DNA of 64,000 nt from Chitinophaga pinensis (lineage in GTDB: Bacteria; Pseudomonadota; Gammaproteobacteria; Burkholderiales; Burkholderiaceae_C). Position numbers and translations under genes: made by a program. The stretch is from contig CALPRQ020000017.1 in NCBI GenBank assembly GCA_943326015.2, forward strand, positions 1 to 64,000, given 5' to 3'. This document shows, piece by piece, positions 1 through 64,000 of this stretch; the stretch's first letter is position 1, and each line of letters opens with the position of its first letter. Below the pieces are notes generated by a model. The model was not told the origin of the DNA and searched no databases. It was given only the letters and a program-made list of their open reading frames with translations.

Positions 1-701
1 ACAAGCTCTACCCGAGCGCGGCCGCGGCCCTGACCGGTCTGCTCTCTGACGGCCAGACCCTCGCGGTCGGCGGCTTCGGCCTCTGCGGCATTCCCGAGGC
101 GCTGATCGACGCGCTGCGCGACAGCGGCGTGAAGGATCTCACCGCCATTTCCAACAACGCCGGTGTCGATGGTTTCGGCCTCGGCAAGCTGCTCGAGACG
201 CGCCAGATCAGGAAGATGATCTCGTCCTACGTCGGCGAGAACAAGGAATTCGAGCGCCAGTACCTGGCGGGCGAACTGGAGCTGGAGTTCACTCCCCAGG
301 GCACGCTGGCCGAGAAGCTGCGTGCGGGCGGCGCCGGCATCCCGGCCTTCTTCACCAAGACCGGTGTCGGCACCCTGGTCGCCGAGGGCAAGGAACTGCG
401 CGAGTTCGGCGGCGAAACCTATGTCATGGAGCACGCGCTGTTCCCCGATGTCGCGCTGATCAAGGCCGATGTGGCCGACATGTCGGGCAACCTGCGCTTC
501 AACCTGACCGCGCGCAACTTCAACCCGGCGGCAGCAACCGCGGGCAAGCTCTGCATCGTCGAGGTCGAGCGTATCGTCGCGACTGGCGAGATCGCGCCGG
601 ACGATGTGCACCTGCCCGGCATCTACGTGCACCGCATCGTCTGCAACCCGACCCCGGAAAAGCGCATCGAGAAGCGCACCGTCCGCGAACGCAAAGTTTG
701 A
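1..701 (+). CDS. scoA: 3-oxoacid CoA-transferase subunit A (5' end just outside window)
   Basis: Alpha subunit of a succinyl-CoA:3-ketoacid (acetoacetate) CoA-transferase, a cytosolic enzyme that moves CoA between succinyl-CoA and acetoacetate in ketone body, butyrate or PHB turnover. The reading frame is open from base 3 and gives 232 visible residues. The first visible residues KLYPSA would directly follow a Met-Asn start, so only about two codons are missing. The N-terminal [10 protein letters not shown] stretch and the later [11 protein letters not shown] segment are typical of the family's CoA-binding fold. The B subunit follows 101 bp downstream on the same strand, so the two form an operon, interrupted by two REP-like hairpins. 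The family is clear; the exact acyl substrate is inferred. Confidence 0.9.
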
Positions 702-710
702 AGTGATTTT

Positions 711-736
711 GGGGACAGACCTTCAGCTCTGTTCCC
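711..736. repeat. REP-like imperfect palindrome, copy 1
   Basis: Nine-base arms at 711-719 and 728-736 pair completely apart from one G-T wobble, around the 8-base loop CCTTCAGC. The loop and the inner stem (ACAGA/TCTGT) are the same as in copy 2 at 755-784, while the outer stem bases differ but still pair. The element lies 9 bp after the scoA stop codon, inside the operon. Confidence 0.75.
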
Positions 737-754
737 AACTGAAAAAGAGCAATC

Positions 755-784
755 TTGGTGACAGACCTTCAGTTCTGTCACCAA
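755..784. repeat. REP-like perfect palindrome, copy 2
   Basis: Perfect 11-bp inverted repeat with arms 755-765 (TTGGTGACAGA) and 774-784 around the loop CCTTCAGT. It shares core and loop with copy 1. The apparent upstream TTG start of the scoB reading frame at 755 lies in this hairpin, which argues that translation starts at the ATG at 803. The form resembles intergenic REP elements mobilised by IS200-like tyrosine transposases. No such transposase is in the window. Confidence 0.75.
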
Positions 785-802
785 CAAGATAGAGGATTTC
801 AA

Positions 803-1441
803 ATGGCCTGGACCCAAGACCAGATGGCCGCGCGCGCGGCCCAGGAGCTGCAGGACGGCTTCTACGTCAACCTCGGCATCGGCATCCCGACGCTGGTGGC
901 CAACCATGTGCCTGATCATGTCGAGGTCTGGCTGCAGAGCGAGAACGGCATGCTCGGCATCGGCCCCTTTCCCTACGACGACGAGGTCGACGCCGACCTG
1001 ATCAATGCCGGCAAGCAGACCGTCACGACGCTCAAGGGCTCGGCCATCTTCGGCAGCGACCAGAGCTTCGCCATGATCCGCGGCGGCAAGATCAACCTGT
1101 CCATCCTGGGCGCCATGCAGGTGACCGGATCGGGTGATCTGGCCAACTGGATGATCCCGGGCAAGATGGTCAAGGGCATGGGCGGCGCGATGGACCTGGT
1201 CGCCGGCGTCAAGCGCGTGATCGTGCTGATGGAGCATGTGGCGCGCAAGAAGGACGGCAGCACCGACCTCAAGATCCTGCCCGAATGCACGCTGCCGCTG
1301 ACCGGCAAGGGCGTGGTCGACCGCATCATCACCGACCTCGGCGTGATGGATGTCACGCCCGAGGGCCTGAAGCTGGTCGAGCTGGCCGACGGCGTGACGC
1401 GCGAGGAAATCCAGAGCAAGACCGGCGTGCCGCTGCTCTGA
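803..1441 (+). CDS. scoB: 3-oxoacid CoA-transferase subunit B
   Basis: Beta subunit of the succinyl-CoA:3-ketoacid CoA-transferase, 212 aa, carrying the catalytic glutamate. The SENGMLG motif (ENG, near residue 50) is the active-site signature, and [12 protein letters not shown] near residue 25 is typical of the family. The frame is open from 755, but the first 16 codons cover a REP-like hairpin. The ATG at 803 has an AGAGGA ribosome-binding site at 791-796 and gives the usual N-terminus, so it is preferred. It is co-transcribed with subunit A and followed by a strong terminator. Confidence 0.93.
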
Positions 1442-1468
1442 TCCGATCCGGGTATCTGGCCTGATGCA

Positions 1469-1508
1469 AGCCCGGCCGCTGCGAGTCAGCGGGCCGGGCT
1501 GTTTTGTT
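1469..1508 (+). terminator. Rho-independent terminator after scoAB
   Basis: GC-rich hairpin (GCCCGGCCGCT paired with AGCGGGCCGGGC, one bulged G) around a 7-base loop, followed by TGTTTTGTTTT. It sits 28 bp after the scoB stop codon. Confidence 0.85.
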
Positions 1509-1566
1509 TTCGGCCACGGTTCGTGGCGTCGGCTACATTCATGGGCTCCTATTGCCGAGCTCCCCG

Positions 1567-2493
1567 ATGTCCTTACTCCTGAATCAACCCGACTGGCTCT
1601 GGGTTCCCGTGGTGCTGTTCGCGGCCCTCGCACAGACCTTTCGCAACACGGCCCAGCGCTCGCTGACCACCGAGCTCGGCATCTGGCCGGCGACGCTGGT
1701 GCGCTTTCTCTATGGCCTGCCGTTCGCGCTGGTCTATCTGGCCGCGCTGTATCTGTTCTTTGCACCGGCGCGGGTGCTGCCCGCTTTCAGCTGGGCCTAT
1801 GTCGCCTGGATAGCCTTCGGCGCGGCGTTCCAGATCGGTGCCACGGCGGCGCTGCTGCTGGCGATGAAGGAGCGCAACTTCGCGGTCGCGGTGACGCTGG
1901 CCAAGACCGAGGTGCTGCAGGTCGCGCTGTTCGCGCTCGTCTTCCTGCATGAGTTGCCGACGGCGCTGGGCCTGCTCGCGATGGTGCTGGCCACGCTGGG
2001 TGTGGTCGTGCTTTCGCTGCCGCCCCGTGGCCAGTGGCGCTCGCTGTCGGCCTGGCTGAGCCGCCCGGCGCTCTATGGATTGGTCGCCGGGGCAGGTTTC
2101 GCGCTCGCGACCGTGTGTTTCCGGGGCGGAGCCCTCGCGCTCAACGCCGATTCGCCCTGGGTATCGAGCGCCTGGGGTGTGCTGCTGGCGCAGGGGCTGC
2201 AGTCGGTGGCCATGGGGGCCTGGGTGTCGCGCTGCACGCCGCAGGGACTCGCGCCGCTGTGGCGCGCCTGGCGGGTCTCCCTGCTCACGGGCGCCATGGG
2301 CGCGGCCGCCTCGATCGCCTGGTTCACCGGCTACGCCTTGCAGAGCGTGGGCAATGTGCGCACGCTGGGCATGGTCGAGGTGGTGTTCAGCTATGTGATC
2401 TCGCGCCGCGTCTTCAGCGAGCAGATCCGCTGGCAGGAAAAAACCGGCATGGCGATGATGGTGGCCGGGCTGGTGCTGATCTGCCTGCGCTAG
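1567..2493 (+). CDS. DMT-superfamily (EamA-type) membrane transporter
   Basis: Inner-membrane protein of 308 aa with about ten hydrophobic segments arranged as two EamA-type halves, the layout of drug/metabolite exporters. The substrate cannot be read from sequence. The frame is open from 1504, but that upstream part overlaps the scoAB terminator, so the ATG at 1567 (MSLLLNQPDW) is preferred. The gene converges on rluA, and their stop codons share the palindrome CTAG at 2490-2493. It stands alone on this strand after the terminator. Confidence 0.8.
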   Translation: MSLLLNQPDWLWVPVVLFAALAQTFRNTAQRSLTTELGIWPATLVRFLYGLPFALVYLAALYLFFAPARVLPAFSWAYVAWIAFGAAFQIGATAALLLAMKERNFAVAVTLAKTEVLQVALFALVFLHELPTALGLLAMVLATLGVVVLSLPPRGQWRSLSAWLSRPALYGLVAGAGFALATVCFRGGALALNADSPWVSSAWGVLLAQGLQSVAMGAWVSRCTPQGLAPLWRAWRVSLLTGAMGAAASIAWFTGYALQSVGNVRTLGMVEVVFSYVISRRVFSEQIRWQEKTGMAMMVAGLVLICLR

Positions 2494-3239
2494 AACGGCG
2501 CCGGACTCTCGAAGCGCAGCCGCTCGCCCGTGACGGGATGCGGCAGGTCGATCGCGCAGGCGTGCAGCAGCAGGCGCGGCGCGGCGTCCAGCGTCGCGTC
2601 GTCGGCATAGAGCTCATCGCCCAGGATCGGGTGGCCGATCGCCTGCAGGTGCAGGCGCAGCTGGTGCGAGCGGCCGGTGACGGGTTCGAGTTCCAGCCTT
2701 GCCGTTGCGCGTCCGTCCCGCGGTTCCTGGCCGATCAGGCGCCAGCGTGTGTGGCTGGGCTTGCCGGTCTCGAAGCAGACCTTGCTTTTCGGGCGGTTCG
2801 GCCAGTCGACGATCAGCGGCAGCCGGATCTCGCTCCAGCCCTGCGCGTCGGTCTGCGAGCCGTCGGGTTGGCCCGATGCCAGCGCCTGGTAGCGCTTGTG
2901 CACCTCGCGCCGCGCGAAGGCCAGGCTGAGTGTGGATTGCGCCAAATGGCCACGTGCCATCACGATCAGGCCCGAGGTGCCCATGTCGAGCCGGTGCACG
3001 ATCAGCGCGTCGGGATAGATCGCCTGCACGCGCGCGCTCAGGCAGTCGGCGTTCTCGGGTCCGCGCCCGGGCACCGAGAGCAGGCCGGACGGCTTGTCGA
3101 GCACCAGCAGGGCGTCGTCGGCGTGCAGCACCGTCACCCCGTCGGGCACGGCGAGGCGGCGCGGTGGCCGCGGCAGCGGCGACAGTACGGCGCCGGGGGC
3201 ATCATCGGCAGTGTTCCGGTTCGCTGCGGCCAGGCTCAC
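2490..3239 (-). CDS. rluA: RluA, dual-specificity rRNA/tRNA pseudouridine synthase
   Basis: Converts uridine to pseudouridine; E. coli RluA acts on 23S rRNA U746 and tRNA position 32. The 249-aa protein has the catalytic HRLDMGTSG motif, an LLSVPGRG segment, LPLIVDWPNRPKSKVCFE and GRSHQLRLHLQAIGHPILGD, all of which match RluA rather than RluC/RluD, and it lacks an S4 domain. The reading frame runs much further upstream inside recJ. A GTG at 3239 overlaps the recJ stop as GTGA and suits translational coupling, so that start is chosen. Downstream the stop codon overlaps that of the convergent exporter. Confidence 0.9.
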   Translation of the reverse strand: MSLAAANRNTADDAPGAVLSPLPRPPRRLAVPDGVTVLHADDALLVLDKPSGLLSVPGRGPENADCLSARVQAIYPDALIVHRLDMGTSGLIVMARGHLAQSTLSLAFARREVHKRYQALASGQPDGSQTDAQGWSEIRLPLIVDWPNRPKSKVCFETGKPSHTRWRLIGQEPRDGRATARLELEPVTGRSHQLRLHLQAIGHPILGDELYADDATLDAAPRLLLHACAIDLPHPVTGERLRFESPAPF

Positions 3240-4972
3240 AGCTCGGCGCCCTCGACCATGAAGCGCAGCCGGCGCTGGCCCTGCCACTCGTCGGCGTCGA
3301 GCCGGTAGGCCAGGCGCACGCGCGCCGGCAGCGGGTCGGCATGACCGAACCAGATGCCGTCGACCGGCTCGCCCCCGTGCTTGAGCTTGAGCTGCAGGTG
3401 CTTGCCGCCGACCAGGCGCTGCGAGATGACCTCGACTTCCTCGCAGAAGACCGGCGCCGCGAAGCCCTGGCCCCAGACCTCCTGTTGCAGGATGTCGATC
3501 ATCTCGATGCGGCGGTATTGCGGGTCGAGCGGGCCGTCGGCTTCGAGCCGGCGCTGCAGCGTGGCCAGGTCCAGCCATTCGGCGGCGATGCACTGCAGTT
3601 CCTGGTCGAAGCGGTCGAAGTCCTCCTCGGCGATGGTGCAACCGGCGGCGGCCGAGTGGCCGCCGAAGCGCAGCAGCAGGCCCGGATGGCGCTTGGCGAT
3701 CAGGTCGAGCGCGTCGCGCAAATGGAAGCCCGGGATGGAGCGGCCCGAGCCCTTGAGTTCATGCTCCTTGCCCGGTGCCTGGCTGGCGGCGAAGACGAAG
3801 GTCGGGCGGTGCAGCTTGTCCTTGAGCCGGGCGGCGACGATGCCGACCACGCCCTCATGGAAGTCGGGGTCGAACAGGCACAGCGCGGGCGGTGGGGCCT
3901 CGGACTCGTCCCACAAGGCTTCGGCCAGCTGCAGCGCCTGCTCGCGCATGTCGCCTTCGAGCGTCTTGCGCTCGCGGTTGATGGCGTCGAGCTGCTGTGC
4001 CAGGCCGCTGGCCCGCGCCGGGTCGTCGGTGGTCAGGCAGGCGATGCCCAGCGTCATGTCGGCCAGCCGGCCAGCCGCGTTCAGGCGCGGACCGATCGCG
4101 TAGCCCAGGTCCAGGCTGTTGGCCGAGGCCGATCGCCGGTTGGCGACCTGGAACAGCGCCGCCAGGCCAGCCGGCAGGGCGCCAGCGCGGATGCGCTTGA
4201 GGCCCTGAGCCACCAGGCGCCGGTTGTGCGCATCGAGCTTGACCACGTCGGCTACCGTGCCGAGCGCGACCAGCGGCAGCAGACTGTCGATGCGCGGCTG
4301 GGTTTTCAGGTCGAAGGCGCCGCGCGTGCGCAACTCGGCGCGCAGCGCCAGCAGCACGTAGAACATCACGCCGACACCGGCGATGGCCTTGCTCGCGAAG
4401 CCGCAGCCGGGCTGGCTGGGGTTGACGATCACGCAGTCCTGCGGCAGCTGGACCTGGCCGTCGAGCACGGCCGGCAGGTGGTGGTCGGTGATCAGCACCT
4501 GCAGCCCGAGTGTGCGCGCCTGCGCCACGCCGTCGACGCTGGCGATGCCGTTGTCGACCGTGACCAGCACATCCGCGCCGCGCGCCTTGACCCGGGCCGC
4601 GATCGAAGGCGTCAGGCCGTAGCCGTCGGCGACGCGGTCGGGCACCAGGTAGTCGACCGCGTTCCAGCCCAGCGGCGCGCCGAGCAGGCTCAGGCCGCGC
4701 AGCGCGGTGGCGCAGGCGGTGGCGCCGTCGCAGTCGTAGTCGGCCACGATGCAGACGCGCTGGCCGGCGGCCATGGCGTCGGCCAGCATCAGCGCGGCCT
4801 CGCGTGTACCCAGCATCTGCTCGGGCGGCTGCAGCAGGGTCAGCGAGTCGTCGAGTTCGCCGATGTCCTGCACGCCACGGGCGGCGAACAGGCGCGCGAG
4901 CAGGGGGTGGAGGCCTTCCTGTTCCAGTGCCCAGGCGGCGCGCGGCGGCACTTCGCGGTTGATGATTTTCAT
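3236..4972 (-). CDS. recJ: Single-stranded-DNA-specific exonuclease RecJ
   Basis: 5'-3' exonuclease on single-stranded DNA used in RecFOR recombination, mismatch repair and base-excision repair. The 578-aa length is normal. The DHH-family metal motifs are visible: VADYDCDG at about 77-83 and TDHH at about 162-165, with a DHHA1 region holding FGGHSAAAGC. The ATG at 4972 (MKIINREVP) matches the usual RecJ N-terminus, so the longer open frame is not used. It overlaps the upstream gene by ATGA and the downstream rluA by GTGA, giving a tightly coupled three-gene unit. Confidence 0.95.
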   Translation of the reverse strand: MKIINREVPPRAAWALEQEGLHPLLARLFAARGVQDIGELDDSLTLLQPPEQMLGTREAALMLADAMAAGQRVCIVADYDCDGATACATALRGLSLLGAPLGWNAVDYLVPDRVADGYGLTPSIAARVKARGADVLVTVDNGIASVDGVAQARTLGLQVLITDHHLPAVLDGQVQLPQDCVIVNPSQPGCGFASKAIAGVGVMFYVLLALRAELRTRGAFDLKTQPRIDSLLPLVALGTVADVVKLDAHNRRLVAQGLKRIRAGALPAGLAALFQVANRRSASANSLDLGYAIGPRLNAAGRLADMTLGIACLTTDDPARASGLAQQLDAINRERKTLEGDMREQALQLAEALWDESEAPPPALCLFDPDFHEGVVGIVAARLKDKLHRPTFVFAASQAPGKEHELKGSGRSIPGFHLRDALDLIAKRHPGLLLRFGGHSAAAGCTIAEEDFDRFDQELQCIAAEWLDLATLQRRLEADGPLDPQYRRIEMIDILQQEVWGQGFAAPVFCEEVEVISQRLVGGKHLQLKLKHGGEPVDGIWFGHADPLPARVRLAYRLDADEWQGQRRLRFMVEGAEL

Positions 4973-5931
4973 AATTGATTCAGGAGGCGTGCCAAGTCGA
5001 GCGGACGCTGGCGCTGGAACAGACCGAACAGGCGTGACAGCGCACCCGGCTTGCTCGGCAGGCCGCTGGCCCAGCTGATCGCGTTGCGCTCGCCGCACAG
5101 GGTCAGGCGGACCGGTTCACCGCGCTCGGCGCGTTCGAGCAGGTTGGCGATCTCGTCCTGTTCCAGCTGTTCCCAGGCCGCGCTCCAGCGGGCCTGGTCG
5201 CCGCGCAGCGCGGGCAGGCGCAGGCGGTCGCTGAGCTGCGGCGCCGGTTTGGCCTGGCCGTCCCAGGCGCCCGTGCCGCTGATCCAGAAGCCGTTGACCA
5301 GCGGCCGTCTGCGGGCCGCGCGCAAGTCGTTGACGCGGTGGCTGTAGAACAGCATCTGGGCCTCGTTCTGCAGTCGCAGCAAGGCGCGCGCCTGCGGGTG
5401 GCGTGACCCGTCGGGCAGCCAGGCCTCGAGCTGACGGTGCGCGACGCGGTCCAGGCTGGCCCAGGGCAGGTCAGCGAAGACCTGGCCCTCGGCACGCCAG
5501 CGCGTGGCGGACTCGAACTGCAGCGCGATGCCGTCCTCCTCGGCCCAGGGCCGCAGGGCCTCGAACAGCTCCCGCGATTCGGCTTCGCTCAGCTCCAGGC
5601 CCTCGGGCGGCTGCAGCGTGACCTGATCCATGCTGGCCTGCCAGTGGCAGGGCGTGAACCAGGCGCAGGCCTGTTGCCGCTCGCCAGCTTGCCAGGCAGC
5701 CCAGGGGATGACGCCGTCCGTGGTGGGCAGGCCGAGCGCGCGCGCCAGCACCCGCTCGTGCGGCGGGCTGAGCGAATACTCGTCGCCGGTGTCGGTTGCC
5801 TGCTGTTCCAGCCTGGCCAGCAGGCTGGCCAGTCGGGGCAGGTCGGGTAGTTTGGGTAGAGGGGGCTCCGCGGCATCCTGGCTCGGTAGGTGGGCGCTGG
5901 TGGCGGCGTAGGGAACGATCAGGTGGTGCAA
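4969..5931 (-). CDS. RpfE-like conserved protein, upstream of recJ
   Basis: About 320 aa, no signal peptide or membrane segment, of unproven biochemical function. The start is uncertain: no ATG is available. The frame is open from a TTG at 5997, and a second TTG at 5931 would give an N-terminus (HHLIVPYAAT) like that of related proteins, so it is chosen. The stop overlaps the recJ start as ATGA. A gene of this type beside recJ recalls rpfE next to recJ in the Xanthomonas rpf region. That comparison rests on remembered gene order. Some databases label relatives phosphoglycerate mutase-like, which nothing in the sequence supports. Confidence 0.6.
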   Translation of the reverse strand: MHHLIVPYAATSAHLPSQDAAEPPLPKLPDLPRLASLLARLEQQATDTGDEYSLSPPHERVLARALGLPTTDGVIPWAAWQAGERQQACAWFTPCHWQASMDQVTLQPPEGLELSEAESRELFEALRPWAEEDGIALQFESATRWRAEGQVFADLPWASLDRVAHRQLEAWLPDGSRHPQARALLRLQNEAQMLFYSHRVNDLRAARRRPLVNGFWISGTGAWDGQAKPAPQLSDRLRLPALRGDQARWSAAWEQLEQDEIANLLERAERGEPVRLTLCGERNAISWASGLPSKPGALSRLFGLFQRQRPLDLARLLNQL

Positions 5932-6008
5932 GGTCGGGGTGCGGGCAGAGGTGTCTAGTCCCTTATTCTCGACGATGCCACAATCTCGGGTCGGCAATCT
6001 GGAGATCC

Positions 6009-7265
6009 ATGCAAATCCCCTACGAATTCCTGCTCGGCTGGCGCTACACGCGCGCCGGCCGCGCCACCCGGCGCAACGGCTTCATCTCCTTCATCAGCGG
6101 CGTCTCGATGCTGGGCATCGCGCTGGGCGTGGCGGCGCTGATCGTCGTGCTCAGCGTGATGAACGGCTTCCAGAAGGAGGTGCGCGACCGCATGCTCGGC
6201 GTGCTGTCGCATGTCGAGGTCTTCACGCCCGATGGTGGCGCGCTGCCCGACCCCGCGACCACGCTGCGCGAATTGCGTGCGCACCCGGAAGTGGTCGGTG
6301 CTGCGCCCTTCATCGCGGCGCAGGGCCTGCTCGCGCGCGGCGAGAACATGAAGGGCGTGCTGCTGCGCGGCATCGATCCGGCCCAGGAGCCCGCCGTCAC
6401 CAGTCTGGCCGGCGAGCTGGCCAGGACCGTGCTGCCGCAGCTGCAGCCCGGGGCGTTTGGCATCGTGCTCGGTGGTGCGCTGGCGCAGAGCCTGGGCCTG
6501 CGCGTGGGCGATGCCGTGACGCTGATCGCACCCAGCGGCCAGGTCACGCCGGCCGGCGTGGTCCCGCGCCTCAAGCAGATGAGCGTGGTCGGCGTCTTCG
6601 ACTCGGGCCACTACGAGTACGACTCGACGCTGGCCTTCATCCATATCGACGACGCGGCGCGCATCTTCCGGCTCGAAGGGCCGACCGGCGTGCGGCTCAA
6701 GTTGCAGGATCTGCACCGCGCGCGCGAGGTCACGCATGAATTGGCTGGCATGGTCAGCGGCGACCTGCTGCTGCGCGACTGGACGCGCCAGAACCGGACC
6801 TGGTTTGCCGCTGTCCAGCTCGAAAAGCGCATGATGTTCATCATCCTGACTTTGATCGTCGCGGTCGCGGCCTTCAACCTGGTCTCGACGCTGGTGATGA
6901 CCGTGACCGACAAGCGCGCCGACATCGCGATCCTGCGCACGCTGGGCGCGAGTCCGCGCAGCATCATGTCCATCTTCGTGGTGCAGGGTGCGCTGATCGG
7001 CGTGATCGGCACCCTGTCCGGCCTGCTGCTGGGCCTCGGCATCGCGTTCAACATCGACACCCTGGTGCCGGCGCTCGAGTCGCTGCTGGGCACCAGTTTC
7101 CTGCCGCAGGAAATCTACCTGATCAGCCGCATGCCGAGCGAGCCGCAGCAGGGCGACATCCTGCCGATTGCGCTGATTTCGCTGCTGCTGGCCTTCGCGG
7201 CCACGCTCTATCCGAGCTGGCGTGCCAGCCGCGTCAACCCGGCGGAGGCGCTGCGTTATGAGTGA
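6009..7265 (+). CDS. lolC: Lipoprotein-releasing ABC transporter permease LolC/LolE
   Basis: Inner-membrane subunit of the LolCDE complex, which extracts outer-membrane-destined lipoproteins from the inner membrane and hands them to LolA. The 418-aa protein has one TM segment near residues 25-50, a large periplasmic domain and three TM segments in the C-terminal third (FtsX-like fold). The ATG at 6009 follows a GGAG site at 6001-6004. A much longer upstream open frame has no coding character. The end overlaps lolD by 8 bp. Only one permease gene is present, so it probably works as a homodimer (LolF-like), which is an inference. Confidence 0.93.
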
Positions 7266-7947
7266 ACCCAACATCGTCCTGAGCGCGCGTGGCCTGAGCA
7301 AGCGCTTCCAGGAAGGCCGGCTCGATGTGAGCGTGCTGCAGGGCGTGGACCTCGACATCCGGGCCGGCGAGACGCTGGCCATCGTCGGTGCCTCGGGCTC
7401 GGGCAAGAGTACGCTGCTGCATCTGCTGGGTGGGCTCGATGCGCCCAGCGCGGGCCGCGTGCTGCTGCAGGGCCAGGAGCTGGCAACCCTGGGGCAGGCC
7501 GCCCAAGGCGAGCTGCGCAACCGCCATTTGGGTTTCGTCTACCAGTTCCACCATCTGCTGCCGGAGTTCACTGCCCAGGACAACGTCGCCATGCCGCTCT
7601 GGATTCGCCGTCTGCCGCGCGAGGAGGCCGCGGCCGAGTCCGCGCGCTGGCTCGAACGGGTCGGCTTGGGCGAACGCCTGCTGCACCGTCCGTCCGAGCT
7701 CTCGGGCGGCGAACGCCAGCGGGTGGCGATCGCGCGTGCGCTGGTGACGCGGCCGGCCTGCGTGCTGGCCGACGAGCCGACCGGCAACCTCGACCGCACC
7801 ACGGCCGACAGCGTGTTCCAGCTGATGCTGCAGCTCGCGCGCGAGCAGGGCACGGCTTTCGTGCTGGTCACCCACGATGTCGAACTGGCGCGGCGCTGCG
7901 ACCGTGTGCTGCACCTGCGCTCGGGCTTGTTGTCGGCCGGCGACTGA
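7258..7947 (+). CDS. lolD: Lipoprotein-releasing ABC transporter ATPase LolD
   Basis: ATPase of the LolCDE complex that powers lipoprotein release; cytoplasmic, membrane-associated. At 229 aa it shows the Walker [10 protein letters not shown] (44-52), Q-loop [10 protein letters not shown], the ABC signature [15 protein letters not shown], Walker [12 protein letters not shown] and the switch histidine in VLVTHD. The ATG at 7258 overlaps the lolC end by 8 bp. A GGCGGAGG ribosome-binding site at 7241-7248 lies inside lolC. No terminator is evident afterwards; the next gene has its own promoter. Confidence 0.95.
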
Positions 7948-8041
7948 AGCGGCCTGCTGCAGACCGGGCCGTGGCTGTTGTCCAGAGGCGACACGGACCG
8001 ATCCATCTCCGATGTTCATCCTGGGTTACTCGGCGCCCAAC

Positions 8042-8070
8042 TTGAAAACGCCGGTCCGAAGGCGCACAAT
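8042..8070 (+). promoter_or_regulatory. Sigma70-type promoter of the HiPIP gene
   Basis: TTGAAA at 8042-8047 and CACAAT at 8065-8070 with exactly 17 bp between them. A transcript would start near 8077, about 50 nt before the chosen start codon. Confidence 0.55.
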
Positions 8071-8126
8071 TGACCGACTGGCAGTTGCACGCTTTTTTCT
8101 CTCTCAACATGGACTTCTCTTCCACC

Positions 8127-8438
8127 ATGATCAAATCGAATCGCCGCGTTTTCCTGATGCAAGTCGCAACGGCTTCGGGTGCCATTGCGCTCGCTGGTAC
8201 GGCACAGGCGCAAGCCATGGTCGCCGAGACCGATGCCCAGGCTGCGGCTCTGGGTTACAAGGCTGACGCCACCAAGGTCGACAAGACCAAGTTCCCCAAG
8301 TACGCTGCCGGCCAGAACTGTGGCAGCTGCGCCCTGTACCAGGGCAAGGCTGGCGACGCAGCTGGCGGTTGCCCGATCTTTGCGGGCAAGCAGGTTGCCG
8401 CCAAGGGCTGGTGCAACTCCTACGTCAAGAAGGGCTGA
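8127..8438 (+). CDS. High-potential iron-sulfur protein (HiPIP), Tat-exported
   Basis: Small periplasmic electron carrier holding one [4Fe-4S] cluster of high potential, usually linking the bc1 complex to oxidases or photosynthetic reaction centres. The 103-aa precursor begins with a twin-arginine-type signal (NRRVFLMQVA, hydrophobic stretch to about residue 28, cleavage near AQA). Four cysteines at about 65, 68, 82 and 96 (CGSC, GGCPIF, GWC) fit the HiPIP pattern. ATG 8127 is chosen because it gives a compact Tat signal. ATG 8109 is possible and neither has a strong ribosome-binding site. The gene is monocistronic, with its own promoter and a strong terminator. Confidence 0.93.
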   Translation: MIKSNRRVFLMQVATASGAIALAGTAQAQAMVAETDAQAAALGYKADATKVDKTKFPKYAAGQNCGSCALYQGKAGDAAGGCPIFAGKQVAAKGWCNSYVKKG

Positions 8439-8454
8439 GCCTTTCCTTGGCACG

Positions 8455-8487
8455 AAAAAAAGCCTGCCGGCCGGCAGGCTTTTTTTT
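8455..8487. terminator. Bidirectional terminator between HiPIP and hemerythrin genes
   Basis: Perfect 10-bp stem (AGCCTGCCGG / CCGGCAGGCT, 8461-8480) flanked by six A on one side and a run of T on the other, so it can end both convergent genes. Confidence 0.92.
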
Positions 8488-8522
8488 GCCCATGGCACCC
8501 GGATCGGGTGCTCCTGGAATGC

Positions 8523-9035
8523 TTAGCTGCAGCTGACACTGCCGCATCCGCTCATCGTGGCGGGCTTGACCAGCGAGGGATCTTCCAGTGTCTCGGTGCG
8601 CGAATCGAACTTGACGTTCTTCATGTGCAGCGCGAGGCCGGCGTCCATGGTCAGTGCGTGCGTAGGCAGCCACTCGGCGAGCGCGGCTCCCATGCGGTCG
8701 ATGATTGCCTCGTCGCCCTGCAGGAAATGCGTCTCGACCTGGCGCATCGTGTCCAGGATGGTCTCGTGGTGGCTGGCATGGCAGTTGTCGGCATTGAAGC
8801 CGGTGGCGATCATCCAGCGCTCTTCCTGCGCGAAATGCTCGACCGTGTGCCGCAGCAGTTCGCGGTAGGACTCGAGCTGCTGATCGTGGGGCAGGGCACG
8901 CAGGCGGGAGACCATGTCGACCATCTCGTGGTGCGTCTGGTCCATGCGTTCATCGTCCAGTTCCATTGCGGACGACCAGTGCAGGTCGGGTACCTCGGGA
9001 AAGTCGGACGGGCTGGTGGCGTTGGCGTTTTCCAT
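8523..9035 (-). CDS. Bacteriohemerythrin
   Basis: Soluble four-helix-bundle protein with a non-haem di-iron site that binds O2, used for oxygen storage or delivery to respiratory or micro-oxic enzymes. The 170-aa protein has the expected ligands in order: HHEM near 35, VEHFAQEE near 66-72, the ASHH region near 88-90 and THALTMD near 125-131. A cysteine-bearing tail (SGCGSVSCS) extends past the usual domain. An Fnr-type site lies 39 bp before the start codon, with a CAGAAT -10 at 9046-9051, which suggests anaerobic induction. That fits the cbb3 oxidase system elsewhere in the window. Confidence 0.9.
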   Translation of the reverse strand: MENANATSPSDFPEVPDLHWSSAMELDDERMDQTHHEMVDMVSRLRALPHDQQLESYRELLRHTVEHFAQEERWMIATGFNADNCHASHHETILDTMRQVETHFLQGDEAIIDRMGAALAEWLPTHALTMDAGLALHMKNVKFDSRTETLEDPSLVKPATMSGCGSVSCS

Positions 9036-9073
9036 GATGGGCTGGATTCTGCCGCTCAGGCAGCCGGCCTGCC

Positions 9074-9087
9074 TTGAGCGGGATCAA
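9074..9087. promoter_or_regulatory. Fnr-type site upstream of the hemerythrin gene
   Basis: TTGAG-CGGG-ATCAA, nine of ten half-site bases matching the Fnr consensus TTGAT-N4-ATCAA. Its centre is 32 bp from a CAGAAT -10 on the minus strand, near class II activator spacing. It directly abuts the rne terminator. Confidence 0.65.
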
Positions 9088-9111
9088 GAAACCCCGGCAG
9101 CAAGCCGGGGC
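9086..9111 (-). terminator. Rho-independent terminator after rne
   Basis: On the minus strand, GCCCCGGC and GCCGGGGT pair around TTGCT, followed by TTTCTT. It lies 22 bp after the rne stop codon and touches the hemerythrin Fnr site. Confidence 0.75.
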
Positions 9112-9132
9112 GTCGATTTGCAGGCTGGCAGG

Positions 9133-12069
9133 TCAGGCCTCGAAGGGCAGCTTGAGCTCGCTCAGATCGCGGCGGGTTTCCACCAGGATCAGCGGACCTT
9201 CGTCGACCAGCACGACCGGCTTGGGTTCGCGTGGCACGCGGACCGGCTGGGGTTCGGCAGCGATGGCCGCTTGCACCTGGGCCACCTTGTCGGCGTCGGA
9301 TTGGACCCATTCCAGGCCGACACTCTGTGCCAGCATGGACAGCTCACCGATTGCCAGGCGGTAGGCCTGGACCGGCGGCATTGCTACCACCGGTGCTGCC
9401 GCAGCCGGAGCCGTTTCGGGCGTGACCTCGGCCTGTGCGGGCTGGCTGGGCTCGACCGGCTGGACTTCGGGTAGCGTGGGCGCGGTTGCGACCGGCTGCG
9501 CTGCTGCCAGCTCGACCGGGGCTTCGACCTCGGCGACTGCGCTGGCTGCGGCAGCCGTGAAGTAGGAGCGCGGTGCCGCGGCTGCCTCGTTGCTTTCGGC
9601 GGTCAGCGGCAGCGGCTCGGAGGCCGGTGCCTGGGCGTCGGACACCTCCACCGAAGTCGCGGCGGCTTCGCCACGCGAGCGGCGGTCGCGGCCGTAGCGG
9701 TCGCGGCTGCGGCGCTCGCGTGGAGCACGTGACTCCTCGGCCTGCGCTGCGTCGGTCCTGCCCTTGTCCGCACCGGCTTCGGTGTTTTCCGGCAGCGGGG
9801 CTTCGGCGGCTGGTCCGGCCTCGACTTCAGGCGCATTGCGGCGGCCTTCGTTGCGCGGACCGCGACGACGACCTTCGCTGCGCTCGCGACGACCTTCGGC
9901 CGGGACATTGCCTTCAGCCGTTTCGATGGCCGAAGCGCCGTTCTCGAGGTTCAGTGCGACCGCTTCCGTGGCGGCGATCTCGGTGCGGGTCTCGGGACGG
10001 GCGTCACGGCGACCTTCGCGGCGGGGTTCGCCACGTCCTTCGCGGCCTTCCCGACCCTCGCGGGCTTCGCTGGTCCGGCCTTCGCCGCGGTTGCGCTCGT
10101 TGCGGCGCCCTTCGACGCTGCGTTCGCCCTGGCCCTGGCGTTCACCGTTGCGGCCTTCGAGCGGGCGCTCACTGCGCTCGCCACGCTCGCCGCGGCCACT
10201 GCCGTTGCGGTTGCCGCGGTCACCGCGCGGGCCACGGTTTTCGCGGACTTCGCGGGCTGCGGGCGCAGCGGCCGGGGCCGGGCTCGGGGCCACGGTCATG
10301 GGGGCCACGGCCACCGGGGCCGGGGGCGGCGCCATGCCGAACAGGCGCTTGAGCCAGGCCATGAAGCCGGTCTCGGGCGCCTGCACCGCGCGTGCCGGAG
10401 CGGCTGCGGCCACCGGCGCCGCCACCGGAGCGACGGCCTCGGGCTTGGGCGTCGCCACCGGGGCCGGCGCGTCGGGCAGCACGCCCTTGATCAGCGGCTC
10501 CTGCTTGTTGGAGCGCTCCTGGCTGCGGCGCGTGAAGGTCGCCACATCCTCGACTTCCTCGGCCATCTTGTAGCTCGCGTCCAGCTGCTCCAGGCGCGGG
10601 TCGTCGTGCTTGAGGCGCTCGAGCTTGTAGTGCGGCGTGTCGAGCGACTTGTTCGGCACCAGCAGCACGCTGATGCGCTGCTTGAGCTCGATCTTGGTGA
10701 TCTCGGTGCGCTTCTCGTTGAGCAGGAAGCTCGCCACCTCGACCGGCACCTGCACCAGCACGGCGGCCGTGCTCTCCTTGAGCGACTCCTCCTGGATGAT
10801 GCGCAGGATCTGCAGCGCCGAGCTTTCGGTATCGCGGATATGGCCGGAACCGCCGCAGCGCGGGCAGGGAATCGAGGCGCCTTCGTTCAAGGCCGGGCGC
10901 AGGCGCTGGCGGCTCATCTCAAGCAGGCCGAACTTGCTGATCGAGCCGAACTGCACGCGGGCGCGGTCCTGGCGCAGCGCATCGCGCAGGCGGTTCTCGA
11001 CCTCGCGCCGGTTGCGCGATTCCTCCATGTCGATGAAGTCGATCACGATCAGGCCGCCGAGGTCGCGCAGCCGGGCCTGGCGCGCCACCTCGTCGGCGGC
11101 CTCCAGGTTGGTGCGGGTCGCGGTTTCCTCGATGTCACCGCCCTTGATCGAGCGCGCCGAGTTGACGTCGACCGCGACCAGTGCCTCGGTCTGGTCGATC
11201 ACGATCGCGCCGCCGCTGGGCAGCGTCACGGTGCGGCTGTAGGCGGTCTCGATCTGGTGCTCGATCTGGAAGCGGCTGAACAGCGGCGCGTCATCGCGGT
11301 AGCGCTTGACCCGGTGCTCCTGCTCCGGCATCACATGCGCCATGAACTGGTGCGCCTGCTCGAAGATGTCATCGGTGTCGATCAGGATCTCGCCGATGTC
11401 GTTGTTGAAGTAGTCGCGGATCGCGCGGATCACCAGGCTCGATTCCTGGTAGATCAGGAAGGCACCCTTGCCGGACTTGGCGGCGCCGTCGATCGCGTTC
11501 CACAATTTCAGCAGGTAGTTCAGGTCCCACTGCAGCTCGCCCGCCTCGCGGCCGATGCCGGCGGTGCGGGCGATGATGCTCATGCCGTTGGGGTAGTCGA
11601 GCTGCTCGAGCGCGGCCTTCAGTTCGGCGCGGTCCTCGCCCTCGATGCGCCGGCTGACGCCGCCGCCGCGCGGGTTGTTGGGCATCAGCACCACATAGCG
11701 GCCGGCCAGGCTGATGAAGGTGGTCAGCGCCGCGCCCTTGTTGCCGCGTTCTTCCTTCTCGACCTGGACCAGCAGTTCCTGGCCTTCCCGGATCACGTCC
11801 TGGATGCGCGCCTGCGAGGGCGAGGTGTTGCCCTGGAAATACTGGCGCGAGATTTCCTTGAACGGCAGGAAACCATGGCGGTCCTCGCCGTAGTCGACGA
11901 AGCAGGCTTCCAGCGAAGGCTCGACGCGCGTGACGACAGCCTTGTAGATGTTGCCCTTGCGCTGCTCGCGCCCCTCGATTTCGATCTCGTAGTCGAGCAG
12001 TTTCTGCCCGTCGACGATGGCCAGGCGGCGTTCTTCGGCCTGCGTGGCATTGATCAACATGCGCTTCAT
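9133..12069 (-). CDS. rne: Ribonuclease E
   Basis: Essential endonuclease for mRNA decay and rRNA/tRNA processing and the scaffold of the RNA degradosome. The 978-aa protein begins [10 protein letters not shown], has an S1 domain (about 35-120), the DNase I-like catalytic part with aspartates at about 301 (AVDVNSARS) and 344 (VIDFIDMEE), and the zinc-link CPRC at about 402-405. From about residue 500 the tail is low complexity: Arg/Glu/Gly-rich blocks, then Ala/Pro/Val-rich ones, as expected for RNA- and partner-binding. The longer frame from 12219 has no family-like N-terminus. It is transcribed alone from a distant promoter, leaving a leader of roughly 520 nt. Confidence 0.96.
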
Positions 12070-12682
12070 GTGTGCGTTCCTCTTGTCACTGACTAACAGC
12101 CCGGTCGGGCTCAAGCCGTGAACCGCAGCAGATGACACGAACGAGGAGGAATTGCCGGAGAGCCAGTGCCAGGGAAGAGGGGCGGCGCCGCGAAGTCGAG
12201 GCGGTCCGCGCGCGCTCAACCCTGTCCGGGCATGGGCGCGTGGAGTGGCGTGATCAAAGGTGGCAGGGCGGCGTGATGCACGGCGGCTGGCCTGGGGGTC
12301 TTTGGGTTCACTTCAGTCCTCGTCCAGCTCCGGCTCTGAGGCCTGCAGGCTGGACGGTTGGGGTATTCCGTATCGGGTTCGCTGTCATCGACGGCGGTTC
12401 GCCACTCGGGCGCTGCACCAAGCCGGCCAGGCCAAACCGGGCCGGGACGGGGAAGGGTGCGGCTCAGCAGTGGCTGGCAACCTATATCCGGCAAGCGGGG
12501 CGGGCTGAGGGTCATGCCCCTTGTCGAGCCACCTTGGCGCTCTGCCTTAAACTTCGAGGCAAATTAAGCACCTACCCCGCGGGTCCGGATCGGATCATTA
12601 TAGTGCCCGACGCCCGCTAAATGCGTGAACTGCTCGCAGGTTTTCCTGCTCCACTTGCCACCCCTCACTGCACTCCCCTTCC
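12070..12682. other. Long intergenic region: rne 5' leader
   Basis: 613 bp between divergent rne and rluC. Most of it would be transcribed as the rne leader if the TATAAT at 12602-12597 is the rne -10. In E. coli a 361-nt rne leader lets RNase E regulate its own mRNA, and a similar role is inferred here. Reading frames inside it (for example 12132-12620) lack coding character. No riboswitch class was recognised. Confidence 0.55.
12597..12602 (-). promoter_or_regulatory. Probable rne promoter -10 element
   Basis: A perfect TATAAT on the minus strand, preceded 16 bp upstream by a weak -35 candidate (GCATTT). It points toward rne and would start transcription near 12590. Confidence 0.5.
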
Positions 12683-13669
12683 ATGGCATCAACGCCCCAG
12701 GTCAGACACTACACCGTAGACGCCGAGTCAACCGGCCAGAGGCTGGACAATTTCCTGCTGCGCGAACTCAAGGGCGTGCCCAAGACCCATGTCTATCGCA
12801 TCATCCGTTCCGGCGAGGTGCGGGTCAACAAGGGGCGGGCGCAGGCCGACACCCGATTGCAGGAACAAGATCTGGTGCGCGTCCCGCCGATCCGTCTGTC
12901 CGAAAAGATCGAGGAGAAGCAGGCCAATCCTGCCCCGGCGCGTGAATTTCCCATCCTGTTCGAGGACGAGGCCTTCATGGCCATCAACAAGCCGGCTGGC
13001 GTTGCGGTGCATGGCGGCAGCGGGGTTTCCTTCGGCGTGATCGAGCAATTGCGCCGGGCCCGTCCGGGTTCGCCCTTGCTGGAACTGGTGCACCGGCTCG
13101 ATCGCGAAACCAGCGGCATCCTGTTGGTGGCCAAGAAAAGAAGCGCGCTCAAGGCCCTGCAGGACCAGTTCCGCGAACGCGAAACCGCCAAGACCTATCT
13201 GGCCCTGGTCAAGGGAGCCTGGCCGGCGAATAAGAAAGTGATCGATCAGCCGCTGCACAAATACCTGCTGCCCGACGGCGAGCGGCGCGTGCGCGTGACC
13301 GATGCCGATGATCCGGACGGCATGCGCTCGATCACGCTGGTCAAGGTCCTGGGTCGGGTGCAGCCGCCTGCCGGATGGGCGGCGGAAGAACTGCCGGCCC
13401 TGAGTCTGCTGGCGGTCACGATCAAGACCGGCCGCACGCACCAGATCCGGGTCCATTTGGCCAGTGCCGGGCATCCGATTGTCGGTGATGACAAGTACGG
13501 CGACTTCGAATTGAATCGAACCCTGCAAAGGAGCGGCCTCAAGCGCATGTTTCTGCATGCCTGGCAATTGGGTCTGACCCATCCGGTGTTGCAGTCGTCA
13601 CTGCAATTGAAGGCCGATTTGCCGCCGGAATTGAAGGGTTGGGGCAATGTGGCCGATTTCTTCGTATAA
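12683..13669 (+). CDS. rluC: RluC, 23S rRNA pseudouridine synthase (955/2504/2580)
   Basis: Makes pseudouridines in helices around the peptidyl-transferase centre of 23S rRNA; E. coli RluC modifies positions 955, 2504 and 2580. The 328-aa protein has an N-terminal S4 RNA-binding domain (GQRLDNFLLRELKGVPKTHV, about 18-37, to residue 80), the catalytic HRLDRETSG with Asp at about 140, and the C-terminal GRTHQIRVHLASAGHPIVGD segment. The order rne then rluC, divergent, is common in proteobacteria. H-NS follows 36 bp later. No obvious ribosome-binding site precedes the ATG. Confidence 0.95.
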   Translation: MASTPQVRHYTVDAESTGQRLDNFLLRELKGVPKTHVYRIIRSGEVRVNKGRAQADTRLQEQDLVRVPPIRLSEKIEEKQANPAPAREFPILFEDEAFMAINKPAGVAVHGGSGVSFGVIEQLRRARPGSPLLELVHRLDRETSGILLVAKKRSALKALQDQFRERETAKTYLALVKGAWPANKKVIDQPLHKYLLPDGERRVRVTDADDPDGMRSITLVKVLGRVQPPAGWAAEELPALSLLAVTIKTGRTHQIRVHLASAGHPIVGDDKYGDFELNRTLQRSGLKRMFLHAWQLGLTHPVLQSSLQLKADLPPELKGWGNVADFFV

Positions 13670-13705
13670 TCGCGGCGTTTAATCTCTAAAATCAAGGACG
13701 TCGAT

Positions 13706-14011
13706 ATGGCAACTTACTCCGAACTGGTTTCCCAGGCACAGGCATTGATGGCGCAAGCCGAACAGGTTCGCCGACAGGAATTTGCGACCGTGGTCGCCGA
13801 CATCAAGGCCAAGATGAAGGAATTCGGTATCACGGTTGAAGATCTCGGTTCTGTCAGCAGCGCCCGCAAGGGTGGCGCCGGCAAGGCCAAGGCACCGGCC
13901 AAATACAAGGGTCCGAATGGCGAACTGTGGTCGGGCGGCCCGGGTCGCAAGCCCGAGTGGGTCAAGGCTGTGTTGGCCGCTGGTCAGAGCCTGGATCAAT
14001 TCCTGATCTGA
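13706..14011 (+). CDS. H-NS family nucleoid protein
   Basis: Small DNA-binding protein that compacts AT-rich DNA and silences genes, particularly horizontally acquired ones. At 101 aa it is the short betaproteobacterial form: an N-terminal coiled-coil oligomerisation region (about 1-45), a Lys/Ala/Gly linker, and a C-terminal DNA-binding motif GELWSGGPGRKPEWV (about 71-85) that corresponds to the H-NS W-T-G-x-G-R-x-P motif. An AAGGA ribosome-binding site lies about 9 bp before the ATG. It follows rluC closely but ends in its own strong terminator. Confidence 0.93.
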   Translation: MATYSELVSQAQALMAQAEQVRRQEFATVVADIKAKMKEFGITVEDLGSVSSARKGGAGKAKAPAKYKGPNGELWSGGPGRKPEWVKAVLAAGQSLDQFLI

Positions 14012-14034
14012 TCCGGGGGCATTCCTCGCGAGAC

Positions 14035-14060
14035 AAAAGGGCGCACAATGCGCCCTTTTT
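14035..14060 (+). terminator. Rho-independent terminator after the H-NS gene
   Basis: AAAAGGGCGCA and TGCGCCCTTTT form an 11-bp stem around CAA, ending in a T run, 24 bp after the H-NS stop codon. Confidence 0.92.
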
Positions 14061-14081
14061 ATTTTCCGAATCCGTCACACC

Positions 14082-14741
14082 ATGCGTCCACGCCGCTTCG
14101 ACCTGATTGCCTTCGACTGGGACGGTACCCTGTTCGACTCCACCCGGCTCATCACGCGCAGCATCCAGGCGGCAGTGCGCGATGTCGGCGGCCGCGAGCC
14201 CAGCGATGCCCAGGCTTCTTACGTGATCGGCATGGGCCTGATGCAGGCGCTCGCGCACGCGGCGCCCGATGTCCCGCCCGAGCACTACCAGCGCCTGGGC
14301 GAACGCTACCGCCACCATTACCTGCAAAGCCAGCACGAGATCAGCCTGTTCCATGGCGTGCTCCCGCTGCTGGCCGATCTGAGGTCGCGCCACCACTGGC
14401 TGGCGGTCGCCACGGGCAAGAGCCGGCGCGGCCTCGACGAGGCGCTGCGCAGCGTCGAACTGCAAGGCGTCTTCGATGGCTCGCGCACGGCGGACGAGAC
14501 GGCTGGCAAGCCCAGCCCGTTGATGCTGTTTGAACTGATGCGCGAGTTCGGCGTCGAGCCCGAGCGCACGCTGATGATCGGCGACACCACCCACGACCTG
14601 CAGATGGCGCTCAATGCCGGCTGTGCCAGCCTGGCGGTCAGCTACGGCGCCCATGATGCTGCCGGCTTCGAGGCGCTGCAGCCCTTGCATGTCGCACGCA
14701 CCGTGCGCGAACTGCACGACTGGTTGCTGGCCGAGGCCTGA
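14082..14741 (+). CDS. HAD-IA family phosphatase (phosphoglycolate phosphatase-like)
   Basis: Cytosolic hydrolase of the haloacid dehalogenase superfamily, 219 aa. Motif I FDWDGTLFDS (about 11-20) carries the nucleophile and acid/base aspartates. Motif II is VATGKSR, motif III the lysine in AGKPSPLM, and motif IV MIGDTTHDLQMA. The alpha-helical cap between motifs I and II makes it subtype IA, as in Gph and MupP. The precise phosphoester is not readable from sequence. It begins 22 bp after the H-NS terminator and the YlqF GTPase follows 58 bp later. Confidence 0.88.
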   Translation: MRPRRFDLIAFDWDGTLFDSTRLITRSIQAAVRDVGGREPSDAQASYVIGMGLMQALAHAAPDVPPEHYQRLGERYRHHYLQSQHEISLFHGVLPLLADLRSRHHWLAVATGKSRRGLDEALRSVELQGVFDGSRTADETAGKPSPLMLFELMREFGVEPERTLMIGDTTHDLQMALNAGCASLAVSYGAHDAAGFEALQPLHVARTVRELHDWLLAEA

Positions 14742-14799
14742 GCTGCGTCCGGGCGCGGCACAATCGGCCCAATCCACTGTATTTCCCTGAGAGAACAAG

Positions 14800-15747
14800 A
14801 TGTCGGTCCAATGGTTTCCCGGTCACATGCACGCCACCAGGAAGGCGATCCTCGAACGCGTCAAGGAGCTCGATGTCGTGGTCGAGCTGCTTGATGCGCG
14901 CCTGCCTGGCTCCAGCGCCAATCCCTTGCTGGCCCAGCTGACGGCGGGCAAGCCCACGCTCAAGGTGCTCAACAAGCAGGATCTGGCCGATCCGGTCCGC
15001 ACCGCACAATGGCTGGCGCATTACAACGCCCAGCCCGAGACGCGCGCCATTGCACTGGACGCCAGCGAGACCTCGCCGGCCAAGGCCATCATCGCGGCCT
15101 GCCGCGAGCTCGCGCCGCTGCGCGGTGGCATGGCCAAGCCGCTGCGGGTGCTGATCGGCGGCATCCCCAACGTGGGCAAGTCGACGCTGGTCAATACCCT
15201 CAAGGGCAAGCGCGCGACCAAGACCGGTGACGAGGCCGGCGTGACCAAGGTCGAGCAGCGCATCGTGCTGGCCGACGACTTCTATCTCTATGACACGCCC
15301 GGCATGCTCTGGCCCAAGATCGTCGTGCCCGAGAGCGGCTACCACCTGGCGGCCAGCGGTGCGGTCGGCCGCAACGCCTACGACGAGGAGGTGGTCGCGC
15401 TGGAGCTGCTCAAGGTGCTGCAAGGGCCTTATGCGGCGCAGCTTGAGGCCCGCTACAAGTGGGGCTGGACGCCCGAGGCGGTCGCCGCCATGAAGGACGA
15501 GGAACTGTTGTACGCGATCGGCAAGAAGCGCGGCGCGCTGCTGCCGGGCGGCCGGCTCAATGCGCAGAAGGCCGCCGAGACCTTGCTGACCGACTTCCGC
15601 AGCGGCGTGCTCGGGCGCATCACGCTCGAAACACCGGAGGACTTCGCGCGCTGGCTGGCCGCCGGTCTTGAGGCCGAAGCCCAGCTCGAAGCCGCGCGCC
15701 AGAAGAAGCTGGCCCAGCGCCGCGGCCAGTACCGCGGCGAGGCCTGA
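14800..15747 (+). CDS. ylqF: Ribosome biogenesis GTPase YlqF/RbgA
   Basis: Circularly permuted GTPase that helps mature the 50S subunit. The 315-aa protein shows the permuted motif order: G4 NKQD at 58-61, then G1 GIPNVGKS at 121-128, then G3 DTPG at 165-168. The VQWFPGHMHATRKAI start and the C-terminal ANTAR-like helical part (from about 200) are typical. A GAGAGAA ribosome-binding site precedes the ATG at 14800. A hairpin and tRNA-Leu follow. Confidence 0.92.
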   Translation: MSVQWFPGHMHATRKAILERVKELDVVVELLDARLPGSSANPLLAQLTAGKPTLKVLNKQDLADPVRTAQWLAHYNAQPETRAIALDASETSPAKAIIAACRELAPLRGGMAKPLRVLIGGIPNVGKSTLVNTLKGKRATKTGDEAGVTKVEQRIVLADDFYLYDTPGMLWPKIVVPESGYHLAASGAVGRNAYDEEVVALELLKVLQGPYAAQLEARYKWGWTPEAVAAMKDEELLYAIGKKRGALLPGGRLNAQKAAETLLTDFRSGVLGRITLETPEDFARWLAAGLEAEAQLEAARQKKLAQRRGQYRGEA

Positions 15748-15764
15748 ACGGGCTTTCCCGGCGA

Positions 15765-15786
15765 GATCCTGCCCGCTGGCAGGATC
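15765..15786 (+). terminator. Terminator-like hairpin after ylqF (no T run)
   Basis: Perfect 9-bp stem GATCCTGCC / GGCAGGATC around CGCT, between ylqF and tRNA-Leu. It lacks a T tract, so it may only be an mRNA 3' end stabiliser. Confidence 0.35.
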
Positions 15787-15822
15787 GGGCTGCCACGTCG
15801 TCTGGGATACACTAGGCCGTTG

Positions 15823-15911
15823 GCCCCGGTGGTGAAATTGGTAGACACATCGGACTTAAAATCCGCCGCCTCTAATCGGGCGTACCGGTTCGATTCCGGT
15901 CCGGGGCACCA
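15823..15911 (+). tRNA. tRNA-Leu (anticodon UAA)
   Basis: 89 nt including the encoded CCA. The acceptor GCCCCGG pairs with CCGGGGC, the anticodon loop CTTAAAA reads UAA, there is a long class II variable arm, and the T-arm contains GGTTCGATTCC. A possible -10 element TACACT lies at 15808-15813. Confidence 0.95.
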
Positions 15912-15959
15912 GCAAAGGCAGGACTTACGCCGCGCCGGCGCTCACTCGCGAGCCACACC

Positions 15960-16586
15960 ATGACCACTTTCAATCCGCCTTTCGAAATCCACGTCCATGG
16001 TGACATCCTCCTGCGCGACGACGTGGACTACAAGTCCATACAGGAGGCGCTCAAGCCCCTGTGGAAATACACTGGCGCCAAGACCCTGCTCGAAGCGGCA
16101 CCGAGCTTCTACGAGGACGAGCCCGGCATCCGCTTCGACGTCAAGGAGCATCTGCTGCAGCTTTGCTGGAGCGTGGAAGGTGACGACGATTTCCGCCATG
16201 CGCTCGACGAAGTCTGCATGGGCCTGAACGACATCGCGGCTTCCGGCGCGGCGCTCGAGGTCTCGTTCTATGACCTCGAGTTCGACGAGGAGGAGGCTCC
16301 GCCCGAGGCCGAGGCACGCGACGATTTCCTGCTGCTTTTCGTCGGCCCGAACCCGGCCGCGATCATGCAGATCCAGCGCGACTTGCTGGTGCAGGACGTG
16401 GTGCATCTGATGGAGCGCCATTTCGACGGCTCCGAGCTCGGTGGCGTGGTGGCCGAGATCGACAAGCTGTTCACCGGCCGCTTCGACGCCCTGATCAGCT
16501 CGATGCAGCTGGGTCGGCCGCCGCGCGGCAGCGGCGGCCAAGGCGGCCACGGCAGTGGCCCGCGCAAGCCGCGCCACCTGCACTGA
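15960..16586 (+). CDS. Conserved hypothetical acidic protein
   Basis: 208 aa, soluble, no signal peptide or membrane segment. I do not recognise a functional family. The N-terminus (FEIHVHGDILLRDDVDYKSI) looks like a folded alpha/beta domain and the middle is acidic (EFDEEEAPPEAEARDD, about 106-121). The last 25 residues are Gly/Pro/Arg/His-rich (RPPRGSGGQGGHGSGP), probably disordered. It follows tRNA-Leu by 48 bp, possibly sharing its transcript, and ends in a strong terminator. Codon use matches its neighbours, so it looks like a resident gene. Confidence 0.75.
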   Translation: MTTFNPPFEIHVHGDILLRDDVDYKSIQEALKPLWKYTGAKTLLEAAPSFYEDEPGIRFDVKEHLLQLCWSVEGDDDFRHALDEVCMGLNDIAASGAALEVSFYDLEFDEEEAPPEAEARDDFLLLFVGPNPAAIMQIQRDLLVQDVVHLMERHFDGSELGGVVAEIDKLFTGRFDALISSMQLGRPPRGSGGQGGHGSGPRKPRHLH

Positions 16587-16606
16587 GCCAGGCTCTAGCC
16601 GAAAGC

Positions 16607-16639
16607 AAAAAGCCCCTGCCGGCAGCGACAGGGGCTTTT
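16607..16639. terminator. Bidirectional terminator between hypothetical gene and fumarase
   Basis: AAAAGCCCCTG and CAGGGGCTTTT pair perfectly over 11 bp around a 10-base loop. Flanking A and T runs allow it to serve both convergent genes. Confidence 0.88.
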
Positions 16640-16675
16640 GTCCGGGTGAGCGCCCGACAGGGCGCCGCGCAGTCT

Positions 16676-18226
16676 TCAGGCCGATGCGACCGTGATGCCC
16701 TTGAACTCGCCGCTGGCGATGCGCTGTTTCCATTCGGCCGGGCCGCTGGCGTGCACGTTGGCGCCGCTCGAATCGACGGCGACGGTGACCGGCATGTCCT
16801 GCACCTCGAACTCGTAGATCGCTTCCATGCCGAGGTCGGCAAAGCCCACCACCTGGGCCGACTTGATCGCCTTGGCCACCAGGTAGGCGGCGCCGCCGAC
16901 GGCCATCAGGTAGGCGCTCTGGTTGTCCTTGATCGCTTCGATCGCGACCGGGCCACGCTCGGACTTGCCGATCATCGAGATCAGGCCGGTCTGCTCCAGC
17001 ATCATGCGGGTGAACTTGTCCATCCGGGTGCCGGTGGTCGGGCCGGCCGGGCCGACGACTTCGTCACGCACCGGATCGACCGGGCCGACGTAGTAGATCA
17101 CGCGGTTGGTGAAGTCGACCGGCAGCGGCTCGCCCTTGGCCAGCATGTCGGCGATGCGCTTGTGCGCGGCGTCGCGCCCGGTCAGCATCTTGCCGTTGAG
17201 CAGCAGCTTCTGGCCGACCTTCCAGCCGGCGACTTCTTCCTTGCTCAGGGTGTCGAGGTTGACGCGGGTGGCCGACTGGGTGTCGGGCGTCCAGGTCACG
17301 GCCGGCCAGTCTTCCAGCTTGGGCGGCTCGATCTTGGCCGGGCCGGAGCCGTCGAGGTGGAAATGGCAGTGGCGGGTCGCGGCGCAGTTGGGCACGATCG
17401 CGACCGGCAGGTTGGCCGCGTGGCAGGGGTAGTCCAGCACCTTGACGTCGAGCACCGTGGTCAGGCCGCCCAGGCCTTGCGCACCGATGCCGAGCGCGTT
17501 CACCTTCTCGTACAGCTCCAGGCGCAGCTGCTCGGGGCGGGTCAGCGTGGCGCCGCCCTCGGCCTTGGCGATCAGCTCGTGGATGTCGACCGGAGCCATG
17601 ATCGACTCCTTGGCCAGCAGCATCGCCTTCTCGGGCGTGCCGCCGATGCCGATGCCCAGGATGCCCGGCGGGCACCAGCCCGCGCCCATGGTCGGCACGG
17701 TCTTGAGGATCCAGTCGACCAGGTCGTCGGACGGATTGAGCATCGCGAACTTGGACTTGGCTTCCGAGCCGCCACCCTTGGCCGCACAGATCACCTCGAC
17801 ATGATCGCCCGGGACGATCTCGAAATGCACCACGGCCGGGGTGTTGTCCTTGGTGTTGCGACGCGCACCGGCCGGGTCGGCCAGCACCGAGGCGCGCAGC
17901 GGGTTGTCGGGGTTGGCGTAGGCGCGGCGCACGCCTTCATCGATCATCTGCTGGATGCTCATCGTGGCATCGGGCCAGCTGACGTTCATGCCGACCTTGA
18001 TGAAGACCATGCCGATGCCGGTGTCCTGGCAGATCGGGCGGTGGCCCTCGGCCGACATGCGGCTGTTGGTCAGGATCTGGGCGATCGCGTCCTTGGCGGC
18101 CGGGCTCTGTTCGCGCTCGTAGGCTTTGCCGAGCGCCTGGATGTAGTCGAGCGGGTGGTAGTAGCTGATGTACTGGAAGGCGTCCGCGACGGACTGGATC
18201 AGGTCTTCCTGTTTGATGGCGGTCAT
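16676..18226 (-). CDS. fumA: Fumarate hydratase, class I (iron-sulfur)
   Basis: Converts fumarate to L-malate in the TCA cycle with an oxygen-labile [4Fe-4S] cluster. The 516-aa length is typical of FumA/FumB. Cluster-cysteine contexts are visible: RPICQDTG near 63-70, PNCAATRHCHF near 280-290, and a third conserved region later. GGGSEAKSK and GPTTGTRMD are family signatures. A YqhA-like membrane protein gene lies 36 bp upstream on the same strand, so the two may be co-transcribed. No class II fumarase was seen in the window. Confidence 0.94.
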   Translation of the reverse strand: MTAIKQEDLIQSVADAFQYISYYHPLDYIQALGKAYEREQSPAAKDAIAQILTNSRMSAEGHRPICQDTGIGMVFIKVGMNVSWPDATMSIQQMIDEGVRRAYANPDNPLRASVLADPAGARRNTKDNTPAVVHFEIVPGDHVEVICAAKGGGSEAKSKFAMLNPSDDLVDWILKTVPTMGAGWCPPGILGIGIGGTPEKAMLLAKESIMAPVDIHELIAKAEGGATLTRPEQLRLELYEKVNALGIGAQGLGGLTTVLDVKVLDYPCHAANLPVAIVPNCAATRHCHFHLDGSGPAKIEPPKLEDWPAVTWTPDTQSATRVNLDTLSKEEVAGWKVGQKLLLNGKMLTGRDAAHKRIADMLAKGEPLPVDFTNRVIYYVGPVDPVRDEVVGPAGPTTGTRMDKFTRMMLEQTGLISMIGKSERGPVAIEAIKDNQSAYLMAVGGAAYLVAKAIKSAQVVGFADLGMEAIYEFEVQDMPVTVAVDSSGANVHASGPAEWKQRIASGEFKGITVASA

Positions 18227-18262
18227 GGCAGGTCTTTCAGGGGGTCAAAAAAGGATGGGGCT

Positions 18263-18865
18263 TCAGTGCTTGTCCGCGGCGGACAGGTTGAGCAGGCGGT
18301 CGGTGTAGGCGATCGCCATCGCGCTGCACAGGAACACGGCGTGGATGATGGTCTGCCACATCAGCACTTTCTCGTCGTAGTTGGCGGCGTTGATGAAGGT
18401 CTTGAGCAGGTGGATCGACGAGATGCCGATGATGGCGGTCGCCAGCTTGACCTTGAGCACCGAGGCGTTGACATGGCTGAGCCACTCGGGCTGGTCGGGG
18501 TGGCTTTCCAGTCCCATGCGGCTGACGAAGGTCTCGTAGCCGCCCACGATCACCATGATCAGCAGGTTCGAGATCATCACGACGTCGATCAGCGCCAGCA
18601 CCACCAGCATGATGATGGTCTCGTTGAGCGCGGTCACTTCCGCGCCCGACTTGTAGCCCATGCTGCTGACCAGCGCGTTGAGCGCGTTCTGGTTGCCGAA
18701 GGCGGCCTCGATCAGGTGTACCAGCTCGACCCAGAAATGGTAGACATAGATGCCCTGGGCGGCGATCAGGCCGAGATAGAGCGGCAACTGCAGCCAGCGG
18801 CTGGCGAAGATCAGTTTTGGCAGCGGACCTATCGGCTGGGTGGGGTCGTTCTTGATGGGGCTCAT
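18263..18865 (-). CDS. YqhA/UPF0114-family membrane protein
   Basis: Integral inner-membrane protein of 200 aa with about four hydrophobic segments (near 25-45, 80-110, 135-155 and 170-190). The [14 protein letters not shown] start of the membrane part and [16 protein letters not shown] are recognisable for this family. The function is unknown. The ATG at 18865 is chosen; one at 18886 would add seven residues, and neither has a clear ribosome-binding site. It precedes fumarase by 36 bp and is divergent from acs, sharing a 139-bp upstream region. Confidence 0.85.
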
Positions 18866-19004
18866 TGTGCTCGTCGTGGTTGGCATGTCAATTGTAGGGG
18901 GCGCGTGCGGGCCTGGCTGGCATCCGATGTAAGAGCCTCGTCAGAGAGCCCGAGCACATTCATGTGGATAGCTGTTATCACCCAATTACAGAGGAGACTT
19001 CCCT

Positions 19005-20999
<1,995 letters not shown>

Positions 21000-21018
21000 T
21001 CCCGGTCTGATCCGTGCC

Positions 21019-21047
21019 GCAGCCCGCCCTTGGCGGGCTGTTTTTTT
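21019..21047 (+). terminator. Rho-independent terminator after acs
   Basis: CAGCCCGCC and GGCGGGCTG pair perfectly around CTT, followed by seven T, 20 bp after the acs stop codon. Confidence 0.93.
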
Positions 21048-21106
21048 GTCTGCTCCGGGACTACCATGCAGGACAAGACAAGCCGCGAAGGCGGAGAGGG
21101 TGTGGA

Positions 21107-21352
21107 ATGTATCTGTTGCTGCTCGGGCTGGCGTTGCTGCTGCTCAAATACCTCGAAATCGGCCCGGTCGCTGCCTGGAGCTGGTGGTGGGTGCTGTCGC
21201 CATTCGCGCTTGCCGTGCTCTGGTGGTGGTGGGCTGACCGCTTCGGCTACACCAAGCGCCAGGAGTCCCGCAAGATGGACGACCGGCGCCGTCGTCGCCT
21301 CGATGAAGGTCGCAAGCGGCTCGGAATGCCGCCGCTCGACAAGCGCCAGTGA
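21107..21352 (+). CDS. Small tryptophan-rich membrane protein
   Basis: 81 aa. The N-terminus is a leucine-rich membrane segment (MYLLLLGLALLLLKYLEIG). A Trp-rich second segment (WSWWWV, then LWWWWADRFGY) follows, and the tail is a strongly basic, charged helix (ESRKMDDRRRRRLDEGRKR). It resembles the small Trp-rich proteins annotated in many Burkholderiales, whose function is unknown. The ATG at 21107 is chosen because the upstream open frame reads through the acs terminator. It precedes lgt by 45 bp. Confidence 0.75.
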   Translation: MYLLLLGLALLLLKYLEIGPVAAWSWWWVLSPFALAVLWWWWADRFGYTKRQESRKMDDRRRRRLDEGRKRLGMPPLDKRQ

Positions 21353-21397
21353 GTGGCGGGCTGACGGGGGTGCTGGTGGCGCTGGCACAATCGCTGC

Positions 21398-22207
21398 ATG
21401 CTGATCCATCCGCAAATCGATCCGGTGGCCCTGAAGCTGGGCCCCTTGTCCGTGCACTGGTACGGGCTGACCTATCTGGCCGCCTTCCTGATGTTTGTCT
21501 GGCTGGGGCGGAGCCGGCTGCGCCACCCTTCGTTTGCCCGCATCGAGGGGCCGGGCGCCTGGAGCGAGCGCGACATCGAGGACATCCTGTTCTTCGGCGT
21601 GCTCGGCGTGGTGCTGGGCGGGCGCATCGGCTATGTGCTGTTCTACAAGCCGCTCGACTACCTGGCGCAGCCGCTCAAGGTGTTCGCGGTCTGGGAAGGC
21701 GGCATGAGCTTTCACGGCGGCATGCTGGGCGTGCTGATCGCGATGGTCTGGTTCGCGCGCAGCCGCCACAAGCCCTGGCTGCAGGTCATGGACCTGATCG
21801 CACCCTGCGTGCCGACCGGACTGGCGGCGGGGCGTATCGGCAACTTCATCAACGGCGAGCTCTGGGGCCGGGTCGCCGACCCCGCGCTGCCCTGGGCCAT
21901 GCTGTTTCGCGGTGCCGGCGACCTGCCGCGTCACCCTTCGCAGCTCTACCAGTTCATGCTTGAGGGTTTGCTGCTGTTCGCTCTGCTCTGGCTCTATGCG
22001 CGCCGGCCGCGCCGCCGCGGTGAGGTCTCGGCTGCCTTCCTGGCCGGTTACGGCCTGATGCGTTTCATCGCCGAATATTTCCGCGAGCCCGATGCCCATC
22101 TGGGCCTGCTGGAGCTGGGCTTGAGCATGGGGCAGTGGCTCTCGCTGCCCATGATCCTGGCCGGTCTGGCGCTTTGGCTGTGGGCGCGGCGCCAGCCTGC
22201 GGCCTGA
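21398..22207 (+). CDS. lgt: Phosphatidylglycerol--prolipoprotein diacylglyceryl transferase
   Basis: Inner-membrane enzyme that attaches diacylglycerol to the lipobox cysteine, the first step of lipoprotein maturation. The 269-aa protein has about seven membrane segments. It contains the conserved [11 protein letters not shown] motif (about 105-115), the Lgt signature [14 protein letters not shown] (about 146-159), and the RHPSQLYQ histidine/tyrosine region. LolCD, acting later in the same pathway, is encoded about 14 kb away. The gene converges on uspA without an obvious terminator. Confidence 0.96.
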
Positions 22208-22220
22208 CTCGGACAGGCAC

Positions 22221-22664
22221 TCAGCGCAGCACCAGCACCGGGATGTGCGAGTGCGTCAGCACCTGCTGGGTCTCGCTGCCCAGCAGCAGGCGCTTGAGGC
22301 CCTTGCGCCCGTGCGAGGCCATCACGATCAGGTCGCACTTGTTGCGCTTGGCCGCCGCGATGATGGCCTCAGCCACCAGGTCTGACTTGCTGGTGGCGGC
22401 CTTGACCTTGACCTGGCGCTTCTGGCCCTCGGACTTGATCGCGTTGACCACCTGCAAGGCCTCGTCCTGCCATTGCTGCTCGACGCGCTTGATCTCCTCG
22501 GCGTCCACGCCCACGCCACCCTCGAAATAGGTTTGCGGGTAGCGCGGCACCACCTTGAGTGCCACCAGCTCGGCGCCGGTGATGTCGGCCAGGTTCAGGG
22601 CGTGCTCAACCGCGCTGTCAGACAACTTGGAACCATCGGTGGCTACCAGTATGCGCTTGTACAT
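22221..22664 (-). CDS. Universal stress protein (UspA family)
   Basis: Small cytosolic Rossmann-like protein of 147 aa linked to survival under stress or growth arrest. The N-terminal MYKRILVATDGSKLSD and the C-terminal nucleotide-binding pattern VMASHGRKGLKRLLLGSETQ (G-2x-G-9x-G-S/T) suggest the ATP-binding class. ATG 22664 has a perfect AGGAGG site upstream, so it is preferred to the longer frame from 22709. It is divergent from ccoI, and the Fnr-type site at 22754-22767 lies between them and could also influence it. Such pairing with anaerobic genes is known for Usp proteins. Confidence 0.9.
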   Translation of the reverse strand: MYKRILVATDGSKLSDSAVEHALNLADITGAELVALKVVPRYPQTYFEGGVGVDAEEIKRVEQQWQDEALQVVNAIKSEGQKRQVKVKAATSKSDLVAEAIIAAAKRNKCDLIVMASHGRKGLKRLLLGSETQQVLTHSHIPVLVLR

Positions 22665-22753
22665 GAAACCTCCTGCGTGTGGAAATGATGGCGATGCACC
22701 ACCAGTCATTTAGCAGTTTATGACCTGCAACGCCATGCTGCTCATGGTCAGCC

Positions 22754-22767
22754 TTGACCCGCGTCAA
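22754..22767. promoter_or_regulatory. Fnr-type site upstream of ccoI
   Basis: Perfect inverted repeat TTGAC-CCGC-GTCAA. Its centre is exactly 30 bp from the centre of a GATAAT -10 element (22788-22793), which is class II Fnr activation geometry directed at ccoI. Confidence 0.75.
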
Positions 22768-22787
22768 AGCGTGCAGGAATACCCTGA

Positions 22788-22793
22788 GATAAT
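22788..22793 (+). promoter_or_regulatory. -10 element of the ccoI promoter
   Basis: GATAAT, preceded at class II spacing by an Fnr-type site. The predicted transcript start is at about 22800-22802, on top of the first ATG of ccoI. Confidence 0.55.
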
Positions 22794-22801
22794 GTCAGCC
22801 T

Positions 22802-25153
22802 ATGGCAGACACTCCGACTTTCGTCAGCAGTCCTGCGCCCACCGAGGGCGCGGGAGGCTGGCTGCTGGGTCGGCATCGGGGACCGCTGACAGTCACTGAT
22901 GATTTCACCGTGCTCGACGATCCGGTCGAGCAGCAGGACTTCACCCTGGACTGCGAGGTTCAGGGTCTGGCCGCCTGCGAGTCCGTGCTGCTGGTGCAGG
23001 GCATGTACTGCGCGGCCTGCTCGGATGCAGTCGAGTCGGCCATCGCCGGCAAGCCCGGCGTGCTATCCGCCCAGGTGCATGCCGCCACCCGCCGCCTGGT
23101 GCTGCGCTGGGACCCGGCGCGCACCCGTATTTCCGATCTGGCGCGCGCGGTCGGCGAGGCCGGTTACCGTCTGCTGCCGTTGCAGCAGGCGCTCAGCATC
23201 AGCGAACGCCAGGCCGAGACGCGCAAGGCGCTCTGGCGCCTGTTCGTCGCGGGCTTCTGCATGATGCAGGTCATGATGTACACGACGCCGATGTACGTCA
23301 CCGAGCCCGGAGAAATCGATGCCGATCTGCTGCACCTGTTGCGCTGGGCCTGCTGGATCCTGAGCGTGCCGGTGTTGCTGTTCGCCAGCGGACCGTTCTT
23401 CCGCAATGCCTGGCGCGACCTCAGGCAGGGCCGCATCGGCATGGATACGCCGGTCTCGATCGGCATCCTGGTGACCTTCATCGCCAGCAGCGGCGCCACC
23501 TTCGATCCGGCCGGTCCCTGGGGCAGCGCGATCTGGTACGACTCGCTGACCATGTTCGTCTTCTTCCTGCTCGGTGGTCGCTACCTCGAACTCAAGGCGC
23601 GTGACCGCACCGCTGGCGCGCTCGACGCGCTGATCAACCGCCTGCCCGAGCGCTGCGAGCGCCAGCGTGCCGACGGCGGCTTCGATGCCGTCTCGCTCAA
23701 GCGCCTGCAGGTCGGCGACACCGTACGGGTGCAGGCCGGCCAGGCCTTCCCGGCCGACGGCTTGCTGCTGAGCGAGGGCGCCACGGTCGATGAAGCCTTG
23801 CTGACGGGCGAGTCCCACCCCGTCACGCGCCGCCAAGGCGAGTTGCTGGTCGCTGGCAGCTACAACCTGGCGGGTGCTGCGCTGATGCGCGTCGAGCGCC
23901 TGGGTCGTGACACCCGCTTTGCCCAGATCGTCCAGCTCATGGAGCGTGCCTCGACCGAGAAGCCGCGCCTGGCCCAACTGGCCGACCGCATCGCCGCGCC
24001 TTTCCTGATCCTCGTGCTGCTGGCGGCGGCCTTGGCTGGCTGGTGGTGGTGGCGGATCGATCCGGACCAGGCGATCGCGGTCGCGGTGGCGGTGTTGATC
24101 GTCACCTGCCCCTGTGCGCTCTCGCTGGCGACGCCCGTGGCCATGCTGGCCGCCGCTGGCGCGCTCGCCAAGCGCGGCGTGCTGGTGCGGCGCCTGCAGG
24201 CCTTCGAGGAGCTGGCCGGCATCGACACCGTGGTATTCGACAAGACCGGCACGCTCACGCGCGATCGCGTGGTCCTGTCGCAGACGATGACCAGGACTGA
24301 TCTCACGGCTGGGCAGGCGCTGGCGCTGGCCGCGCCGCTGGCGCGCGCTTCGCTGCACCCGGTTTCGCGCGCCATTGCCCGGGCGGCGCAGGCCGGTGAC
24401 CTGCCCGAGGCGGCCTTCCACGAGGTCCGGGAGTTTCCCGGTCTGGGCCTGCAGTCCGGGCCGGATGGCGCCAGGCTCAAGCTGGGCTCGGCGACTTTCT
24501 GCGGCTTCGACGAGTCAGTCCTGCTGCGCGAGGGCAGGGCGGTTGCCGACCAGCCTTGTGCCTATCTGGCGGATGACGCCGGCTGGGCCGCCACCTTCGT
24601 GCTCGACGAGGGCGTGCGCGAGGAGGCGGCCGCCGTGGTCGCGCGCCTGCATGCGCTCGGTCTGGAAACCCGTCTGCTTTCGGGTGACCGCGCGCCGGCA
24701 GCCGAGCGCGTGGCGCGCCAGCTTGGTATTGTCCAGGTGACCGCGCAAGCCAGTCCCGAGCGCAAGCTCGCCGAGGTCCTCGCGTTGCAGCAGCAGGGAC
24801 ACCGCCTGGCCATGGTCGGCGATGGTCTCAATGACGGCCCGGTGCTGGCGCGGGCCGACAGTTCGTTTGCGCTGGGCCATGGCGCGCCGCTGGCGCAGGC
24901 GCAATCCGATTTCGTGGTGCAAGGTGGCCAGCTCGAAGACTTGGTTGTCGCCATCGAGCTGGCGCGCAAGACCCTGTTGGTCGTGCGGCAGAACCTGCTG
25001 TGGGCGGCGGTTTACAACCTGGTTGCCGTGCCGCTGGCGCTGGCCGGCTGGATGCCGCCCTGGCTGGCCGGGCTGGGCATGGCGGCCAGCTCGCTGCTGG
25101 TCATCGGCAACGCCATGCGGCTGGCGCGCGTGCCGCAATCCCGACTGACCTGA
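22802..25153 (+). CDS. ccoI: Copper-exporting P1B-type ATPase CcoI (FixI)
   Basis: Inner-membrane Cu+ ATPase needed to supply copper for cbb3 oxidase assembly. The 783-aa protein has an N-terminal metal-binding domain with MYCAAC (Cys 70 and 73), the TGES actuator loop at 335-338, the membrane CPC metal site at 436-438, and the phosphorylation motif DKTGTLT at 480-486. MVGDGLNDGPVLA follows in the ATP-binding domain. It is the first gene of ccoI-ccoS, just upstream of ccoNOQP. The start may be the ATG at 22802 (then nearly leaderless) or lie a little downstream. Confidence 0.94.
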   Translation: MADTPTFVSSPAPTEGAGGWLLGRHRGPLTVTDDFTVLDDPVEQQDFTLDCEVQGLAACESVLLVQGMYCAACSDAVESAIAGKPGVLSAQVHAATRRLVLRWDPARTRISDLARAVGEAGYRLLPLQQALSISERQAETRKALWRLFVAGFCMMQVMMYTTPMYVTEPGEIDADLLHLLRWACWILSVPVLLFASGPFFRNAWRDLRQGRIGMDTPVSIGILVTFIASSGATFDPAGPWGSAIWYDSLTMFVFFLLGGRYLELKARDRTAGALDALINRLPERCERQRADGGFDAVSLKRLQVGDTVRVQAGQAFPADGLLLSEGATVDEALLTGESHPVTRRQGELLVAGSYNLAGAALMRVERLGRDTRFAQIVQLMERASTEKPRLAQLADRIAAPFLILVLLAAALAGWWWWRIDPDQAIAVAVAVLIVTCPCALSLATPVAMLAAAGALAKRGVLVRRLQAFEELAGIDTVVFDKTGTLTRDRVVLSQTMTRTDLTAGQALALAAPLARASLHPVSRAIARAAQAGDLPEAAFHEVREFPGLGLQSGPDGARLKLGSATFCGFDESVLLREGRAVADQPCAYLADDAGWAATFVLDEGVREEAAAVVARLHALGLETRLLSGDRAPAAERVARQLGIVQVTAQASPERKLAEVLALQQQGHRLAMVGDGLNDGPVLARADSSFALGHGAPLAQAQSDFVVQGGQLEDLVVAIELARKTLLVVRQNLLWAAVYNLVAVPLALAGWMPPWLAGLGMAASSLLVIGNAMRLARVPQSRLT

Positions 25154-25167
25154 CGGAGGTGTCAACG

Positions 25168-25305
25168 ATGGAATCCATGTATCTGCTCATTCCCCTGTCC
25201 GTCCTGCTGGTGCTTGGCATCATGGGCCTGTTCTGGTGGGCCCTTGACAGAGGACAGTTTGACAACATCGAGCGTGAAGGCGAGCGCATTTTCCATGGGG
25301 ATTGA
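25168..25305 (+). CDS. ccoS: Cbb3 oxidase maturation protein CcoS
   Basis: Single-pass membrane protein of 45 aa required for proper cofactor insertion into cbb3 oxidase in other bacteria. One hydrophobic segment (about 4-25, YLLIPLSVLLVLGIMGLFWWA) is followed by the diagnostic ALDRGQFDNIEREGERI. The ATG is 14 bp after the ccoI stop codon, with a CGGAGG-type ribosome-binding site. The stop codon overlaps the Fnr-type site that precedes ccoN. Confidence 0.93.
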   Translation: MESMYLLIPLSVLLVLGIMGLFWWALDRGQFDNIEREGERIFHGD

Positions 25306-25315
25306 TCCAGGTCAA
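25302..25315. promoter_or_regulatory. Fnr-type site upstream of ccoN
   Basis: TTGAT-CCAG-GTCAA, nine of ten bases matching the Fnr consensus, overlapping the ccoS stop codon and 57 bp before the ccoN ATG. A clear -10 at class II spacing was not found. Confidence 0.7.
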
Positions 25316-25372
25316 TACCCATTTTGTCATCAAGGTTGAAACTTCAATGCAGTGTTTAATAGGAGATTTTGT

Positions 25373-26827
25373 ATGTCAGTGACAACAAGGGATTCCCTAC
25401 CGGGGGTCTACAACGACAAGGTCATCCGGCAGTTTGCCATCATGACCGTGATCTGGGGCGTGGTCGGCATGCTGGTGGGCGTGATCATCGCTTCCCAGCT
25501 GGCCTTCCCCGAGCTCAACCTGGGCCTGCCTTGGACTTCGTTCGGTCGTCTGCGCCCGCTGCACACCAATGCAGTGATTTTCGCCTTCGGCGGTTGCGGC
25601 CTGTTCGCCACCAGCTACTACGTGGTGCAGCGCACCTGCCATACCCGTCTGTTCGCCGGCCCGCTGGCGACTTTCACCTTCTGGGGCTGGCAGCTGGTCA
25701 TCCTGCTGGCAGTGATCTCGTTGCCGCTGGGCTACACCCAGGGCAAGGAGTATGCCGAACTGATCTGGCCGATCGACGTGCTGATCACCCTGGTCTGGGT
25801 GGCCTATGCGATCGTGTTCTTCGGCACCGTCGGTACCCGCAAGGTGCGTCACATCTACGTGGCCAACTGGTTCTTCGGCGCCTTCATCATCGCCGTCGCG
25901 TTGCTGCATATCGTCAACAGCGCCGCGCTGCCGACCAGCTGGACGCATTCCTACTCGGCCTACGCCGGTGCACAGGATGCGATGGTTCAGTGGTGGTACG
26001 GTCACAACGCGGTGGGCTTCTTCCTGACCGCCGCCTTCCTGGGCATGATGTACTACTTCATCCCCAAGCAGGCCGAGCGTCCGGTCTACTCCTACCGCCT
26101 GTCCATCGTCCACTTCTGGGCGCTGATCTTCACCTACATGTGGGCGGGTCCGCACCACCTGCACTACACCGCGCTGCCGGACTGGACCCAGTCGGTCGGC
26201 ATGATCTTCTCGCTGATCCTGCTGGCGCCTTCCTGGGGCGGCATGATCAACGGCATCATGACCCTGTCGGGCGCCTGGCACAAGCTGCGTGATGACCCCA
26301 TCCTGCGCTTCCTGATCGTCTCGCTGTCCTTCTACGGCATGTCGACCTTCGAAGGTCCGATGATGGCGATCAAGACCGTCAACGCGCTGTCGCACTACAC
26401 CGACTGGACCGTGGGTCACGTGCACTCGGGCGCTCTGGGCTGGGTTGGCCTGGTCACCATGGGTTCGCTCTACTACCTGATCCCGCGCCTGTACGGCCAG
26501 AAGAAGATGTACTCGGTGCCCGCCATCGAGCTGCACTTCTGGGTCGCCACCATCGGCATCGTGCTCTACATCGCCGCGCTGTGGATCTCGGGCGTGACCC
26601 AGGGGCTGATGTGGCGTGCCCTCAACGACGACGGCACCCTGACCTACACCTTCGTGCAGTCGGTCAAGGCGTCCATCCCCTTCTACATCATCCGTCTGGT
26701 CGGCGGCCTGCTCTATCTGGGCGGCATGATCGTGATGCTGTGGAACACCGTGATGACCGCACGCCAAGGCCTCAAGGCTGGCGCCGTGCCCGTGGTGCAA
26801 ATCCCTGCTGTCGCAGCCCACGCCTGA
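25373..26827 (+). CDS. ccoN: Cytochrome c oxidase cbb3-type, subunit I CcoN
   Basis: Catalytic membrane subunit of the high-affinity cbb3 oxidase, holding low-spin haem b and the haem b3-CuB centre that reduces O2. The 484-aa protein has about 12 membrane helices. Histidine ligand contexts are visible: [31 protein letters not shown], and [15 protein letters not shown] for Cu[18 protein letters not shown] holds later haem ligands. An AGGAGA site at 25361-25366 fixes the ATG at 25373. It is the first gene of ccoNOQP, under a probable Fnr site. Confidence 0.97.
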
Positions 26828-26840
26828 GGAGTAAAGATAA

Positions 26841-27464
26841 ATGGCTAACCACAACGCACCCGTCAAGGGTCACGAGCGGATCGAGACCAGCAACTTCCTG
26901 ATGATCGTCCTGATCGTCCTGGTGCTGTCGGTCGGCGGCCTGCTCGAAATCGTGCCGCTGTTCTTCCAGAAATCGACCACCCAGCCGGTCGAGGGCCTCA
27001 AGCCCTACACCTCGCTGCAGTTGTATGGTCGCGATGTGTACATCCGCGAGGGTTGCTACAACTGCCACTCGCAGATGATCCGTCCCTTCCAGGCCGAGAC
27101 GCTGCGCTATGGTCCTTATTCGCGTGCCGGCGAGTCGGTCTACGACCACCCCTTCCAGTGGGGCTCCAAGCGCACCGGTCCCGACCTGGCCCGCGTGGGC
27201 GGCCGCTATTCCGACGAATGGCACCGCATCCACCTGGTCAACCCGCGCGACGTCGTGCCCGAATCCATCATGCCCGCCTACCCCTGGCTGGAAAAGGATC
27301 TGGTCGACGCCGCTGTCATGCCGGGTCGCCTGACCGCGATGAAGAAGCTCGGCGTGCCCTACAGCGACGAGGAAATCGCCAAGGCCGCTGACGACGTCAA
27401 GGGCAAGACCGAGCTTGAGGCTGTGATTGCCTACCTGCAGGTTCTCGGCACCGCCATCAAGTAA
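26841..27464 (+). CDS. ccoO: Cytochrome c oxidase cbb3-type, subunit II CcoO
   Basis: Membrane-anchored monohaem cytochrome c that passes electrons from CcoP to CcoN. The 207-aa protein has one N-terminal TM helix (about 18-42), the haem-binding CYNCH at 72-76, and a likely axial methionine in the SIMPAYPW region. The conserved [14 protein letters not shown] and [13 protein letters not shown] segments are family hallmarks. It starts 13 bp after ccoN with a GAGGAG-type ribosome-binding site, and ccoQ follows 15 bp later. Confidence 0.97.
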
Positions 27465-27479
27465 CACAGGAAGGGCGAC

Positions 27480-27617
27480 ATGGACATCACCGACGTGCGC
27501 ATCGGCGTCACGCTGATCAGCTTCGTGGCTTTCATTGCCATCATGGCCTGGACCTGGTCCAGACGGAACAAGTCTGACTTCGATGAGGCGTCCGGTCTTC
27601 CCTTCCGAGACGAATAA
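27480..27617 (+). CDS. ccoQ: Cbb3 oxidase subunit IV CcoQ (FixQ)
   Basis: Tiny membrane protein of 45 aa that stabilises cbb3 oxidase and its CcoP interaction in other bacteria. It reads MDITDVRIGVTLISF, then a hydrophobic helix to about residue 28 (AFIAIMAWTWS), then a charged tail (RRNKSDFDEASGLPF). ATG 27480 follows a GGAAGGG-type site, 15 bp after ccoO, and the TAA at 27615-27617 is 17 bp before ccoP. Position, size and topology make the identification firm even though ccoQ sequences diverge. Confidence 0.93.
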   Translation: MDITDVRIGVTLISFVAFIAIMAWTWSRRNKSDFDEASGLPFRDE

Positions 27618-27634
27618 CGAGAAAGAGAACCATC

Positions 27635-28537
27635 ATGACTGACTTTGTCAACAGTTTCTGGGCGTGGTACGTGACCGTGATTGTCGTCGTCTCCATCGCC
27701 TACTGCGTGTGGGTGTTGTGGAGCAACGGTAAGGTCAAGTTCAACCCGGGCAAGACCACCGGCCATGTCTGGGACGGCACGCTGGAGGAAATGAACAACC
27801 CCCTGCCGCGCTGGTGGGTGGGCCTGTTCTGGATCACGATCGTGTTTGCGATCGGCTATGCCTTCCTGTATCCGACGCTGGGCACCAGCGGCGGCAAGCT
27901 CGGCTGGACCTCGGCCGGTCAGCACGCCGCGGAAGGCGAGAAGCTGGCCAAGACCATCGCGCCGGTGTACGAGAAGTTCAAGGGCATGTCGGTCGAGGAG
28001 CTGGCCAAGGACCCCAAGGCCCAGCTGATCGGTGACCGCCTGTTCCAGAACTTCTGCGCTCAGTGCCATGGCGCCGACGCGCGTGGCGGCAAGTCCTTCC
28101 CCAACCTGACCGACAAGGACTGGCTGGGTGGCGACGGCAGCCACGATTACATCAAGACCACGATCGCCAACGGCCGCATGGGCGTCATGCCTCCGATGGC
28201 TGCGGCTGTCGGTGGTCCCGATGATGTGCGCAACGTGGCTGAGTATGTGCTGAGCCTGTCGGGCAACGCGAGCGACTCGGTCAAGGCTGCTCTGGGCAAG
28301 GACAAGTTCGCTGCCTGCGCCGCCTGCCACGGTGCCGATGGCAAGGGCAACCCGGCCGTGGGTGCCCCCAACCTGACCGACAATGTCTGGCTGCATGGTT
28401 TTGGCGCCGATTTCATCGTGAAGATGATCAACGAAGGCAAGACCAACGTGATGCCGTCACAGAAGTCCAAGCTGACCGAAGACCAGCTGCATGTGCTGGC
28501 TGGCTATGTCTGGGGTCTGTCGCATCCTTCCAAGTAA
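27635..28537 (+). CDS. ccoP: Cytochrome c oxidase cbb3-type, subunit III CcoP
   Basis: Dihaem cytochrome c subunit, the electron entry point of cbb3 oxidase. The 300-aa protein has two N-terminal TM segments (about 8-29 and 58-80), the longer CcoP type. Two haem sites follow: CAQCH at 141-145 and CAACH at 228-232. Axial methionines are likely in GVMPPMA and NVMPSQ. The NNPLPRWWVGLFW motif before TM2 is characteristic. It is the last gene of ccoNOQP; a FixH-like gene follows 99 bp later. Confidence 0.97.
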   Translation: MTDFVNSFWAWYVTVIVVVSIAYCVWVLWSNGKVKFNPGKTTGHVWDGTLEEMNNPLPRWWVGLFWITIVFAIGYAFLYPTLGTSGGKLGWTSAGQHAAEGEKLAKTIAPVYEKFKGMSVEELAKDPKAQLIGDRLFQNFCAQCHGADARGGKSFPNLTDKDWLGGDGSHDYIKTTIANGRMGVMPPMAAAVGGPDDVRNVAEYVLSLSGNASDSVKAALGKDKFAACAACHGADGKGNPAVGAPNLTDNVWLHGFGADFIVKMINEGKTNVMPSQKSKLTEDQLHVLAGYVWGLSHPSK

Positions 28538-28636
28538 TCCCCGCGCGGGATAGTCCGAGCTGAAGCTCGCTCGACAGCCCTGGCAGGCCCTTGCGGGTCT
28601 CCAGGGCGTCTTCGTTTAGAGAAAGTGCAGATCCTT

Positions 28637-28903
28637 ATGGAAAGCAAGAAGCCGCAGGGCCAGCCCTGGTATCGCGAGCCCATGATGTGGATGGTGCTGG
28701 GTGGACCGCTGCTCGTGGTGATCGCCTCCTTGATCACCTATGTGCTCATCGTGCGTGGCTCCGATCCTGTGCTGGAGCGTGACCCCATCAGCGAGGCCGA
28801 GCGTGTCGGCAAGGAGCTGACGCCGGAGCAGCGCGAAAGCCTGCTGCCCGCGATCAAGGCACGCAACCACGTCGCGTCGCCCGTCATTCAGTCAGACAAG
28901 TGA
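28637..28903 (+). CDS. FixH/CcoH-like membrane protein
   Basis: 88 aa with one membrane helix (about 13-38) after the motif QPWYREPMMWMVLGGP, which resembles the start of FixH/CcoH proteins (PWY followed by a W-rich helix). CcoH stabilises the cbb3 complex during assembly. The soluble part is shorter than in classical FixH (about 160 aa), so this is a truncated or distinct variant. The ATG at 28637 is preferred to a GTG at 28625. The usual neighbour ccoG is missing between it and ccoP. Confidence 0.7.
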   Translation: MESKKPQGQPWYREPMMWMVLGGPLLVVIASLITYVLIVRGSDPVLERDPISEAERVGKELTPEQRESLLPAIKARNHVASPVIQSDK

Positions 28904-28945
28904 TGAATGCGGTCCGCTGCGGCCTGAAGCTGGCTCCGGAATGGA

Positions 28946-29665
28946 TCAGTCGCAGGCCGGCGGATTGACTATCTTGCGCAGCGCATCGGTATCCTTGATC
29001 TGGACATAGCGCTGCTTGACCTCGATGATGCCTTCCTCGACGAACTTGGAGAAGGTGCGGCTGACGGTCTCCAGCTTCATGCCGAGGTAGCTGCCGATCT
29101 CCTCGCGTGTCATGCGCAACACCAGCTCGGACTGGGAGAAGCCGCGCGAGTGCAGGCGTTGCACCAGGTTGAGCAGGAAGGCGGCCAGCCGTTCCTCGGC
29201 CCGCATGCTGCCCAGCAGCAGCATGACGCCGTGGTCGCGCACGATCTCGCGACTCATGATCTTGTGCACATGATGCTGCAGCGCGCTGAATTCGCGCGAC
29301 AGCGATTCGAGCCGGTCGAAGGGCAGCACGCAGACCTCGGCATCTTCCAGTGCCACCGCATCGCAGGAATGCTGGTCGTTGACGATGCCGTCCATGCCCA
29401 GGATCTCGCCTGTCATCTGGAATCCCGTGACCTGGTCCCGGCCGTCGGCCGAGGTGACGCAGGTCTTGAAGAAGCCGGATCGCACCGCGTAGAGCGAAGT
29501 GAAGGGCTCGCCGTTGCTGAACAGCGACTGACCGCGCTTGATGCGCTTGCGCGTGCTGATCACGCTGTCGAGGCGGTTCATCTCGTCTGGCTTCAAGCCC
29601 ATGGGCAAGCAGAGCTCGCGCAGGTTACAGCTCGAACAGGCAACTTTGATGCTGTGGATATCCAT
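28946..29665 (-). CDS. fnr: Fnr-type oxygen-sensing transcription regulator
   Basis: CRP/FNR-family regulator that dimerises and binds DNA when its [4Fe-4S] cluster is intact, i.e. without oxygen. The 239-aa protein has the cluster cysteines at 10, 13, 19 (CSSC, then LREL-C) and 101 (HSC), a cyclic-nucleotide-binding-like domain, and a C-terminal helix-turn-helix. The recognition helix ETVSRTF has the Glu-Ser-Arg contacts for TTGAT half-sites. Five candidate sites occur in this window. It faces away from hemN across 184 bp. ATG 29665 (MDIHSIKVAC) is preferred to upstream alternatives. Confidence 0.95.
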   Translation of the reverse strand: MDIHSIKVACSSCNLRELCLPMGLKPDEMNRLDSVISTRKRIKRGQSLFSNGEPFTSLYAVRSGFFKTCVTSADGRDQVTGFQMTGEILGMDGIVNDQHSCDAVALEDAEVCVLPFDRLESLSREFSALQHHVHKIMSREIVRDHGVMLLLGSMRAEERLAAFLLNLVQRLHSRGFSQSELVLRMTREEIGSYLGMKLETVSRTFSKFVEEGIIEVKQRYVQIKDTDALRKIVNPPACD

Positions 29666-29781
29666 AATTATGATCAATCATCTAGTCATTTTAGCCGTTG
29701 GCAGTGACACATCGAATCCGCTTTCGTGGCGCTTGCTGCCTTGACGGCTTGATGTTTTCCCGCCGTGCGCTGAATCCTTGT

Positions 29782-29795
29782 TTGACCCAAGTCAA
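29782..29795. promoter_or_regulatory. Fnr-type site upstream of hemN
   Basis: Perfect inverted repeat TTGAC-CCAA-GTCAA, 54 bp before the hemN GTG. The first in-frame start (29778) would overlap it, which supports the later GTG. Confidence 0.75.
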
Positions 29796-29849
29796 GGGCA
29801 GTTTTGGCAATTTGCGGCAAAGTCGAACCCAATCTTGGAGAATCCGCCC

Positions 29850-31229
29850 GTGAGCCATGCAATCGACGAGCAACTTCTCCGGCGCTTCGATGTGCCGGGG
29901 CCCCGCTACACCTCTTATCCCACTGCCGACCGCTTCGTCGAGGCCTTTGGCAACGACAGCTACATCCAGGCGCTTGAACAGCGCCGTGCCGGCTCTATGG
30001 CCCTGCCACTGTCGCTTTACGTGCATATTCCTTTTTGCGAATCGCTGTGCTACTACTGCGCCTGCAACAAGGTCATCACCAAGCACCACAGCAAGTCGGA
30101 AGAATACCTGCGTTACCTGTCGCGCGAACTTGAACTGCAGGTCGAGCATTTCGGGCGCGGCCATAACGTCTCGCAGATGCATCTGGGCGGCGGTTCGCCA
30201 ACCTTCCTGAGCGATGTCGAACTCTCCGATCTGGTCGACATGATAAGGCGTCATTTCAATCTCGTCCCGGGTGGTGAATTTTCGATCGAGGTTGACCCGC
30301 GCACCGTGACGCCCGAGCGCCTGCAGCACCTGCATCGCCTCGGCTTCAACCGGCTGAGCTTCGGCGTGCAGGACTTCGATCCCACGGTGCAGAAAGCGGT
30401 GCACCGCGTGCAGCCGGCCGAGCAGGTATTTGCCCTGGTCCAGGCTGCGCGCGAGATCGGCTTCGAGTCGATCAACGTCGACCTGATCTACGGCCTGCCA
30501 CTGCAGACGCCGGAATCCTTCCGGCACACGCTGGAGCAGGTCAAGCTGCTGCGCCCCGATCGGATCGCGCTCTACGCCTACGCCCATCTGCCGACGCGCT
30601 TCAAGCCGCAGCGCCGTATCCTGAGCGCCGAGCTGCCCAGTCCGGCCGAAAAGCTCACGATGCTGTCCAATTCGCTCGACATCCTGAACGACGCGGGCTA
30701 CGACTATGTCGGCATGGACCATTTCGCGCTGCCCGATGATGCGCTGGCGGTCGCCAAGCGCCAGGGTCGGCTGCACCGCAACTTCCAGGGCTACAGCACC
30801 CAGCCCGACTGCGACCTGATTGCGCTTGGCGTGTCGGCCATCGGCCGCATCGGCGCGACCTACAGCCAGAACGCCAAGACGCTGGAGGAATACTACGATG
30901 CGCTCGACCAGGGCCGCCTGCCCATCGTGCGCGGTCTGGCGTTGACCCGGGACGACATATTGCGGCGTTCCGTCATCATGGCCATCATGTGCCAGGGGCG
31001 ACTGGATTTCGAGTCGATTGGCAACGCTCACTTGGTCGATTTTTCCACCTATTTCGTACGCGAACTCGAACGCCTGGCCGATTTCGAAGCCATGGGCCTG
31101 GTCAAGGTGGGGGACGCCAGCCTCGAGGTGACGGCCCAGGGCTGGTACTTCGTGCGTGCCATCGCCATGACCTTCGACAAGTACCTGCAGAGCGACCAGG
31201 ACCGCGCGCGCTTCTCCAAGATCATCTGA
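29850..31229 (+). CDS. hemN: Oxygen-independent coproporphyrinogen III oxidase HemN
   Basis: Radical-SAM enzyme that oxidises coproporphyrinogen III to protoporphyrinogen IX without O2, supplying haem during low-oxygen growth. The 459-aa protein starts with a GTG preceded by a TTGGAGA ribosome-binding site. It has the true HemN cluster motif with cysteines at 63, 67, 70 and 72 (CESLCYYCAC), rather than that of the shorter HemW. HLGGGSPTFL and the SFGVQDFD segment follow. It lies 184 bp from divergent fnr with an Fnr-type site between, so Fnr probably activates it. Confidence 0.96.
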   Translation: MSHAIDEQLLRRFDVPGPRYTSYPTADRFVEAFGNDSYIQALEQRRAGSMALPLSLYVHIPFCESLCYYCACNKVITKHHSKSEEYLRYLSRELELQVEHFGRGHNVSQMHLGGGSPTFLSDVELSDLVDMIRRHFNLVPGGEFSIEVDPRTVTPERLQHLHRLGFNRLSFGVQDFDPTVQKAVHRVQPAEQVFALVQAAREIGFESINVDLIYGLPLQTPESFRHTLEQVKLLRPDRIALYAYAHLPTRFKPQRRILSAELPSPAEKLTMLSNSLDILNDAGYDYVGMDHFALPDDALAVAKRQGRLHRNFQGYSTQPDCDLIALGVSAIGRIGATYSQNAKTLEEYYDALDQGRLPIVRGLALTRDDILRRSVIMAIMCQGRLDFESIGNAHLVDFSTYFVRELERLADFEAMGLVKVGDASLEVTAQGWYFVRAIAMTFDKYLQSDQDRARFSKII

Positions 31230-31267
31230 GATCCAACAGGATATCGGACGGCTGCTACAGTTCACCC

Positions 31268-31945
31268 ATGCTTTCGTCCATGATGGTTTCCGCCCTGCTG
31301 ATGGGTCTGGTGGGGGGGCCGCACTGCGTGGTCATGTGTGGCGCCGCCTGCGCGGGCATTGCGCGCGGCGCGGGCGAGGGCAGTGCCGGCACCTTGGCGC
31401 TCTGGCGCTTCCAGTTCAGCCGCCTGCTGGGCTACAGCCTGCTCGGGGCGCTGGCCGGCGGTACGGTGGAGGGGCTGGCCTGGATGGGGACGCACACCGC
31501 GGTGCTGCGGCCGATCTGGATCCTGTTGCATGTGGCGGCCCTGCTGCTGGGGCTGATCCTGCTGTTCCAGGGCCGGCAGCCTGGCTTCGTCGACGGCTGG
31601 GGCCAGGCGGTCTGGCGAAAAATCCGGCCGGCATTGTCCCGCCTGGGCACGCGCGCGCCCTTCGTGCTGGGGCTGGGCTGGGCCTTGATGCCTTGCGGCC
31701 TGCTCTATTCGGCCCTGCTGGTGGCTTCGCTCTCGGCCAGTGCGCTCGGTGGCGGATTGCTGATGGCGGCCTTTGCCGTCGGCACCATGGTGTCGCTGGT
31801 GATCGGTCCCTGGCTGCTGCTGCGCCTGAAGGACGCCGGTTCCGGGCAATGGGGGATGCGCCTGGCTGGTCTGGCCTTGGCAGCGACTTCGGGCTGGGCG
31901 CTCTGGATGGGCATCACCCAGCCCTCCGGGCTGTGGTGCGCCTGA
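31268..31945 (+). CDS. SafE/TauE-type (UreH/DsbD-like) membrane protein
   Basis: Integral membrane protein of 225 aa with about six hydrophobic segments. The opening GLVGGPHCVVMCGAACAG (about 12-29) has the histidine and two cysteines typical of COG2836-type transporters often found beside cbb3 oxidase and copper genes. The second half repeats a similar WALMPCGLLYSAL motif. A role in moving copper or thiol reductant during oxidase assembly is plausible but inferred. It starts 38 bp after hemN and is probably co-transcribed. A much longer open frame upstream overlaps hemN and is not used. Confidence 0.75.
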   Translation: MLSSMMVSALLMGLVGGPHCVVMCGAACAGIARGAGEGSAGTLALWRFQFSRLLGYSLLGALAGGTVEGLAWMGTHTAVLRPIWILLHVAALLLGLILLFQGRQPGFVDGWGQAVWRKIRPALSRLGTRAPFVLGLGWALMPCGLLYSALLVASLSASALGGGLLMAAFAVGTMVSLVIGPWLLLRLKDAGSGQWGMRLAGLALAATSGWALWMGITQPSGLWCA

Positions 31946-31981
31946 GCTGGCCTCATCAGGCAGCCCCAGGCTTGGCTGTCC

Positions 31982-32428
31982 CTAGCGAACCTCGTCGACC
32001 AGGGTCTTGAAGTCGTCGATGTCCTCGAAGCTGCGGTAGACGCTGGCAAAGCGCACGTAGGCGACCTTGTCGAGCTTCTTGAGCTCGCGCATCACGAGTT
32101 CACCGAGCTGGTGCGTGGGCACCTCGCGGGCGCCCAGGGTGAGCAGTTTTTCCTCGATGCGCTCGGTGGCGGCATCGACCTGCTCGGTGCCGACCGGGCG
32201 CTTGCGCAGTGCCAGCGCCAGGCTGGCGCGCAGCTTGGCCGGGTCGTACTCGATGCGGCGGCCATCCTTCTTGACCACCATCGGAAAGCTGACTTCGGGC
32301 CGCTCGTAGGTGGTGAAGCGCTTGTCGCATGAACTGCAACGGCGGCGGCGGCGCACGAAGCCGCTGTCCTCGGACAGGCGGGTTTCCACCACCTGGGTTT
32401 CGGCATGGCCGCAGAAAGGGCACTTCAT
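31982..32428 (-). CDS. nrdR: Transcriptional repressor NrdR
   Basis: Zinc-ribbon/ATP-cone repressor that senses ATP/dATP and controls ribonucleotide reductase genes. The 148-aa protein has zinc ligands at Cys 3, 6, 31 and 34 (MKCPFCG and CSSCDKRF), and an ATP-cone from about 49 ([20 protein letters not shown]). [15 protein letters not shown] near the C-terminus is diagnostic. It lies downstream of glyA on the same strand, separated by a terminator, an arrangement common in betaproteobacteria. Confidence 0.96.
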
Positions 32429-32441
32429 GGGTGCGTAAATG

Positions 32442-32469
32442 AAAAAGCCCCGGCTTCAGGCCGGGGCAT
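32442..32469 (-). terminator. Rho-independent terminator after glyA
   Basis: On the minus strand, GCCCCGGC and GCCGGGGC pair around CTGAA, followed by TTTTTC. It lies between glyA and nrdR and would partly separate them. Confidence 0.85.
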
Positions 32470-32478
32470 TCGCATCGA

Positions 32479-33723
32479 TCAGCGGTAGACCGGGAAGCGG
32501 CTGGTCAGTGCCTCGACCTTGGCGCGCACGGCGGCGATGTTGGCTTCGTCGCGCGGGTTGTCGAGCACGTCGGCGATCAGGTTGGCCGTCAGGCGGGCTT
32601 CCTCTTCCTTGAAGCCGCGCGTGGTCAGGGCCGGGGTGCCGATGCGCACGCCGCTGGTCACGAACGGCTTCTCCGGGTCGTTCGGGATTGCGTTCTTGTT
32701 GATGGTCATGTGGGCGGCGCCCAGCACGGCCTCGGCTTCCTTGCCGGTGATGCCCTTGGCGCGCAGGTCGACCAGCATGACATGGCTTTCGGTGCGGCCG
32801 GAGACGATGCGCAGACCGCGCTCGGTCAGCGTCTCGGCGATGACCTGGGCGTTCTTGATCACCTGGGCCTGGTAGGCCTTGAACTCAGGCGTCAGCGCTT
32901 CCTTGAAGGCCACGGCCTTGGCGGCGATCACGTGCATCAGCGGGCCGCCTTGCAGGCCCGGGAAGATGGCGCTGTTGATCGCCTTCTCGTGCTGGGCCTT
33001 CATCAGGATGATGCCGCCGCGCGGGCCGCGCAGGCTCTTGTGCGTGGTCGAGGTCACGACGTCGGCGAAGGGCACCGGGTTCGGGTAGAGGCCGGCGGCG
33101 ATCAGGCCGGCGTAGTGGGCCATGTCAACCATGAAGATGGCGCCGACTTCCTTGGCGATGTTGGCGAAGCGCTCGAAATCGATGCGCAGGCTGTAGGCGG
33201 AGGCGCCCGCCACGATCAGTTTCGGCTTGTGCTCACGCGCCTTGGCTTCCATCGCGTCGTAGTCGATCTCTTCCTTGTCGTTGAGACCGTAAGAGACGAC
33301 GTTGAACCACTTGCCCGACATGTTCAGCGGCATGCCGTGGGTCAGGTGGCCGCCTTCGGCCAGGCTCATGCCCATGATGGTGTCGCCGGGCTTGAGGAAG
33401 GCCAGGAAGACGGCTTCGTTGGCCGAGGCACCACAGTGCGGCTGCACGTTGGCGGCGTCGGCACCGAACAGCTGCTTGATGCGGTCGATCGCGAGTTGCT
33501 CGGCGATGTCGACGAATTCGCAGCCGCCGTAGTAGCGCTTGCCCGGGTAGCCTTCGGCGTACTTGTTGGTCAGCTGGCTGCCCTGGGCGGCCATGACGGC
33601 GGGCGAGGCGTAGTTCTCGCTCGCGATCAGTTCGATGTGGTGTTCCTGGCGGGTGTTCTCGGCCTGGATGGCGGCGAACAGTTCGGGGTCGGTTTGTTCG
33701 ATCAGGATGTTGCGGTCGTACAT
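32479..33723 (-). CDS. glyA: Serine hydroxymethyltransferase
   Basis: PLP enzyme interconverting serine and glycine with tetrahydrofolate, the main source of one-carbon units. The 414-aa length is standard. The PLP lysine lies in [14 protein letters not shown], and the N-terminal [31 protein letters not shown] and [12 protein letters not shown] segments are all characteristic. It has a 169-bp upstream gap to the transglycosylase gene. No glycine riboswitch fold was recognised there. Confidence 0.97.
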
Positions 33724-33892
33724 GGCAGTCCTTGGAAAAATATGCTTCCCTGCGCGGTCGTGACGGTGACAGGGGCTGCCCAGGCGAACGGCTGAATTGG
33801 CTGTACGCTTCCCAGTGGTAATCCCACCTCGGCAGGGGCAGCCAGCAAGGCTGGCCCCGGCCTATCGCCAGTCGCGCACGGGCGGGATTTTA

Positions 33893-34732
33893 TCAGGAGC
33901 GCTGCAGCTTGCCCGCTTCCGGGGTTCCGGCATCTGCCTTTAGCTCGCGCCTGGCGCCTGGCTGCGGCGCGAGCGCGGCCGCAGCGGTGGCATTGATCGG
34001 CAGCTTGACGCCGCGCGCGACGCTGCGCAGGCGCTCCTGTTCGGCCATCACCTTGGCGACATAGTCGCTGCCATCGGTGTCGACGGCACCGACGTAGCGG
34101 CGCAAGCCGCCCTCGATCGTGCCCGCGTCGCGGATGCAGTCCTGCAGCACCTGGACGCCCACGCGCAGGTTGACCAGCGGGTCGAAGGCCGCCTGTTTGC
34201 CGCCGAAGTCTTCGTACTTGTCCGAATGCACGCGGGTGAGGACCTGCATCAGGCCTTGCGCGCCGACGGGGCTTTGCGCGAAGGGGTTGAAGCGCGACTC
34301 GATCGCCATCACGGCCAGGATCAGGGTCGGATCGAGCTTGATCCGGCGGCCGATCGCGAAGGCTTCGGCGACCAGTGCCCCGACAGGCTCGGGTGCGACG
34401 CGGTACTTGCGGCTGATCCAGTGCGCGACCTGGGCCTGCTCCTTGGGCAGGGTGGCCTTGAGGGTCGGTTCGGCACGGTCCTTGGCGTCGGAATCGACTT
34501 CCGCCGTCGCATCGCTGCTCTGGCGCTGTTGCAGCCAGCCGAGCAGTTTTTGCTCGGCGTCGTTGCGCAACTCGGGGCTGGTCAGCAGGATCAGGGTGGC
34601 CAGGGCCAGTCCGAGTCCGAGCAGGGCCATGCCGCTGTGCGTGATGGCGTATACGGCCCTGAACAGGCGATCTGCGGATTGGCGCAGGAAGCCTTGCGTG
34701 GGGGTAGGCCGGGTGGGGTTTTGCGCTGTCAT
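33893..34732 (-). CDS. Membrane-anchored lytic transglycosylase (SLT domain)
   Basis: Cleaves peptidoglycan glycan strands in the periplasm. The 279-aa protein has an N-terminal membrane anchor (about 31-51) and a C-terminal SLT domain with the catalytic glutamate at about 145 in VMAIESRFNP. SPVGAQGLMQV follows as the second family motif. ATG 34732 has an AAGGAG site six bases upstream and is preferred to the longer frame from 34798. The C-terminal Ala/Pro-rich tail is probably disordered. A good promoter lies about 145 bp upstream. Confidence 0.88.
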   Translation of the reverse strand: MTAQNPTRPTPTQGFLRQSADRLFRAVYAITHSGMALLGLGLALATLILLTSPELRNDAEQKLLGWLQQRQSSDATAEVDSDAKDRAEPTLKATLPKEQAQVAHWISRKYRVAPEPVGALVAEAFAIGRRIKLDPTLILAVMAIESRFNPFAQSPVGAQGLMQVLTRVHSDKYEDFGGKQAAFDPLVNLRVGVQVLQDCIRDAGTIEGGLRRYVGAVDTDGSDYVAKVMAEQERLRSVARGVKLPINATAAAALAPQPGARRELKADAGTPEAGKLQRS

Positions 34733-34875
34733 AGCACACTCCTTTCTACGCGGCACCCGTGCCTGAGCCTGGGTGCGCCTTGATTGGGGGGTCGCCATCG
34801 AAAACCCTTGAGGGTCATCGACTTAGCCGGGTTCGGCAGCGTCGCGAATGCTTGCCTGAAGGGCAAGCGAAGCGA

Positions 34876-34904
34876 ATGTTAGTTGTCTTGACATAATGAG
34901 TCAA
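34876..34904 (-). promoter_or_regulatory. Sigma70-type promoter of the transglycosylase gene
   Basis: On the minus strand, TTGACT (34904-34899) and TAACAT (34881-34876) are separated by exactly 17 bp. Transcription would start near 34869, about 137 nt before the chosen ATG. Confidence 0.55.
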
Positions 34905-35204
34905 TACTTATGAATTGCATCTTTATACAATAAAACGAATAAAGAGCAATTTTGCTTCACATTTTTTCTGGCGTGACAAGGGGTGAGCTGTCTATCGGAA
35001 AGGCCTGGAAAATTGAAAAAAACTGTTGGTAAACCCTGTGCTGAGTCCATAAACTGCCCCTGCCTGTCATTGATGGGCGTGTCGCCCGCACCGAGGTCCG
35101 TCCTCTCTGCCTGGCGCATTCGATGGAGGCAATCCCTTGCTTCCACGGCCTTCAGGACAGCCAACTCCTGGGGTCGTCAAGCGCATCTGCCAAGCTGCAG
35201 ATGC

Positions 35205-35239
35205 AAAGACCCCGGCAGGTCCAGCCTGTCGGGGTCTTT
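35205..35239. terminator. Strong hairpin terminator downstream of the DUF1841 gene
   Basis: Fifteen-bp stem with one G-T wobble (AAAGACCCCGGCAGG / CCTGTCGGGGTCTTT) around TCCAG, ending in three T on either strand. It is 52 bp after the DUF1841 gene on the minus strand and could also end a plus-strand transcript. Confidence 0.75.
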
Positions 35240-35291
35240 CGTTGGTGGGTCTTGCCGGACGGCGGGTCGTGTCCGGTGGGATGTCGTTGGC

Positions 35292-35726
35292 TCAGTCGCG
35301 CGTGGCCTTGCGCCTGATCTCGGCGATGTAGGCCTGGCCGTCCGGCGGGCGGCCGGCGCGCTGGCTTTCCCAGATCATGCGTCCGAGCGACTCCATGACC
35401 TCGTGGTGGGCCTCATGCAGCGAGTCGCGCCGGGCGGCCAGCAGCTCGACCGCCTGCCGGATGCCGGGCGGCTGGTCGATCGAGCATTGCTCGCTGATGC
35501 TCAGGTGCATCGACAGGTGCAGGAAGGGGTTTTCACGCTGGTCGGCGGGCTCTTGCATGCGGCGCAGCGCCGCGTCGACATCGGAGAGGTCGGCGTGGTA
35601 CTCGGGGTGGCGCTGGATCCACTCGTTGGCCAGCACTTCGATGGCTTCCATCGGCTGGCCCTGCTGGTGCTTGGCATGGATGGCGCAGAAGAAGCGCCGC
35701 ACGTCGGCTTGGGAGGGTGTGAACAT
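35292..35726 (-). CDS. DUF1841-family protein
   Basis: 144 aa, soluble, function unknown. The opening MFTPSQADVRRFFC and the HPEYHADL and NPFLHLSMHLSISEQ segments resemble the DUF1841 family of small proteins conserved in beta- and gammaproteobacteria. ATG 35726 is chosen because it gives the family N-terminus; the frame stays open to 35807 inside the intergenic space. It is divergent from a TauE-like permease 61 bp away and followed by a strong hairpin. Confidence 0.78.
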   Translation of the reverse strand: MFTPSQADVRRFFCAIHAKHQQGQPMEAIEVLANEWIQRHPEYHADLSDVDAALRRMQEPADQRENPFLHLSMHLSISEQCSIDQPPGIRQAVELLAARRDSLHEAHHEVMESLGRMIWESQRAGRPPDGQAYIAEIRRKATRD

Positions 35727-35787
35727 GGGCCGATTTTGAACCATGAGCGCCACCTGCGCTGTGTACAGTGCGGGCCTGGAGAAAAAC

Positions 35788-36543
35788 ATGACATTCACTC
35801 CCATCACCGATCCCTGGTTCTATCTGGTCGCCGTGCCTGCCGTGCTGCTGCTGGGCATCAGCAAGAGCGGCTTCGGCGCCGGCTTCGGTTCGCTCGCGGT
35901 GCCCATGATGGCGCTGACGGTCACGGTGCCGCAGGCGGCCGCGATCTGCATGCCGCTGCTGCTGGTGATGGACCTGCTCGGGATGGCGGCGTTTCGCAAC
36001 GATGTCGACTGGCGCCTGTTGCGCTTCCTGTTGCCACCGGCGCTGGTCGGGATCGTGATCGGTGCGCTGTCGTTTCGCGCCCTCGACGCGCGCCTGGTGG
36101 CCGGGGTGGTCGGTGTGCTGACACTGCTGTTCCTGGCCCAGCGCCTGCTGTTCCCGCCGCGCGCCGATCATCCGCCGCCAGCGTGCTGGCTGGGCCGGTT
36201 GCTGAGCGCGACCTCGGGCTTCACCAGCTTCGTCGCGCATGCGGGCGGCCCGCCGATCAATGCCTATGTGATCCCGCTCAAGCTCAAGCCGGTGGTGTTC
36301 ACCGGCACCATGGCCTTCCTGTTCTTCGCCGTCAACCTCAGCAAATGGCTGCCCTATGCCTGGCTGGGCCTGCTGGACTGGCGCAATCTGGCGACTTCGC
36401 TGTTGCTGTTGCCGCTGGCGCCACTGGGGGTCTGGATCGGTGTGCGCATGGCGCGCCGCATTTCGCCGCTGCTGTTCTACCGCATGGTCTACCTCGGCAT
36501 GTTCCTGACCGGGCTCAAGCTGGTCTGGGACGGCTGGTTCTAG
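35788..36543 (+). CDS. TauE/SafE family membrane permease
   Basis: Integral membrane protein of 251 aa with about eight hydrophobic segments and two symmetrical halves, of the type proposed to export sulfite, sulfoacetate or related anions. LLLGISKSGFGAGFGSLAVP (about 18-37) and FVAHAGGPPINAYVIPLKL are family signatures. The ATG at 35788 follows a GGAGA site at 35778. The substrate cannot be assigned. It converges on trmL. Nothing nearby suggests a pathway, apart from general sulfur genes (cysM, tusA) six kb away. Confidence 0.85.
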   Translation: MTFTPITDPWFYLVAVPAVLLLGISKSGFGAGFGSLAVPMMALTVTVPQAAAICMPLLLVMDLLGMAAFRNDVDWRLLRFLLPPALVGIVIGALSFRALDARLVAGVVGVLTLLFLAQRLLFPPRADHPPPACWLGRLLSATSGFTSFVAHAGGPPINAYVIPLKLKPVVFTGTMAFLFFAVNLSKWLPYAWLGLLDWRNLATSLLLLPLAPLGVWIGVRMARRISPLLFYRMVYLGMFLTGLKLVWDGWF

Positions 36544-36575
36544 CGGGGCATTCAGCCAGTCCCGCTGCCCGGCGT

Positions 36576-37046
36576 TCAGGCGCTGCCGGCAAAGCCGTTC
36601 TGGCGCCAGGCCTCGAAGGCGATCACCGCCACCGCGTTCGACAGGTTGAGGCTGCGCTGGCCTGGGCGCATCGGCAGCCGCAGGCGCTGCTCCAGCGGGA
36701 AGCTGTCGCGCAGTTCGGGCGGCAGGCCGGCGGTCTCGGAGCCGAACACCAGCCAGTCGCCGGGCTGGAACGCCACCTCGTGCGCGGGATGCGAGCCCTT
36801 GGTGGTGAGCGCGAACATTCGCCCGGGGTCGGGTTGCATCTCGTGCAGGAAGGCGCTCCAGTCGGCGTGGCGGCGCAGCTCGGCGTACTCGTGGTAGTCG
36901 AGTCCGGCCCGCCGCAGCAGCTTGTCGTCCATCGAGAAGCCCAGCGGTTCGATCAGGTGCAGCTGGCAGCCGGTGTTGGCGCAGAGCCGGATCACGTTGC
37001 CGGTGTTGGGCGGGATTTCGGGATGGACGAGGACGATGTGGAACAT
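36576..37046 (-). CDS. trmL: tRNA (cytidine/uridine-2'-O-)-methyltransferase TrmL
   Basis: SPOUT-class enzyme that 2'-O-methylates the wobble nucleotide (position 34) of tRNA-Leu(CmAA) and tRNA-Leu(cmnm5UmAA). The 156-aa protein opens [20 protein letters not shown] and has the knot motifs [11 protein letters not shown] and [15 protein letters not shown] near the C-terminus, where SAM binds. Notably, both TrmL substrate tRNAs, Leu(UAA) and Leu(CAA), are encoded in this window. comF lies 4 bp upstream on the same strand. Confidence 0.95.
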
Positions 37047-37050
37047 GGTT

Positions 37051-37770
37051 TCAATCTAGGGTGGGGGCCGGGGTGCGGGCGAACACCAGCGCGCTGACCT
37101 GGGTCGCGCCGGCGGCCAGCAGCGCGGCGGCGGCCGAGTCCAGCGTCGCGCCGGTGGTCATGACATCGTCGACCAGCAGGATGCGGCGACCGCGCAGTCG
37201 CCGGCTTGTCGCTGGGTCGACGCTGTAGGCCTGCAGCGCGTTGGCGAAGCGCTGTTCGCGTGGCAGTTCGTGCTGGTTCGCCGTCTGGGCCTGGCGTTGC
37301 AGCAGTCCGGGCAGGGCCGGTGGCATGTCACCGAGCTGGCGCCGCAAGGCCTTGAGCAGTTCCCAGGCCTGGTTGTAGCCGCGCTCGCGCAGCTTGTCCG
37401 GGCTCAGGGGGATGGGGGCGAGCAGATCGGTCTGGCGCAACAGGTCGGTCAGCCCGTGAGCGTCGGCCAGCAGGCGCGCCAGCGGGGCGGCCCAGGCCGG
37501 ATCGCGCTTGAGTCTGGCCACCAGCGCCGACCAGGGATGGTCGTAATCGACCCGCGCGACACAGCGGTGCAGGTGGCCCGGCCCGGACTCGACACAGCGC
37601 GAGCAGCGTTCCAGCCCGGGCGCGAGCGCCAGGGCGCAGTCGGGACAGCGCGGCAGGATCCGGCCGTGGCTGGCCAGGCAGTCGTCGCAGACCGGCCGGG
37701 CCGGCCAGCGTGCGCAAACGGCACAGCTCGCCGGCCAGGCTTGCAGCCAGCGGCGCAGCAGATCTTTCAT
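37051..37770 (-). CDS. ComF family phosphoribosyltransferase-like protein
   Basis: Protein of 239 aa with an N-terminal zinc-finger region ([16 protein letters not shown], then CPDCALAL and CSRC) and a C-terminal phosphoribosyltransferase fold with the PRPP loop [16 protein letters not shown] (about 198-213). ComF relatives support DNA uptake during natural transformation. ATG 37770 ([10 protein letters not shown]) is preferred over the longer frame to 37848, which runs into the divergent gene's start. trmL follows after 4 bp, so the two form an operon. Confidence 0.9.
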
Positions 37771-37842
37771 GCCGCGAATATACTGCGGCGCCTGCGGGCC
37801 TGCCGTCCGCTTTCGTCTCAACATTACCTTCGATTGCCCGCC

Positions 37843-38754
37843 ATGCAAGCAGAATCCTCAGGCCAGGAAAGGCCGGTGCCCGGCCTGGACCCCGTTGCAG
37901 CGCGTCGCTGGCGCGAACGCCGCCGCGAGGCCAGCCCCTGGCTGAACGAGGAGGTGGGCGCACGCATGGTTGAGCGCCTGCAATGGATCAAGCAGGCCCC
38001 GGCGCGCTGGCTGGACTGGTCCCCGCTCAATGGCGGATTGCAGGCACACCGGCTGGTATCCGGGCATTATCCGGAGGCCAAGGTCGCGCTCGCGGGCGAC
38101 GCCGCCCAGGCGGCCGCCGACAGCCTGCGCCGCCAGTCGCCGCGCAGCTGGAATCCGCTCAAGTGGCTGGCTTCGGGTCCGGTGCTGCATGACGACAGCC
38201 CCGGTGCGGTCGGCCTGCTGTGGGCCAACATGGCGCTGCACCAGGAGCCGCTGCCGCGCGCGCTGCTGAGCCGCTGGCTGGAGCTGTTGGAGGTCGATGG
38301 CTTCCTGATGTTTTCCTGCCTGGGGCCGGACAGCCTGCGCGAGCTGCGTGCGGTGTACGCCCGGCAGGGCTGGCCGGTGCCGGCCCATGATTACACCGAC
38401 ATGCACGATTGGGGCGACATGCTGATCGAGGTCGGCTTTGCCGAGCCGGTGATGGCCATGGAGCGCATCACGCTGTCCTACCCGGACGCCGGCCGGCTGT
38501 TGCGTGACCTGCGTGACTGGGGCCGGAACCTGAACCAGGCGCGCTTTGCAGGCCTGCGCGGCCGGCGCTGGAAGCAGCAGCTTGAGCAGGCGCTTGAGGC
38601 GGGCCTGCCACGCGATGCGCAGGGCCAGCTGCTGCTGAGCTTCGAGGTGATCTACGGCCACGCGGTCAAGCCCAAGCCGCGCGTCAGGCTCGAATCGACC
38701 AGCACCGTGTCGATGGAGCAGATGCGCTCCATGCTGCGCCAGCCCAGGGCCTGA
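37843..38754 (+). CDS. BioC-like methyltransferase with degenerate SAM motif
   Basis: 303 aa, related in overall layout to BioC, which methylates malonyl-ACP in biotin synthesis. GLLWANMALHQ (about 126-136), LEVDGFLMFSCLGPDSLRELR (about 148-168) and the MHDWGDMLIEVGFAEPVMAME segment match BioC-type proteins. However, the glycine-rich SAM site usually reading LDLGCGxG is here LDWSPLNGGL (about 57-66), so activity is uncertain. It is divergent from comF and lies directly before the SCO1 gene, whose Fnr-like site overlaps its stop codon. No other bio gene is near. Confidence 0.75.
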   Translation: MQAESSGQERPVPGLDPVAARRWRERRREASPWLNEEVGARMVERLQWIKQAPARWLDWSPLNGGLQAHRLVSGHYPEAKVALAGDAAQAAADSLRRQSPRSWNPLKWLASGPVLHDDSPGAVGLLWANMALHQEPLPRALLSRWLELLEVDGFLMFSCLGPDSLRELRAVYARQGWPVPAHDYTDMHDWGDMLIEVGFAEPVMAMERITLSYPDAGRLLRDLRDWGRNLNQARFAGLRGRRWKQQLEQALEAGLPRDAQGQLLLSFEVIYGHAVKPKPRVRLESTSTVSMEQMRSMLRQPRA

Positions 38755-38764
38755 CCTGGGTCAA
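38751..38764. promoter_or_regulatory. Weak Fnr-like site upstream of the SCO gene
   Basis: CTGAC-CTGG-GTCAA, eight of ten bases matching the Fnr consensus TTGAT-N4-ATCAA (nine of ten against the local TTGAY/RTCAA form), overlapping the stop codon of the upstream gene and 34 bp before the chosen SCO start. Weaker than the other four sites. Confidence 0.4.
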
Positions 38765-38798
38765 GACGACCCATGCAGGACGGATGGAGAATGCCGGC

Positions 38799-39428
38799 AT
38801 GTCAATCCATGCTTCCAAGATGATGAGCGCGCTGCGGCGCCGATCGCTGCTCAGCGCGGCCGGCCTGTTGGCGGGTGTCGCGCTGCTGCCGGCTTGCAGC
38901 GACAAACCGGCCTTTCGGGGCGTCGACATCACCGGCGCCGACTATGCCAAGACGCTGAGCTTGCCTGACCAGCACGGGCAACAGCGCTCGCTGGCCGATT
39001 TCAAGGGCAAGCTGGTCGTGTTGTTCTTCGGCTACACGCAGTGCCCCGACGTCTGCCCGACTTCGCTGTCCGAGCTGGTGCAGGCCAAGCAACGGCTCGG
39101 TGCCGATGGTGCCCGCCTGCAGGGCCTGTTCGTCAGCGTGGACCCCGAGCGCGATACACCCGAGATCATGAAGGCCTACATGGCCAGCTTCGATCCGACC
39201 TTCCTGGCGCTGCTGCCCAAGTCCGAGCAGCTGCCCGCGCTGGCCAAGTCCTTCAAGGTCTATTACAAGAAGGTCGAGGGCCAGACGCCGACCAGCTACA
39301 CGATGGATCATTCGGCCGGCAGCTACGTCTATGACGCGCAGGGCCGGCTGCGCGTCTACCACCGTTACGGCAGCGGCGCCGAGGCGCTGGCGGCCGACCT
39401 CAAGTTGTTGCTGGCCGAGGCGCGCTGA
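38799..39428 (+). CDS. SCO1/SenC-type copper chaperone lipoprotein
   Basis: Membrane-tethered thioredoxin-fold protein that delivers copper to cytochrome oxidase. The 209-aa protein has a basic N-terminus (ALRRRS), a hydrophobic stretch and a lipobox ending at Cys 33 (LLPAC). The copper ligands are CPDVC at 82-86, with the third ligand His in TMDHSAG. FFGYTQCPDVCPTSL is diagnostic. The start is uncertain: ATG 38799 has a GGAGA site, while 38784 and 38820 are alternatives. It is consistent with the ccoI/ccoN copper system. Confidence 0.9.
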   Translation: MSIHASKMMSALRRRSLLSAAGLLAGVALLPACSDKPAFRGVDITGADYAKTLSLPDQHGQQRSLADFKGKLVVLFFGYTQCPDVCPTSLSELVQAKQRLGADGARLQGLFVSVDPERDTPEIMKAYMASFDPTFLALLPKSEQLPALAKSFKVYYKKVEGQTPTSYTMDHSAGSYVYDAQGRLRVYHRYGSGAEALAADLKLLLAEAR

Positions 39429-39460
39429 AGAGGCGAACGGGCCAAGTAAGCCAGGCGGCT

Positions 39461-40498
39461 TCAGGCGCCGTGCTTGTCCTTCTCGGAGGTGAAGGCGTCG
39501 GCGTAGAACTCGTCGGCCGGCAGGCCGGCCCGGGCGACATAGTCGCGCTGCGCCGACTCGACCACGACCGGCGCGCCGCAGGCATAGACCTGGTGGCCCG
39601 ACAGATCGGGGCAGTCTTGCAGCACGGCTTCATGCACGAAGCCGGTGCGGCCGTCCCAGCCATCCTCGGGTAGCGCGTCGGACACCACCGGAACGTACTT
39701 GAGGTGGGGCAGGGACGCGCATTGCTCGGCGATCCAGTCGCTCTGATAGAGGTCGGCCGGACGGCGGCCGCCCCAATAGAGCGTGGCGGGCCGGGTGATC
39801 CCTTTTTCGCGCATGTGCTCGATGATGGCCTTGATCGGCGCAAAGCCGGTGCCCGAGGCCAGCAGCACGATCGGCTTGTCGCTGTCCTCGCGCAGGAAGA
39901 AGCTGCCGAAGGGGCCTTCGATGCGCAGGATCTCCTTTTCCTTCATGGTAGCGAACACATGGTCGGTGAACTTGCCGCCTGGCATGTGGCGGATGTGCAA
40001 TTCCATCGCGGGCTTGACAGCCTGCTGGTGTGGCGCGGTCGCCATCGAGTAGGCGCGGCGTGAGCCGTCCTTGAGCAGGAATTCGATGTATTGGCCGGCG
40101 TGGTAGGGGAAGCTGTCGTTGGCGGGCAGTTGCAGCCTGACGACCATGACGTCAGGCGAGGCGCGTTCCAGGCTGGTGACGCGTACCGGCAGCTTCTTGA
40201 TCGGCAGCGCATCGACCGCAGTGACCTGGCGCGATTCGAGCACGACGTCGCTGGTCGCGCTGGCGCAGCAGGTCAGCACGAAGCCGGCGGCCTCCTCCTC
40301 GGCGCTCAAGGCCCGGGCCTGGTGCTCGCCATGGACCACGCTGCCCGAGAGCTTCTTGCATTTGCACGAGCTGCAGGCGCCGTCCTTGCAGCCGTAAGGC
40401 AGTCCTATGCCCTGGCGGATGCCGGCGGCCAGGAGGGTTTCGCCGGGGTTGACGGTAAAGGCTCGGCCGCTGGGCTCGACGGTGATCTGGAATGTCAT
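39461..40498 (-). CDS. 2Fe-2S ferredoxin/flavoprotein reductase (AscD-like)
   Basis: 345 aa electron-transfer protein, annotated in many Burkholderiales as CDP-6-deoxy-L-threo-D-glycero-4-hexulose-3-dehydrase reductase. A plant-type 2Fe-2S domain comes first (Cys 37, 42, 45 and 77/78: GCKDGACSSC, later LTCC). The FAD domain follows with RAYSMATAP, then the NAD(P) domain with LLASGTGFAPIKAI and YACGAP. The true partner is unknown; no sugar genes are nearby, so it probably serves another oxygenase or reductase. ATG 40498 is preferred to an upstream frame overlapping the divergent gene. Confidence 0.85.
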   Translation of the reverse strand: MTFQITVEPSGRAFTVNPGETLLAAGIRQGIGLPYGCKDGACSSCKCKKLSGSVVHGEHQARALSAEEEAAGFVLTCCASATSDVVLESRQVTAVDALPIKKLPVRVTSLERASPDVMVVRLQLPANDSFPYHAGQYIEFLLKDGSRRAYSMATAPHQQAVKPAMELHIRHMPGGKFTDHVFATMKEKEILRIEGPFGSFFLREDSDKPIVLLASGTGFAPIKAIIEHMREKGITRPATLYWGGRRPADLYQSDWIAEQCASLPHLKYVPVVSDALPEDGWDGRTGFVHEAVLQDCPDLSGHQVYACGAPVVVESAQRDYVARAGLPADEFYADAFTSEKDKHGA

Positions 40499-40568
40499 AC
40501 AGTCTTGGAGGGGGTTGTGGGCGTGGTTGCGCTGGCAGCCGGGGATTTTCTCAAATTTGGATCTTGCA

Positions 40569-41534
40569 ATGGCTTTTCTTGGCGCCTTGCCGGCGCGCTT
40601 TCGGCGCGAGCGGGTCTTGATCGTGGGCTGTGGCGATGTGGGGCTGCGCAGCGCGCGTGCGCTCGGCGCGGTGGCTGGTGCTGAAGGGGCGGGCGAGTCC
40701 ATGCCTGCGCTCAGTCGTGGCGCAGGCGGGCGGGTCCGCCTGTTCGCGTTGACCTCGACGCCGGAGCGGGTGCCCGCCTTGCGTGCTGCCGGAATCACGC
40801 CGCTGGCGGGCAACCTGGACGATCCGGCCAGCCTGCGACGGCTGGCGGGCCTGGCCACGCGGGTGCTGCACCTGGCGCCGCCGCCGGGTGCGGGTATGAG
40901 CGATCCGCGCAGCCTGGCCCTGGCGCGCGCGCTGGCGCGGCGCGCGCGTCCGCTGGCGCTGGTCTACGGCTCGACCAGCGGCGTTTATGGCGACTGCGGC
41001 GGCGCCTGGGTCGACGAGGTCCGGGCGGTCAATCCGGCCACGCCGCGCGCGCGCCGGCGCGTGGCCGCCGAAGACCTGCTGCGCGCCTGGGGCCTGGCCT
41101 GCCGGGTGCCGGTCAGCGTGCTGCGCATCCCTGGCATCTACGCCCCTGACCGCGAGGGCGGCACGCCGCGCGAGCGCCTGTTGCGCGGCACGCCCGTGCT
41201 GCGGCGCGAGGAGGACGTTTACACCAACCACATCCATGCCGATGACCTGGCGCGTGCCTGTGTCCGGGCGCTCTGGCGCGCGCCGGTGCAGCGTGTCTTC
41301 AATGTGTGCGATGACACCGAGCTGAGCATGGGCGACTATTTCGACTTTGCTGCCGACCTCTACGGTTTGCCGCGGCCCGAGCGGGTCGCGCGCGAGCAGG
41401 CCCGCGAGCGGCTGTCGCCGCTGACGCTGAGCTTCATGGGCGAGTCCCGGCGACTGCGCAACTTGCGCCTCAAGCGCGAGCTCGGGCTGAAGTTGCGCTA
41501 TCCCACGGTGGAGCAGGGCTTGGGTGGCGCTTGA
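40569..41534 (+). CDS. NAD(P)-dependent epimerase/reductase-like protein
   Basis: 321-aa protein of the extended SDR type (YeeZ-like). The N-terminal dinucleotide-binding motif is VLIVGCGDVGLRSARALG (about 16-33). LVYGSTSGVYGDCGGAWVDE (about 133-152) holds the Ser/Tyr of the active site; the usual YxxxK lysine is not obvious. TNHIHADDLARACVRAL is a conserved epimerase segment. The substrate is unknown. It is divergent from the iron-sulfur flavoprotein gene 70 bp away and ends in a strong terminator before tRNA-Leu. Confidence 0.8.
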   Translation: MAFLGALPARFRRERVLIVGCGDVGLRSARALGAVAGAEGAGESMPALSRGAGGRVRLFALTSTPERVPALRAAGITPLAGNLDDPASLRRLAGLATRVLHLAPPPGAGMSDPRSLALARALARRARPLALVYGSTSGVYGDCGGAWVDEVRAVNPATPRARRRVAAEDLLRAWGLACRVPVSVLRIPGIYAPDREGGTPRERLLRGTPVLRREEDVYTNHIHADDLARACVRALWRAPVQRVFNVCDDTELSMGDYFDFAADLYGLPRPERVAREQARERLSPLTLSFMGESRRLRNLRLKRELGLKLRYPTVEQGLGGA

Positions 41535-41552
41535 AGCAAGTGCGGAAAGCAA

Positions 41553-41583
41553 AAAAGCGACGCCTTGCGGACGTCGCTTTTCT
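41553..41583 (+). terminator. Rho-independent terminator after the epimerase-like gene
   Basis: AAAAGCGACG and CGTCGCTTTT pair over 10 bp around CCTTGCGGA, with a T-rich end, 18 bp after the stop codon. Confidence 0.87.
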
Positions 41584-41589
41584 TCTGTC

Positions 41590-41674
41590 TGGTGCCCGAG
41601 GTCGGACTCGAACCGACACACCTTGCGGCGGGGGATTTTGAATCCCCTGCGTCTACCGATTTCGCCACCCGGGC
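41590..41674 (-). tRNA. tRNA-Leu (anticodon CAA)
   Basis: 85 nt including CCA. On the minus strand the acceptor GCCCGGG pairs with CTCGGGC (one G-T), the anticodon loop TTCAAAA reads CAA, a long class II variable arm is present, and the T-arm contains GGTTCGAGTCC. It stands alone between the epimerase-like gene and cysM. Confidence 0.95.
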
Positions 41675-41740
41675 AGGAATGAGATTGAAATTATGGCACA
41701 GTGACGGGACTGTCCCTCGCATTCCAAAGAAAAAATTCCC

Positions 41741-42679
41741 ATGACACGCGCGACCCCCCGCAGCCGGAAAAAACCCGTCATCTACCCCACCCTGGAGGAC
41801 ACCATCGGCAACACGCCGCTGATCGCCCTGCAGCGCATCGGTGCCTCGTCCAACCGCGAGCGCGGCAATGTGGTGCTGGCCAAGCTCGAAGGCAACAACC
41901 CGGCCGGATCGGTCAAGGACCGGCCCGCGCTCTCCATGATTCGGCGCGCCGAGGAGCGCGGCGAGATCCGGCCCGGCGATACGCTGATCGAGGCGACCTC
42001 GGGCAACACCGGCATCGCGCTGGCCATGGCCGCCGCCGTGCGCGGCTACCGGATGGTGCTGATCATGCCCGAGGACCTCAGCATCGAGCGCGCGCAGACC
42101 ATGAAGGCCTTCGGCGCCGAGCTGATCCTGACGCCCAAGAGCGGCGGCATGGAATGCGCGCGCGATCTGGCCGACCAGATGGTCGCGCAGGGCAAGGGCA
42201 AGGTGCTGGATCAGTTCGCCAATCCGGACAACCCACGCATCCACTACGAAACCACCGGCCCCGAGCTGTGGAAGCAGACGCGCGGGCGCATCACGCATTT
42301 CGTCAGCGCGATGGGCACCACCGGCACCATCACCGGCGTGTCGCGCTTCCTCAAGGAGCAGAACCCCGAGGTCCGCATCATCGGCGCGCAGCCGAGCGAG
42401 GGCTCGCGCATCCCCGGCATCCGCAAGTGGCCGCAGGAGTATCTGCCCAGGATCTACGACCCCAAGGCCGTCGATGAGCTGGTCTACGTCAGCCAGGCCG
42501 ATGCCGAGGAGATGTGCCGCCGGCTGGCGCGCGAGGAGGGCATCTTCGCGGGCATCTCGGCCGCTGGCGCCTGCTGGGTCGCGCAGCAGATCGCGGCCCG
42601 CGAGCAGGATGCCACGATCGCCTTCATCGTCTGCGACCGCGGCGACCGCTACCTGTCGACCGGCGTCTTTCCGGCCTGA
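41741..42679 (+). CDS. cysM: Cysteine synthase B (O-acetylserine/thiosulfate)
   Basis: PLP enzyme making cysteine from O-acetylserine with sulfide, or S-sulfocysteine with thiosulfate. At 312 aa it has the PLP lysine in NNPAGSVKDRPAL (about 52-64), the TSGNTGIALA substrate loop and GTTGTITGVSRFLKE phosphate-binding glycines. The ARPSEGSRIPG-type region (here QPSEGSRIPGIRKWP) fits the CysM rather than CysK subgroup. tusA follows 21 bp later, so a small sulfur-handling operon is likely. Confidence 0.94.
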   Translation: MTRATPRSRKKPVIYPTLEDTIGNTPLIALQRIGASSNRERGNVVLAKLEGNNPAGSVKDRPALSMIRRAEERGEIRPGDTLIEATSGNTGIALAMAAAVRGYRMVLIMPEDLSIERAQTMKAFGAELILTPKSGGMECARDLADQMVAQGKGKVLDQFANPDNPRIHYETTGPELWKQTRGRITHFVSAMGTTGTITGVSRFLKEQNPEVRIIGAQPSEGSRIPGIRKWPQEYLPRIYDPKAVDELVYVSQADAEEMCRRLAREEGIFAGISAAGACWVAQQIAAREQDATIAFIVCDRGDRYLSTGVFPA

Positions 42680-42700
42680 CGCCTTGCCCAGAATCCCCCT

Positions 42701-42943
42701 ATGCCAGCACAAGAGATGAACGCAGATCTGGAACTCGACGCGCGCGGATTGAACTGTCCGCTGCCCATCCTCAAATCGAAGAAGGCGCTGGCCGGCATGG
42801 AGAGCGGCCAGGTGCTCAAGGTGATCTGCACCGATGCCGGTTCGGTGCGCGACTTCCAGGCCTTCTGCAGGCAGACCGGCAACGAGCTGCTGCAGCAGGA
42901 CCAGACCGGGTCCGAGTTCGTGACCTGGCTCAGGCGACGCTGA
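42701..42943 (+). CDS. TusA-family sulfurtransferase
   Basis: 80-aa sulfur-carrier protein. The catalytic cysteine lies in RGLNCPLPILKSKKAL (Cys 19), followed by the conserved alpha/beta fold that hands persulfide sulfur to partners such as the tRNA 2-thiolation relay. ATG 42701 is used; ATG 42716 (MNADLELD) would also give a complete domain. It follows cysM by 21 bp and precedes a CidA-like gene by 26 bp, so it is probably co-transcribed with cysM. Confidence 0.9.
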   Translation: MPAQEMNADLELDARGLNCPLPILKSKKALAGMESGQVLKVICTDAGSVRDFQAFCRQTGNELLQQDQTGSEFVTWLRRR

Positions 42944-42969
42944 GCGGCGGCAGTGAACGGGAGTGGGCG

Positions 42970-43326
42970 ATGATCCAGGGTTTTAGCTTGCTGCTGCTGT
43001 TCCAGCTCGCCGGCGAGGCGCTGGTGCTGTGGCTGGACTGGCCGGTGCCCGGACCGGTCGCGGGCATGGTGCTGCTGTTGCTGGGCCTGCTGTGGCGTGG
43101 CGGACCGGGCCGGCGCCTGGCCCAGACCTCGGGCCAGCTGCTGCAGCATCTGTCGCTGCTGTTCGTGCCGGCTGGTGCCGGCGTCGTGCTGCACGGCGCG
43201 TTGCTGGCGCGCGAATGGCTGCCCTTGTCGCTGGCGCTGCTCGTGAGCACGCTGCTGGCGCTGGCCGTGACCGCGCTGCTGTTGCGCGCCCTGTTGCGTC
43301 GTTGCTCCGACGCCCCGGGGCGGTAG
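42970..43326 (+). CDS. CidA/LrgA family holin-like protein
   Basis: 118-aa membrane protein with four hydrophobic segments, of the family that modulates murein hydrolase activity or small-molecule export in partnership with an LrgB/CidB protein. LLLLFQLAGEALV, PVPGPVAGMVLLLLGL (about 25-40) and LFVPAGAGVVLHG (about 64-76) are characteristic. The ATG at 42970 comes just after a GGGCG site; the much longer upstream open frame overlaps cysM and tusA. The lrgB-like partner begins 2 bp after its stop codon. Confidence 0.88.
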   Translation: MIQGFSLLLLFQLAGEALVLWLDWPVPGPVAGMVLLLLGLLWRGGPGRRLAQTSGQLLQHLSLLFVPAGAGVVLHGALLAREWLPLSLALLVSTLLALAVTALLLRALLRRCSDAPGR

Positions 43327-43328
43327 CG

Positions 43329-44063
43329 ATGTCGGAGCGCGCGACGATGGTCTGGGAGCGGCTGGCAGGCTCGCCACTGCTGTGGCTGGCGCTGACCTTG
43401 CTGGCCTATCAGTTCGGCGTCTGGCTGCAGCGGCGGCTGCGCGGCCATGCGCTGGCCAATCCGGTGCTGATCGCGGTCGCGCTGCTCTCCGCCCTGTTGC
43501 TGCTCAGCGGCACGCCCTATGCCCGCTACATGAACGGCGCCGGGCTGATCCATTTCCTGCTCGGGCCGGCGACGGTCGCGCTGGCGATTCCGCTCTACGC
43601 GAACTGGCGCCGGCTGCGGGCCATGACGCTCCCGCTGCTGGGCGCGCTGGTCCTGGGTTCCCTGCTGGCCGCGGTCTCGGGCTGGGGTCTGGGGGCGCTG
43701 CTCGGCGCGGGGCACGAGTCGCGGGTCTCGCTGGCGATCAAGAGCATCACGACACCGATCGCGATGGCAGTCACCGAGCGCCTGGGCGGCCTGCCTTCGC
43801 TGACGGCGGTGCTGGTGATCGTGACCGGCATGGTCGGCGGGCTGTGCGCCGATGCGCTTTACCGCCGGCTGCGGATCGAGGACGATGCGGTGCGTGGCTT
43901 TGCGCTCGGCCTGGCCGCGCATGGCCTGGGTACGGCGCGCGCCTTCCAGTTCAGCGAGCAGGCCGGCGCCTTTGCCGCGCTCGGCATGGGGCTCAACGGG
44001 CTGCTGACCTCGTTCGCCTTGCCCTGGCTGCTGCCTTGGCTTGAACGCTGGCTGGCGCGCTGA
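43329..44063 (+). CDS. LrgB/CidB family membrane protein
   Basis: 244-aa integral membrane protein with about seven hydrophobic segments, partner of the CidA-like protein 2 bp upstream. The GAGLIHFLLGPATVALAIPLY stretch (about 70-90), AIKSITTPIAMAVTERLGG (about 136-154) and AAHGLGTARAFQFSE (about 197-211) are LrgB hallmarks. Members affect autolysis in Gram-positives and glycolate export in plants; the role here is inferred only. It converges on dusC with a weak hairpin between them. Confidence 0.9.
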   Translation: MSERATMVWERLAGSPLLWLALTLLAYQFGVWLQRRLRGHALANPVLIAVALLSALLLLSGTPYARYMNGAGLIHFLLGPATVALAIPLYANWRRLRAMTLPLLGALVLGSLLAAVSGWGLGALLGAGHESRVSLAIKSITTPIAMAVTERLGGLPSLTAVLVIVTGMVGGLCADALYRRLRIEDDAVRGFALGLAAHGLGTARAFQFSEQAGAFAALGMGLNGLLTSFALPWLLPWLERWLAR

Positions 44064-44129
44064 ATGATAGTCGAGCTGGCTGGCGTGCCGCCCGTCGAGT
44101 GGATGACGGGTTGAGCCGGCGGGCGCTGC

Positions 44130-45113
44130 TCAGGCGCTGGCCAGCGCGGGCACCCGTTGCGAGCCTAGCTGGCTGTTGAGCCAGGCCTCGATCACGCGCG
44201 GGTCGTTGACGGTGCGCAGCTGCTGGTAGGCCTGCTCGGCCTCGGGGTGGCGCTGTCGCAGGTAGTTGAGCCACTGCTTGAGGCGGCCTGGCCGCGCTCG
44301 CGGCTCGATGTGATCGAGCACGAGCTGCCAGAAATGGCCCAGCAGGGACAGCAGCTCGGTCCAGCCGGTTTCCGGCTTGTTGCCGTGCCGGCCCTGGTCG
44401 GCCAGGATGGCCAGCGCCAGGCCGGGGTCGGCGACCATGCCCCGGCCCAGCATCAGGTCGGTGCAGCCCGATTGCCGCAGGCAGTCGCGGGCGTCCTCGA
44501 CCGACCAGACTTCGCCGTTGGCCACCACCGGCAGCCTGACCGCCTGGCAGATGTCGGCGATCCGGTGCCAGTAGGCCGGCGGTTTGTAGCCCTGGGCCCG
44601 GGTGCGGGCATGCACCACCAGCTGGTCGGCACCGCCGGCCTCGATCGCCAGCGCGCAGGCTTCGGCGCGGCGGTCGTCGTCGAAGCCCAGTCGCATCTTG
44701 GCCGAGACCGGCATGGCGGCCGGCACGGCCTGCCTCACCTCCGACACGATGCGGTGCAGCAGCTCCGGGTCCTGCAGCAGCGCGGCGCCACCGCCATGGC
44801 GGTTGACGACCTTGGCCGGGCAGCCGAAGTTGAGGTCGATGCCAGCCGGTCCGAGCCCCGCGAGTCGCGCCGCGTTGTCGGCCAGGCAGACCGGATCGGA
44901 CCCCATCAGCTGGGCGCGCACCGGTACTCCGGCTGGCGTGCGGCCGCCCTGGTCGAGTTCGGGCACGACGCGGCGAAAGGCGCGCTCGGGCAGCAGCGTT
45001 CCGGTGACGCGGATGAACTCCGAGACGCAAAGGTCTATGCCGCCGACGCGCGTGAGCGTGTCGCGCAGGGCAAAGTCGAGCAGCCCTTCCATGGGCGCGA
45101 GCAGGATGGCCAT
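44130..45113 (-). CDS. dusC: tRNA-dihydrouridine(16) synthase DusC
   Basis: FMN enzyme that reduces uridine to dihydrouridine at position 16 of tRNA. The 327-aa protein starts ILLAPMEGLLDFALRDTLT, has the DLNFGCPAKVVNRHGGGAALL segment with the catalytic cysteine (about 96-116), the SAKMRLGFDD motif, and LVVHARTRAQGYKPPAYW typical of the DusC subgroup. ATG 45113 is chosen. The open frame continues into the LysR gene region but has no coding character there. The LysR gene ends 89 bp upstream. Confidence 0.93.
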   Translation of the reverse strand: MAILLAPMEGLLDFALRDTLTRVGGIDLCVSEFIRVTGTLLPERAFRRVVPELDQGGRTPAGVPVRAQLMGSDPVCLADNAARLAGLGPAGIDLNFGCPAKVVNRHGGGAALLQDPELLHRIVSEVRQAVPAAMPVSAKMRLGFDDDRRAEACALAIEAGGADQLVVHARTRAQGYKPPAYWHRIADICQAVRLPVVANGEVWSVEDARDCLRQSGCTDLMLGRGMVADPGLALAILADQGRHGNKPETGWTELLSLLGHFWQLVLDHIEPRARPGRLKQWLNYLRQRHPEAEQAYQQLRTVNDPRVIEAWLNSQLGSQRVPALASA

Positions 45114-45202
45114 GATGATCCGGTTCAACGTGAGTCGCGATTGTCCGCGATCAGGCGCTGCGTGCCTGTCATTGCGGTCACAGCCGGATATCGCAGCCCG
45201 GG

Positions 45203-46111
45203 TCAGCCCTGGCGGCCGGCCTGGCTGAAGAGCCCTGCTGCCCAGTCGATGAAGGCGCGCACCCTGGCCGCCGGTTGGCGGTTGGGTGCGTAGAGCAGGT
45301 GCAAGGGCATGGCGGGCGGGCGGTGGGCGGGCAGAACCTCCACGAACTCGCCCGAGGCCAGCTGCGGCGCGACATGGTAGAGCGGGACCTGGATCAGCCC
45401 CAGACCGGCGGCGCAGGCGGCCACGAAGCCGCCACCGTCGTTGACCGCGACGCCCGCCGGCAGGCTGAGCCGTTCGACCCGGCCGTCGACCACGAACTCG
45501 AAGGGAAAAGGCTTGCCGCTGGTGGCCGACAGGTTGTCGACCGCCTGGTGACCCTGCAGGTCCGCCAGCGTGGCCGGACGGCCGCGGCGGTCCAGGTAGG
45601 CGCGGCTGGCGCAGGTCACCAGCGGCAGGGTGGCCAGCCGTCTGGCGACCAGCGGCAGGTCGGCGTCGAGTTCGCCGATGCGCAGCACGCAGTCCACGCC
45701 TTCGCGCAGCGGGTCGATCTGGCGGTCGCTGACGCTGAGCTCGATCCGGATCTCGGGGTAATGGGCACAGAAGCCAGGCAGCGCGGGCATCAGCACCAGC
45801 CGGCACAGCGACCCCGGCAGGTCGATGCGGATGCGCCCGCGCGGTGCCCGGGTCGCGAGCGAGAACGAGGCCTCGGCGTCCTCGACATCGGCCAGGATCG
45901 CCACGCAGCGCTGGTAGTAGTCGCTGCCGTCGGGGGTCGGCGTGACCTGGCGCGTCGTGCGCGCGAGCAGGCGCACGCCCAGGCGCGCCTCCAGCTGCTG
46001 GATGCCCTGGGTCGCGCCCGCGCGCGTCAAACCCAGCTGGGCGGCGGCGGCACTGAAGCTGCCAAGTTCGACGATGCGGGTGAACAGGCGCATGGCCTGG
46101 AAACGGTCCAT
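45203..46111 (-). CDS. LysR-family transcriptional regulator
   Basis: 302-aa regulator with an N-terminal winged helix-turn-helix (about 5-65; SFSAAAAQLGLTRAGATQGIQ) and a C-terminal periplasmic-binding-like effector domain, of the CrgA-like subgroup. It is divergent from a BenE-type permease gene across 152 bp of AT-rich DNA with a perfect 9-bp inverted repeat, so it probably controls that transporter in response to its substrate. The actual effector is not known. Confidence 0.92.
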   Translation of the reverse strand: MDRFQAMRLFTRIVELGSFSAAAAQLGLTRAGATQGIQQLEARLGVRLLARTTRQVTPTPDGSDYYQRCVAILADVEDAEASFSLATRAPRGRIRIDLPGSLCRLVLMPALPGFCAHYPEIRIELSVSDRQIDPLREGVDCVLRIGELDADLPLVARRLATLPLVTCASRAYLDRRGRPATLADLQGHQAVDNLSATSGKPFPFEFVVDGRVERLSLPAGVAVNDGGGFVAACAAGLGLIQVPLYHVAPQLASGEFVEVLPAHRPPAMPLHLLYAPNRQPAARVRAFIDWAAGLFSQAGRQG

Positions 46112-46123
46112 GGTGGAATCTAT

Positions 46124-46182
46124 TGTTTATTTTCTGTGAACGGTGTTTTGTTGTGAAGCTAATTATTAAATATAAATAAACA
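46124..46182. promoter_or_regulatory. Inverted repeat in the LysR-benE intergenic region
   Basis: Perfect 9-bp arms TGTTTATTT (46124-46132) and AAATAAACA (46174-46182), 41 bp apart in an unusually AT-rich stretch between divergent genes. A LysR-type operator pair is the likely meaning. Confidence 0.45.
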
Positions 46183-46263
46183 GTGATACTTGTCAGTAGC
46201 ACCAGCCACTCGCTCAACCTGACCCGTCGGCGCGCGGCGATACCTACTATCGAGACTGCCACC

Positions 46264-47502
46264 ATGCTTGCCCACCTTGAAACCCCTGCCGCGCGTCGCC
46301 CCGGGCTGCGCCAGATCCTGGCCGACTTCGGTCCGGCCTATTTCGCCAACGGCCTGATCGGCTTCATCTTCTCGGCCACCGGGCCGGTGGCGATCATCCT
46401 GTCGGTTGGCACGCGCGGCGGCCTGAGCCAGACCGAGCTGGCCTCCTGGATCTTCGGCGTCTTTTTCGTCAACGGCCTGCTCACCATCGCGATGAGCTGG
46501 CGCTACCACATGCCGCTGGGCTTTGCCTGGACCATTCCCGGCACCGTGCTGGTGGGTCCCGCGCTGCAGCACCTGAGCTTTGCCGAGGTGATCGGTGCCT
46601 TCTACGCCACCAGTCTGCTGGTGCTGCTGCTGGGCTTGAGTGGCTGGGTCAAGCGCCTGATGTCGGCGCTGCCGATGCCGATCGTGATGGGCATGGTGGC
46701 AGGGGTCTTCCTGCGCTTCGGCCTTGATCTGGTGCGCGCGCTGCACAGCGATGCCGCGATCGCCGCGCCGATGGTGATCGCCTTCGTCCTGCTGTCGGCG
46801 CTGCCGGTCTGGGGCAAGCGCTTGCCGCCACTGATCGGCGCGCTGCTGGTGGGTGCGCTGGCCATTGCGCTGCTGGGACGGCTAGACAGCTCGGGCCTGG
46901 GCAGCTTGGCCTTGGCCCAGCCCTTGATCCAGGCGCCGGTCTGGTCGCTCGGTGCCCTGGTCGAGCTGGTCGTGCCGCTGGCCATCACGGTGCTGGTGGT
47001 CCAGAACGGGCAGGGCGTCGCCGTGCTCAAGGCGGCCAGGCACGAGCCGCCGGTCAACGCCATCGCGGTTGCCTGCGGCGTCGGCGCTTTCTTCAGCGCC
47101 AGCGTCGGTGCGGTCAGCAGCTGCCTGACCGGCCCGACCAATGCGCTGCTGACCTCGTCGGGCGAGCGCGAGCGTCACTACACGGCGGCGCTGACCTTCG
47201 GCAGCCTTGGCGTGCTGTTCGGCCTGATGGCGCCAACCTTCACCGGCTTGATGCTGGCCACCCCCAAGTCCTACATCATGGTGCTGGGCGGCCTGGCCAT
47301 GCTGCGTGTGCTGCAAGGCGCTTTCGTCGCGTCCTTCGGTGGCGGCAAGTTCACGCTCGGCGCCTTGATCAGTCTGCTGGTGACGGTGTCCGACATCAGC
47401 CTGCTCAACATCGGTGCGGCCTTCTGGGGCCTGGTGGCCGGTTTCATCTTTTCATGGCTGATGGAGAAGGCCGATTTCCAGGCACTGGTCAAGGCGGCTT
47501 GA
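46264..47502 (+). CDS. BenE-family permease
   Basis: 412-aa integral membrane protein with about 12 hydrophobic segments, of the benzoate/H+ symporter family. FANGLIGFIFSATGPVAIILSVG (about 26-48) and the CLTGPTNALLTSSGERERHY segment (about 286-305) are typical. ATG 46264 is used; the longer frame starts inside the AT-rich control region. No benzoate catabolic genes accompany it, so the substrate may be another aromatic acid. It is divergent from the LysR gene that probably regulates it. Confidence 0.86.
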   Translation: MLAHLETPAARRPGLRQILADFGPAYFANGLIGFIFSATGPVAIILSVGTRGGLSQTELASWIFGVFFVNGLLTIAMSWRYHMPLGFAWTIPGTVLVGPALQHLSFAEVIGAFYATSLLVLLLGLSGWVKRLMSALPMPIVMGMVAGVFLRFGLDLVRALHSDAAIAAPMVIAFVLLSALPVWGKRLPPLIGALLVGALAIALLGRLDSSGLGSLALAQPLIQAPVWSLGALVELVVPLAITVLVVQNGQGVAVLKAARHEPPVNAIAVACGVGAFFSASVGAVSSCLTGPTNALLTSSGERERHYTAALTFGSLGVLFGLMAPTFTGLMLATPKSYIMVLGGLAMLRVLQGAFVASFGGGKFTLGALISLLVTVSDISLLNIGAAFWGLVAGFIFSWLMEKADFQALVKAA

Positions 47503-47632
47503 GCACCGAATCCGATGAGCCGACCGGCTGGCGCAGTCGTAGTACTACGGATGCGCAAGGCCTATGGGCCTCGATAGAATGGATTCAGACCTGTCACTTT
47601 GACTTCATCAAACCCATCGAGGGGAAATCACC

Positions 47633-48076
47633 ATGTATCAGCACCTGTTCGTTCCGGTCGACGGATCCGAACTCTCGCAGCGCGCCGTCGAGGGCAGCAT
47701 CGCGCTGGCCAAGCAGCTCGGCGCCCGCATCACGGGTTTCGTCGTCGAGCCCGATCTGGCGCTGTCCGAGACTTCGCGCAACGCACAGACCTTCGCCAAG
47801 CATATCCAGCAGCATGAAGCGAGCAACGAGGCCCATGCCGCCAAGATACTGGCCAAGTTCGAACAGCAGGCCCTGGCCGCTGGCGTGACTTTCCAGGGCG
47901 CCCATGTCACCGCTGGCGGAATCGATAACGCCATCATCGACGAGGCCGACAAGGCGGGCTGCGACATGATCGTGATGGTCACCCATGGCCGTGGCCCGGT
48001 CGGCGAGTTCCTGTTCGGTTCGCACACCAAGAAGGTCATCGCGCGCAGCAAGCTGCCGGTGTTCGTGCTGCACTGA
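47633..48076 (+). CDS. Universal stress protein (UspA family), second copy
   Basis: 147-aa UspA-domain protein with MYQHLFVPVDGSELSQRA at the start and the nucleotide-binding pattern VMVTHGRGPVGEFLFGSHTKK near the C-terminus. It has the same length as the Usp at 22.2 kb but is clearly divergent in sequence, so the pair is not a recent duplication. A GAGGGGA ribosome-binding site precedes the ATG. A TAGAAT -10-like element lies about 60 bp upstream. It ends in a strong bidirectional terminator shared with valS. Confidence 0.9.
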   Translation: MYQHLFVPVDGSELSQRAVEGSIALAKQLGARITGFVVEPDLALSETSRNAQTFAKHIQQHEASNEAHAAKILAKFEQQALAAGVTFQGAHVTAGGIDNAIIDEADKAGCDMIVMVTHGRGPVGEFLFGSHTKKVIARSKLPVFVLH

Positions 48077-48108
48077 AATTGCAGTCTGCCCCGATACGGG
48101 CTGGAACG

Positions 48109-48147
48109 AAAAAAAGGGACTGGGGTCTTGCCCCATGTCCCTTTTTT
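48109..48147. terminator. Bidirectional terminator between usp and valS
   Basis: A long stem (AAAAAGGGAC-TGGGG with CCCCA-TGTCCCTTTTT) around TCTTG, with A and T runs outside, serving both convergent genes. Confidence 0.92.
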
Positions 48148-48182
48148 CATGTCCGTTACCCCCTGTTTGGGGGTGTCCCGGC

Positions 48183-51101
48183 TCAGCCCAGGCGCTGCAG
48201 CTGCTGCTCGATCTTGGCCAGCGTGGCACCGAAGTCGGCCAGGCGCTTCTGCTCCTGCTCGATCACGGCCGGCGGGGCCTTGGCCACGAAAGCCTCGTTG
48301 GACAGCTTGCCCCTGGCCTTGGCGATCTCGCCGCTCAGGCGCGCAGCTTCCTTGCCGAGGCGGGCCTTCTCGGCTGCGACGTCGATCTCCATGAACAGGC
48401 ACAGGCGCGACTCGCCGACCACGGCCACCGGCGCGGCCTGCGCGGCTTCGGTCCAGCTGGCCTCGTCGGCGAACACCTTGACCTCGCTGAGCTTGGCCAG
48501 CGACTGCAGCACCGGCGCGATGCTCGACAGGAAGGCCGCGTCGCCGACCGCATACAGCGGCAGGCGCTGCGCCGGCGAGACGTTCATCTCGCCGCGCAGG
48601 TTGCGGCAGGCGTCGACCATGGCCTTGAGCTGGGTCACATGGGCTTCCGCTGCGGCGTCGATGCGCTCGGGCGCGGCGACGGGGTAGGCCGCGATGCTGA
48701 CCGACGCGCCCGCGCGGCCGGCGACCGGCGCCACCTTCTGCCACAGTTCCTCGGTGATGAAGGGGATGATCGGGTGCGCCAGCCGCAGGATGGTTTCCAG
48801 CGTGCGGATCAGCGTGCGGCGGGTGGCGCGCTGCTGCTCAGGGCTGCCGGTGTTGATCTGGACCTTGGCGATCTCGAGGTACCAGTCGCAGAACTCGTTC
48901 CAGACGAAGTCGTAGATCGCGTTGGCGACGTTGTCGAGCCGGTAGTCGGCAAAGCCCTTGGCCACCTCGGCCTCGACCCGTTGCAGGCTGGAGACGATCC
49001 AGCGGTCGCACTGGCTGAAATCGAGATAGCCGCCAGCCGCGCAGGCTTCAGTGGCGTGCTCGCTCAGGCCGCAGTCCTGGCCCTCGCAGTTCATCAGCAC
49101 GAAGCGGGTGGCGTTCCAGAGCTTGTTGCAGAAGTTGCGGTAGCCCTCGCAGCGCTTGCTGTCGAAGTTGATGCTGCGGCCCAGCGAGGCCAGCGCCGCG
49201 AAGGTGAAGCGCAGCGCGTCGGCGCCGTAGGCCGGGATGCCTTCGGGGAATTCCTTCTCGGTCTGCTTGCGCACCTTGGGCGCCGTCTCGGGCTTGCGCA
49301 GGCCGGTGGTGCGCTTGTCCAGCAGGGGGGCGAGCTCGATGCCGTCGATCAGATCGACCGGATCGAGCACGTTGCCTTCCGACTTGGACATCTTCTGGCC
49401 CTGCGCGTCGCGCACCAGGCCGTGGATGTAGACATGCTTGAACGGCACCCGGCCGGTGAAGTGGGTCGTCATCATGATCATCCGGGCCACCCAGAAGAAG
49501 ATGATGTCGTAGCCCGTGACCAGCACGCTGCTGGGCAGGTAGAGGTCGTAGTCCTGGGTCTTGTCCGGCCAGCCCATGGTGCTGAACGGCACCAGCGCGC
49601 TGGAGTACCAGGTGTCGAGCACGTCCTCGTCGCGCTTGAGGCCGGCGGCCAGCAGCGCGGCGCGCTGCGACTCGCCCAGGCCGGCAATGCGGGCCTCGAA
49701 CTGGGCCTGTGCATCGGCCTCGTGGCGCGCGACATAGACCTGGCCCTCGGCGTCGTACCAGGCCGGGATCTGATGGCCCCACCAGAGCTGGCGGCTGATG
49801 CACCAGTCCTGGATGTTGTTCATCCACTGGTTGTAGGTGTTGACCCAGTTCTCGGGCACGAAGCTGACCTGGCCGCTGGTGACCGCATCAATCGCCTTCT
49901 GCGCAATCGATTTGCCGGTCGGGTCCTGCTCGGAGACCTTGGTCATGGCGACGAACCACTGGTCGGTCAGCATCGGCTCGACCACCTGGCCGGTGCGGGC
50001 GCAGCGTGGCACCATCAGCTTGTGCTTCTTGACCTCGACCAGCAGGCCGGCGGCTTCCAGGTCGGCGACTACTGCCTTGCGCGCGTCGAAGCGGTCCAGG
50101 CCGCGGTACTGCTCGGGGCCATGGTCGTTGATCCTGGCGTCGAGCGTCAGCACGCCGATGATGGGCAGCTGGTGGCGCTGGCCGACCGCGTAGTCGTTGG
50201 CGTCATGCGCGGGCGTGACCTTGACCACGCCGGTGCCGAACTCCTTGTCGACATAGCTGTCGGCGATGACCGGGATCTCGCGCTCGCACAGCGGCAGCTT
50301 GACGTACTGGCCGATCAGATGGGCGTAGCGCTCGTCCTCCGGGTGCACCATGACGGCGACGTCGCCCAGCAGGGTTTCGGGGCGGGTGGTCGCGACCACC
50401 AGCTGGCCCGCGCCGCTGGACAGCGGGTAGGCGATATGCCACAGGCTGCCGTCCTCTTCCTCGCTCTCGACTTCGAGGTCGGACACCGCGCTCATCAGCA
50501 CCGGGTCCCAGTTGACCAGTCGCTTGCCGCGGTAGATCAGGCCCTGCTGATACAGCTGGACGAAGGTCTCGCTCACGACCTTGGAGAGCTTGTCGTCCAT
50601 CGTGAAGTACTCGCGGCTCCAGTCCACGCTGTCACCCATGCGGCGCATCTGGGTCGTGATGGTGTTGCCGGACTGCTCCTTCCACTCCCAGACCTTGGCG
50701 ACGAAGTTCTTGCGCGCCTCCTCGGGGGTCGGACCCATGTCGTGGCGGCTTAGCCCCAAGCCCTGCAGCTGGCGCTCGACCACGATCTGGGTCGCGATGC
50801 CGGCGTGGTCGGTGCCCGGAATCCAGGCCGTGTTGAAGCCCGCCATGCGGTGGTAGCGCGTCAGGCTGTCCATGATGGTCTGGTTGAAGGCGTGGCCCAT
50901 GTGCAGCGTGCCGGTCACGTTGGGCGGCGGCAGCTGGATCGCGAACGAGGGCGCGCTGGCGTCGGCCGCACCCGTGCCGCGCAGGCCGGCGGCGCCGTAG
51001 CCGCGCTGCTCCCACTCGGGGCCCCAATGGGCTTCCAGGGCCGCGGGCTCGAAGGACTTGGACAGGGATTGCAGGCCGGGTTGGGCGATGGCGTCGGTCA
51101 T
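48183..51101 (-). CDS. valS: Valyl-tRNA synthetase
   Basis: Class I aminoacyl-tRNA synthetase charging tRNA-Val. The 972-aa length is normal. The HIGH motif appears as HMGH at 67-70 ([16 protein letters not shown]), the KMSKS motif as [13 protein letters not shown], the editing domain includes [19 protein letters not shown], and the C-terminal coiled-coil tRNA-binding arm ([19 protein letters not shown]) is intact. It is monocistronic and ends at the shared terminator. The accessory segment with restriction-system debris begins just upstream of it. Confidence 0.97.
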
Positions 51102-51229
51102 GTGGCTAATGGTGTTCTGGGAGTCTGGGGAGGTCGGCCGCAGCGGTGTCAGGGCGCTGGTATGAGGCTGGCCTCGGCAAGCGGTCGATTTTACGGGGAG
51201 GCCAAAAATCGTTGCAGTAACATCCTCGA

Positions 51230-51453
51230 ATGAACCGCGAACAACTCAAGAAGCTGGAAAAAGTCCTCTGGACGGCCCCGACAAGCTGCGCGCCAACTCC
51301 GATCTCAAGGCCAGCGAATACAGCACGCCGGTGCTGGGCCTGATCTTTGAGTTGCCTGTTACTTACGAGCGTGCCTTGTTCAAGCAGAAATGCGACAACG
51401 TCTATGACCTGATGGTGGATCACGCGAGCCGGGGTCGTCGATGGGCGGCGTAG
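51230..51453 (+). pseudogene. Type I restriction-modification scar: 'hsdM' start joined to 'hsdR' end
   Basis: The first part reads like the start of HsdM ([16 protein letters not shown]), then a one-base loss at about 51274-51278 shifts frame, and the HsdM-like text continues as DKLRANSDLKASEYSTPVLG followed by LIF. It then joins directly to ELPVTYERALFKQKCDNVYD, which matches the C-terminal end of HsdR subunits, ending in HASRGRRWAA and TAG at 51451. About 40 residues of HsdM and 30 of HsdR remain; hsdS and nearly all of both genes are gone. It precedes an ATPase-nuclease gene by 47 bp. Confidence 0.75.
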
Positions 51454-51500
51454 CGGGTCAAGCCCATCATCATCACTTTGAATGAAAGACGGCATCCAGC

Positions 51501-53057
51501 ATGACCGCCCGCAAGAAACTTCCGATTGGCATCCAGACCTTCGCCAAGATCCGCGAGCAGGACTACTACTATGTGGACAAGACGCCGCAGATCCTGCGCC
51601 TGATCGAAGAGGGCACGCATTACTTTCTGAGCCGGCCCAGGCGCTTTGGCAAAAGTTTGCTGCTGGACACCATCGCCGAGCTGTTCGAGGGCAACAGGAC
51701 GTTGTTCGAGGGCCTGCATGCCGATTTGCACTGGGACTGGTCGCGCCAGTTCCCGGTGATTCGCATCAGCTTCAGCGATGGGGTGCTGCACAGCCTGACG
51801 GCCCTGCAACATCGGATTCGTTTGCTGCTGGCTGACAACTATGTCCGACTGGGGCTGGACCTGCCCGAAGACCAGGACATTCCCGGCTTGTTCGCCAAAC
51901 TGCTGCAATGGGCTCACGCCCAAGGCGGTGGGCGCGTGGTGGTGCTGATTGACGAATACGACAAGCCCATCCTCGACAACCTGACTGAGCCCGGGATCGC
52001 GCGCCAGATGCGTGACGGCCTGCGCGACCTGTATTCGGTGCTCAAGGGGCAGGACGCGCACATCAAGTTCGCGATGCTGACGGGTGTTTCCACGTTCAGC
52101 AAGGTGTCGCTGTTCTCGGGGCTCAACAACTTGAATGACATCACGGTTGATGCGCGCTACTCGGCGATCTGCGGCTACACCGACGAGGACGTCGATACCG
52201 TATTCGCGCCCGAGCTGCCCGGGCTCGACCGGGACGAGGTCCGGCGCTGGTACAACGGCTACAACTGGACCGGCACCAGCGTCTACAACCCCTTCGACCT
52301 GCTGCTGCTGTTCAGCAAGCGCGAGTTCCAGCCCTACTGGTTCGAGACTGGCACGCCGACCTTCCTGGTCGAGCTGCTGACCGAGCGCCAGACCTTCACG
52401 CCCGAGCTGGGGCAACTGGTCGCGATGGAGTCGCTGCTGTCGTCGTTCGATGTCGGGCAGATTTCGACCGAGGCCTTGCTGTTCCAGACCGGCTACCTGA
52501 CGATCGGCAGCCAGTTCCGCATGGGCGCGCGCACCGAGTACACGCTCAAGTACCCGAACCAGGAGGTCGAGGCCAGCTTGAACGGTGCGCTGCTGCAGAG
52601 CCTGACAGGCTCCCTGTCCTTGTCGGGACGCCAGAGCGGACAGCTCTACCGGCTGCTGCAGGCCAACGACTTCGCTGGTCTGCGCTTGCTGTTCACGGCC
52701 TTCTTCGCCGGCATCCCGAACGACTGGTACCGCAGCAACACAATCGCCCATTACGAGGGCTATTACGCCAGCGTGTTCTACAGCCATTTCGCGGCGCTGG
52801 GGCTGGACATCAGGCCCGAGGACATCACGAACAAGGGCCGCATCGACATGACGGTGCTGTTCAACCAGAACATCTACCTGTTCGAGTTCAAGGTGGTCGA
52901 ACAGGTGCCCGAGGGCAGGGCGCTGCAGCAGATCAGGGATCGGGGCTATGCCGACAAGTACCGCGCGCGCGGCGAACCGATCCACCTGATTGGCGTGGAG
53001 TTCAGCAAGGCGCAGCGCAGCGTGGTGGGCTTCGAGGTCGAAACCCTGGTGAGCTGA
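51501..53057 (+). CDS. AAA-ATPase / PD-(D/E)XK nuclease fusion (DUF1703-like)
   Basis: 518-aa protein of a widespread but poorly understood family. The N-terminal ATPase has an unusual Walker A SRPRRFGKS (44-52) and Walker B VVVLIDEYD (146-154). The C-terminal third has a PD-(D/E)XK nuclease core: Asp 449 in GRIDMTVL, Glu 462 and Lys 464 in YLFEFK, and a later QIRDRGY helix. The opening LPIGIQTFAKIREQDYYYVDKT is typical. Such genes are frequent in mobile or variable regions; a defence or selfish role is suspected. Here it follows a restriction-system scar. Confidence 0.88.
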   Translation: MTARKKLPIGIQTFAKIREQDYYYVDKTPQILRLIEEGTHYFLSRPRRFGKSLLLDTIAELFEGNRTLFEGLHADLHWDWSRQFPVIRISFSDGVLHSLTALQHRIRLLLADNYVRLGLDLPEDQDIPGLFAKLLQWAHAQGGGRVVVLIDEYDKPILDNLTEPGIARQMRDGLRDLYSVLKGQDAHIKFAMLTGVSTFSKVSLFSGLNNLNDITVDARYSAICGYTDEDVDTVFAPELPGLDRDEVRRWYNGYNWTGTSVYNPFDLLLLFSKREFQPYWFETGTPTFLVELLTERQTFTPELGQLVAMESLLSSFDVGQISTEALLFQTGYLTIGSQFRMGARTEYTLKYPNQEVEASLNGALLQSLTGSLSLSGRQSGQLYRLLQANDFAGLRLLFTAFFAGIPNDWYRSNTIAHYEGYYASVFYSHFAALGLDIRPEDITNKGRIDMTVLFNQNIYLFEFKVVEQVPEGRALQQIRDRGYADKYRARGEPIHLIGVEFSKAQRSVVGFEVETLVS

Positions 53058-53094
53058 GCCCGGCTCGGTCGCCAGTCGGCCAGCAGGCGCCAAC

Positions 53095-54615
53095 TCATGA
53101 GTGGGTGCGCGCCAACTTGAAGAGGCTGACCGTGTGCACCATCGAGTTGGCCTGTTGCTCCAGCGATTGCGCCGCCGCCGAGGCTTCCTGCACCAGATCG
53201 GCATTCTGCTGCGTGGCCTGGTCGATCTGGATGATGGCCTGCTTGACCTCGTCGATGCCTTGCGCCTGCTCCTGGCTGGCGGTGGTGATCTCCTGCATGA
53301 TGCTGGCCACCCGCTGCACGCTGTCGACGATCTCGTGCATCGTGCCGCCGGCCTTCTCGACCAGTTGATACCCCGCGCTGACATCGTTGACCGAGGCGCT
53401 GATCAGGGTCTTGATTTCCTTGGCGGCCGCGGCGCAGCGCCCGGCCAGGTTGCGGACCTCGCTGGCCACGACGGCAAAACCGCGCCCTTGCTCGCCGGCG
53501 CGGGCGGCCTCCACGGCGGCATTCAAGGCCAGGATGTTGGTCTGGAAGGCGATGCCGTCGATCACGCTGATGATGTCCGAGATTTTCCGGGACGAAACAT
53601 TGATCGCTTCCATCGTGTGCACGACCTCGGACACGACCGAACCTCCCTTGCGTGCAATTCCTGCAGCAGCCTCGACCAGCTGGTTGGCTTGTTGGCCGTT
53701 CTCGTAGTTCCGCTGCACCGTGTGGAACAGCTCGCTCATTGACGAGGTGGTCTGCTCCAGCGCGCTGGCCTGCTGCTCGGTGCGCGATGCCAGGCGCAGG
53801 TTCTCGCTGGCGATCTGGCTGGTTGCCGTCGCCATGGCCTCGGCCCCCTGGCGGATGCTGGCGACCACGTTGGTCAGATTGTCCTGCATGGATTTGAGGT
53901 TGGCGATCAGGCTGTTGCTGTCGCCGGCCTGCAGCACGATGGACTGGCTCAGGTCTCCGTTGCCGACATGTTGCACGATGTTGGCGGCGTCCGCCGGCTC
54001 CGCCCCCAGGTCCCTCCAGACCGAGGCGATGATGGCGCGCGAACCCAGGCCCAGGCCCAGCACGATCAGCAGGCCGCAGGCGGTGTTGATCAGCAGGCCC
54101 TGCTGCTGGGAAGCCGCCAGGCGGGTGAAATGCTCATCGAGAGTGACATGCGCCTGCTGCCGCGACAGCTGGGTCTGGTGTGCCAGTTCCTTTTGCGCCG
54201 CCCCCATGCGCTGCGGCAGCCCGGGGTCCATGTTCTTGTTGAGCATGCCTTGCGTGGTGCTCATCGCCGCGGCCTGGTAGGCTTCGAAGGCCTGGCTGAG
54301 ATTGCCGACCAGCTCGGATTTGCCTTCGAGCGCGCGCGCCTGGTTCAGCGATTTCCGGATACCTTCGACCGTGGCTTGTGCCTCCTTGAGCCGGTCGATG
54401 TCATCCTCGGTGGCGGCGGCCTGGAAATCGGCCTGCAACTGGTTGACGCCGCGCTCGGCTTCAAACAGGTGTTCCAGGAATGGGGTTTCAACCGTCCGAA
54501 TCAGTTCCAGGTTGCGATTGTTGTCCATCCCCATCACCAAGCCCTGGACCAGACCGGCTGCGAGTGCCACGCCCACGCAGAGGGGGAGCAGCCATATCTT
54601 CGAACGAAATTTCAT
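53095..54615 (-). CDS. Methyl-accepting chemotaxis protein
   Basis: 506-aa transmembrane chemoreceptor. Two TM helices (about 7-29 and 171-197) bracket a periplasmic helical domain (about 30-170) of 4HB/CHASE3-like character. A HAMP segment (about 198-250) and the cytoplasmic signalling domain follow, with the conserved hairpin tip AFQTNILALNAAVEAARAGE (about 356-375). No C-terminal CheR-docking pentapeptide is seen (ends ARTHS). It is the third gene of a porin / binding-protein / chemoreceptor unit, 80 bp after the binding-protein gene. Confidence 0.93.
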   Translation of the reverse strand: MKFRSKIWLLPLCVGVALAAGLVQGLVMGMDNNRNLELIRTVETPFLEHLFEAERGVNQLQADFQAAATEDDIDRLKEAQATVEGIRKSLNQARALEGKSELVGNLSQAFEAYQAAAMSTTQGMLNKNMDPGLPQRMGAAQKELAHQTQLSRQQAHVTLDEHFTRLAASQQQGLLINTACGLLIVLGLGLGSRAIIASVWRDLGAEPADAANIVQHVGNGDLSQSIVLQAGDSNSLIANLKSMQDNLTNVVASIRQGAEAMATATSQIASENLRLASRTEQQASALEQTTSSMSELFHTVQRNYENGQQANQLVEAAAGIARKGGSVVSEVVHTMEAINVSSRKISDIISVIDGIAFQTNILALNAAVEAARAGEQGRGFAVVASEVRNLAGRCAAAAKEIKTLISASVNDVSAGYQLVEKAGGTMHEIVDSVQRVASIMQEITTASQEQAQGIDEVKQAIIQIDQATQQNADLVQEASAAAQSLEQQANSMVHTVSLFKLARTHS

Positions 54616-54695
54616 CTGCGAGCTCTTGGGAAATGACGAGGTCAGGCATTGGATGCCATTCGATTGCCGGACGGCAGGGGCGGTGTCGGTGGGTC

Positions 54696-55121
54696 TTATT
54701 CCACGCTGAGCAGAACCTTGACGGAGGAGTCCACCGCGTTTTTCTCTATGTAGCCCACGGCATTTCCGTTCTCGGCCACCATCTTCTTGACCGTCGCGGA
54801 ATTCGGCACTTCCTTCGGCAGCGCGGCCTTGCCGGAAAATACCAGGCGTGCCCAGGTGGCCTTCACCTGGGCCGCGGACTTGCCCGTGACCTTGGTATAG
54901 AACAGTTCGCGCACGGCCGCGGATTCGGGCTGGTCGAGCAGCACGGCCATGCCCAGGCCCGGCAGCTGTTCCGACTTGCCCAGGAACAGGCTTGCCGCCT
55001 GCTCGGTCGTCAATTTCGAGGCGCTGCTGTGCGCGCCCGCGACCAGGGCGACCTGTGCATGGCTGGCCTGGGCCGCCAATCCGGCGATGGCGAGGATCAG
55101 TGTGTGGGTGAAATGGTTCAT
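54696..55121 (-). CDS. Small periplasmic phosphate-binding-like protein
   Basis: 141 aa with a signal peptide (about 1-23, ending ASHA). The fragment KLTTEQAASLFLGKSEQLPG and the C-terminal GNAVGYIEKNAVDSSVKVL resemble a half of PstS-type periplasmic binding proteins, a size class common in Burkholderiales next to outer-membrane porins. It follows the porin gene by 13 bp and precedes a chemoreceptor, suggesting it captures a ligand for sensing rather than for transport. Phosphate as ligand is only inferred from family. Confidence 0.8.
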   Translation of the reverse strand: MNHFTHTLILAIAGLAAQASHAQVALVAGAHSSASKLTTEQAASLFLGKSEQLPGLGMAVLLDQPESAAVRELFYTKVTGKSAAQVKATWARLVFSGKAALPKEVPNSATVKKMVAENGNAVGYIEKNAVDSSVKVLLSVE

Positions 55122-55134
55122 GCCTATGGCCTCA

Positions 55135-56301
55135 TCAGAACACATGGTCGTAGCTGACGCGCAACAGCCTGATGTGCCCGCCAAAGTTGTCGGTGCTGTC
55201 GACCTGCCGATCCAGCTGGACCTTGACGGCCGTGCCGGACGCCACGTCATAGCGCAAGGTGGCCGAGGCATGGTGGTAGGAGCCCGGAACGTACTGGGTG
55301 CTGTCCGTGGTGCTTTCGGTGTAGCGGCTGTAGCTGAGGAAGGGCGTCCACTTACCCAGGCGCATGCCGACGCCGACGGTCTGGGCGGGCGCGCTCACCT
55401 TGTAGCCGCTCTCGGTGTGGTCGCGGCTGAGTCGCGCGAATTCCGACAGGATGAACCAGCGGTCCAGATCCAGGTTGGCCGCCAGTCCGTAGGTTTTCAG
55501 GACGGCCTTGTCATCGATGGGGTTGTCGACATGGGGATTGCGGGTCTTGACATCCGCGCCCATGGCCACGGCGCGCAACGTCAGAGGCCCCCGGCTGATT
55601 TCGAGATCGGCGCCGAGGATGTTGTTCCATTGAACTTCGGTATTGCCTGCGGGATAGTACAGCTTCTGGTACAGGGATTTCTTGTTCTTTTCCTGGCCAG
55701 TGAAGACGCTGGTCGTCAGCTGGCTGTCGCCCAGGTCGCGGTTGTAGCGCAGGCTGGCACCGTTGTAGTTGGTGGCTTCCCAGCCGTAGATTTCCGGCGG
55801 AGGCGTGATCCAGGGGTAGGCAACGCCGATATCCTGGAAGTCGGAGTAATAGTAGAGCGGAATGCGCTTGCGGCCCAGCTGGACCTCCCAGTTGCCATCG
55901 AGCTTGTAACTGCCAAAAGCCCAGGCCAGGTCCGGCTTGGCATTGCTGCCGCGACTGACCACATGCCCGGTGAAACTCGCTTGGGGCGTGAAGGTGTAGG
56001 TACCCTGGAGTCCGACCCTGGATTCCTGGGCCAGCGACAGATGCTCGCCATAGACGCCGGCATTGCTCCAGTCAGCCACATAACATGGACATTGAACGCC
56101 ATTGATGGTGGTGGGGCCCTTGTTGGCAATGTAATTGTCGTCCAGCTTGCCATTGAGGACCTTGCCCCCAACCACCGACACATAGCCCGAAAGCTTGAAG
56201 TTTGATTCAGGGATGTCGTCCTGGGACCAGGATGGAGTTGCAAGCAACAAGTTGAAGCCGAGTGTCAGCCATCCCATGCGGCTTTTTAATTTTACTTCCA
56301 T
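55135..56301 (-). CDS. Outer-membrane porin-like beta-barrel protein
   Basis: 388 aa with a signal peptide (about 1-26, ending SWS). The remainder alternates hydrophobic/hydrophilic residues with many aromatic-rich strands (WEVQLGRKRIPLYYYSDFQD, RVGLQGTYTFTPQASFTGH) and ends in Phe (RVSYDHVF), the C-terminal signature of outer-membrane barrels. An unusual VQCPC segment near residue 70 adds two cysteines. No specific porin family could be named. A TATAAT box lies at 56333-56338. It heads the porin / binding-protein / chemoreceptor unit. Confidence 0.8.
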   Translation of the reverse strand: MEVKLKSRMGWLTLGFNLLLATPSWSQDDIPESNFKLSGYVSVVGGKVLNGKLDDNYIANKGPTTINGVQCPCYVADWSNAGVYGEHLSLAQESRVGLQGTYTFTPQASFTGHVVSRGSNAKPDLAWAFGSYKLDGNWEVQLGRKRIPLYYYSDFQDIGVAYPWITPPPEIYGWEATNYNGASLRYNRDLGDSQLTTSVFTGQEKNKKSLYQKLYYPAGNTEVQWNNILGADLEISRGPLTLRAVAMGADVKTRNPHVDNPIDDKAVLKTYGLAANLDLDRWFILSEFARLSRDHTESGYKVSAPAQTVGVGMRLGKWTPFLSYSRYTESTTDSTQYVPGSYHHASATLRYDVASGTAVKVQLDRQVDSTDNFGGHIRLLRVSYDHVF

Positions 56302-56332
56302 TTTGATTTTTGCATTTTTTGTGGTGGTTCGA

Positions 56333-56338
56333 ATTATA
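56333..56338 (-). promoter_or_regulatory. -10 element before the porin gene
   Basis: Perfect TATAAT on the minus strand in an AT-rich tract, overlapping the 3' end of truC. It would start transcription near 56326, about 25 nt before the porin ATG. No good -35 is seen, so an activator may be needed. Confidence 0.45.
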
Positions 56339-57068
56339 AGAGATTTGCTGTAGATATCCCCGGTCCCGGCGAAGGAACGAAAGGATCCCAGTGTGTCCAT
56401 TCTTCGCCGAGCGCGGCCTCGATCACCAGCCGCTCGCCCGTGACCGGGTGCCTGAGCTCCAGCCGACCCGCATGCAGCCACAGCCGCTGCAGCCCGAGCA
56501 GGTCGGCCAGCGCACGGTTCAGCGGCCCCTTGCCATGGGTCGCGTCGCCGATGATGGGGTGGGCGATATGCTTCAGGTGGCGGCGCAGCTGATGCCGGCG
56601 GCCCGTGACGGGTTGCAGCTCGACCAGCGCGCAGCGCGTGCTGGCAAACTGGCCTTGCGCCAGCGGCAGCTCGTAGCGCTCCAAGGTGCGGTAATGCGTC
56701 AGCGCATCCTGGATTTCCTCGCGTCCGGTGCGCATGTCGTCGGGCATGCGCTTGAGCGGGTGGTCTATCGTGCCCGCCTCGGCCGGCCAGCCGCGCACGA
56801 CGGCGCGGTAGGTCTTGCGCATGGCTTCGCCGCGCTCGAAGGCTTGGCCCATCGTGCGCGCCGTGTCGGCGTCGAGCGCGAACAGCAGCACGCCGCTGGT
56901 GCCCTTGTCGAGCCGGTGCACCGGCCAGACCGGTCTGCCGATCTGGTCGCGCAGCAGCTGCAGCGCAAAGCGCGTCTCGCCGGCGTCCAGGCCGGTGCGG
57001 TGCACCAGCAGCCCCGACGGCTTGTCCACCGATACCAGATAATCGTCGCGATAGAGGATGTTCAACAT
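56334..57068 (-). CDS. truC: tRNA pseudouridine(65) synthase TruC
   Basis: RluA-family enzyme forming pseudouridine at position 65 of some tRNAs. The 244-aa protein opens [23 protein letters not shown], has the catalytic [16 protein letters not shown] (Asp at about 53) and [22 protein letters not shown] later. These resemble TruC more than RluA or RluC, and no S4 domain is present. ATG 57068 shares the palindrome CATG with the divergent yaaA start, so both promoters must lie within the facing gene. Confidence 0.88.
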
Positions 57069-57843
57069 GCTGTTCCTATTGTCACCGGCCAAGGCGCTGG
57101 ACTACGACACCCCGCCCGTCACCCCCATCCACACCCAGCCGCTGTTCGTGCCGCAGGCGGCCGAACTGATCGAGGTCTTGCGCGAGCAGTCGCCGCAGGA
57201 CATCGCCGAGCTGATGGACCTGAGCGATGCGCTCGCCGGCCTCAACGTCGCGCGCTACCAGGCCTGGTCGCCCGAATTCACGCCCGCCAATGCCAAGCCG
57301 GCCGTGCTGGCCTTCAACGGCGATGTCTACGAGGGCCTGGAGGCCAAGTCGCTGGACGAGGCCGAGCTCGGCTGGCTGCAGGACCATGTCTGCATCCTGA
57401 GTGGCCTCTATGGCGTGCTGCGCCCGCTCGACCTGATGCAGCCCTACCGGCTCGAAATGGGCACCCGGCTGGCGACGCCCAAGGGAAAAAACCTGTACCA
57501 GTTCTGGGGCTCAGAAATAGCCGACTACCTGAACCAGCGCGCCATGGCCGATGCCAGTCCCCTGATCATCAACCTCGCGAGCGAGGAATACTTCAAGTCG
57601 GTCGACAGGAAGGCCTTGAAACCGCGCATCGTGACTTGCGTGTTCGAGGAGTTCAAGGGCGGCAAGTACAAGGTCATCAGCTTCGCGGCCAAGCGCGCGC
57701 GCGGCCTGATGGTGCGCTACTGCGTGCAGCAGCGGGCAACCTCGGTCGATCAGCTCAAGGGCTTCGACCTGGAAGGCTATCAGTATGTGCCAACGGTGTC
57801 CGAGCCCGACCGGCTGGTGTTCCGCCGCGATCCGCAGCGCTGA
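57067..57843 (+). CDS. yaaA: YaaA-family peroxide stress protein
   Basis: 258-aa cytosolic protein; E. coli YaaA lowers intracellular iron-driven damage during H2O2 stress. The opening [13 protein letters not shown] is the family signature. [38 protein letters not shown] and [16 protein letters not shown] are all conserved. ATG 57067 matches the family N-terminus, though an earlier in-frame start at 57058 exists. It is divergent from truC with overlapping start codons. queF follows 41 bp later, probably in the same transcript. Confidence 0.94.
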
Positions 57844-57884
57844 TCGGCACAGTACCAGCACAGACCCGCACCAGGAACCTAGAC

Positions 57885-58754
57885 ATGACCGCCTCCCAGC
57901 ACCCCAGCCAGCACCAGCCCGAGCAGTCCCAGCTCGGCAAGACTTCCAGCTACGCCGACCAGTACGACCCGAGCCTGCTGTTTCCGCTGCCGCGCCAGAC
58001 CAAACGCGACGAGATCGGCGTCAGCGGCCCCCCGCCTTTCCTGGGCGCCGACCTCTGGACCGCCTACGAGCTGAGCTGGCTCAATCCGCGCGGCAAGCCG
58101 CAGGTCGCGATCGCGCATGTGACCGTGCCCTGCGAGTCGCCCAACATCATCGAGAGCAAGTCCTTCAAGCTCTACCTCAACAGCTTCAACAACAGCCGCT
58201 TCGACGACGCGCAGGCAGTGCTCGAACGGCTCAAGGCCGACTTGTCGGAGGCGGCCTGGCGTGGCGGCGAGCGCAAGGGCTCGGTCGGCGTCAGGCTGCT
58301 GGCGCCGGCGCAGTTCGCCATGGAGCAGGTGCACGAGCTCGACGGCCTGAGCCTGGACCGGCTCGACATCGAATGCACCCATTACCAGCCCGCGCCCGAG
58401 TTGCTGCGCGCCGACCATCAGCAGCCGCCGGTGACCGAGACCCTGGTCAGCGACCTGCTGAAAAGCAACTGCCTGGTGACCGGACAGCCCGACTGGGCGA
58501 GCGTGCGCATCAGCTACAGCGGCGCGCCGATCGACCAGGAGCGGTTGCTGCAGTACCTGGTGAGCTTTCGCAACCACAACGAGTTCCACGAGCAATGCGT
58601 CGAGCGCATCTTCATGGACCTCTGGACCCGCTGCAAGCCGGTCAAGCTGACCGTCTACGCGCGCTACACGCGCCGCGGCGGCCTCGACATCAACCCCTGG
58701 CGCACCAGCCAGCCGCAGCAGCCGCCGGCCAATGTGAGGACGGCGCGCCAGTGA
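57885..58754 (+). CDS. queF: NADPH-dependent 7-cyano-7-deazaguanine reductase QueF
   Basis: Reduces preQ0 to preQ1 in queuosine biosynthesis. At 289 aa it is the two-domain (YqfE/E. coli-type) form. The QueF motif [13 protein letters not shown] (about 90-102) holds the NADPH-binding part. The catalytic cysteine is at about 197 in [14 protein letters not shown], with the aspartate at about 204. No queC, queD or queE is in the window. It follows yaaA by 41 bp. Confidence 0.95.
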
Positions 58755-58815
58755 GAACAGGGCAGTTCGAGGACCATTCATTGTGCGTTCAGGTTGCGAT
58801 GCCTATCATCGTGAC

Positions 58816-60147
58816 ATGAAACACCTCAAGATCACGCTGCTCGGCCTGCTGCTGGGCCTGAGCGCCCTGTGGCTGCTGGCCGAGTCCGCCGCGCTGCCGG
58901 TGACCACTGGCCTGTTCCCTTGGCGCACCCTGCTGGTCCAGTATTCGGGCCTGCTGGGCATGGGCGTCATGAGTGCCGCGATGCTGTTGGCGGTGCGCCC
59001 GGCCTGGCTCGAACACAAGCTGCACGGTCTCGACAAGATGTACCGCCTGCACAAGTGGCTGGGCATCTCGGGGTTGGCGATTGCCATCCTGCATTGGCTG
59101 TTTTCCCAAGGGCCGAAGTGGCTGGTCAAGGCCGGGTGGCTGGAGCGGCCGGTGCGCGGACCGCGTCCGGTCCAGACCGATCCGATCCTGGCCTTCCTGC
59201 AGAGCCAGCGCGGCCTGGCCGAGGACCTGGGCGAGAAGGCTTTCTACGTCGCGGTGGCGCTGATCGTGCTGGCGCTGATCAAGCGCTTTCCCTACCGGTA
59301 TTTCATCCGCACCCACCGCTGGATCGCGCTGGCCTATCTGGTGCTGGTCTGGCATGCGATCGTGCTGACCAGCTTTGGCTACTGGACCCAGCCGGTCGGC
59401 ATCGTGCAGGGCCTGTTGTTGGCGGGCGGTACGGTCGCGGCGATCATCAGCCTGACGCGGCGCATCGGCGTGCGCCGCCAGGCCGTCGGCGAAGTCGAGC
59501 AGATCGAGTACCTCGAAGGCGTCCGGGTCAATGCGGTCTCGATCCGGCTCCGGAGCGAATGGGCCGGGCACGAGCCGGGCCAGTTCGCCTTCGTGACCTT
59601 CGACGAGCGCGAAGGACCGCATCCGTTCACGATCTCGTCGGCCTGGCAGGGCGACGGCAAGCTGATGTTCCTGATCAAGGCGCTGGGCGACTACACGCGG
59701 ACCCTGGCCGCCAGCCTCAAGGCGGGCGACACCGTCACGGTCGAGGGGCCCTATGGCCGCTTCCAGTTCGACGGCGAAGCCCGGCGCCAGATCTGGATCG
59801 GCGGCGGCATCGGCATCTCGCCCTTTGTCGCGCGCCTCAAGCAGCTGGCGCAGCAGCCCGACGGCCGCGAGATCGACCTGTTCCACGCCACCTCAGAGGT
59901 CGATGAGACCGCGCTGCAGCGACTGCAGGTCTACGCCCAGGCTGCCGGCGTGCGCCTGCACCTGCTGGTCAGCGGCCGCGACGGCCGGCTGACCGGCGAA
60001 CGGCTGCGCGAGCGGGTGCCGCAATGGCGGGACGCCGAGGTCTGGTTCTGCGGCCCGGCGGCCTTCGGCGACGCGATTCGCACCGACCTCTGCGGCCAGG
60101 GCCTGCCGGCCGCGCGCTTCCACCAGGAATTGTTCGAGCTGCGCTGA
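58816..60147 (+). CDS. Ferric-reductase-like transmembrane flavocytochrome
   Basis: 443-aa membrane protein combining about six N-terminal membrane helices of the ferric reductase type (histidines in RLHKWLGISG, ILHWLFS, RTHRWIALAYLVLVWHAIV likely bind two haems b) with an FAD domain (HPFTISSAW) and an NAD(P) domain (WIGGGIGISPFVARL, WFCGPAAFGD). It should pass electrons from NAD(P)H across the membrane to an external acceptor such as Fe(III) or a periplasmic redox partner. ATG 58816 is used; it begins 61 bp after queF. Confidence 0.88.
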   Translation: MKHLKITLLGLLLGLSALWLLAESAALPVTTGLFPWRTLLVQYSGLLGMGVMSAAMLLAVRPAWLEHKLHGLDKMYRLHKWLGISGLAIAILHWLFSQGPKWLVKAGWLERPVRGPRPVQTDPILAFLQSQRGLAEDLGEKAFYVAVALIVLALIKRFPYRYFIRTHRWIALAYLVLVWHAIVLTSFGYWTQPVGIVQGLLLAGGTVAAIISLTRRIGVRRQAVGEVEQIEYLEGVRVNAVSIRLRSEWAGHEPGQFAFVTFDEREGPHPFTISSAWQGDGKLMFLIKALGDYTRTLAASLKAGDTVTVEGPYGRFQFDGEARRQIWIGGGIGISPFVARLKQLAQQPDGREIDLFHATSEVDETALQRLQVYAQAAGVRLHLLVSGRDGRLTGERLRERVPQWRDAEVWFCGPAAFGDAIRTDLCGQGLPAARFHQELFELR

Positions 60148-60151
60148 GCGT

Positions 60152-61372
60152 TCAGAACAGCGGCAGCGATTCACCGGGGGTGGGCTGCTTGCCTGCGGCT
60201 GGCGGCGTGCTGGCCAGTTCGTCCGGCCTGGCCAGATGGCCCACGCGAACGCCCAGCAGCCGCAGCTGGCGTGTCAGGTCGACGCGCTTGAGGCATTGGC
60301 CCGCGATGCGGCGGATCTCGCGCGCATCGGCGGTGTGCTGCTCGACCGTCAGGTCACGGGTGACCGACTTGAAATCGCCGTAGCGCAGCTTGATGCCTAT
60401 GGTGCGACCGACATAGCCCTTGGCGCTCAGGTCGGCGGCGACCTGTTCGCACAGCCGGGTAAAGAGGGCGCCGAGCTCGGCCCTGTCGTGCCGCGGGTGC
60501 AGGTCACGCTCGAAGGTGGTCTCGCGGCTGACGCTGACGGGCTTGCTGTGCGTGACGAGGGGGCTGTCGTCACGGCCCCAGGCGGCTTCATGCAGCCAGC
60601 GGCCATGGCTGCGACCGAATGGCCCGATCAGTGCCTGGCAGGGCTGGGCAGCCAGCTCGCCTATGGTGCGGATGCCGAGTGATTGCAGCCTCTCGTCGGT
60701 CTTGGGTCCGATGCCATTGATCTTGCGGCAGGGCAGCGGCCAGATCAGGCGCTGCAGGTCATCGGGTTGGAGAACTGCGATGCCGTTGGGCTTGTTGAAC
60801 TCGCTGGCCATCTTGGCCAGCAGCTGGTTGGGCGCGACGCCGATCGAACAGGTCAGCCCGGTGGCTTCGAAGATGCCTTGCTGGATCAGCCGCGCCAGCA
60901 CGCGCCCGCCCTCGCGCTGCCCGCCGGGGACCTCGGTGAAGTCGATGTAGACCTCGTCGACGCCGCAGTCCTCCATCACCGGGGCGATCTCGCGGATCAC
61001 GGCCTTGAAGGCGCGCGAGCAGCGCCGGATCTCGTCGAAGTCCACTGGCAGCAGGATCGCGTCGGGGCATTGCCTGGCCGCCTTCATCAGGCCCATCGCC
61101 GAGCCGACACCGAACTGGCGCGCGGCATAGGTCGCGGTCGTGATGACGCCGCGGCCCGCGTAGTCCTTCAGGCGCGGGAAGTCGGCGAGCGGTATGGCGG
61201 ACAGCGGCAGGCCGGCATGCGCGGTGAGCAGCTGGTCGTCCTCGCGCCTGCGCCCGCCGCCGATGACCAGCGGCAGCCCCTTGAGCTGCGGGTAGCGCAG
61301 CAGCTCGACCGACGCGAAAAAGGCGTCCATGTCGAGGTGGGCGATGCGGCGGGGCAGGCCAGCGGTGGTCAC
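60152..61372 (-). CDS. dinB: DNA polymerase IV
   Basis: Error-prone Y-family polymerase for translesion synthesis. The 406-aa protein has IAHLDMDAFFASVE (catalytic aspartates, about 10-23), the second acidic motif EVYIDFTEV (about 138-146), CSIGVAPNQLLAKMASEFNKP, the helix-hairpin-helix KINGIGPKTDERLQSLGI, and a C-terminal beta-clamp peptide SLPLF. It converges on the flavocytochrome gene with a 4-bp gap. No LexA box was recognised upstream. The histidine kinase gene ends 42 bp upstream on the same strand. Confidence 0.95.
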   Translation of the reverse strand: MTTAGLPRRIAHLDMDAFFASVELLRYPQLKGLPLVIGGGRRREDDQLLTAHAGLPLSAIPLADFPRLKDYAGRGVITTATYAARQFGVGSAMGLMKAARQCPDAILLPVDFDEIRRCSRAFKAVIREIAPVMEDCGVDEVYIDFTEVPGGQREGGRVLARLIQQGIFEATGLTCSIGVAPNQLLAKMASEFNKPNGIAVLQPDDLQRLIWPLPCRKINGIGPKTDERLQSLGIRTIGELAAQPCQALIGPFGRSHGRWLHEAAWGRDDSPLVTHSKPVSVSRETTFERDLHPRHDRAELGALFTRLCEQVAADLSAKGYVGRTIGIKLRYGDFKSVTRDLTVEQHTADAREIRRIAGQCLKRVDLTRQLRLLGVRVGHLARPDELASTPPAAGKQPTPGESLPLF

Positions 61373-61414
61373 GCTGACAGGGTCGCGCGGCGGCCAGCCG
61401 GTGCCCCGACTGGC

Positions 61415-63910
<2,496 letters not shown>

Positions 63911-64000
63911 GATATTGTTATTTTATTTTTCGATCATGGCAGCAAGACCATCGGGCGCGGCGGCCAGGGAATGAGTTTGCCCTGTGTTCGGTGCAAGAGG

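Follow-up and report, generated by a model that had tools for sequence, protein, structure and literature searches.

A probable deletion remnant of a type I restriction-modification operon beside valS

A stretch of 224 bases, 51230-51453 in the window (the whole DNA that was analysed, 64,000 nucleotides), sits between valS (51101-48183, minus strand) and a gene for an AAA-ATPase/PD-(D/E)XK protein (51501-53057, plus strand; hereafter the AAA gene). With a probability of roughly 0.95, this stretch, referred to below as the stump, is a dead remnant of a type I restriction-modification (R-M) operon left by an internal deletion. Recognisable ends of hsdM and hsdR are present in operon order and on the same strand, and the coding capacity is broken both by a frameshift in the hsdM start and by the loss of the middle. 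Loss of R-M systems by deletion and hsd pseudogenes are well-known events, and the stump is a further case of this known kind of event, the loss of a defence system. It adds an example, not a new principle, and its value lies in being a clean, datable footprint: because both ends of the operon were kept, it shows where the deletion lies and how large it was.

Reading Frames and Identity of the Two Halves

Two short, overlapping ORFs, 51230-51343 and 51331-51453, are found in the stump, and annotators should not call either of them a gene. The first, starting from the ATG at 51230, encodes 14 residues in the original hsdM frame and then runs out of frame. The frame containing position 51268 encodes DKLRANSDLKASEYSTPVLGLIF up to 51348 and next ELPVTYERALFKQKCDNVYDLMVDHASRGRRWAA, ending at the stop codon at 51451-51453; from 51268 to this stop it is open over 61 codons. 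Codons 1-14 of hsdM in the original frame occupy 51230-51271 on the plus strand, as located by tblastn with the HsdM of a relative carrying an intact operon (G017) and by DNA alignment to five intact hsdM genes. The same alignment places a one-base frameshift at about 51264-51280. Comparison with the intact homologues assigns 51277-51348 to hsdM codons 17-40 in the shifted frame, and 51349-51453 is assigned to the last 34 hsdR codons plus the stop by the HsdR match and by alignment with the intact genes. The hsdM-like and hsdR-like similarities to the five intact genes meet at 51348/51349, and the deletion junction is thereby placed to within a few bases.

In tblastn searches against a ten-sequence database, G017 HsdM matches the window at 51230-51277 with residues 1-16 (81% identity) and at 51274-51348 with residues 16-40 (92%), with an E-value of 2.5e-11. 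Residues 1061-1094 of the 1094-residue G017 HsdR match 51349-51450 with 65% identity and an E-value of 2.1e-9. At the DNA level, the stump is 86% identical to the G017 hsdM start over about 119 bases (E 4.9e-32). From 51280 on, all 23 of the HsdM-like residues are equal to those of four intact relatives (G017, G403, G390 and G073), and 22 of 23 to those of the fifth (G373). A Pfam scan of each half alone gave no match at E-values up to 1, which we attribute to the shortness of the pieces, at 37 and 61 aa against 135 positions in the HsdM_N model. The initial annotation had described the stretch as an HsdM-like N-terminus, interrupted by a one-base frameshift and joined to an HsdR-like C-terminus. 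This description is borne out, since both halves match the G017 proteins; neither the HsdM nor the HsdR match, whose absence would have spoken against it, is missing.

Comparison with Intact Operons

A search of 399 family genomes with the 61-residue frame gave matches in 21 of them at E-values up to 0.001. Both ends were matched in seven genomes, comprising five with intact operons and two wrecks (G031 and the window's own). In G017, G403, G390, G073 and G373, the HsdM-side and HsdR-side matches lie on one contig and on the same strand in long open frames, of 702-829 residues for HsdM and 1087-1110 for HsdR. A gene of 397-466 aa directly follows hsdM in all five and precedes hsdR, with extra ORFs between that gene and hsdR in G073 and G373. 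The G017 proteins carry HsdM_N and N6_Mtase (HsdM) and HSDR_N, SWI2_SNF2 and T1RH-like_C (HsdR), all over the Pfam cut-offs. The HsdS of G017 was called by PADLOC, its Pfam Methylase_S score being just below the cut-off (20.4 versus 22 bits), and HsdS in the other four genomes was named by place and size.

Compared to the type I R-M system of G017 (HsdM PF12161/PF02384, HsdS, HsdR PF04313/PF18766/PF11867), the stump matches the first 40 hsdM codons and the last 34 hsdR codons, and the hsdM and hsdR ends have the same order and strand. It differs in its frameshifted hsdM start and in the loss of the methylase core, HsdS, and the nuclease and motor domains. The stump's HsdM part ends at codon 40, and the N6_Mtase domain spans residues 156-442 of G017 HsdM. 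At 51348 the hsdM sequence passes straight into hsdR, and G017 HsdS has no tblastn match in the window at an E-value of 1e-4. Of HsdR, residues 1061-1094 alone are kept; in G017 the nuclease and SWI2/SNF2 motor domains lie at 16-232 and 295-521. With the methyltransferase core, the specificity subunit and the restriction motor-nuclease gone, the stump can therefore provide no R-M activity, and nothing suggests a working product from it.

The number of bases absent in the window is 6658 when measured against G017, 6571 against G403, 6493 against G390, 7501 against G073 and 9405 against G373. The five intact genomes thus agree with the internal deletion that had been postulated, taking most of hsdM, nearly all of hsdR and, to judge by the gene order in intact relatives, hsdS. 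These operons stand elsewhere than beside valS, in other genera. A comparison of the valS-upstream locus in relatives, suggested as a check, revealed no intact hsdMSR operon: none was present at this locus in four congeners or in four other genomes looked at. At 80 named valS loci (the best 80 of 597 relatives; at least 5 kb of upstream DNA in 68 and at least 1 kb in 79), no upstream match to G017 HsdM, HsdS or HsdR, or to the AAA gene, was found at E-values up to 1e-5. By ValS these 80 reach no more than 91% identity, and almost all that bear a name belong to genera labelled Comamonadaceae or Burkholderiales, from which the family would be Comamonadaceae. As an intact copy at the locus was found in none of the relatives examined, the ancestral operon at valS is deduced from operons located elsewhere.

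Deletion and Decay

We propose that a type I R-M operon of the order hsdM-hsdS-hsdR, reading away from valS, once stood between valS and the AAA gene. A single internal deletion, estimated from the intact relatives at roughly 6.5-9.4 kb, would then have joined hsdM codon 40 to the last 34 hsdR codons, the two sides having no more than a few bases in common where they meet. The one-base frameshift in the hsdM start may have arisen before or after this deletion. A single deletion by illegitimate recombination would be the simplest account of the mechanism. The intact relatives have no common sequence longer than a few bases at the joint. No tRNA is found at the stump as an insertion site, the tRNAs of the window being located at 15823-15911 and 41590-41674 only, nor is any Rfam element, as Rfam matches occur only at the tRNA sites and at 33771-33885. 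The latter is a minus-strand ZMP/ZTP riboswitch, scoring 58.7 bits.

Decay by substitution is slight. With the codons around the frameshift left out, 45 positions are the same in all five intact copies, and the stump departs from them at 3. The corresponding values for each intact copy against the other four are 1/46 (G017), 1/46 (G403), 0/45 (G390), 2/47 (G073) and 10/55 (G373), so that the residues of the stump, frameshift apart, are no more changed than those of the most distant intact relative. The case for decay hence rests on the deletion and the frameshift and not on loss of constraint, and, judged from these substitutions, the loss in the window's lineage may well have been fairly recent.

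Two alternatives to a scar were weighed. The stretch could be a short functional fused gene encoding a domesticated small protein, a reading for which the uninterrupted run of 61 codons from 51268 to the stop speaks. However, the HsdM start and the remainder are in different frames. Scanning 51090-51520 for a simple sigma-70 consensus, a weak test, gave no promoter-like site, and only the window's own genome among the 399 has a match across the joint, with none spanning it in the 398 others. The same short fused gene in relatives, which had been named as evidence against a scar, is thus found in none of them, and we consider a functional gene scarcely credible.

It is also conceivable that the assembly has wrongly joined two places of a still intact operon, as the draft genome comes in 71 contigs. 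Against this, valS and the AAA gene are neighbours in the congener G003 too, and the middle of hsdM and hsdR is found nowhere else in the assembly, the completeness of which is given as 98.92%. In the window's genome, the stump is the sole match of G017 HsdR, and G017 HsdM has one further match besides it, an unlike HsdM (28%) on contig C56. Within the assembly, the middle is therefore gone and not moved, and a misjoin appears very improbable. Support for the deletion reading is strong. A different type I R-M system, unlike this one, is still present in the same genome on contig C56 (L061); there HsdM_N scores above its cut-off, HSDR_N matches in part, and HsdS relatives are matched as well.

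The Locus in Congener G003

The congener G003 offers a second state of the same locus. Its interval between valS and the AAA gene is 205 bases long, and the leader upstream of the stump (51211-51225, plus strand) is present there as an exact copy at the matching place. This common leader includes GTTGCAGTAACATCC. Of 60 relatives, none besides G003 has an exact copy; 7 of the 60 have it when one mismatch is allowed, and a backward-read control also yields a few matches. The stretch right after the leader in G003 looks, by its bases, like a more eroded hsdM start. Taken together, the shared leader and this hsdM-like start suggest that the operon or the stump may be older than the divergence of the two species.

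We accordingly lean towards an hsd operon or stump having been present at the locus already in the common ancestor with G003, which would keep a smaller remnant of the hsdM start. Besides the exact 15-mer of the valS leader, the AAA gene is next door in both species. Over the 36 bases at the matching ATG, G003 agrees with the stump at 22. Of 4382 other ATG-anchored 36-mers, taken from the window and from the loci of six relatives, only 1 scores as high (mean 11.2). Compared with four intact hsdM starts, the G003 bases agree at 18-20 of the 36. However, the remainder of the G003 interval scores against the stump at a level that shuffles also reach, in 308 and 473 cases out of 1000. The shuffles thus lend no support to G003 having kept a piece of the hsdR end or of the joint, nor to a joint shared with the window, the likeness there not going beyond chance. 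Moreover, the nearest congener by ValS, G002 (98%), lacks the leader, the stump and the AAA gene, as do G001 and G004, and a common-ancestor origin consequently calls for losses or segment exchange. The window's species and G003 may have lost the operon independently.

The valS Neighbourhood and the AAA Gene

The interval between valS and rlu (51102-56337 in the window) varies among five congeners. In G001 and G004, valS is followed directly by rlu (a pseudouridine synthase) and yaaA. In G002, MCP, PstS-like and porin-like genes lie between valS and rlu, and all three are also found in the window, which has the stump, the AAA gene and the MCP, PstS-like and porin-like genes in this interval. 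In G003 the AAA gene stands alone between the two. The loci of these congeners gave no hsd match. We presume the designations rlu, yaaA, PstS-like and porin-like from the sequences.

The view of the site as a former defence locus that was emptied or replaced holds in its first part. Replacement of the hsd operon by the AAA gene is rejected, as G003 has the same gene, 84% identical, beside valS without hsd genes. The protein encoded at 51501-53057 carries AAA-ATPase_like (PF09820) and PDDEXK_9 (PF08011) domains and has no PADLOC or NCBIfam match; the window's genome holds six PF09820 genes. The DUF1703 family, to which the AAA gene belongs, is described as expanded in a Cardinium symbiont, its role being unclear (PMC6387759). 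Relatives of the gene occur on plasmids of Azotobacter, Sphaerotilus and others. DNA similarity to plasmids was found in nine records, eight of which match the AAA gene part only; the ninth, from Acetobacter vaccinii, is similar to the hsdM start over 68 bases.

It is unlikely that the stump and leader are kept as the 5' region of the AAA gene, which the leader of the lost operon would then drive. If true, the loss of one nuclease system would have rewired another gene. No promoter or terminator consensus was found at the stump.

Other Wrecks of the Operon

A second wreck of the same kind of hsd operon with both ends kept was observed in G031 (contig C212, L022, 6642-8070). As in the stump, the two ends survive and the middle is largely gone: HsdM residues 1-65 and a tail of HsdR are kept, in short frames of 80 and 112 aa. 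It differs in its end points and in about 0.9 kb with a small ORF between the pieces. Two wrecks among the seven genomes with both ends suggest that decay of this kind of operon is not rare in the family. Partial HsdR pieces were found in two further genomes: G422 keeps the last 288 aa on the stretch read, and G362 keeps the last 92 aa at 305 bases from a contig end, and so may be cut by the assembly. The small ORF in the G031 wreck (7160-7471) resembles, by eye, a HigB/RelE-type toxin.
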